This document shows positions 1-32,071 of a DNA stretch of 32,071 nt, piece by piece. The notes beneath the pieces were generated by a model, which was not told where the DNA came from, ran no database searches, and saw nothing but the letters and a program-made list of their open reading frames with translations. Origin of the DNA: Arcobacteraceae bacterium. GTDB lineage: Bacteria; Campylobacterota; Campylobacteria; Campylobacterales; Arcobacteraceae. Numbering within the stretch: position 1 is the stretch's first letter; the number at the start of each line of letters is the position of its first letter. Location: the NCBI GenBank assembly GCA_028687375.1, contig JAQUAG010000024.1:1-32071 (forward strand). The letters are read 5' to 3'. Made by a program: the position numbers and the translations under genes.

Positions 1-99
1 CCTGAAAATGTAAAACCAGAAGATGATATAAAAAAGATTGAGAGAAAACTCAATACCCAAACAAAAAAAGCACTTGATAGTAAAGACAAATTGCAATAA
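1..99 (+). CDS. 3' end of a truncated gene, function unknown
   Basis: An open frame runs in from the left edge of the window and stops at TAA (97-99), giving 32 residues. The visible tail is very rich in Lys, Asp and Glu (it ends KDKLQ) with no hydrophobic stretch, as in a soluble charged C-terminus. No family can be recognised from this piece. The stop codon lies in the A-tract that, on the other strand, forms the T-run of a leftward terminator, so the gene converges on the leftward unit to its right. That the frame is coding is inferred only from its openness and composition. Confidence 0.5.
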   Translation, partial: PENVKPEDDIKKIERKLNTQTKKALDSKDKLQ

Positions 100-131
100 A
101 AAAGGGGATATTTATTTGGAAAATATCCTCT
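98..131 (-). terminator. Rho-independent terminator for the leftward unit
   Basis: Read on the minus strand, AGAGGATATTT (131-121) pairs with AAATATCCCCT (113-103) across a 7-nt loop, ten of eleven positions matching, and is followed at once by six T (103-98). On the plus strand the same hairpin has no T-run after it, so it suits leftward transcripts from the 366-4183 genes. It lies about 235 bases beyond the last stop codon. Confidence 0.55.
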
Positions 132-225
132 ATCATAGGGATAAAAAATCTCACTTCCGTACTTGTCAAAGAGGATAAAAGTATATTGGGTGAAATTATC
201 ATTATTTCAAAATCTTTTAAAAACC

Positions 226-310
226 ATTTTAGAATAACTAAAAAATGACAAACTCAAAGAGTGTTCATCCAGACAACTCCACCGATATCAAAAGCTTTCA
301 ATGCCATAAA
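226..310 (-). pseudogene. Decayed 3' fragment of an AEC-family carrier gene
   Basis: On the minus strand 298-260 reads FDIGGVV..NTL. The intact carrier at 4310-5185 has FDIGGVVGITTL near its C-terminus. By eye, 260-298 and 4457-4495 agree at 31 of 39 bases without a gap. Just below, the relic reads SLSFFSY in a shifted frame, close to the intact protein's ending TLSFFNYIF. So about 45 residues between these blocks are missing and the frame is broken by a stop. I see no start codon or ribosome binding site for it. It could be a scar of recombination at the aec 3' end or what is left of a second paralogue; no other part of the gene is recognisable nearby. Confidence 0.5.
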
Positions 311-321
311 TATCACCGTTC

Positions 322-345
322 AGGATTTTGTCTCAACAAAATCCT
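322..345. repeat. Perfect 10-bp inverted repeat
   Basis: AGGATTTTGT (322-331) and ACAAAATCCT (336-345) are exact reverse complements around the loop CTCA. It begins 21 bases beyond the stop codon of the FtsH-like gene. Neither strand has a T-run after it, so it is not a standard terminator. It may protect the 3' end of the mRNA or be a remnant of an insertion. Confidence 0.5.
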
Positions 346-365
346 CTATTTCGAGAGTGGTTTTA

Positions 366-2753
366 TCATCTATTTGCTTCGATAATAGTTTTTAACTCTT
401 CACCATCTATCATCTCTTTTTTGATAAGTTCACAAGCCACGGCATCGATAGCTTTCCACAATCGTTTCACCTCTTCTTGTGTCTTTTTAGTAGCTCTTTC
501 TACCCATACCAAAATACGCTCTTCTATTTTTTGGCTCAATATTGGGTTCATCCCAGCTACATTTAAACCTGAAACATTAATATATCCAAGCTCCTCATCC
601 ATACCAAAAATAGCGATAGCAGCATAGATTTGTGCGGTAGATACCTCAAGGTCACTCATCGCTCCTGTCTCCATCCCATCATCTGCATATTTGTACATTT
701 TGGCAATTCTACCTGCAAGAAGGACACAAATATCATTAAAAAGTTCCTCTTTTGATGTTGCATCAATATAGTCATCATTGTGATAGGAAACAAATCCAAG
801 AGCCTCACTTCGTGGAGCAACGGTTACTTGCTCTATTTTAATCTTTGGAAGAAGTATGTAGGATAAAACAGCATGACCAGCCTCATGATAAGCTGTTTTT
901 GACATCGATATTTCGATATCACGGATATTCTTATTTTCCAATTTTGTACCATATTTGATAATATTTATCTGTTCTAAAAGTATCTCTTCGGTTAACTTTT
1001 TTAATCCTTTTCGTGCTGCAAATAAAGAGGCTTCTTGACCGATTCTTTTAAGCTCATTTCCACCCATTCCAGAGATATATCGTGCAAGTCTTTGTGTATC
1101 AATATTTTCATCGTGTGGCTTTTTTAGAATCTCTTTTATAAAAAATGTTCGTGCTTCCATATCGAGTTTTGGAACTTCTATATGGATGTTAATTCTATTG
1201 ACATCTAATAGCTCTTTGGGGATATCTGCATTGCTACTAAGGGTAATAATTGTAAATATTGGAGAATCAAAACTTTGCTGTAAATTATCCAACTCTTCAA
1301 CAATTGGTTCAATACTCATCGTTGAAATCACACCACCCACAATACCTTGAATATCAATATCTTCCAAAATCACAATTGCAGGTGCCACACTATAGGCTTG
1401 TGAATAAGCTTTATGGATATTTTTTGCTGTAAATAAATCAGAACCACTCACGACAACATAGGGGATATTGGCTTCACTAGCAAATGCTTTTGCTAAAAGT
1501 TTTTTCCCCATCCCTTGTGGTCCATACAAAATCATCCCTTTAGGAATCGCCAAATCAAATTTTTTTAATCGTTTTGGTTCTTTTAGTAGTGAGAGTATCT
1601 CCATCAATTCATTTTTTACTTTTTGGTGTCCTGCAATATCTTTAAATGTAATATCAGAAACTTGCATCGTTTCAGTAGAAGATACACCCAATCTTTCTTG
1701 CATATAAAACCCATTTTTAATGGTACACTCAACTATATTATCCTTTACAGTTATCTCCCATTTCAAATTAACACGATTGTGTTGTTTGTTTATTTTTCTT
1801 AAAAAAAGTTCCTCATTTTCTAAAACTTTTTCCAAAAACTGTTTTGCTTTTGGTGCTATTTGATAATCAATTTGGATTATATTTTCATGTGATTTTAAAA
1901 TCTCATAAATATGATTAAACATCAATTTTGGAATCTTCTGTTTTATATGTCTTGCATTGAGATAAGGAGCTAGAGTGAGAGTTAGAAGTGAAATAATAGT
2001 ATCAAAATCTCGATATTCTATCGCTACATCACTTTTTTTGATAAAGGATTGGGTCATTTGATGTAGTGCCCTAGCCCCAATTTTAATCAAAGCTTTTAAA
2101 CCCAATGGATGAAAAGGGACAATGGTATGTTCATTAAGCAGTGAAAGTAACTTTCTATCAAATGCCAATTCGATACTCTCTTCTGTCAAAATTTGCTCTT
2201 TTGCTATTTGTTCAATAAGAAATGTATGGGCTTGTAAAGGGTCAGATTTGAATAGTTTTTGAACATCTTTTCGTTGAAGTAGCGAAGATAACAGTGTCGT
2301 AGTTAGCACCACAATAATAGAAGAAAAATCAACTTCATTTTTTTCATAATCGGTAAAAAGTGTGTAAAGAGCGAGTTGTATCTGCAAATCTGCTTTTTCA
2401 ATATCTTCAAAAACCAAAATAGCATTTGGATTATTTTTAACAAACTCTATCACCTCTTTTAAAAAAGGTTGTTCATTAGCCGTGCCACTATACTGTTCCA
2501 TATAAAATGTTTTAAGATGTTCAATTTTAGGATTGAGCTTTTCAAGGAGTTCACATGTATAGTGTTTACCACTATTAGCTCCTCCAATAAATGTAAATAA
2601 TGCTTGTACTTTACTTTTACCCTCAAGCATATAGGATTGAAACAAAGTTTTTACAATGATTTCTACGGCATCTTCTTGGTCAAAAAGATTTTCTTTCAAT
2701 CCTAAGGTAAGCTCTTTGATGAGTTGGTTATAGTTTTCTTTACTTTTTTTCAT
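366..2753 (-). CDS. Soluble FtsH-like zinc metalloprotease with two AAA modules
   Basis: 795 residues from ATG at 2753, chosen because AGGGGA stands 7 bases upstream; a GTG at 2780 would add nine residues. The N-terminal module (about 20-280) resembles the second AAA domain of Clp/Hsp100, with P-loop GGANSGKH (57-64) and FEDIEKA (115-121). A second, FtsH-type AAA module follows (about 365-600: FKDIAGH, P-loop GPQGMGKK 411-418, VILEDID). An M41 peptidase domain ends the protein, with HEAGH (623-627) and the likely third zinc ligand Asp701 in SDLEVST. FtsH normally has two N-terminal membrane helices; I see none here, so it is probably cytoplasmic. Both P-loops lack the Ser/Thr after Lys, both Walker B pairs read ED rather than DE, and the FVG pore loop is deleted. 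It is an M41 family member; its substrates and whether it hydrolyses ATP are unknown. It follows the nuclease gene by only a few tens of bases. Confidence 0.85.
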   Translation of the reverse strand: MKKSKENYNQLIKELTLGLKENLFDQEDAVEIIVKTLFQSYMLEGKSKVQALFTFIGGANSGKHYTCELLEKLNPKIEHLKTFYMEQYSGTANEQPFLKEVIEFVKNNPNAILVFEDIEKADLQIQLALYTLFTDYEKNEVDFSSIIVVLTTTLLSSLLQRKDVQKLFKSDPLQAHTFLIEQIAKEQILTEESIELAFDRKLLSLLNEHTIVPFHPLGLKALIKIGARALHQMTQSFIKKSDVAIEYRDFDTIISLLTLTLAPYLNARHIKQKIPKLMFNHIYEILKSHENIIQIDYQIAPKAKQFLEKVLENEELFLRKINKQHNRVNLKWEITVKDNIVECTIKNGFYMQERLGVSSTETMQVSDITFKDIAGHQKVKNELMEILSLLKEPKRLKKFDLAIPKGMILYGPQGMGKKLLAKAFASEANIPYVVVSGSDLFTAKNIHKAYSQAYSVAPAIVILEDIDIQGIVGGVISTMSIEPIVEELDNLQQSFDSPIFTIITLSSNADIPKELLDVNRINIHIEVPKLDMEARTFFIKEILKKPHDENIDTQRLARYISGMGGNELKRIGQEASLFAARKGLKKLTEEILLEQINIIKYGTKLENKNIRDIEISMSKTAYHEAGHAVLSYILLPKIKIEQVTVAPRSEALGFVSYHNDDYIDATSKEELFNDICVLLAGRIAKMYKYADDGMETGAMSDLEVSTAQIYAAIAIFGMDEELGYINVSGLNVAGMNPILSQKIEERILVWVERATKKTQEEVKRLWKAIDAVACELIKKEMIDGEELKTIIEANR

Positions 2754-2782
2754 ATCATCTTCCCCTTTTTTCACCTTCACTC

Positions 2783-4183
2783 TTATCCTATATAGATTAG
2801 CTCTTCAGGCTCCACGATGTGCGCTTTTTTATCTAAAGCATTTTCTATAACGCTTCTAAGAATAACTTGCTTATCTTCCTCTCCATGAACCAAATAAACA
2901 GTATAAAGGTCTTCCATTTCCATTATCCATCTTATTAAAGCATTTTGATCCGCATGGGCAGAAAAGCCGTTGATAGTGTGGATACTAGCTTTAATGAGTA
3001 TCTCATCATTGTAAATTTTAATCCATCTTGCACCATCAACAATGTGCCGTCCAAGTGTACCAACCGATTGATACCCTACAAAAATAACTGCATTATAAGG
3101 GTTCCAAAGGCGATTTTTAAAATGATGTAAAATTCTTCCACCTGTACACATACCACTTCCAGCTATGATAATAGCACGACTATTCACTTCATTAATCGCT
3201 TTTGAGCCTTCAACATCAGGGGTATACACTAAATTTTCAAAATCAAAAATAGTACCATCTCGCTCTTTATAATCTTGACATTGTTGACTGAGTAATTCAC
3301 AGTAACCGTTATATACTTGCGTTGCATGGATTGCCATAGGACTATCTAAAAATATTTTACACTCTGGAAGCTCTTTTCTATCATGCATCTCTTTTAAAAT
3401 ACAAAGAATCTCTTGTGTTCTCTCAACCGCAAAAGAGGGGATTAATACATTGCCATCTTTGTGAATTGTCTCAATAATAACCCGTTTAAATTCTGTAATA
3501 CTTGCTTCAACATCCTTATGATTACGGTCACCATAGGTTGATTCAACATAAAGATAGTTAGCATGGGTACATTTTTCTAAATTTGTCATAACCAAATTAT
3601 TATCATTTCCTATATCACCTGAAAATACAATTGTTCTTTCTAAACTATTTTCACTATAGGTAATTTCAATAAAAGCAGCACCTAAAATATGACCAGCATC
3701 ACGATAAGTTACCTTGATACCCTCTTGCAATTCAAATGTTTCATTGTATTGTGGGTATTTCCATAAAAGTTGCAAGGTTTCCTCTACATCTTCTTCTGCA
3801 TATAAAGGTGCTTTGACCTCATTCTCCTTCCCTCGTCTTTCTGCTTTTCTAAAATGTGTTTCATAATCTTCTTGCATAATTTTTGCACTATCAAGTAGAA
3901 TAATCTCTGCTAAATCTCTAGTGGCATGAGTGGCATAAATAACACCTCTAAACCCCTCTTTTACCAATTTTGGTATACGCCCAACATGGTCAAGATGTGC
4001 ATGGGTAATAAATAAATAATCAATACTAGAAGGTTCGAAACCAAATCGATTATAATTTGAATTTTCTTCTCCCCCTTGAAACATTCCACAATCAATCAAA
4101 ATACGAGGTCCATGCTCGATAGCAAGAAGGTGACAAGAACCAGTTACAACTTCTGCTGCTCCATAAGAGGTTACTGTTGCCAT
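2783..4183 (-). CDS. Beta-CASP metallo-beta-lactamase-fold ribonuclease
   Basis: 466 residues. The metallo-beta-lactamase core shows HAHLDH (61-66), His165 in DAGHILG and Asp190 in SGD. These bind the two zinc ions in this family. The later motifs STYGDR, SFAVERTQE, LDSPMA, GFSAHADQ and HGEEDK mark the beta-CASP/RNA-specificity region of the CPSF73/YSH1-like group. Family members are RNA endo- or exonucleases, so this one probably cleaves RNA in the cytoplasm. It is shorter than RNase J (about 550) and lacks an obvious RNase J C-terminal domain, so it is not RNase J itself. The start follows AAAAGGAAAATTT. Its stop lies just ahead of the FtsH-like gene, and the two are very likely co-transcribed. 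The substrate is unknown. Confidence 0.85.
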   Translation of the reverse strand: MATVTSYGAAEVVTGSCHLLAIEHGPRILIDCGMFQGGEENSNYNRFGFEPSSIDYLFITHAHLDHVGRIPKLVKEGFRGVIYATHATRDLAEIILLDSAKIMQEDYETHFRKAERRGKENEVKAPLYAEEDVEETLQLLWKYPQYNETFELQEGIKVTYRDAGHILGAAFIEITYSENSLERTIVFSGDIGNDNNLVMTNLEKCTHANYLYVESTYGDRNHKDVEASITEFKRVIIETIHKDGNVLIPSFAVERTQEILCILKEMHDRKELPECKIFLDSPMAIHATQVYNGYCELLSQQCQDYKERDGTIFDFENLVYTPDVEGSKAINEVNSRAIIIAGSGMCTGGRILHHFKNRLWNPYNAVIFVGYQSVGTLGRHIVDGARWIKIYNDEILIKASIHTINGFSAHADQNALIRWIMEMEDLYTVYLVHGEEDKQVILRSVIENALDKKAHIVEPEELIYIG

Positions 4184-4309
4184 AAATTTTCCTTTTTAAA
4201 ATATCCTCTTATTTTACTTCTAATAATCTAGATTTGTCCTTAGATTAAATGAAAAAATATCGTTTTGAGATAGTTTTTTAATAGATGGAAATTCGTTTAA
4301 AATTGAGCG

Positions 4310-5185
4310 TTAAAAAATATAATTAAAGAATGAGAGAGTAAAAAAAGCAAATATTATCCCATATCCTACAAGTGAAGCTGTAAGCTTTGGGGCAAAGCCA
4401 GCATTTATAGCAATTGCTCCAGCTGTTATCATTGGAGGCATTGCAGATTCTAGTAAAGTGGTTATCCCAACAACTCCACCAATATCAAATAGTTTAAAAA
4501 TCCCAAAAACAATCATCGGAATTAAAAGTAATTTTAAAGCCATAAATTTAAAAAATACCCCTTTTTGCTCATCAAGTTTTAGTTGCATCGAAAAACCAAC
4601 ACTTATAATCGCCAATGGGACTAAAGTTTTAGAGATAAGTTCAATATAGGGCAAAGCAATTTGTGGCATCTCTCCAAAAACAAGTGCCAAAAAGATAAAA
4701 ATAAAAGGGGGGAAAGTGATAATCTTTCGTCCAATTTGTTTAAAATGTAACGACTCACCACTAAAAATTGCAACGATAATAGCAGCATAAATAGTCAAAA
4801 TAACAAAACTTCCAAACTGATCATAAACAATCCCATATTGGATAGCATCATTTCCTACAAGTGCCTGAAGGATTGGAAAACCAAAAAATGAGGTATTTCC
4901 AAGTGCCATCAAAAGATAGAGTGCTGCTTTTGTATTTGGTGATTCGTTTTTAAAAAATACCCTTACAAATACAATCGATAAAATAAGGACAAGATAAGGG
5001 ATAAGTGCAGGGATAAGTAAAGAGCTATTAAAAGTGATTTTTGGAAATTGAACTAAAATAGTTGCTGGGAGTGAAACATAAATCACAAATAGATTCAAAC
5101 TTTGTGAAAAATTTGATGGAAATGGCAAAAACTTTAAACCATATCCGATACTTAACAAAAATAGTATAAAAATAATTTGTTCCAC
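4310..5185 (-). CDS. AEC-family (auxin efflux carrier-like) membrane transporter
   Basis: 291 residues with about ten hydrophobic helices across the whole length, beginning GTG at 5185 after TAGGAAGAGAA. Motifs such as NTSFFGFPI and the terminal FDIGGVV..SAMPP..TAGAIA fit the bile-acid/auxin carrier superfamily. Bacterial AEC proteins (about 300 residues) are mostly predicted permeases for malate, malonate or similar acids. The substrate cannot be read from sequence. The gene starts 17 bases after the methyltransferase stop and is followed by 126 bases before the nuclease gene. A damaged copy of its 3' end sits at 226-310. Confidence 0.8.
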   Translation of the reverse strand: MEQIIFILFLLSIGYGLKFLPFPSNFSQSLNLFVIYVSLPATILVQFPKITFNSSLLIPALIPYLVLILSIVFVRVFFKNESPNTKAALYLLMALGNTSFFGFPILQALVGNDAIQYGIVYDQFGSFVILTIYAAIIVAIFSGESLHFKQIGRKIITFPPFIFIFLALVFGEMPQIALPYIELISKTLVPLAIISVGFSMQLKLDEQKGVFFKFMALKLLLIPMIVFGIFKLFDIGGVVGITTLLESAMPPMITAGAIAINAGFAPKLTASLVGYGIIFAFFTLSFFNYIF

Positions 5186-5202
5186 TTCTCTTCCTAAACT
5201 TT

Positions 5203-5823
5203 TTAAACTGATAAAATTATCAATCTTTTATCGATTGAAAAATCACTAAATCCGAAATTATTTTTGATAAACTCAACCGTTTTAGCTTGATAGATAAAGA
5301 TATGAGTCGGGTCATTTTTATAGTACCATGTAGCAAAATCTACACTTTCCTCATATAAATGGGTCATACAATAAAGTTTCCCATTTTCTTTTAAAAGTGA
5401 CCGAAGCAGTTCAAACTCTTTTTTTGGATTATTAAAATGTTCAATCACTTCACACGAAGTTATATAATCATATTTTTCTTTTAGATTTTCTAAGATTGGC
5501 GCAAAAAATGGGTCGTAAACTTTTACATTGTAGCTTTCATTTTGAAGTACAGTTGCCACTATTTTTGAGTTTCCGCAACCAAAGTCAAGTCCACAATTCT
5601 CTTTTGTAAAATCATTGAAAACATTTGTAGTGATTGGCGATACAAACTTTTGATAACCCAAATCATTGACATCATCGCTATGAAGTTCATATCTCTCTTT
5701 TTCATCTTTTGCATCCAAAAGCAACTCTTGATTTTTAAAAATTCCTCCGCAAGTTGGGCAAAGAAAAAATTCATCATTGTAAAAAAGTTCACTTTGTGAA
5801 CTACAAAGTGGACATAAACTCAT
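5203..5823 (-). CDS. Class I SAM-dependent methyltransferase with N-terminal zinc ribbon
   Basis: 206 residues. The first 25 carry two CxxC knuckles (CPLC and CPTC) that look like a zinc ribbon. A Rossmann-type methyltransferase follows, with the SAM-binding loop LDFGCGNSK near residue 100, then SCEVIEHF and a Methyltransf_11/23-like ending. The start ATG overlaps the lpxB stop in ATGA, so translation is probably coupled to lpxB. The target could be a small molecule or a surface sugar; nothing in the sequence decides this. Confidence is high for the fold and low for the substrate. Confidence 0.8.
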   Translation of the reverse strand: MSLCPLCSSQSELFYNDEFFLCPTCGGIFKNQELLLDAKDEKERYELHSDDVNDLGYQKFVSPITTNVFNDFTKENCGLDFGCGNSKIVATVLQNESYNVKVYDPFFAPILENLKEKYDYITSCEVIEHFNNPKKEFELLRSLLKENGKLYCMTHLYEESVDFATWYYKNDPTHIFIYQAKTVEFIKNNFGFSDFSIDKRLIILSV

Positions 5824-6878
5824 AGTTCTTTTGTATTACAAATAAGATTTGCCATATTTTTAGAGCTTCCAAACTGCAAATATTCTCGAAGTTTTATTGA
5901 ATTTTCTAAAAATTGAAGTGTATCAATATTTTTATATTCATCCATCAAATTTTCAACAGTGACAGCTTCTTGAACCAATTCTGTATGCATTGGGGAAAGT
6001 CCCATTTTTTGAAAAAATATATTAGCAAGTCCTATAAAATCAATTTTTAATAATCTCGTACCTATAAAATAATCAAATGGTTTAGCGATATAAGTAAGTA
6101 CAAAAGGAGTGCCTATTAGTGCTGCTTCAAGTGTCGCTGTACCACTACAAATAAAAGCAAAATCAACTTCAAAAAGTGTATCGTAGGGATTCTTTTCAAT
6201 AGTAAACATCGAAATATCCCCGTAAACTTCCCTTATAAATTCATCCGTAAAATGCTTTGGAACAATTAAAATAGCCTCTTTATCAATTTGCTTTGCAACC
6301 TCTCTATAAATCGGGATAAGTTTCATTATCTCCCCTCTTCTACTCCCTGGCATAAAAGCAATTTTACCACTATTTGTAGTGGTATCTCTAAAGTTTTTTA
6401 TCTCATCAAGAAGCGGATGCCCAACATATTGCAACTTTGTATTTGTTGGATAGTATGATTTTTCAAATGGCAAGATTGAGCAAATCGTATCGATAACCTC
6501 TTCGATAACTGCTATTCTTCCACGCTTCCAAGCCCAAGCTTGTGGGAGGATATAGTAGATTATCTCTTTGTGTGGATATGCTTTTTTAATAGCTTTTGCT
6601 AAAGGGAGATTAAATCCGCTATTATCCATCAAAAGTACAGTATCAACACCTTTAGCAAGTTTTACCATATCTTTTTTTAGCTTCAAGAAAAATGGGATTT
6701 TTTTAATTACATCAACAAATCCCATCACAGCCATCGAGCTAATGTCATAAGTTGGATTTCCAAGCGATTTATCAAAAATCCCAACAAGTTCCACATCACA
6801 AAAAACCTCATCCATCAAAGCTTTTAAGTGGATATTTGAAGATGTTTCAAGAGCTGAAACAAGTATTTTTTTAGGCAT
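5820..6878 (-). CDS. lpxB: Lipid-A-disaccharide synthase
   Basis: 352 residues, glycosyltransferase family 19. LpxB joins UDP-2,3-diacylglucosamine to lipid X, making the lipid A disaccharide at the inner face of the cytoplasmic membrane. The N-terminal KILVSALETSSN block, YYILPQAWAWKRGR, MPGSRRGEI and CSGTATLEAAL are hallmarks of the family. The length is near the usual 350-380. No strong Shine-Dalgarno sequence is seen before the ATG; hisIE ends 22 bases upstream, so lpxB is probably read from the same mRNA. The following methyltransferase overlaps by 4 bases. Confidence 0.95.
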   Translation of the reverse strand: MPKKILVSALETSSNIHLKALMDEVFCDVELVGIFDKSLGNPTYDISSMAVMGFVDVIKKIPFFLKLKKDMVKLAKGVDTVLLMDNSGFNLPLAKAIKKAYPHKEIIYYILPQAWAWKRGRIAVIEEVIDTICSILPFEKSYYPTNTKLQYVGHPLLDEIKNFRDTTTNSGKIAFMPGSRRGEIMKLIPIYREVAKQIDKEAILIVPKHFTDEFIREVYGDISMFTIEKNPYDTLFEVDFAFICSGTATLEAALIGTPFVLTYIAKPFDYFIGTRLLKIDFIGLANIFFQKMGLSPMHTELVQEAVTVENLMDEYKNIDTLQFLENSIKLREYLQFGSSKNMANLICNTKEL

Positions 6879-6900
6879 ATTTTTTATTTATCTTTATTTT

Positions 6901-7581
6901 CTATTTTGTTCTGCTGTTTTTTTCATCAATTCCACTCAAACCAAATCTTCGTGCTAACTCTTGTTTCACTCTATCTGGGCTAATATTGTGTTTTGCAAGT
7001 GCAACTAAAATATGATAAGCAACATCAGCACTCTCATAGATTATCTCGTTCTCATCATTGTCTTTAAGTGCAAATGTAAGCTCACCAGCTTCTTCTACAA
7101 TTTTTTTAAGAAGGCTATTTTCTTTTCCATTCAGGAGACTTGCCGTATATGATTTAGAACTATCACTATTTTTTCGCTCCAAAATAGTATGATATAAAAC
7201 ATCAATCACACTATAAGAACTACTTGGCTCAACTACTACTTGCGAAACTATCTCGTTATTTTTTAGATTTGTAAAAAAGCAAGATTTTCGTCCTGTATGA
7301 CAAGCCACACCCTCTTGCTCTACTTTTAAAAGTAAAGTATCATTATCACAATCGATAAATAGTTCAACTATTTTTTGTGTATGACCACTCTCCTCCCCTT
7401 TTTTCCAAAGTCTTTGTTTACTTCTACTAAAATAGTGTGCAAAGCTTGTTTCAAGACTTAATTTTAAAGCCTCTTCATTCATATATGCAACCATTAAAAC
7501 CTCTAAAGTTTCACTATCTTGCACTACAACAGGGAGAATCCCCCCACTTTTATCAAAATCTATTTTTTCTAAATCTATCAT
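6901..7581 (-). CDS. hisIE: Bifunctional phosphoribosyl-AMP cyclohydrolase / phosphoribosyl-ATP pyrophosphatase
   Basis: 226 residues with both histidine-pathway domains (steps two and three). The cyclohydrolase half (about 1-115) has DCDND (77-81) for Mg and C94-H95 and C101 for zinc, in VACHTGRKSCF. The pyrophosphatase half (about 140-226) has EEAGEL and ESADVAYH, the acidic metal-binding residues of the MazG-like fold. The start is supported by GGGACAAAAAT before ATG. No other his gene lies in the window, so the pathway is scattered. It is followed at 22 bases by lpxB. Confidence 0.95.
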   Translation of the reverse strand: MIDLEKIDFDKSGGILPVVVQDSETLEVLMVAYMNEEALKLSLETSFAHYFSRSKQRLWKKGEESGHTQKIVELFIDCDNDTLLLKVEQEGVACHTGRKSCFFTNLKNNEIVSQVVVEPSSSYSVIDVLYHTILERKNSDSSKSYTASLLNGKENSLLKKIVEEAGELTFALKDNDENEIIYESADVAYHILVALAKHNISPDRVKQELARRFGLSGIDEKNSRTK

Positions 7582-7646
7582 ATTTTTGTCCCAAATTTTT
7601 ATGGCGGTATTGTATCCTAACTACCCGTAAAGCTGACTTTAGAAGA

Positions 7647-8462
7647 TTAGTAAAGTAAATCTTCCATAATTTTCACATCCACATCATCAAGAGTAAATGA
7701 GAAAATATCCAAATCCTCAATCATATGTTCATTGGAAGTTGTCCCATTAAGTGGGGTTATACCTATTTGAGTTAAAAATCGATAAAAGATACCAACTGGC
7801 GATTTTTGATATTTTTTGCTTATTTCTAAAACTTCTTTTGAGTGTACAATATGTGGATTTGCACTCAAAGACCAAAAACTTTGATACGCAAGCTCTTTCT
7901 CTTTACAAAAATTTCTAAGCTCTTTATCGTATGCTGTAGCATCATAAAATCTATTTTGTAAAACTTTTGGTTTGATAATCGCTACTTCATAAAGTTTTTT
8001 AAACAGATTGATATCATAACAGTTACTTATCCCTATTTGCTTCACATCACCATTTTGCACGAACGATTCAAAAACTCTCCAAGCTTTCAAAAGTTCACTA
8101 AAAGGGAAAAGTGGAGAGTGTAAAAGAAGTGAATCAATATAAGTTGTTTGGAGATTTTGTTTTGATACTTGTAGTGATGTTCTTATTTGTTTCTCTATCC
8201 CATCATCTTTATTATAAGGAATATTTGTACTATCTTGCCCATCAACTGGAGTAAATTTTGTTTGTAAAAAAAGTTCTTCCCTTTTTAAATGACAATTTTC
8301 TAAAGCTTTTTCTATTCCAACACCTACAAGCTTTTCGTTGTAATGTTTTGGCTGACAAGCTGTATCAATTGCACGAAAGCCATTTTTTATAGCTAGTTCT
8401 ACTAAAGAGGTTGTTTGTTCTTTTTTCCAAGCTGTACCATAAATCATTTTTACTTCCATCAT
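7647..8462 (-). CDS. Aldo/keto reductase family oxidoreductase
   Basis: 271 residues from ATG 8462, or 270 from the adjacent ATG 8459; AAGGAAAG lies directly upstream. A TTG 11 codons earlier would also be open but has no ribosome site. The AKR catalytic tetrad is visible: Asp33 in DTACQ, Tyr41 in KHYNEK, Lys69 in LQTKF and His115 in LLLHSPL. GISNC and the C-terminal PLNGTTS block fit NADPH binding in a TIM barrel. The family reduces aldehydes and ketones, and the substrate is not predictable. The gene is divergent from the ArsC-like gene at 8585. Confidence 0.85.
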   Translation of the reverse strand: MMEVKMIYGTAWKKEQTTSLVELAIKNGFRAIDTACQPKHYNEKLVGVGIEKALENCHLKREELFLQTKFTPVDGQDSTNIPYNKDDGIEKQIRTSLQVSKQNLQTTYIDSLLLHSPLFPFSELLKAWRVFESFVQNGDVKQIGISNCYDINLFKKLYEVAIIKPKVLQNRFYDATAYDKELRNFCKEKELAYQSFWSLSANPHIVHSKEVLEISKKYQKSPVGIFYRFLTQIGITPLNGTTSNEHMIEDLDIFSFTLDDVDVKIMEDLLY

Positions 8463-8528
8463 CTTTCCTTTTTGATTTTTGCTAGATTGTAGCACTTTAA
8501 TTTTTGATTGTATTTAAAAAATAAACTG

Positions 8529-8555
8529 TAGGTATAAAAAATGTATAGTAACCTA
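8529..8555. promoter_or_regulatory. Possible operator/promoter in a divergent intergenic region
   Basis: Between the aldo/keto reductase gene and the ArsC-like gene, TAGGT (8529-8533) and ACCTA (8551-8555) form a spaced dyad. They enclose a -10-like TATAGT (8544-8549) reading toward the ArsC-like gene. The dyad arms are only 5 bp, so this is weak. Confidence 0.25.
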
Positions 8556-8584
8556 TAAATCCCACCAAATAAAGAGAGCAATAG

Positions 8585-8992
8585 ATGAAAGTCGTATTTT
8601 ATGAAAAACCAAACTGTGCAGGAAATGCCAAACAAAAAAAACTTTTGACACTCAATGGTATCTCATTTGAAACAAGAAGTATTTTAGATACACCATGGAA
8701 TAGCGATATTTTAAATAGTTTTTTTAAAGATTTAGAGATAAAAAATATTATAAATCCTTTCGCTCCAAAGATAAAAAACAATGAACTAGATATATCAAAC
8801 ATCTCAAAAGACGAACTCTTAAAACTAATGATACAAGAACCAATTTTGATAAAAAGACCTCTTCTAGAGATAGGGGAAACTAAAATATGTGGCTTTGATA
8901 TTGAAAAAATAAATCAAACGCTAGGGACTACTATTTGTGAAAATGTAAAAATTTCACTCTGTCAAAGTGAAACACAATGCACAAATGCCTAA
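8585..8992 (+). CDS. ArsC/Spx-fold protein of the nitrogenase-associated type
   Basis: 135 residues with a thioredoxin-like ArsC fold. It opens VVFYEKPNCAGNAKQK with a single Cys (C11) where ArsC/Spx proteins carry their active Cys. It continues with RSILDTPWN and ends the fold with EPILIKRPLLEIG and ICGFD. This pattern matches the nitrogenase-associated subfamily (NifO-like) better than true arsenate reductase. Its biochemical job is not established, and there is no nitrogenase gene in the window. The C-terminus carries extra Cys residues (C124-C133 region, LCQSETQC) not needed by the fold. It overlaps the next gene by 16 bases, so the two are a unit. Confidence 0.75.
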   Translation: MKVVFYEKPNCAGNAKQKKLLTLNGISFETRSILDTPWNSDILNSFFKDLEIKNIINPFAPKIKNNELDISNISKDELLKLMIQEPILIKRPLLEIGETKICGFDIEKINQTLGTTICENVKISLCQSETQCTNA

Positions 8993-9273
8993 CTGCAATA
9001 TGTAAAGAGTTTGAAAATCTAAAAGGTTTTTTAGAAAATCAAACTCCACAAAAGAAGTTTTTAGTCAATAAACTTTTTGTCCAATTTATGGAGTGTTTCG
9101 GTAGTTTAAAAGAGGAAAAACTCTCATATCCAAAAGAGTTTATTGGTGATGTAAGGCTCTATCATGAAAACTTTCCACCACTCCTTCAAAAGTTTGAAGA
9201 TGTGGAGATACAATATTTGATGCTAAGTGATTTTTACGATTTTGCACGACTTACAAAAAAGTATAAAAAGTAG
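8977..9273 (+). CDS. Small conserved-looking protein of unknown function
   Basis: 98 residues, predicted soluble and mostly helical, with many aromatic and charged residues (EFENLKGF, YHENFPPLL, FYDFARLTKK). No catalytic or metal-binding pattern is visible apart from two N-terminal Cys. The ATG at 8977 lies inside the end of the ArsC-like gene, with no strong ribosome site, so translation is probably coupled to it. I do not recognise the family. The coupling suggests that it works with the ArsC-like protein. Confidence 0.65.
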   Translation: MHKCLTAICKEFENLKGFLENQTPQKKFLVNKLFVQFMECFGSLKEEKLSYPKEFIGDVRLYHENFPPLLQKFEDVEIQYLMLSDFYDFARLTKKYKK

Positions 9274-9296
9274 ATTCAAATCTTCTTTTTATATAC
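9261..9296. terminator. Bidirectional hairpin between two convergent genes
   Basis: GTATAAAAAG (9261-9270), AGAT (9272-9275), loop TCAA, ATCT (9280-9283) and CTTTTTATATAC (9285-9296) fold into one long hairpin with one T/T mismatch and a 2-base bulge. It covers the stop codons of the genes ending at 9273 (+) and 9289 (-). AT-rich arms supply a T-run in both directions. Confidence 0.45.
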
Positions 9297-9591
9297 TACA
9301 ACAACCATTTCCCACACTATTATGAATCTCTTTGAGTCCGCAAGATTTACAAACATACTCTATCTCTACAATTCCGCTACATCCATGACTTTTTAAAACT
9401 CTTGACTCAATTGGGGAAACTTCAAATAATATCCCAGAACTCTCATCTCTAAATCTCTTTTTTTCACTTCCACAACTAGGACACGAACCAGCTTCTAGCA
9501 TAGCTTGTTTTTGTTTTCTGGTTTTGAAATACAAAAGTGTTCCAAAAATAGATATCAGAAAGAGGATTAAAATAAAAATTAAAGTGTACAT
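9289..9591 (-). CDS. Membrane-anchored zinc-ribbon protein, function unknown
   Basis: 100 residues from the ATG at 9591, which overlaps the rhomboid stop as TAATG. The frame is open further upstream, but that part is only the rhomboid gene in another frame. The protein has one N-terminal membrane helix (YTLIFILILFLISIF), a basic loop, then CPSCG and CKSCG about 45 residues apart, which look like a zinc ribbon. A Cys pair ends the protein (NGCCSI). No known family is evident. Translational coupling points to a shared function or shared dosage with the rhomboid protease. Confidence 0.7.
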   Translation of the reverse strand: MYTLIFILILFLISIFGTLLYFKTRKQKQAMLEAGSCPSCGSEKKRFRDESSGILFEVSPIESRVLKSHGCSGIVEIEYVCKSCGLKEIHNSVGNGCCSI

Positions 9592-10121
9592 TAGAGTATA
9601 AATCCAGTTAGGAAACCTATCACAAACCCAATCAAATGTGAATACCAAGCAACAGGCATCCCAAATAAAATTGGTACAAACGAAATAAGAACTATCCACA
9701 CAAATATCCCTTTTCTCTCATCGGGAACTTTAAGGGCATAATATCCCATAATCACACTAATAGCTCCACTTGCACCTACAACATTGACAAAATCTTCCGT
9801 AAAATACATATAAGCTAAAGTTCCAATAGAGGTTAGTATCCCCCCAATAAAATAGATAAGAAAAAATCTAAATTTTCCAATATATCCCTCAAGAAGATTC
9901 CCCATCTGCCAAAGCACTATCATGTTCATTGCAAGATGCTCCACTCCACCATGAGCAAACATAGTAGAAAGAAGTTGATAATAAAGTTCATTTGTGAAAA
10001 AATAGATATTAAGTCCAAAAAGGATATCTCCGTAAGGGATATTTGTCTGGATAAAATAAGAAAGAATTGTGATTAAAATGATTATATTTGTAAGGGTAAA
10101 AATCTCTTGATGTTTATTCAT
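9591..10121 (-). CDS. Rhomboid-family intramembrane serine protease
   Basis: 176 residues and about six membrane helices, the compact bacterial rhomboid core. The catalytic Ser118 lies in GASGA and the partner His162 in WYSHLIGF. The oxyanion-stabilising HGGVEHLAMNM (57-67) is complete. Rhomboids cut transmembrane helices of other membrane proteins within the bilayer; the substrate here is unknown. The start follows AAAGGGGAAAGTT. It lies between a small membrane protein (10133-10432) and the zinc-ribbon gene in a run that begins with bamD and lon. Confidence 0.9.
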   Translation of the reverse strand: MNKHQEIFTLTNIIILITILSYFIQTNIPYGDILFGLNIYFFTNELYYQLLSTMFAHGGVEHLAMNMIVLWQMGNLLEGYIGKFRFFLIYFIGGILTSIGTLAYMYFTEDFVNVVGASGAISVIMGYYALKVPDERKGIFVWIVLISFVPILFGMPVAWYSHLIGFVIGFLTGFIL

Positions 10122-10132
10122 AACTTTCCCCT

Positions 10133-10432
10133 TTACTCTTTTTTATCTTTGTGTAATTTTCTTGAAAGTTCAATTTGAGCTTCCCTTTTTTGGTACGCTT
10201 CTACCATTTTTGCTTCATATTGTTGTTGTTTTAACTCTTCTTGTTTTATCCTCTCTTGTTCAGGTAAAACATAGTTGACATACCAAAGCAGTACAACAGA
10301 CATAATCAAAATAGTCATCAAAGAATAAAAATTATTAATCCTCATACTAGGAGTTCTTCCACCCCTAATATCTTTTATCTCAATTTTTTTTATCTCTTCT
10401 TCTAACTCTTTATCTAGCTCTTTATCATTCAT
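10133..10432 (-). CDS. Single-pass membrane protein with charged coiled-coil arm, unknown
   Basis: 99 residues. An acidic N-terminus (KELDKELEEEIKK) precedes one membrane helix (about 38-56, LMTILIMSVVLLWYV). A Lys/Glu/Gln-rich helical arm follows, probably a coiled coil. There are no Cys or catalytic motifs. It starts 3 bases after the lon stop, so it is surely read with lon. Family not recognised. Confidence 0.7.
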   Translation of the reverse strand: MNDKELDKELEEEIKKIEIKDIRGGRTPSMRINNFYSLMTILIMSVVLLWYVNYVLPEQERIKQEELKQQQYEAKMVEAYQKREAQIELSRKLHKDKKE

Positions 10433-10435
10433 CTA

Positions 10436-12784
10436 TCAAACGAGACCCATCTCCATAACTTCATCAATAGTTGTTACTGGTATTATCTCCATAGAATCTA
10501 AAACTTCAGCTGGAATATCTTTTAAATCTCTTTTAAAATTTTTAAGTGGGATAAATGCTCTTTTCATATTTGCTTTTGATGCAGCTATAAGCTTCTCTTT
10601 AAGTCCACCAATTGGTAGAACTTTTCCTGTAAGGGTTAGTTCCCCTGTCATTGCAAGATTTGCATAGACTTTTCTTCCACTTAAAATTGATGCAATTGTA
10701 AGTGCCATAGCGATTCCTGCACTTGGTCCATCTTTTGGTGTTGCACCTTCTGGCATATGCATATGGATATCGATATCTTTAAAAACTGCATTTTTGAGTT
10801 TTCCACTATCGATTAAACCTTTAACGACACTATGAGCTATTTTTGCACTCTCTTTCATAACATCACCCATATTTCCAGTAAGGCTTAAAGACCCTTTCCC
10901 TTCAAACTTCACAGCTTCAATTTTTAAAACATCTCCACCAACACTCGTCCATGCAAGCCCATTTACAATCCCTACACTATTTTTTTTGTCAGCTGAATCG
11001 ATTTCAAAAACTGGATTGTCCAAAAACTCTTCAAGATTTTTACTGTTAATTGTTACTTTTGTAAGCTCTTTATCATTTATAAACATTTTTACTGTTTTTC
11101 TAAAAAGTTTATTGAACACTCGTCTAAGATTTCTTACCCCCGCTTCTCTTGTAAACTTCTCAATGATTAAATGAATTGTTGCATCATTTAAACTGATATT
11201 TTTTTTAGCAAGTCCATGTTTAGCTAATTCTTGAGGGATTAGATAATCTTTAGCAATATGAAATTTCTCACTTGGAGTGTAACTATTTATCTCAATAAAC
11301 TCCATTCTATCCCTTAAAGGTGCTGGAATTTTGCTAGCATTATTTGCAGTTGCTACAAAGATACAATGGCTTAGATCTATCTCAAAATTAACATAATGGT
11401 CTCTAAATTTGCTATTTTGCTCAGGGTCTAAAATCTCTAACATAACAGCTGTTGGGTCACCTCGATGGTTTTGCCCTAGTTTATCTATCTCATCTAAAAC
11501 GATTACTGGATTCATTTTAGTAGCAGTTACAAGTGCTGATATAAGTCGTCCAGGCATAGCTCCTACATAAGTTCGTCTATGACCTCGAAGCTCATTTACA
11601 TCTTCAAGTCCACCAAGAGCAAGTCTAGCTAATGGTCGTTTTAATGCACTTGCAATTGAGTTTGCCAAAGATGTTTTTCCAACCCCTGGAGGTCCTACAA
11701 AACAAAGAACTGTTGAGTTATTTGATGATTCTTTAATATTTCTAACTGCAAGATATTCTTTTACTGCGAAATATTCACTTATTCTATCTTTTGCTTTTTG
11801 GAGTGAATAATGATCAGAGTTTAATTGTTTTTCAACATCATCAACAGATATTGTATCATTAGCAAATTTTCCAAATGGAATCTCAAAAATTTGCTCAATA
11901 TAAGTTTGAAGTATTGCAGAATCTCCACTTTCACTGTGCATTCTTGCAAATTTATCTATTTGTTTTTTAACCTCTTTATATCCCTCAGCCCCTATAAACT
12001 CTTTGATATCTTCAAGTTGTTTTCTAAACGCTTCAACCTCTTCATCTTTGTTGTTATCCCCTAGCTCTTTTTGGATAGCTTTGATTTGCTCTTTAAGGAA
12101 ATAATCTTTATTTGTTTTTTCTATTTTTTTATTTACTTTTTGAGTAATTTCACTTTTAAGTTTCAGTGACTCTATCTCATCTTTGATAACTTCGATGATG
12201 TTATAAAGTCGATTTTCAATATTTGTCTCTTTTAAAAGTTCATATGATTGTTTTTTTGTAAGTCGTAAAACGGAAGAGATAAGGTCAGCAATTCGATTTG
12301 CATCATTATTTTCATTTATTGTAGCTATTAAATCAACTGGAAATTTATTATTTACTTTTGAAAGGATTGCTACATTTTGTCTTAAAATTTCTAAAACAGC
12401 ATTTATCTCTTTTTCATTTGATTCCTGATTTGGTAAAATATCAGCTAAAACCATCATAGGGTCTGATTGTTTTATCTCTTTGATTTCTACTTTTGTAAGC
12501 CCTTGAAAAAGAACTTTTATCTTTCCATCTGGAAGAGTGACTTTTCTCATAACATTTCCAGCAATTGCTACTTCATAAAATTCTTTTTCAGTTTTCCCTT
12601 CAAACCCCTCAACACTCACTGCAACAACCAAAAGTTTATTATGATCAATTGCGTACTGAACAGCTTTTTGTCCCGCTTCATCTTCAATAAAAATAGGAGC
12701 AATCATAAATGGATACAAGAACATATTGTCCTCTACCACCAAAGGAAGAGTATTAGGAAATGAGTCATAATCTTTTAAATTCAT
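10436..12784 (-). CDS. lon: ATP-dependent protease Lon
   Basis: 782 residues, the normal length for LonA. The N-terminal substrate-binding domain (about 1-200) is followed by a coiled coil (200-285). The AAA module has Walker A GPPGVGKT (364-371), Walker B VIVLDEIDK and the sensor VATANN. The C-terminal protease has the Ser688 (DGPSAGIAM) and Lys731 (GGLKEK) dyad. Lon degrades misfolded and regulatory proteins in the cytoplasm. Its neighbour upstream is bamD, as in Helicobacter pylori. Unlike the FtsH-like protein at 366-2753, all its ATPase motifs are canonical. Confidence 0.97.
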   Translation of the reverse strand: MNLKDYDSFPNTLPLVVEDNMFLYPFMIAPIFIEDEAGQKAVQYAIDHNKLLVVAVSVEGFEGKTEKEFYEVAIAGNVMRKVTLPDGKIKVLFQGLTKVEIKEIKQSDPMMVLADILPNQESNEKEINAVLEILRQNVAILSKVNNKFPVDLIATINENNDANRIADLISSVLRLTKKQSYELLKETNIENRLYNIIEVIKDEIESLKLKSEITQKVNKKIEKTNKDYFLKEQIKAIQKELGDNNKDEEVEAFRKQLEDIKEFIGAEGYKEVKKQIDKFARMHSESGDSAILQTYIEQIFEIPFGKFANDTISVDDVEKQLNSDHYSLQKAKDRISEYFAVKEYLAVRNIKESSNNSTVLCFVGPPGVGKTSLANSIASALKRPLARLALGGLEDVNELRGHRRTYVGAMPGRLISALVTATKMNPVIVLDEIDKLGQNHRGDPTAVMLEILDPEQNSKFRDHYVNFEIDLSHCIFVATANNASKIPAPLRDRMEFIEINSYTPSEKFHIAKDYLIPQELAKHGLAKKNISLNDATIHLIIEKFTREAGVRNLRRVFNKLFRKTVKMFINDKELTKVTINSKNLEEFLDNPVFEIDSADKKNSVGIVNGLAWTSVGGDVLKIEAVKFEGKGSLSLTGNMGDVMKESAKIAHSVVKGLIDSGKLKNAVFKDIDIHMHMPEGATPKDGPSAGIAMALTIASILSGRKVYANLAMTGELTLTGKVLPIGGLKEKLIAASKANMKRAFIPLKNFKRDLKDIPAEVLDSMEIIPVTTIDEVMEMGLV

Positions 12785-12824
12785 ATTTTCTCCGTTTTAT
12801 TTTATTTTTTCGCAGTTGTGCTAT

Positions 12825-13469
12825 TTATTCGAATATTGCTCTATACCAAGGAACGATAACTGGTTTGATATCTTTTTGATTTTCCCAGCTCTCTTTTGCT
12901 CGTCCCTCATATACTAAACTTGCGAGTGGTTTATCAACCCTTTTATATAGGTCAGCTATCTCTAAACTTAAAGATGATTTTCCCATCAAAAGTCTACTTT
13001 CGATATCTTTTACAAGATATAAATATGATGAATTTGGAAAATCTCTTTTATATTTTTCCACCTCATCGATAGTTTCATCAAGCAATTTTTGTTCCCTAAA
13101 CTGTTGTTTAAAAGCTAAAAATTTCGATTTGATTTTAAGGTATCTCACCCTTCCATCTATATCATTTCTTTCAAATCTTTTGATATATTCATCAAAATAA
13201 TAATTTGCCAAAATATACTCTTCATCATCCATATGAGCTATACCAATAAGCATAGTAGCTGATGGAAGATATGGTGATTGTCTATGTTCTGATTCAAGGG
13301 CTACAAATGTCTCATCTGCATTATCAAGTTGATAGAGTGAAATCTCTTTGAGCATTTTGTTATACCAATAAACATCTGGTTTGTTGTATTCTTCTGTTTG
13401 CTTTGTTGCACATCCACCCAAAAGTGCAATAGCAATAGCTAGAAATATTATATTTTTGAATTTTTGCAA
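12825..13469 (-). CDS. bamD: Outer membrane assembly lipoprotein BamD
   Basis: 214 residues. A lipoprotein signal peptide ends in LLGGC, with Cys20 as the lipidated residue. The rest is a helical TPR-type repeat region, as in BamD/ComL, including QSPYLPSATMLIG and NYYFDEYIKRF. BamD is part of the BAM complex that inserts beta-barrel proteins into the outer membrane. Translation starts at a rare TTG (13469), placed 7 bases after AAAGGA; no ATG fits. The leader is the first copy of the two-hairpin element described at 13476-13567. Confidence 0.85.
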   Translation of the reverse strand: MQKFKNIIFLAIAIALLGGCATKQTEEYNKPDVYWYNKMLKEISLYQLDNADETFVALESEHRQSPYLPSATMLIGIAHMDDEEYILANYYFDEYIKRFERNDIDGRVRYLKIKSKFLAFKQQFREQKLLDETIDEVEKYKRDFPNSSYLYLVKDIESRLLMGKSSLSLEIADLYKRVDKPLASLVYEGRAKESWENQKDIKPVIVPWYRAIFE

Positions 13470-13475
13470 TGTTTA

Positions 13476-13567
13476 TCCTTTAAAAATGTCCCATTTTTCA
13501 AGGGACAAAAGTTAAATGACTACTTTTAACGATGTGACAAGTCAAATCTAAAGTAGCAAATCCTAAA
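13476..13567 (-). promoter_or_regulatory. Two-hairpin leader element, copy 1 (bamD)
   Basis: This element matches 30231-30323 over its whole length with the same order and spacing. Shared blocks on the plus strand are TCCTTT..AAAATGTCCCATTTT, AAGGGAC, CTACTTTTAAC, CTAAAGTAGCAAA and CCTAAA. The first spacer is 13 (here) or 14 bases and the second is 17 in both, and both spacers differ in sequence. On the minus strand CTACTTT pairs with AAAGTAG and GTCCC with GGGAC. The element ends exactly at the AAAGGA ribosome site of bamD. It matches no RNA family that I recognise. Confidence 0.6.
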
Positions 13568-13641
13568 GAGGAAAACGAGCTTTCCTTTTTTTTGTTTTTT
13601 CAAACGGATTGAAATCCATTTTAAAAAGTTTTAATTTTTAA

Positions 13642-14559
13642 TTACTTAAAAGCTGGTTCTAAAAATGGAACCACTTGTTTTTTTCTACTTAAACACCCTT
13701 TGAGCCAAAATTGGTCATTTTCAATTTTAACATCCCAAGCTTTTTCAACTACATCTGGACTATCAGTTGCAACTAAAATTTGTGAACCCATAGCGATAAT
13801 ATCTGTTAAAACTAAAAGAACCGTATCGTTTCCATCTTCCTCTTTTAGTTTTTTAATATCTGCTATCAACTCATCTTTTACACTATCAAAAATAGCTAAA
13901 TCAACAACTTCAAGTTGTCCAATTCCCACTTTTTTCCCATTCATATCAAAGTTTTTATAATCTCGAAGCACTAGTTCTCTTGTAGGAACTCCCTCAACTT
14001 GCGATTTAACTTTGAACATCTCCATACCAAGAGCTTTAAAATCTTCAATTCCAGCGATTACCGCTAATTCTTTACAAGCTTTTGTATCTATTTTTGTACA
14101 AGTTGGTGATTTGAAAATAACTGTATCACTTAAAATTGCACACATCATTGCTCCAGCAATATCTTTTGGGATAGCAACTTCATAATAATCAAACATCTCT
14201 TTAATAACTGTATTTGAACATCCAACAGGTCTTATCCAAACTTCAAGTGGTGCTGAAGTGATAAGCCCTCCAAGTTTATGATGGTCTGCAATCCCTATAA
14301 GATTTGCATCTTTTAAATCATCTGGACCCTCTGTATAGTTGTTATAATCAACCATAAACAGATCACATCCAGCAAATGAAGTTTTTAATTCTGGAGCTTC
14401 AAGATTAAATTTTTCTAAAATATAAGCAGTTTCTGGATTGATATCCCCTTGTCTTACTGCTTTTGTATCATTCCCTAGCTCTTTTTGAAGATATGCCATT
14501 GAAATAGCACCGATTATACTATCACTATCTGGTATTTTATGTCCACATGTATATAACAT
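13642..14559 (-). CDS. ppaC: Manganese-dependent (family II) inorganic pyrophosphatase
   Basis: 305 residues, DHH phosphoesterase superfamily. It hydrolyses pyrophosphate to phosphate in the cytoplasm. Metal ligands of the family are visible as H7, D11 and D13 (CGHKIPDSDS), D71 (VDYNN), and D92-H93-H94 (ADHHKLGG). The C-terminal phosphate-binding LSRKKQ is also present, near the end. The length is typical (305-310). The ATG follows AGGAAAAATA, and a good extended -10 lies 33-42 bases upstream. bamD follows after a 172-base gap that holds the leader element. Confidence 0.93.
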   Translation of the reverse strand: MLYTCGHKIPDSDSIIGAISMAYLQKELGNDTKAVRQGDINPETAYILEKFNLEAPELKTSFAGCDLFMVDYNNYTEGPDDLKDANLIGIADHHKLGGLITSAPLEVWIRPVGCSNTVIKEMFDYYEVAIPKDIAGAMMCAILSDTVIFKSPTCTKIDTKACKELAVIAGIEDFKALGMEMFKVKSQVEGVPTRELVLRDYKNFDMNGKKVGIGQLEVVDLAIFDSVKDELIADIKKLKEEDGNDTVLLVLTDIIAMGSQILVATDSPDVVEKAWDVKIENDQFWLKGCLSRKKQVVPFLEPAFK

Positions 14560-14591
14560 TATTTTTCCTAATTTTGATTTTAATTTTGGGA

Positions 14592-14600
14592 ATTATACCA
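14592..14600 (-). promoter_or_regulatory. Extended -10 promoter for ppaC
   Basis: On the minus strand TGGTATAAT is a perfect extended -10. It sets transcription start near 14585, with a leader of about 25 bases. No clear -35 is seen, which is common in Campylobacterota. Confidence 0.55.
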
Positions 14601-14674
14601 AACAAAATTAAGACAAAGGTAAGAATATGCTAAAAAGAAAAAATCTTAAGGGGTATGAGGTATATACTTATTTT

Positions 14675-14693
14675 GTTATAAAATAGATATAAC
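14675..14693. repeat. Small dyad between the kinase operon and ppaC
   Basis: GTTATA (14675-14680) and TATAAC (14688-14693) are exact reverse complements 7 bases apart. They lie in the 209-base gap upstream of ppaC, which otherwise holds only the ppaC promoter and a weak hairpin. In such AT-rich DNA a 6-bp dyad may be chance. Confidence 0.25.
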
Positions 14694-14761
14694 TTTAATC
14701 ATAAAATAAAGGATAAAAAACTACTAATTCATAAGAATAAATCTAGTATGTTAAATGATAT

Positions 14762-14780
14762 AAAAAGCCTATTGTATAGG
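14762..14780 (-). terminator. Weak terminator at the end of the PhnD-like/kinase unit
   Basis: On the minus strand CCTAT-ACA-ATAGG is followed by CTTTTT. The kinase stop codon TAG is inside the second arm. The stem is only 5 bp, so termination is probably partial. Confidence 0.35.
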
Positions 14781-16586
14781 TATAATTATTTTAAAATTTG
14801 CCCCTTTATAACTTTTTCCTTCATAAAAATATTCATCATTTGTTACCTCAATCAGTCCATGAAATCTATTTGTAATAATCTGATAACTCATATAAAGTCC
14901 AAGTCCTGTCCCTTGTGATTTGTGCTTTGTTGTAAAATATGCATCAAAGATATTTGGTAATACATTTTTTGGTACTCCATAGGCATTATCTTTGATTGAG
15001 ATAACTGCATTTTTATTCTCTTTATGTATTGTAATGAAAATCATTCTATTTTCTTCTCTTATCTCTTTGAGAGCATCTTTTGCATTATTTAAAATATTGA
15101 GTACCACTTGTAGAAGTTCATTTTGAGAATTTTTTATATGTATATCTTCAAAATTCATTATGATTTCAATATTGTTATTTTCAAAAGCTTTCCCAAACAT
15201 CGCTAAATTTTTGATGATTACATCTTTGATATTAAACTCTTCATTTTGTTGTTGTGGTTTTAAATAATCTTGAAAATCATCAATTGTTCTTGAAAGAAAT
15301 TGAACTGTATCATTTACACGATTTAACTCTTCAATCATCTCCCCTTGTTCCACTTGCATACCTAATTCCATTTTTACACCAAGCCCTGTCACTGTAGTAC
15401 TTATCAAACTTAAAGGTTGTCTCCATTGATGTGCAATATTTCCTATCATCTCACCCATTGAAGCCATTTTTGACTGTTGGTAGAGAAGCATATCTTTTTG
15501 ACGAAGTTGTTCTTGTGCAATTTTTCGTTCAGTTATATCTCTTGAAGCTGCATATAAATACATCTTTCCATCAAGCATAACACCAGCCGTTCGTATCTCA
15601 ACAGGGAAACTCGTACCATCTTTTCTTGTGTGAACTGCTTCAAAAGTTTTTGGATTTTGAATAAGTTGATAAATATCTTTTGACTTAAACTCTTTATCCC
15701 AATCTCTCACTTCTAACTTTGTAATTTCATCATTTGTATATCCAAGTGAATTAGCAAAAGAATCACTAAACATAAAAATATTTCCATCAATATCTAAAAT
15801 ATGGATAGCATCACCTGCATTTTCCAAAATAGTTTTTACCCTATTGACTTCGGTGTCTAGTGAATGAATTAACTCTTTTTGAATATCATTTTGTTTTTGG
15901 ATTGTTGATAGTTGATTTTTGATTTGAACTACCATTTTATTAAATGTTTTAGCTAATAATCCAACTTCATCTTTTGTCTTTATATCCAATATTACATCAA
16001 GATTATTATTAGCAATATCTTCAGCTGCATTTGTTAAAACTAAGAGATTTTTTGTTAATAAATATCCTATAGTAAAAAGTAAAATAACACTCAATACAAT
16101 CTCAAATAATGCAATCAATAAACCTTGTGTTACGAGTTCATCTCTTGCATTTTTTAAAAATGTAGTATCAATTCCAAAATAGACTTCCCCATAACTTTGC
16201 TCCATATATTGTATATCCATTTTTCCATTGTATATAGAAAATTGTGTATCAAAAAATGTATCTATCTTTGGCGATTGTTTTTTTTCATCCCAATTAGATG
16301 AAGCGATAATATGACCATCTCTTTGAATAAAAACATAAACTATCTTATTTGAATTTGTATATTCCTTTAAAATTGAATTTAAACTTGCATAATCTCTTAC
16401 TACCAATAAAGGGAGTAAAGAAGCATGAAAATTATCTTTAATATCTTGTAATTGCTTTGTTGCTTGAGCTGTAAGATGACTTTCTATAAGCCTTGAACTG
16501 TTTGTGATTAGTAAACCAAGCATAACAATCTCTATGATAACAGAAAAAATAATTAGTTTAAATCGAATACTGCTAAAGAATTTCAT
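14769..16586 (-). CDS. Sensor histidine kinase with periplasmic domain, HAMP and PAS
   Basis: 605 residues. A membrane helix (10-29) is followed by a periplasmic sensor domain (about 30-150), a second helix (153-176), HAMP (177-230) and PAS (about 250-355, ending SRDITERK). The HisKA part carries the phosphoacceptor H386 in AHQWRQPL, and a HATPase domain has NILNNAKDAL, DNAYGVP and GTGLGLYMS. The first glycine of the usual DxGxG box is Ala. It starts 6 bases after the PhnD-like binding protein stops, so the binding protein probably presents a ligand to this kinase, as in TorT-TorS or LuxP-LuxQ. No response regulator lies beside it. The output half closely resembles that of the kinase at 17486-20080. 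Confidence 0.9.
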   Translation of the reverse strand: MKFFSSIRFKLIIFSVIIEIVMLGLLITNSSRLIESHLTAQATKQLQDIKDNFHASLLPLLVVRDYASLNSILKEYTNSNKIVYVFIQRDGHIIASSNWDEKKQSPKIDTFFDTQFSIYNGKMDIQYMEQSYGEVYFGIDTTFLKNARDELVTQGLLIALFEIVLSVILLFTIGYLLTKNLLVLTNAAEDIANNNLDVILDIKTKDEVGLLAKTFNKMVVQIKNQLSTIQKQNDIQKELIHSLDTEVNRVKTILENAGDAIHILDIDGNIFMFSDSFANSLGYTNDEITKLEVRDWDKEFKSKDIYQLIQNPKTFEAVHTRKDGTSFPVEIRTAGVMLDGKMYLYAASRDITERKIAQEQLRQKDMLLYQQSKMASMGEMIGNIAHQWRQPLSLISTTVTGLGVKMELGMQVEQGEMIEELNRVNDTVQFLSRTIDDFQDYLKPQQQNEEFNIKDVIIKNLAMFGKAFENNNIEIIMNFEDIHIKNSQNELLQVVLNILNNAKDALKEIREENRMIFITIHKENKNAVISIKDNAYGVPKNVLPNIFDAYFTTKHKSQGTGLGLYMSYQIITNRFHGLIEVTNDEYFYEGKSYKGANFKIIIPIQ

Positions 16587-16592
16587 TTTATT

Positions 16593-17414
16593 TTATTTTA
16601 TTTTCAAAAAACTTTTCGTTTCATCCAAAACTGGCTTCATTGCATCTAAATCTTTTTTAGTTATTTGAATATAGCCTTTGTATCCTGTTTTTACAAAAAA
16701 CTCTTTTCCTGTTGAAGTTTTTTCAAATTTAAGAAGTGCTTTTTTTAGGCTTTGTATCTTTTTTGCAGGTACTTTTGAATTTGCGATAGTAAAAAGATGT
16801 GGCATCTCAAAACCTGATTCAAAAAATCTTATTTTGCTTTTCATCGCTTCATCTGTGAGTTGTTTAAGAGGTGTATATGTTGTAATTGCTGCATCTGTGT
16901 CACCTAAAATAACACTCATAATAGCACTTGTATGGGAAGTTGCATTTATAAGTTTAAAATCAACACCATTTTTAAATCCCTCATCCACAAGTGATTTAAT
17001 TCCACTAATTGAAGAAACAGATAAATAATTTGACATAGAGATTTTTTTATTTTTTAAATCTTTTACTTTTGTATATGGACTCTCTTTTAAAACTACAAAA
17101 ATTGGTTGTAAATCTGTGTTATATCTAAAAAGAGGGATAAAGCCCTCTTGCAGATGGATAAGTCCAAAATGGGGTCCAGTGATAATCATATCAAACTCAC
17201 CATTTTTTGTATCTTCAAAAAATTTCTCATAACTGCTAGAGGAGTATATTTCAACTTTTTCATTGAGTTCTGTTTCTAGAAAAGTTTTTAAAGGTTGATG
17301 AATACTCAAAATTTTCAAAGGATCAGTGTAGGGTAAAATTCCTATTTTTAAACTATTAGAGAAAGCATAAGAAACAAACAAGACTAAAATAAATAAAAAT
17401 TTAATTGCACCCAT
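16593..17414 (-). CDS. PhnD-like periplasmic substrate-binding protein
   Basis: 273 residues from ATG 17414, preceded by AAAAGGG; a GTG at 17417 is also possible. A signal peptide (KFLFILVLFVSYAFS) is followed by LKIGILPY and FDMIITGPHFG, typical of the PhnD/phosphate-phosphonate class of type II binding proteins. No ABC permease or ATPase gene is near, and the next gene is a histidine kinase. So its role is more likely sensing than uptake. The ligand could be phosphonate, phosphite or an unrelated anion. Confidence 0.8.
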   Translation of the reverse strand: MGAIKFLFILVLFVSYAFSNSLKIGILPYTDPLKILSIHQPLKTFLETELNEKVEIYSSSSYEKFFEDTKNGEFDMIITGPHFGLIHLQEGFIPLFRYNTDLQPIFVVLKESPYTKVKDLKNKKISMSNYLSVSSISGIKSLVDEGFKNGVDFKLINATSHTSAIMSVILGDTDAAITTYTPLKQLTDEAMKSKIRFFESGFEMPHLFTIANSKVPAKKIQSLKKALLKFEKTSTGKEFFVKTGYKGYIQITKKDLDAMKPVLDETKSFLKIK

Positions 17415-17485
17415 CACACACCCTTTTTTGAGGAAATAATCTGAAATGATATATGATTATCCCTTTATACTTCTTTACAAAAAAG

Positions 17486-20080
17486 TTACAAATCAACTTT
17501 ATCAAGTGGAATTATTATTTTAAAGTTTGCACCTTTATATTTTTTCCCTTCATATTCATATTCTTCATTGATAACTTCAATGTTTCCTTTAAATCTATTT
17601 TTGATAATTTGATAACTCATATAAAGCCCAAGTCCTGTACCTTGTGATTTGTGCTTTGTTGTAAAATAGGCATCAAAGATTTTTGGCAATACCTCTTGTG
17701 ATATTCCACCTGCATTATCTTTAATTGAAATAATTGCAAAATTATGTTGTTTATAAGTAGAGATAAATAATAACCTATCCTCATTTCTAAACTCTTTAAG
17801 TGCATCTTTTGCATTATTTAAAATATTGATAGTAACTTGGAGTAGTTCATTTTGATTGTTTAAAAGTAAAATATCCTCAATTGATGCTATTATCTCTATA
17901 TCATTATTTGAAAATGATTTTCCAAACATCTCTAAATTCTTGGTGATGACATCTTTAATATTAAACTCTTCATTATAGTTTGTAGGTTTTAGATAATCTT
18001 GAAAATCATCTATCGTTTTTGAAAGAAATTGTGTTGTTTCATTAACCCTATCCATAGTTTCAAGTATCTCTTTCTCTTTTAATTCTAGCCCATATTCTAT
18101 TTTAAAGTGCAATCCAGTTACAGATGTACTTATAACACTTAATGGTTGTCTCCATTGATGTGCAATATTTCCTATCATCTCACCCATAGAAGCCATTTTT
18201 GATTGTTGTAAAAGAATTATATCTTTACTTTTATTTTCCTCTATCGCTTCTTGTATCCTAAACTCTAGTGTTTCATTGAGCTCTTTTAGTGTTTTTGTTT
18301 TTTCATCTACAATAAGTTTTAGGTTTTTATTTGCTTTATTCAAAATATATTGTTTAAATAATAAAAGTAATAATACCATAGCCACAACAAGTAAAATCGT
18401 ATAAAAAATCGTATAATCAGCTGATTTTTCAAATTCAACATTATCATATTTTTTAAGAATATTATTTATTTTTTCATTATTGATTGATCTAATAGCCTTA
18501 TTAAGAGCTGATTGTAAAAGTGGATAATCATCCCGTATCATAATTGATACTTTAAAATCTATCCCTGTATTTCCTGCTATTTTAATATTATCATATTGCA
18601 ATCTTTTAATATTATATGAAAGTGCAGGTTTCATATCAACAAACCCAAACACCTCCCCTTTTTGAACTAAAGCAAGCCCTTCATCAATATTTTCTACTAA
18701 AACAAAATTTATATTAGGATATTTTTCACTTAATAACTTATGTGCCGTAAAATTTTTTCCTACTGCTATTTTTTTATTTATTATCTCTTTAAAATTTTCT
18801 ATAAAATCTTGATTTTTTTGTGTAGCAATTGAAATAGGTACAGTTGTATATTCATCTGTAAAAATACTATAAGCCTCTTTATCTTTTGTTTTCCCTGTAC
18901 TATAGATAATATCAGCTGTTTTATGTTTTATAGCATCTAATTGTTGTGTAAATGTATCATCAAATTGATATTGAACTTGTATCCCTAATTCTTTTTCTAT
19001 AAGTTCCCAATATTCAGCAGAGATTCCTCCAGGGGAACTATCCTTTTTTTGAAAACTAAATGGTCTGCAATCTTTTGCGACCGATATGGTAAATATTTTA
19101 TTTTTAAGAAATTCTTGTTCCTCTTTTGAAAGGTAAACTTTATTGATATCAAAAACAAACTCTGGAAACTGAATATCTTTGTTCATAAGTCCCATAAGTC
19201 CATAAATATCTTGTATTCTTTTGAGTTTTCCTTTTTCAACATTTCCAAAATATGCACCATTCTCATAAGCCAACTCTTTTAAAATTTTTGATTCAAACTG
19301 CAAAGCTTTATACGATTTTTTTTGAGTATTATAGTGCTCTTCAATTTCAGCTATTGTCTCATTAATATGTGAAAATGCGTACTCATAACCTTTTAAAGTT
19401 GCTTTTTGAAATCTAGAAACCAACTCTGGATTGTTTTGAGCTAATTTTTGTGAAGTGAATAATAGGTCATTATAAAAATCAAAACCATAATCTTTTGGGT
19501 CAAAAACTCTATATTTTATCCCTAAATCATCTAGCTTATAAAGTTCATTTGAACGATAAGCCGAAAAAACATCCACTTTTCCATTTATTAAGTCATCCAC
19601 ATTGAAACTAGGATTTATAAGTTTTACATCTGTTAAAGATATGTTCTGAGAATGAAGCATACTTAAAAGAGGAGCGTTTTTAATAGCATCATCTTCAATC
19701 ATAATTGTTTTATTTTTGAAATCTTTTATACTTTTGATACTAGATTTTTCTAAAGTTACAAGGATATGAGGGGAAGTTTGATATAACGCATTTAAAACAA
19801 TTACATTTGCACCTTTTGATTTGTCAAGGATAAGATTTGGATACGCCACTCCAAATGTGGAAACTTCATTCTCTACATCTTTTGTGATATTTGTACCAAA
19901 AGTATACTCTTTGAGTTCTACTTCAAGTTTTGCCTCATCATAAAATCCCATTTTCTTTGCCATATAAAATCCAGCAAATTCAAATTGATGTTTCCAAAGG
20001 AGTTGCACAGAAACCTTATCTTTTTGAGAAGCAAATAAAGTTGATATTAAAATAAAAAGTAAAAGTAATTTTTTTGTCAT
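17486..20080 (-). CDS. Histidine kinase with fused NMT1-type and SBP_bac_3-type sensor domains
   Basis: 864 residues from ATG 20080, with AGGA 6 bases upstream; an in-frame TTG five codons earlier has no such site. After a signal peptide come two periplasmic binding domains. The first is NMT1/THI5-like (about 22-300: VQLLWKHQFEFAGFYMAKKMGFY), and the second is SBP_bac_3-like (about 325-545: FTISVAKDCRPFSF). A membrane helix (about 557-576), a coiled coil, HisKA with H641 in AHQWRQPL and a HATPase domain complete it. The NMT1 fold often binds pyrimidines, thiamine precursors or sulfonates, and SBP_bac_3 often binds amino acids. It probably reports two nutrients, or one ligand by two domains. 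The gap to the PhnD-like gene is 71 bases, and there is no adjacent response regulator. Confidence 0.88.
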   Translation of the reverse strand: MTKKLLLLFILISTLFASQKDKVSVQLLWKHQFEFAGFYMAKKMGFYDEAKLEVELKEYTFGTNITKDVENEVSTFGVAYPNLILDKSKGANVIVLNALYQTSPHILVTLEKSSIKSIKDFKNKTIMIEDDAIKNAPLLSMLHSQNISLTDVKLINPSFNVDDLINGKVDVFSAYRSNELYKLDDLGIKYRVFDPKDYGFDFYNDLLFTSQKLAQNNPELVSRFQKATLKGYEYAFSHINETIAEIEEHYNTQKKSYKALQFESKILKELAYENGAYFGNVEKGKLKRIQDIYGLMGLMNKDIQFPEFVFDINKVYLSKEEQEFLKNKIFTISVAKDCRPFSFQKKDSSPGGISAEYWELIEKELGIQVQYQFDDTFTQQLDAIKHKTADIIYSTGKTKDKEAYSIFTDEYTTVPISIATQKNQDFIENFKEIINKKIAVGKNFTAHKLLSEKYPNINFVLVENIDEGLALVQKGEVFGFVDMKPALSYNIKRLQYDNIKIAGNTGIDFKVSIMIRDDYPLLQSALNKAIRSINNEKINNILKKYDNVEFEKSADYTIFYTILLVVAMVLLLLLFKQYILNKANKNLKLIVDEKTKTLKELNETLEFRIQEAIEENKSKDIILLQQSKMASMGEMIGNIAHQWRQPLSVISTSVTGLHFKIEYGLELKEKEILETMDRVNETTQFLSKTIDDFQDYLKPTNYNEEFNIKDVITKNLEMFGKSFSNNDIEIIASIEDILLLNNQNELLQVTINILNNAKDALKEFRNEDRLLFISTYKQHNFAIISIKDNAGGISQEVLPKIFDAYFTTKHKSQGTGLGLYMSYQIIKNRFKGNIEVINEEYEYEGKKYKGANFKIIIPLDKVDL

Positions 20081-20218
20081 TTTTTTCCTAAGCAAATTAA
20101 AGGGAGATTATAATCAAAACTAACTAAAATCTCTTCCAAAAGCTAGGTAGTATTATAAATAAAGAGCTAAATATCTCCAACACAAGCAAGTGAAGCAAAG
20201 TATCTTCATTGCTATCTA

Positions 20219-20235
20219 TTAAACATTGTGTTTAA
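20219..20235. repeat. Perfect 7-bp inverted repeat downstream of glnD
   Basis: TTAAACA (20219-20225) and TGTTTAA (20229-20235) are exact reverse complements around TTG, just beyond the micro-ORF. There is no T-run on the minus strand. It may be an operator for the downstream kinase gene or a weak mRNA end. Confidence 0.35.
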
Positions 20236-20238
20236 CAC

Positions 20239-20295
20239 TTATCCTTTTGCCAATCTAAACCCAACTCTACCAGCCCTTGTGACGATAATATCCAC
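20239..20295 (-). other. Possible micro-ORF or gene remnant between glnD and a kinase gene
   Basis: An 18-residue frame (VDIIVTRAGRVGFRLAKG) starts at GTG 20295 with AAAGGA just upstream, 19 bases beyond the glnD stop. Its residue mix is protein-like, and the frame is also open for eight codons above the GTG. No family is recognised. The rest of the 234-base gap shows nothing else except a perfect palindrome at 20219-20235. Confidence 0.3.
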
Positions 20296-20314
20296 TTCTT
20301 TTCCTTTTGAGATT

Positions 20315-22840
20315 TTATGTTAAAAGATTTACAATCTCTTCTTGATTGGTACAAAAGTTTCCATTCTTTTCAATCAAAATAAGGTCATTTACTTTTCCTC
20401 TAATTGAGTGGATTTTAGCACTTTCTATCTCAATATTAAAATCATCAAAAACTTGAGCGATATAAGCAAATAGCCCCTTTTGATCTTTTGTTTCTATTTT
20501 AACTTGAGCCAATTCATCTCTATGATTACAATCAATTTTAATATCTTCTTTATTGATAATTGGTTTTTTATGGGTAAATTTTTTACTCATATCAAATGAA
20601 TTTTCTAAAATCTCCTCTATAAAAAGTAAATCACCCTCATCCACTTTACTTCCAAATCTAATAACAAAATATTTTTTCTCATCATAAAGTTTAAAAATAT
20701 CCATACTTGCAAGGTCTAAGAAACTTAACTTTCCAAGTAAAAATCCAAGATTGAGTGGATTTACCCTTATGATTTTTATAATCAAATTATCATGATTATC
20801 TATCTCATAAGTAGCTGTAGTAACATCTTTAGCTTTCAAAGCAAGGGCAATAATATCACTTGCTTTATATAGGAGAAACAATTGTGTTGATTCAATTTGC
20901 AAAATTTTCTTTTGCATTTTTGAATCTAGACTTTGAAAATCTTTATTATTTTTGATTGTATTTTCTTTTTGAAGTCTTCTAGTACTATCTTTTAAAAGTC
21001 CTTCGTTTTCAAAGCTTTGAATACTTTGCATATAGAGTTGTTTGAGTAAATTTGCTGTACTACTTTTATAAACTCCAATCCCTACAGAGTTAATATCACA
21101 ATATGTAAGACAAAAGAGTAAATCTAAAGCTTCCCTTGTTTGGATAAGAGCAGTAAAATTCAAAATCACTTTTTGAGAGTAGATATCTTCATTTGTAGCA
21201 GTTGCTGACATTTGATTGTGATATCTTATGATTCTTGACGCAAGATTGATATTTGCTTCACTCAAATTGATAGATTTAGCAAATTTTTTAAAAAGGTCTT
21301 GACTTACAATATGGTGATCTTTTTTTCTCCCTTTTCCAATATCATGAAATAAAACTAAAAAATTAAGGAGTGCTTTGTTATTTTTTGAAAGTTCATTGTA
21401 AATATTTAAGACAAATTGATCTTTGATATTATTGATATACCAAAGTGCTTTTATCGTATGAATATCAACAGGATGTGTATGATATCCATCAAATTGAGGT
21501 TGATTTGATATCATTTTCACTGATGGTAAAATAGCTTGAAACATCCCAGCTTTATAGAGCATTTTCACTATTGGATGGAGATGTTCTTTTTCAAGAAGTG
21601 TTTTAATTTGTTGTTTTATTTTTACAGTTAAACTTGATGGAAGAATCGTCTTTTTTGCAAAATAAACATAAGAGTTATCAAACTTTTTAATAGTCGTTGG
21701 TAGTTCATTAAGCTCTTTTAAAAATTCATAAAGTGGTTTTGGCTTTCGTTTAAAAGAGGTATAAAGGATATTATCATCACAAATAAAAAGATTTTTTTTG
21801 TATCTAAAGTTTTTCAGATTTGAGATATTTTTAGCCTCAAAGAGATAAGGTCTAATGATTTTTTTTACCATTATAGAACTAAAAGAGTGGATATTATGGA
21901 GTGATTCAAAAAGTTTTTCCATACACTGTCGCTCTTTTGTAAGTTTTACAGTATGGACAAAGCCAAGTTTTGAAGCCAATTCTGGTAAAACATCAAAATT
22001 AACAGTATCAAGTTTTTTCTTTGCAATAAGATGCAGTGCATTTCTCACCCTAAAAACAAATTCTAAAGAACTTCTATACACTTTGTATTCAGCTTCACTA
22101 AAATGAACACCAATTAAATCTTTTGTACTACCTACACCATATCTAATATTTGCCATCCAAAAAAGTATATTCGACTCTCTCATCCCACCATAACCATCTT
22201 TGATATTTGGTTCCATTTTGAGTGGATATTTTAAAAGTCTTGTTTTGTGTTCAGAGAGTTTTTCCAAAACAAACTCTTTTTGTAACTCTTTTTGGATGAT
22301 TGAAAGTTTATTTTGAAACCCATACCAAAGGATTTTTGAACCATAGATAAATCTTGATTCTATAATAGAAGTTTTAATAGTGATATCTGTACGAACAGCA
22401 CTTACAATTTCGTTGAGTTCATGAACCCTAGAACCAAGTTTTAATCCACTGTCCCATGCTAAAATCATCAACTCTTCCATAATTGGTTTGAGGTTAAATC
22501 CCTTAACATCTTTGTAAAGTACCATCAAATCAATATCACTATACACACAAAGTTGTTCTCTTCCATAACTTCCAAGAGCCACTAAGGTAATAGGGATAGA
22601 GTTACTCATAGGGAGGAAATCCCCAAAATGTTTTCGCAAAAGATAACGATATAAAATTTTAATAAACCCATCAATTGTTTTTGTATGTTTTACAAAAAAA
22701 TCTTTCCCTTGAGTATCATTAAAAATCTCATCAAGTGAAGAAAGATACCCCTTTACACTATTTTTAATCAGTTTAGCTATTTCAAAATCAGGAGCATTTT
22801 GAGATATAAGCTCCTCTATCTCTATCGATAAATCTTCCAC
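20315..22840 (-). CDS. glnD: PII uridylyltransferase / uridylyl-removing enzyme
   Basis: 841 residues, somewhat shorter than the 890 of E. coli. GlnD uridylylates PII at low glutamine and removes UMP at high glutamine. The nucleotidyltransferase motif ALGSYGREQ (from residue 88) with SDIDLMVLY (Asp102 and Asp104) is intact. The HD domain shows LFHDIGKGRKKDHH, and two C-terminal ACT-type glutamine-sensing regions end the protein (KIETKDQKGLFAYIA). It begins with GTG (22840) after AAAAAAGGAACGAA; no ATG fits. It follows gdhA by 50 bases, joining nitrogen sensing with ammonia assimilation. Confidence 0.95.
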   Translation of the reverse strand: MEDLSIEIEELISQNAPDFEIAKLIKNSVKGYLSSLDEIFNDTQGKDFFVKHTKTIDGFIKILYRYLLRKHFGDFLPMSNSIPITLVALGSYGREQLCVYSDIDLMVLYKDVKGFNLKPIMEELMILAWDSGLKLGSRVHELNEIVSAVRTDITIKTSIIESRFIYGSKILWYGFQNKLSIIQKELQKEFVLEKLSEHKTRLLKYPLKMEPNIKDGYGGMRESNILFWMANIRYGVGSTKDLIGVHFSEAEYKVYRSSLEFVFRVRNALHLIAKKKLDTVNFDVLPELASKLGFVHTVKLTKERQCMEKLFESLHNIHSFSSIMVKKIIRPYLFEAKNISNLKNFRYKKNLFICDDNILYTSFKRKPKPLYEFLKELNELPTTIKKFDNSYVYFAKKTILPSSLTVKIKQQIKTLLEKEHLHPIVKMLYKAGMFQAILPSVKMISNQPQFDGYHTHPVDIHTIKALWYINNIKDQFVLNIYNELSKNNKALLNFLVLFHDIGKGRKKDHHIVSQDLFKKFAKSINLSEANINLASRIIRYHNQMSATATNEDIYSQKVILNFTALIQTREALDLLFCLTYCDINSVGIGVYKSSTANLLKQLYMQSIQSFENEGLLKDSTRRLQKENTIKNNKDFQSLDSKMQKKILQIESTQLFLLYKASDIIALALKAKDVTTATYEIDNHDNLIIKIIRVNPLNLGFLLGKLSFLDLASMDIFKLYDEKKYFVIRFGSKVDEGDLLFIEEILENSFDMSKKFTHKKPIINKEDIKIDCNHRDELAQVKIETKDQKGLFAYIAQVFDDFNIEIESAKIHSIRGKVNDLILIEKNGNFCTNQEEIVNLLT

Positions 22841-22890
22841 TTCGTTCCTTTTTTCAATCTTAATTCATATTGATATTGCTTATATAGTTT

Positions 22891-24246
22891 TTAGATTCCC
22901 TCAGCAATCATCGCATCTGCTACTTTTTTAAATCCTGCAATATTCGCTCCATGGACATAATTTCTCTCAACCCCATAATCTTTTGCAGTTAAGACTATTT
23001 TTTTTGAAATTTGTTTCATTGTTTCTTGAAGTTTTAAATCCACTTTTTCAAATGACCATCTCTGCATCGATGCATTTTGACTCATCTCAAAACTACTTAC
23101 AGCAACTCCACCAGCATTTGCAGCTTTTGCAGGAGCAAATAACACCCCCTCTTTTTGCAAGATAAGTGTTGCTTCAGGAGTTGTTGGCATATTTGCCCCT
23201 TCTGTTACAATTTCAACCCCATTTGCTACTAAATTTTTAGCATCATTTAAAGTAAGCTCATTTTGTGTAGCACATGGAAAAGCTGCATAACAAGGGATAC
23301 TCCATACACCATGTGTATCCTCTTCATAATCTTCAACTTTTACATACACGGCACTCTTATAAGTTTCAAGATAGACCTCCAAAGAGAGTCTTTTTTCAAA
23401 TTTTATCTCTTTAAGAAGTTCCACATCAACCCCTCTTTTATCATAAATATACCCTTTACTATCACTGCAAGTAACAGGAATTGCCCCTAGATGTTTGAGT
23501 TTTTCTATTGTATAAATTGCAACATTTCCACTACCACTTACTGTACAAATTTGCCCTGCTAAACTTTTTTTATGTTCAAGTTCTAACATCTCTTTTGCAA
23601 AATAAACAACTCCATATCCAGTAGCTTCAGGTCGCATCAAACTTCCACCAAAGAAAAATGGTTTTCCAGTTAAAACACCATCGTATGATGAAGTTATCTG
23701 TTTGTAAGTTCCATATAAATACCCAATTTCTCTTGCCCCAACACCAATATCTCCAGCTGGAACATCAATTCTTGAACCTATATATTTATGTAATTCCATC
23801 ATAAATGAACGACAAAATTTCATAACTTCTGTATCCGATTTCCCTTTTGGATCAAAATCACTTCCCCCTTTAGCTCCACCCATAGGAAGTCCTGTAAGGG
23901 AATTTTTGAGTATTTGTTCAAATCCTAAAAACTTCAAAATACCACTATTAACACTCGGATGAAATCGTAAACCACCTTTATATGGCCCAAGTGCATTATT
24001 GAACTGTACTCTGTATCCATTATTCACTTGGATTTGATTATTATCATCTAGCCAACTAACTTTAAATTGAATTTGTCTATCAGGAACAACTAATCTTTTA
24101 ATAATTGAATGTTCTTGGTATTTTTTATCTGATTCTATAAGTGGTGAGATTGATTCCAAAACCTCTTTTACTGCTTGAAAGAAAGTTCCATCAGTCCCAC
24201 AATTACTAAATTTTAGATGCTCCAGTGTATCTTGTATCATATTCAT
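22891..24246 (-). CDS. gdhA: Glutamate dehydrogenase, NADP-type hexameric
   Basis: 451 residues, the standard length of small hexameric GDH. It makes glutamate from 2-oxoglutarate, ammonia and NADPH. K90 in GPYKGGLRFH and K126 in PMGGAKGGSDFDPKGK are the substrate-binding and catalytic lysines of the family. A Rossmann motif (VSGSGNVAIY) binds the cofactor. The start has TTAGGAGATATAA. It lies 32 bases after a kinase gene (24279-26078) and 50 before glnD, so all three may share a transcript. Confidence 0.97.
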   Translation of the reverse strand: MNMIQDTLEHLKFSNCGTDGTFFQAVKEVLESISPLIESDKKYQEHSIIKRLVVPDRQIQFKVSWLDDNNQIQVNNGYRVQFNNALGPYKGGLRFHPSVNSGILKFLGFEQILKNSLTGLPMGGAKGGSDFDPKGKSDTEVMKFCRSFMMELHKYIGSRIDVPAGDIGVGAREIGYLYGTYKQITSSYDGVLTGKPFFFGGSLMRPEATGYGVVYFAKEMLELEHKKSLAGQICTVSGSGNVAIYTIEKLKHLGAIPVTCSDSKGYIYDKRGVDVELLKEIKFEKRLSLEVYLETYKSAVYVKVEDYEEDTHGVWSIPCYAAFPCATQNELTLNDAKNLVANGVEIVTEGANMPTTPEATLILQKEGVLFAPAKAANAGGVAVSSFEMSQNASMQRWSFEKVDLKLQETMKQISKKIVLTAKDYGVERNYVHGANIAGFKKVADAMIAEGI

Positions 24247-24278
24247 TTATATCTCCTAAATCTTCATTCTTGTATTTT

Positions 24279-26078
24279 TTATTTATCATCTTTTACAATG
24301 ATAGCAATTTTAAAAGGGAGTCGTATCATAAATTCAGCCCCATTATATATCTTCTTATTGTATTCGTAAATTCTATTTTTTACACTAATATTCCCTTGTA
24401 ACTCATTTGAAATCATATTATATGTCATATGAAGCCCAAGTCCTGTCCCTTGTGTTTTATGTTTTGTTGTAAAATACGGTTCAAAAATATGTTCTATAAT
24501 TTTTTCAGATATCCCTCCACCATTATCTTTTACAGATATCAACACTCCATTGTCCTCTTTAATAACAGTTAAAAATATATATTTTTCTTCAAAATCTTTT
24601 TCCACTAAAATATCTTTTGCATTATTGATAATATTCATTAAAGATTGAATAATAGGATTTTGATAAGAGATTATCTCTATACTCTTATCAATATTTTTTA
24701 TAAGTTCTATATGGTGATTTTGTAAAATGGGATCTTCTATCAGAAGACATTTATTGATAGTTTCTAGAAGATTGAATTTTTCAAAAACTAAATCACCTTT
24801 TGCTAAATCTCTAAAGTCATCAATAGTTTTTGATAAAAATTGTGTTGCATTATTAATATCATTCATCCTAGCTATTAAATAAGTGTCATCTAAAATATTA
24901 AACTCTTTTTGCATCAATACACCTGTAGCTGATGTGGAAATAAGGCTTAAAGGTTGTCTCCATTGATGAGCGATATTACCCATCATCTCACCCATAGCTG
25001 CCATCTTTTCTGATTGAAAAAGTTGGCTTTCTATTTTTTTAACTTTATCAACTTCAATTACAATTTTTTGTTCCAAATTTTCATTGAGATCTTTTAGTTT
25101 TAAACTATATTCTGTAAGTTCTTTATTTAATTTTTCTAACTCCAAAGTCTTCTTTTTGACAGCAATTTTAAGATTTTTATTTGCTTTATTTGTCAAAAAA
25201 TGTCTATAAAGAAAAAATAAAATCACTACAAAAAAGACAATTGCCAAAACTTTTGCTAATTTTGTTTCAAAAAAAGACTCTTTAAATTTAATATTTGTCC
25301 AATCATCATAAATTTGTTTCATCTCATGTGATTCTATCTGTGATAATCCCTTGTCTAAGATATGTAGTAATTGCATATCATCTTTTCTAACTGCTATTGA
25401 AAGTTGCATTGTTTTATCCAGATACCCTGCAATATGCAAATTATAAAGTCCATATTTTGACATATAATAAGATGCTTCAGGAACTGGTGCTATAGTAAAA
25501 TCAGCCTTTTCTTCCTCAACCATAGTAAGAGATTCTAGATAATCATTTGTTTCAATTACTTTAACAGATGGATTACTCATTTTCATCATATCAATAAGAC
25601 TACTCCCCTTTTTACGGGTCATTATTTTTCCATCAAGTTGTGATATATTTTCTAAAACTGATATTTCTGTTTTTGTAATAATGGCTATTTTATAGTCAAG
25701 ATATATTTTTGTAAAATTCGCATATTCTTCCCTTTTGGCTGTTTTCCCAGCTGCAGGTAAAATATCACATTTTTTTTCTTTTAAAAACTGTTGTGATTCT
25801 GTCCAATTTTTTGTTGGCACATTTTGAAATGTAACATTTAATTTTTTCTCTAAAAGTTTTAAAACATCTATAGCAATTCCACTCATTTGAGATTGGTTAT
25901 CATTTAAAGCAAATTCTATAGGTTCCCAATTTTGATTATTACACATTTTAATAACTTTTTTACTTTTAAGATAATCAATCTCTTGTGTTGTAAAGGAATC
26001 TTCATTTGTAATCTCTTGAGCATTACAAATTCCATAAAATAATAAAAGTATAAAGGAAAGAAAACTAAATCGTATCAT
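24279..26078 (-). CDS. Histidine kinase with SBP_bac_3-type periplasmic sensor
   Basis: 599 residues. After a signal peptide (1-20), a solute-binding domain (about 30-265: KVIKMCNNQNWEPIEFA, CDILPAAGKTAKREEYANF) resembles amino-acid-binding SBP_bac_3 proteins. A membrane helix (274-293), a coiled coil (300-350), HisKA with H371 in AHQWRQPL and a HATPase domain with intact DNGGGIS and GTGLGLHMT follow. It is the leading gene before gdhA and glnD, so control of nitrogen metabolism is a reasonable guess, but the ligand is unknown. Its cognate response regulator is not in the window. A good extended -10 lies in the inverted repeat at 26121-26146. Confidence 0.9.
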   Translation of the reverse strand: MIRFSFLSFILLLFYGICNAQEITNEDSFTTQEIDYLKSKKVIKMCNNQNWEPIEFALNDNQSQMSGIAIDVLKLLEKKLNVTFQNVPTKNWTESQQFLKEKKCDILPAAGKTAKREEYANFTKIYLDYKIAIITKTEISVLENISQLDGKIMTRKKGSSLIDMMKMSNPSVKVIETNDYLESLTMVEEEKADFTIAPVPEASYYMSKYGLYNLHIAGYLDKTMQLSIAVRKDDMQLLHILDKGLSQIESHEMKQIYDDWTNIKFKESFFETKLAKVLAIVFFVVILFFLYRHFLTNKANKNLKIAVKKKTLELEKLNKELTEYSLKLKDLNENLEQKIVIEVDKVKKIESQLFQSEKMAAMGEMMGNIAHQWRQPLSLISTSATGVLMQKEFNILDDTYLIARMNDINNATQFLSKTIDDFRDLAKGDLVFEKFNLLETINKCLLIEDPILQNHHIELIKNIDKSIEIISYQNPIIQSLMNIINNAKDILVEKDFEEKYIFLTVIKEDNGVLISVKDNGGGISEKIIEHIFEPYFTTKHKTQGTGLGLHMTYNMISNELQGNISVKNRIYEYNKKIYNGAEFMIRLPFKIAIIVKDDK

Positions 26079-26120
26079 ATGTGAGAAACTCCAATTTGAT
26101 TGTTATTTTTAAAAAAGAAA

Positions 26121-26146
26121 TTATTATATCAGTTTTGATATAATAA
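26121..26146. promoter_or_regulatory. Perfect inverted repeat carrying divergent extended -10 boxes
   Basis: TTATTATATCA (26121-26131) and TGATATAATAA (26136-26146) are exact reverse complements around GTTT. Each arm, read outward, contains TGATATAAT, a perfect extended -10 box. The leftward one would start transcription near 26116 for the kinase gene. The rightward one would start near 26150, almost at the bpt ATG. Confidence 0.55.
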
Positions 26147-26150
26147 GGAT

Positions 26151-26894
26151 ATGAATAAAAATGAAAACATAAGTGAATTATTTGAAGAATCCAAACCGTG
26201 TGCTTATTTAGATGATAGATTATCAGATATTAGGTACAAATATATGCCTCAATGTGATAGTAAAACTCATTACAATATGGTAGAAAGGGGATGGAGAAGA
26301 TTCGGCTATGTTCATTTTTCTCCTGAATGTAAAGATTGCTTTGAGTGTCAAACTATTAGAATTGATATTGAAAATTTCAAATTCACAAAATCTCACAAAC
26401 GGATATTGAATAAAAATAAAGACCTTAAAATTTATATCCAAAAACCAACTATTAGTATCGACCATCTTAATTTATTCAACAAATATCATGCCTTTATGAG
26501 CGAAAAAAAAGATTGGCCAGAAAATTGTATTACCCCACATGAGTATCAAACCTCTTATGTTGACGGAGCTAGTACCTACGGGAAAGAGATTTTATACTTT
26601 TTAGATGACAAACTCATTTGTGTCGCACTTAGTGATATTTTAGATGATGGGCTATCTGCTATTTATTGTTATTATGACCATGAGTATCAAGAGAGATCTT
26701 TAGGAAAATTTTCTATTTTAATTCAACTTAGTATGGCTAAATTATCGAAAATCCCTTATATGTTTTTAGGATATTGGATAAAAGATCATTACAGTATGGG
26801 ATATAAAGAAGATTATGCTCCTTTTGATGTGTTGCAAAATCGACCTAAATTAGATGAAGAGTGTATTTGGAAACAATATGAAGGACAAAAATGA
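26151..26894 (+). CDS. bpt: Aspartate/glutamate leucyltransferase (leucyl-tRNA-protein transferase)
   Basis: 247 residues, the bacterial Bpt branch of the ATE1 family. It transfers leucine from leucyl-tRNA to proteins with N-terminal Asp or Glu, marking them for ClpS-ClpAP/XP via the N-degron pathway. Family marks are PCAYLDDRLSDIRY, ERGWRRFGYVHFSPEC with a Cys cluster (CKDCFEC) and FLGYWIKDHYSMGYK near the end. The murG ATG overlaps the stop in ATGA. AAGG lies 4 bases before the ATG, while the best -10 is only 7 bases away. Confidence 0.92.
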   Translation: MNKNENISELFEESKPCAYLDDRLSDIRYKYMPQCDSKTHYNMVERGWRRFGYVHFSPECKDCFECQTIRIDIENFKFTKSHKRILNKNKDLKIYIQKPTISIDHLNLFNKYHAFMSEKKDWPENCITPHEYQTSYVDGASTYGKEILYFLDDKLICVALSDILDDGLSAIYCYYDHEYQERSLGKFSILIQLSMAKLSKIPYMFLGYWIKDHYSMGYKEDYAPFDVLQNRPKLDEECIWKQYEGQK

Positions 26895-27913
26895 AAGATA
26901 TGTATATAGTTGTAACTGGTGGTGGTACTGGTGGGCATTTAGCAGTTGCTAGAAGTTTAATTGATGAACTTTATTTAAGAGGTTACAAAGTTATTTTTAT
27001 AGGTTCAACAAAAGGAGCCGATAAAGATTGGTTTGAAAACTATCCTAAAATTGAACTCAAATATTTTTTAGAAACAAAAGGTGTTGTCAATCAAAGCTTT
27101 TTTGGAAAATTTACTTCTCTTTTTAAAATTATTAAGGAAGCTTTTTTTTGTAAAGAGATTATGAAAAAATATGGTGTCAAAAAAGTTATAAGTGTTGGTG
27201 GATTTAGTGCTGCTAGTGCTTCTTTTGGAGCTATTTTAGGTGGACTTGAACTTTTTATCCATGAGCAAAATTCTGTAATGGGCAACCTAAACAAAATCAC
27301 ATCAAAATTTGCAAAAGAGGTTTTTAGCTCTTATGATTTGAATTCATCTATTAAAGATTACCCAATTAGTGAAAAATTTTTCAATCATCAAAGGGTACGA
27401 AAAGAGATACGAACTATTATTTTTTTAGGTGGTTCACAAGGTGCAACAGCTATTAATAATTTTGCAATAGAGATAGCTCCTATTTTAAAAGAAAAAAATA
27501 TTTCTATCATCCATCAAACAGGGAAAAATGATCTTGAAAAATGTAAAATATTTTATAAAGAGAATAATATTGAGGCAACTGTTTTTGATTTTGATAAAAA
27601 TATCTTAAATTTTATGGATAAAGCTGATTTTGCAGTAAGCAGAAGTGGTGCTAGTTCGTTATGGGAACTTTGTGCTTTAGGTATTCCTACCCTTTTTATC
27701 CCATATCCATATGCAAGTTTAAATCATCAATATTTCAATGCTAAATTTTTACTTGATAGCAACCTTTGTTTTTTAAAATTACAAAATGAACTTAACTCAT
27801 CTATTCTTGATGAAATTTTCAAAAGTGACCTTGAAACAATAAGTAAAAGCTTGATTAACATCATAAAAAAAGATGGAGTTAAACAAATAACAGATAGAAT
27901 TTTAGAAGATTAA
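26891..27913 (+). CDS. murG: Undecaprenyl-PP-MurNAc-pentapeptide N-acetylglucosaminyltransferase
   Basis: 340 residues, GT-B fold, family GT28. MurG adds GlcNAc to lipid I to make lipid II at the inner face of the cytoplasmic membrane. GGGTGGH (10-16) is the N-terminal glycine loop. HEQNSVMGNLNK, FLGGSQGA and SRSGASSLWELCALGIP are the family blocks, followed by PYPYASLNHQYFNAKFL. The length is typical. Here it lies next to bpt rather than in a division and cell-wall cluster; no other mur gene is in the window. Confidence 0.96.
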   Translation: MKDMYIVVTGGGTGGHLAVARSLIDELYLRGYKVIFIGSTKGADKDWFENYPKIELKYFLETKGVVNQSFFGKFTSLFKIIKEAFFCKEIMKKYGVKKVISVGGFSAASASFGAILGGLELFIHEQNSVMGNLNKITSKFAKEVFSSYDLNSSIKDYPISEKFFNHQRVRKEIRTIIFLGGSQGATAINNFAIEIAPILKEKNISIIHQTGKNDLEKCKIFYKENNIEATVFDFDKNILNFMDKADFAVSRSGASSLWELCALGIPTLFIPYPYASLNHQYFNAKFLLDSNLCFLKLQNELNSSILDEIFKSDLETISKSLINIIKKDGVKQITDRILED

Positions 27914-27928
27914 ATAAAGGAGTTTTCA

Positions 27929-28138
27929 ATGTCAAATGAAACAAAAATCATCCAACTAGCAAATAGTAAAAAAGGTTTTATAAGTATCACAACAATTAAT
28001 GAGCCTTACGGAAAAGGGACTGATACGGTAACTAGCATAGCAATCTCTTTAAATGGTGCTGATATTGAATGGAAAGTACATATTCCAATGGCTAATTTAG
28101 ATGAAGTTATCGCTTCTCTACAAGATATCAAAAAGTAA
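27929..28138 (+). CDS. Small protein of unknown function
   Basis: 69 residues with a good ribosome site (AAAGGAGTTTTCA) and a start 15 bases after murG. It reads as an alternating beta/alpha fold (IIQLANSKKGFISITTI, DIEWKVHIPM, LDEVIASLQDIKK) with no Cys and no membrane helix. The family is not recognised. Given the spacing, it is probably in the bpt-murG operon. Confidence 0.75.
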   Translation: MSNETKIIQLANSKKGFISITTINEPYGKGTDTVTSIAISLNGADIEWKVHIPMANLDEVIASLQDIKK

Positions 28139-28237
28139 AAAGTTACGAAAATATAGCTTTTTACTCTAATGTTTCTGGCTTTTTTAAGTAAAGTAAAGAT
28201 AAAATTTAACAAATTTACATAATGTGAGGAAGATGAT

Positions 28238-29149
28238 ATGAGTGGTATTAGTAATAGTGTTGAACAATTAACACAAGCTCACCTTAGAAATGTGCAACAG
28301 CTTGCCGTTTTTTATACTGGTAAAGGAAATATTTATGCTATTAACATAGCAAAAATTAAAGCTTTTATAATAACTGAAGAGGTAAGTATCTCAGATACAC
28401 CATCTGATAATGATATAATACAAGGTATCGCAACAATAAGGGGTGTACCTATCACTCTAGTAAATCTTGACAGATGGCTAGGACATCCAGCACTTCCAGT
28501 TGAACAATACAAACTAATTATTTTTTGTGAATTCAATAATCACCAAATTGGATTTTTAGTAAAAGATGTTATCAATATAGTTGAAAAAACTACAGCTGAA
28601 CTGATTAATAGTGAAGAGCAAAATGCAAAAGTGACTTATACTACTTATGTGGAAGTAAATAAACAAACTAAGCTTTGTACTGTTTTTAATGCTGAACAAC
28701 TTTTAGTTGATATTGGTTGGACAGATGATGGGCAAACACAGCTAGATAAATATATAGACAGACCAGTTAACAATAAAAAAATAATTTTAGCTGCTGAAGA
28801 TAGTAAAGTTGCTAGAGAAATTTTAATCTCATTTTTCAAAAAAATTGAAGCTAGATATGAAATTTTTCATAATGGTACAGATTTAGTAGAAAGACTAAAA
28901 CATATTGATCCACAGGAAGTGGGATGTGTTATTACTGATATTGAAATGCCTGGAACTGATGGTTTCCAAGTTGCTCAATTCATTAAGGGAACTTCTGACC
29001 TTTCACATATTCCTATTATTGTAAATTCTAGTATGACAACTGTCGCTATTAAAAATAAAATGGTATCAATTGGTGTAGATGATTTTGTTGGAAAAACAGA
29101 TATAAGTGCATTGTATAAATCTGTTTCTGAATATTTAGGAACTAGATAA
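28238..29149 (+). CDS. cheV: Chemotaxis coupling protein CheV (CheW-REC)
   Basis: 303 residues. A CheW-like domain (about 10-165) with AINIAKIKAFI and TIRGVPITLVNLDRWLG couples chemoreceptors to CheA. A response-regulator receiver domain (181-303) has the acidic pair E187-D188, phospho-acceptor D234 in ITDIEMPG, and a conserved Lys in FVGKTD. CheV acts at the inner face of the receptor arrays and probably tunes their sensitivity. The start follows GTGAGGAAGATGAT. No other che gene is in the window. The strong terminator at 29172 ends its transcript. Confidence 0.93.
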   Translation: MSGISNSVEQLTQAHLRNVQQLAVFYTGKGNIYAINIAKIKAFIITEEVSISDTPSDNDIIQGIATIRGVPITLVNLDRWLGHPALPVEQYKLIIFCEFNNHQIGFLVKDVINIVEKTTAELINSEEQNAKVTYTTYVEVNKQTKLCTVFNAEQLLVDIGWTDDGQTQLDKYIDRPVNNKKIILAAEDSKVAREILISFFKKIEARYEIFHNGTDLVERLKHIDPQEVGCVITDIEMPGTDGFQVAQFIKGTSDLSHIPIIVNSSMTTVAIKNKMVSIGVDDFVGKTDISALYKSVSEYLGTR

Positions 29150-29171
29150 AGTCTAAAAAATTTATAAAACT

Positions 29172-29207
29172 AAAAAAGCCTCCGAAAAATATTCGGAGGC
29201 TTTTTTT
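29172..29207. terminator. Strong bidirectional Rho-independent terminator
   Basis: GCCTCCGAA (29178-29186) and TTCGGAGGC (29192-29200) form a perfect 9-bp stem with the loop AAATA. It is flanked by an A-run (29172-29177) and a T-run (29201-29207), so it works both ways. It ends cheV on the plus strand and nifU on the minus strand. Confidence 0.93.
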
Positions 29208-29239
29208 ATAACTTTAAAATCAGTGATTTTAAAAGAGTT

Positions 29240-30220
29240 TCACACAGGTAAAACTCTAATATTCTCATCTACTTTATGTTTTAAAGTTGACTCAATCGCA
29301 TAAAGTGTCCCTGTACTTCCACTTGCACAACTTCCACAAGCACCAAGATATCTAATATAAATATCATAATATGGTGAATTTTCTTTTATATCTATAATCT
29401 CCATATTTCCACCATCCATAACTAGCATAGGTCTAATATACTCATCAATTACAGCATCAACGGCTTTAATTCTTTGTACAATCGTCATCTTATCAAAAGC
29501 ATTTTCTCCACTTCCTGTTGTGTTTGCAGCTTCAATGAGTCTTTGTTGATCCATCTCTTCTCTAACTTCTTTAAGAATATCTACCAAATAGACATCTTTC
29601 TCTTCATGTCCACCTGGTCTAATACACGATTTACAATATGTTCCAGCTTTTGTTTGAAGCCCTATCTCTTCAACTGTTTTTAAATCATAAGTTTTGATAG
29701 CATTAATAATATCAGCTCGTGTACTTCTAGCACATTCACATACTATATCTTGGTTTTGAAGTGTACTTCTCTCTACACCTTTATACTGAGCTGCTGCTTC
29801 AATAATAACATCATATGCCATAACACTACAATGCATTTTTTGAGGTGGCACAGCAGGAGTTCCATCATCATCTCTTAAAAATTGTTCCACTTCTGTATTA
29901 GTAATATTAATAGCTTCATCAACAGTTTTTCCAATACACAGTTCAGCCATTGCATCACTTGAAGCAATAGCAGTACCACAACCAAATGATTTGAATTTAC
30001 TATCCATAATCTTATCTGTTTTTGTATCAACTACCCAATAAAGTCTAACTGCATCCCCACAGCTCTCAGCACCAAAATCTGCAACAATAAGTTTTCCACC
30101 TAATTTATCTGCATCTTCTTGTGTAAGTTCACCCATTGCTTTTGGATTATCCATTCTCTCTTGAACTTTTTTACTGTATTGTTCCCAAACATTTCCACTT
30201 ACTAAATCACTTCTTGCCAT
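29240..30220 (-). CDS. nifU: Fe-S cluster scaffold protein NifU, full-length three-domain form
   Basis: 326 residues. The IscU-like scaffold has C54, C81 and C131, with H130 before the last. The central BFD-type [2Fe-2S] domain has C161, C163, C196 and C199. The C-terminal NfU domain has C295 and C298 in GACGSCASG. All cysteines of the Azotobacter NifU pattern are present. In Campylobacterota this NIF pair is the general Fe-S assembly system rather than one for nitrogenase only. The ATG has AAGGAG 10 bases upstream, within copy 2 of the two-hairpin element. nifS lies just upstream. Confidence 0.95.
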   Translation of the reverse strand: MARSDLVSGNVWEQYSKKVQERMDNPKAMGELTQEDADKLGGKLIVADFGAESCGDAVRLYWVVDTKTDKIMDSKFKSFGCGTAIASSDAMAELCIGKTVDEAINITNTEVEQFLRDDDGTPAVPPQKMHCSVMAYDVIIEAAAQYKGVERSTLQNQDIVCECARSTRADIINAIKTYDLKTVEEIGLQTKAGTYCKSCIRPGGHEEKDVYLVDILKEVREEMDQQRLIEAANTTGSGENAFDKMTIVQRIKAVDAVIDEYIRPMLVMDGGNMEIIDIKENSPYYDIYIRYLGACGSCASGSTGTLYAIESTLKHKVDENIRVLPV

Positions 30221-30230
30221 AATTTTTTTC

Positions 30231-30323
30231 TCCTTTTAAAATGTCCCATTTTAAAAGGGACCTATTGTTCTTTGTCTACTTTTAACAGCTTAACAAATGA
30301 AGCCTAAAGTAGCAAACCCTAAA
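30231..30323 (-). promoter_or_regulatory. Two-hairpin leader element, copy 2 (nifU)
   Basis: This is the partner of 13476-13567. It lies between the nifS stop (30344) and the nifU start. The shared blocks GTCCC, GGGAC, CTACTTTTAAC, CTAAAGTAGCAAA and CCTAAA keep their order and spacing, while the two spacers differ from copy 1. Both predicted stems are kept exactly. The last block contains the nifU ribosome site (AAGGAG), which could alternatively pair with CCTTTT inside the element. Confidence 0.6.
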
Positions 30324-30343
30324 ATTCGCTTTGCTCTTATTTT

Positions 30344-31546
30344 TTATTCTTCTCTATCGTGTACACTAAATGCTTGTTGTTTAGCATAAGTCATAGAGAT
30401 TGTTCTTAGTCTAGCTACAATTGATTGAATTTTTTCTATAACATAATCAATCTCTTCATGAGTTGTAAATCTACTTAATGCAAACATAACTGTAGCATTT
30501 GCAATTTCAGTTTTTTCACCCAATGCTTCAACAACTGCACTCGCTTCAAGACTTTCACTACTACAACTACTTCCTGTTGATATATAAATTCCGTTCTTAT
30601 TCATATCCCAAAGCATCGCTTCACCTTCTATTCCTTTGAAAGATGCAACAACAAGATTATTAAGTCTATATTCTTTTGGAACATATGATTTTGTATCTGG
30701 AATTTTTAAAATAGCTTCTTCTAATGTATCCCTAAGTTTTCCAATATGATTTTTCATATAAGCCACATTCATCTCAGAATTTGCTATCTCAATAGCTTTT
30801 GCCATTGCAAATATTCCATTATTATAAACACTCCCTGCTCTTTTTCCACCCATTACATTTTTACTTCCATGAATAAGTGGAAGAAAAGGTGCTTTAGCTT
30901 TTATAAAAAGACCTCCAATTCCTTTTGGACCATGAAATTTGTGAGCTGACCAAGTGAAATAATCTACACCCAAATCTTGTAAATCAACTTTAATTTTTCC
31001 AATTGCTTGAGCACCATCTGTATGGAATGGAACTCCAGCTTCATTAGCTACTTTTACCATCTCTTTGATTGGTTGAATTGCTCCTGTTTCATTTGAAGCA
31101 GTTAAAATAGTAATAAGTGCTGTTGTAGGTCTGATAGCTTTTTTTAACTCTTCAACACTTACAAGTCCATTTTCATCTGTCCCTAAATATGTCACTTCCA
31201 TTCCAAATGTTTTACAATATGCAAGTGGCGATTTGATACTTGAATGTTCAGCGATACAAGAGATAAAATGATTTTTACCACTTCCTTTTAAAAATGCATC
31301 TAAAAATGTCTTTATAACTGCATTATTACCTTCTGTTGTCGATGATGTAAAAACTATATCATCATTATCACTTGCATTTAAACTACTATAAATCACATCA
31401 TAAGCTTTATTTAATTCTGCTCTTGTTTCAATTCCATGTTTGTAAATTACATTAGCATTACCAAATATATCAGCACTTTTACATGCTATCTCTTTTACTT
31501 TTGGATCTATTGGAGCTGTTGAATTATTGTCTAAATATACTTCCAT
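30344..31546 (-). CDS. nifS: Cysteine desulfurase NifS
   Basis: 400 residues, class V aminotransferase fold. It removes sulfur from cysteine with PLP and passes it to NifU. K203 in SAHKFHG holds PLP, H101 in AEHSSIKSP stacks on it, and C328 in STGSSCSSES carries the persulfide. The active-site Cys loop is of the NifS type. The start follows AATAAGGATGAAGA. A perfect 8-bp dyad at 31584-31608 upstream may bind a regulator. nifU follows after 123 bases. Confidence 0.96.
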   Translation of the reverse strand: MEVYLDNNSTAPIDPKVKEIACKSADIFGNANVIYKHGIETRAELNKAYDVIYSSLNASDNDDIVFTSSTTEGNNAVIKTFLDAFLKGSGKNHFISCIAEHSSIKSPLAYCKTFGMEVTYLGTDENGLVSVEELKKAIRPTTALITILTASNETGAIQPIKEMVKVANEAGVPFHTDGAQAIGKIKVDLQDLGVDYFTWSAHKFHGPKGIGGLFIKAKAPFLPLIHGSKNVMGGKRAGSVYNNGIFAMAKAIEIANSEMNVAYMKNHIGKLRDTLEEAILKIPDTKSYVPKEYRLNNLVVASFKGIEGEAMLWDMNKNGIYISTGSSCSSESLEASAVVEALGEKTEIANATVMFALSRFTTHEEIDYVIEKIQSIVARLRTISMTYAKQQAFSVHDREE

Positions 31547-31583
31547 TCTTCATCCTTATTTTTTGATAATTGAAGTTTATCCG

Positions 31584-31608
31584 AAATAAGATAAAATTAG
31601 TCTTATTT
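31584..31608. promoter_or_regulatory. Operator-like dyad upstream of nifS
   Basis: AAATAAGA (31584-31591) and TCTTATTT (31601-31608) are exact reverse complements with a 9-base spacer, in the 151-base divergent gap between nifS and the Cys-rich small gene. The spacing suits a dimeric regulator. Candidates by context are Fur- or Rrf2-type proteins that respond to iron or Fe-S status, but the sequence does not match a consensus I can name. Confidence 0.4.
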
Positions 31609-31697
31609 TGATTTACTACTTTATTTTTTTAGTTGTTAAATCCTATAAATTGAGTGACTAAATAATATTTTTTATCTCTTTTTGCTAATATTTCAAA

Positions 31698-31895
31698 ATG
31701 AATGAAAGAATAATATGTCAAAAATGTAAATTTTACTTTGTTACTTGGCAACCAAATCAACCACATGGCTGTAAAGCTTATGGTTTTAAGTCAAAACAAA
31801 TACCTTCTATTGTGGTAAAACAAAGTAGCGGAATAGAATGTGGTTTTTATGAACAAAAAAGATTTAATAATAGCGAGGAAGAAGAAACCGACTAA
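31698..31895 (+). CDS. Small Cys-rich, probably metal-binding protein
   Basis: 65 residues with C7-x2-C10, then H23 and C25 in PHGCKAYGFKSK, and C48 in GIECGFYE. This order resembles a short conserved family with a CxxC...HGC...C pattern and unknown function. The acidic tail (NSEEEETD) is probably disordered. The ribosome site is poor. The gene is divergent from nifS and shares its upstream region. It is a plausible zinc- or Fe-S-binding protein, but no role is known. Confidence 0.7.
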   Translation: MNERIICQKCKFYFVTWQPNQPHGCKAYGFKSKQIPSIVVKQSSGIECGFYEQKRFNNSEEEETD

Positions 31896-31912
31896 AATCG
31901 TCTTTAGAAGGT

Positions 31913-31929
31913 AAATCTATTTTAGATTT
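31913..31929. repeat. Short hairpin between convergent genes
   Basis: AAATCTA (31913-31919) and TAGATTT (31923-31929) are exact reverse complements around TTT, lying between the Cys-rich gene and the truncated leftward gene. There is no clear T-run, so it is at best a weak terminator. Confidence 0.3.
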
Positions 31930-31943
31930 TGAAAGAAAATTTA

Positions 31944-32071
31944 CTATTCTTGGCTTTTCCAAACTTTATATAAAGCTTCATGTTCTTCAATTTCAGCTCG
32001 ACTTGGTTTTCTTCTACAAGAGAGATATCCTCTCCCTCCATTACAAGTCTCAAATGGATACACTGTAGCAT
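31944..32071 (-). CDS. 3' end of a leftward gene cut by the window edge
   Basis: The frame enters from the right edge and stops at TAG (31946-31944), giving 42 complete codons. It reads ATVYPFETCNGGRGYLSCRR, then a charged helical tail ending KVWKSQE. The two cysteines nine residues apart could bind metal, but no family is recognised. The residue mix looks coding. It is convergent with the small Cys-rich gene. Confidence 0.5.
   Translation of the reverse strand, partial: ATVYPFETCNGGRGYLSCRRKPSRAEIEEHEALYKVWKSQE

Follow-up and report, generated by a model that had tools for sequence, protein, structure and literature searches.

FtsH-type proteases are regarded as ATP-dependent. The gene at positions 366-2753 of the window (the whole 32,071-nucleotide stretch of Arcobacteraceae contig JAQUAG010000024.1 that was analysed) raises the question of what such a protease does when both of its AAA+ modules look catalytically altered while its zinc site is intact.

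A soluble M41 protease with two AAA+ modules

The gene is a genuine open reading frame, running on the minus strand from an ATG at 2753 to a stop at 366 and encoding 795 amino acids. The plus strand over 366-2753 is closed by many stops. An in-frame GTG at 2780 offers an alternative start, while homologues begin at the 2753 ATG; a Shine-Dalgarno-like GGGGAAG lies 5' of this ATG. The host genome (Campylobacterota, 2.54 Mb in 51 contigs, 99.67% complete) also encodes a canonical FtsH, so the double-AAA+ M41 protein is an additional one. The features of the locus are as follows.

366-2753, minus strand: coding sequence of a soluble double-AAA+ M41 metalloprotease, 795 aa (frame, Pfam, hydropathy)
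2783-4183, minus strand: upstream neighbour, a beta-CASP/MBL-fold RNA nuclease (Pfam), 29 bp before the ATG
2154-2753, minus strand: N-terminal AAA+ module of ClpB/ClpC D2 type, altered (residues 1-200)
2562-2585, minus strand: Walker A of module 1, GGANSGKH (57-64); Lys kept, His replaces Thr/Ser
2391-2414, minus strand: Walker B of module 1, VFEDIEKA (114-121); DE changed to ED
1659-2153, minus strand: middle region (201-365), lowest conservation
924-1658, minus strand: FtsH-type AAA module and lid (366-610), from alignment; predicted fold matches FtsH
1500-1523, minus strand: Walker A of module 2, GPQGMGKK (411-418); Thr changed to Lys
1404-1448, minus strand: SGSDLFTAKNIHKAY (436-450), FVG loop absent, six-residue deletion (alignment)
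1353-1367, minus strand: Walker B of module 2, LEDID (463-467; alignment, VILEDID being 461-467)
1182-1211, minus strand: Arg-finger region LLDVNRINIH (515-524), R520 the sole Arg left
369-923, minus strand: peptidase M41 domain (611-795), Pfam PF01434, E=1.4e-28
873-887, minus strand: HEAGH zinc/catalytic motif (623-627), intact
651-653, minus strand: third zinc ligand Asp701, intact and invariant in the members compared

On sequence grounds the protein belongs to peptidase family M41: Peptidase_M41 scores 100.5 bits against a gathering score of 29.9 and spans 627-799 of an 804-aa frame, and the HEXXH and Asp ligands are in place, with H623, E624 and H627 invariant across the 34 members compared. 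Pfam also recognises an AAA domain (E=3.6e-18). The original prediction had described a cytoplasmic M41 protease with two AAA modules of catalytically altered appearance, and comparison with 22 FtsH-like sequences from viral contigs and seven genomic FtsH supports this description. Both P-loops lack the Ser/Thr, as claimed, and both Walker B motifs read ED, VILEDID standing where FtsH has FIDEID. The segment after SGSD, thought to be about six residues short, is exactly six short and without FVG (SGSDLFT------AKNIHK versus SGSDFVEMFVGVGASRVRD). A single Arg, R520, remains where LLDVNRINIH aligns with FtsH LLRPGRFDRQ, HEAGH and Asp701 are indeed unchanged, and the sensor-1 Asn is also altered. 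The predicted absence of membrane helices agrees with a hydropathy scan in 19-residue windows, in which no segment was hydrophobic enough for a transmembrane helix; the best window reached 1.82, compared with 2.04-2.98 in the seven FtsH controls.

The N-terminal module had been called Clp-like, and a profile built from this module in seven family members (A6) matches the second AAA domains of ClpB and ClpC at E about 1e-36 (1.5e-36 against ClpB D2, 1qvr); on its own, the window protein falls just below the 27-bit cut-off of Pfam AAA_2, at 26.8 bits. Basal relatives share with ClpB, ClpC and ClpA D2 the motifs GPPATGKT and FDEIEKA and an aromatic loop. Whereas those proteins pair with ClpP or act as a disaggregase, here one Clp-type module is fused to AAA-M41 and its motifs are altered.

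The C-terminal half resembles FtsH in its AAA and M41 order, its HEAGH and Asp, its predicted fold and about 26-32% identity. It differs from FtsH in the deleted FVG loop, GKK, LEDID and the single Arg, and the whole protein differs in having no transmembrane anchor and an extra N-terminal Clp-type module. Its score against the FtsH equivalog TIGR01241 is 220.7 bits, where the NCBI cut-off is 600. A full-length model from three sequences was poor (pLDDT 40.5). The C-half model from 25 alignment rows reached pLDDT 79.5 and matched FtsH 2ce7_E (Z 28.8, rmsd 3.8, 388 residues aligned) and the isolated FtsH protease domain 2di4_B (Z 18.0, rmsd 2.3), but since its rows are mostly FtsH, the model leans towards FtsH and shows compatibility, not function.

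Elsewhere in the window (10436-12784, minus strand), Pfam identifies the AAA and Lon_C domains of a Lon protease, which places an ATP-dependent Lon on the same contig as the M41 protease.

Motor states across the family

About 45 family members emerged from searches of Campylobacterota genomes. Judged by the listed matches that exceed the FtsH background, they are spread patchily over 39 of the 397 genomes sampled from the class (~10%). A single scan of genome contigs, the one search reaching other bacterial phyla, relied on patterns from the window protein only and gave 3 loci. In a tree of the AAA2 and M41 half with the motif columns removed, the family falls outside FtsH with support of 100/100. 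One derived clade holds 35 sequences (100/99), and the members basal to it are mostly Walker-intact. Outside this clade most members have 850-1100 aa. The basal motifs are GPPATGKT and FDEIEKA in module 1 and GPPGTGKT and FIDEID in module 2 (L041, L084, L089, L090, L092), and L010, also basal, has intact Walker motifs in a variant spelling. L009 is an exception outside the derived clade, with an altered first module. The zinc site is nearly constant: of the 45 members covering HEXXH, 44 retain it, and the seven members without the N-module still have the M41 site. The exception is the basal L091:5590-8220, where HEXXH reads YEAGH; its Walker A is intact in both modules, and its Walker B is intact in module 2 and reads DAFE in module 1. 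It is possibly a protease-dead member, or a sequencing error.

Within the derived clade the N-module is altered or deleted in 35/35 sequences, and the Walker B of the C-module is altered in 30/35. ED occurs in both modules of all 15 members of the window's subclade. LEDID is found in two derived subclades, the window's (15 members) and a 450-aa group without the first module, and another derived subclade reads EGVD, ESVD, DNVD or ENVD at this site. Since subclade C (L006, L073, L075, L080, L081) keeps an intact module 2, with GKT and DE, ATP hydrolysis has probably survived in part of the derived clade. The best tree implies repeated loss of the C-module Walker B, with 2 changes by parsimony. 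The AU test rejects neither the grouping of the LEDID subclades (B+E, p 0.205) nor that of all altered subclades (B+D+E, p 0.173), so a single loss is also possible.

These comparisons bear on three points of the original prediction. It had asked whether the substitutions recur among homologues, and throughout the window's subclade they are fixed. As contrary evidence it had named homologues in which canonical P-loops and DE occupy the same columns; such sequences do exist among the basal members (L010 and the five with standard motifs above). Because the altered state is fixed in the window's subclade, they give the direction of change, from intact to altered, and do not refute the reading. 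The loss of FVG in module 2 and the single Arg had, by contrast, been over-read as signs of a dead motor. Both are found in every family member, the Walker-intact ones included, and are therefore no proof of a dead motor on their own; the Walker changes are the informative ones. Since FVG is absent even from motor-intact members, these may translocate through the loop of the N-module, or not at all. In Walker-intact members the Clp-type pore position of module 1 is occupied by an aromatic loop (GYKN, GYSD, FWGN and similar) that the window's subclade lacks, from which we infer that the ancestor may have threaded its substrates through a ring of module 1.

Two relatives are broken copies: L082 lies in two frames (664 + 161 aa), and L087 was reported with one internal TAA. 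In the plasmid collection no match spanned 80% of the window protein, and in the plasmid and phage collections none spanned 80% of a basal member. On viral contigs none of the listed matches starts before residue 348, which confines them to the FtsH-like half. PADLOC hits to IetA were taken as a shared AAA fold only. Among the papers listed in literature searches on degenerate-motor FtsH/M41, tandem AAA, Epsilonproteobacteria, Arcobacter and DUF4062, no title or abstract describes the family.

Selection on the altered sites

When the window gene was compared with each of its three nearest relatives, dN/dS was 0.05-0.24 over all domains, and between L034 and L035 it was 0.03-0.12; dS was near saturation in both comparisons, and the values are therefore approximate. 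They are lowest in M41, and a range of about 0.03-0.24 argues against a pseudogene. Mean identity inside the window's subclade is 57-84%, with the motif residues fixed. K63, E116 and D117 are invariant there although the mean identity of module 1 is 57%, and in alignment A1 the P-loop lysines K63 and K417 are invariant together with H623/E624/H627/D701. Purifying selection thus retains the altered sites, a pattern more in keeping with modules that bind nucleotide but do not hydrolyse it than with simple decay.

Genomic neighbourhoods

A beta-CASP gene also lies upstream of the protease in three close relatives, L034, L035 and L036. A conserved-neighbour search gave no partner gene common to all subclades. 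Large DUF4062-type proteins adjoin motor-intact basal members at L194:3328-18784, L191:5646-16000 and L195:9963-16603. Pfam confirmed DUF4062 in two L194 neighbours, together with NACHT/NPHP3-like domains; for L191 and L195 the assignment is one of sequence resemblance only. A TIR protein and a TrkA_N protein are also found around L194. These three surroundings are possibly conflict or defence islands, and their basal motor-intact members, beside DUF4062 and TIR genes, would be an apparently unexplored kind of AAA+ protease. The setting of another basal relative, L193, is a heat-shock operon context. The neighbours thus point to a stress or conflict connection for the basal forms, and not directly for the window's gene.

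L193:3-2760 itself is truncated by its contig; it directly follows dnaJ-type and HspR-like MerR genes and overlaps the latter. The loci L034:3296-6022, L036:3317-6019, L095:2045-4558 and L096:2118-4691 have a P-type ATPase-like gene upstream of the protease; two of them belong to the window's subclade and two to 450-aa members.

A probably retired motor and its alternatives

We consider it somewhat probable, from the analysis as a whole, that the window protein is a cytosolic M41 protease with a retired motor, which binds ATP but does not hydrolyse it and needs none to degrade unfolded chains. This reading is favoured because the hydrolysis motifs are altered while the P-loop lysines and the zinc site are invariant. 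The ancestor would have been an ATP-driven double-AAA+ M41 machine. In its descendant both modules would still fold and assemble into a ring. The retained lysines suggest that they bind nucleotide, giving the ring its structure or gating it, but they would neither hydrolyse ATP at a useful rate nor thread substrates. As in LonC, the intact, self-compartmentalising M41 chamber would then need no ATP to degrade loose segments or chains that have already unfolded. LonC (MtaLonC), with the Walker A sequence GPPSLGKH, shows no ATPase activity; it does bind ATPgammaS, and its degradation of unfolded proteins requires no ATP (PMC3391209). The two share a degenerate AAA with the P-loop Lys kept, GKH in place of GKT/S (in module 1 here) and an active protease domain (predicted here); LonC, however, carries the unrelated Lon-type protease domain, so the likeness is an analogy and not protease homology. 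Plastid FtsHi is likewise an M41-type AAA protein with one of two activities lost, but the loss is the opposite one, the ATPase being kept and HEXXH lost (PMC8197885).

The chief alternative is a protease or remodeller that still depends on ATP but works slowly, its ED Walker B motifs and GKH and GKK P-loops hydrolysing ATP at a low rate. Changing Asp to Glu and Glu to Asp is conservative, both residues being acidic, so slow hydrolysis is possible, and the fixation of ED in both modules across the subclade could mean retuned, not lost, catalysis. The retained P-loop lysines and the intact module 2 Walker set of subclade C are in line with this. The Walker A Thr/Ser, the sensor-1 Asn, the second Arg and the FVG loop are, however, jointly missing, and the 450-aa members dispense with module 1 entirely. 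We judge an active ATPase unlikely on balance, though worth serious attention. No measured effect of a Glu/Asp swap in PspF was found in PMC3419264. Far less credible still is a decaying gene heading for loss. Eroded motor motifs and the broken L082 and L087 might suggest one, but low dN/dS in every domain, module 1 included, the invariant zinc site and motif residues fixed at 57-84% mean identity already speak against it, and we give it almost no weight.

There are two further readings. The window protein might be a partner-driven subunit, assembled with a motor-intact FtsH-like pseudo-protease of the type widespread in Campylobacterota or with canonical FtsH, either of which would unfold substrates and hand them over. 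The same genome does encode such a protein (L003), with GPPGVGKT, FIDEIDA, an FVG-like pore loop and YQASKAF for HEXXH, and heteromeric FtsH/FtsHi complexes are known in plastids (PMC8197885). This candidate is, however, membrane-anchored and present in most genomes searched, while the window protein is soluble and patchy; the two genes lie on different contigs, and the candidate has nothing that corresponds to module 1. We hold a partner-driven subunit to be improbable. Alternatively, the AAA modules might be a docking scaffold only, in a regulatory protease with one or a few native substrates. A protease that no longer threads its substrates is unlikely to degrade folded proteins in bulk, and the patchy distribution and variable middle region would suit such specificity. 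Yet no substrate or partner gene is linked consistently across subclades, and the dnaJ-hspR type operon of a basal relative points to general quality control, so that a dedicated regulatory protease has only a small chance of being right.

Returning to the retired motor, we propose more tentatively that the window's subclade represents an M41 protease gated by nucleotide and by nature independent of ATP, an FtsH-type counterpart of LonC. It may have arisen within Campylobacterota from a double-AAA+ M41 machine linked to stress or conflict, by stepwise motor loss with living intermediates. If this were true, the series from intact to altered to deleted motors over the same zinc site would reveal which motor parts of an M41 protease are dispensable under selection, and the GKH and GKK P-loops and the change from DE to ED would be natural variants for probing the roles of Walker residues.

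A membrane-anchored paralogue

The L003 protein (L003:316-1779, contig C16 of the same genome) is a membrane-anchored FtsH-like paralogue in which the Walker motifs are intact and HEXXH has become YQASKAF. Judged by its motifs, this type of paralogue may be a bacterial FtsHi-like pseudo-protease, with a loss opposite to that of the window protein. The paralogues L196-L199 likewise have intact Walker motifs and an FVG-like pore loop, with YQASKA, YQAAKA or YKAAKA in place of HEXXH, and most Campylobacterota genomes searched have a second FtsH-like hit of the size of L003.
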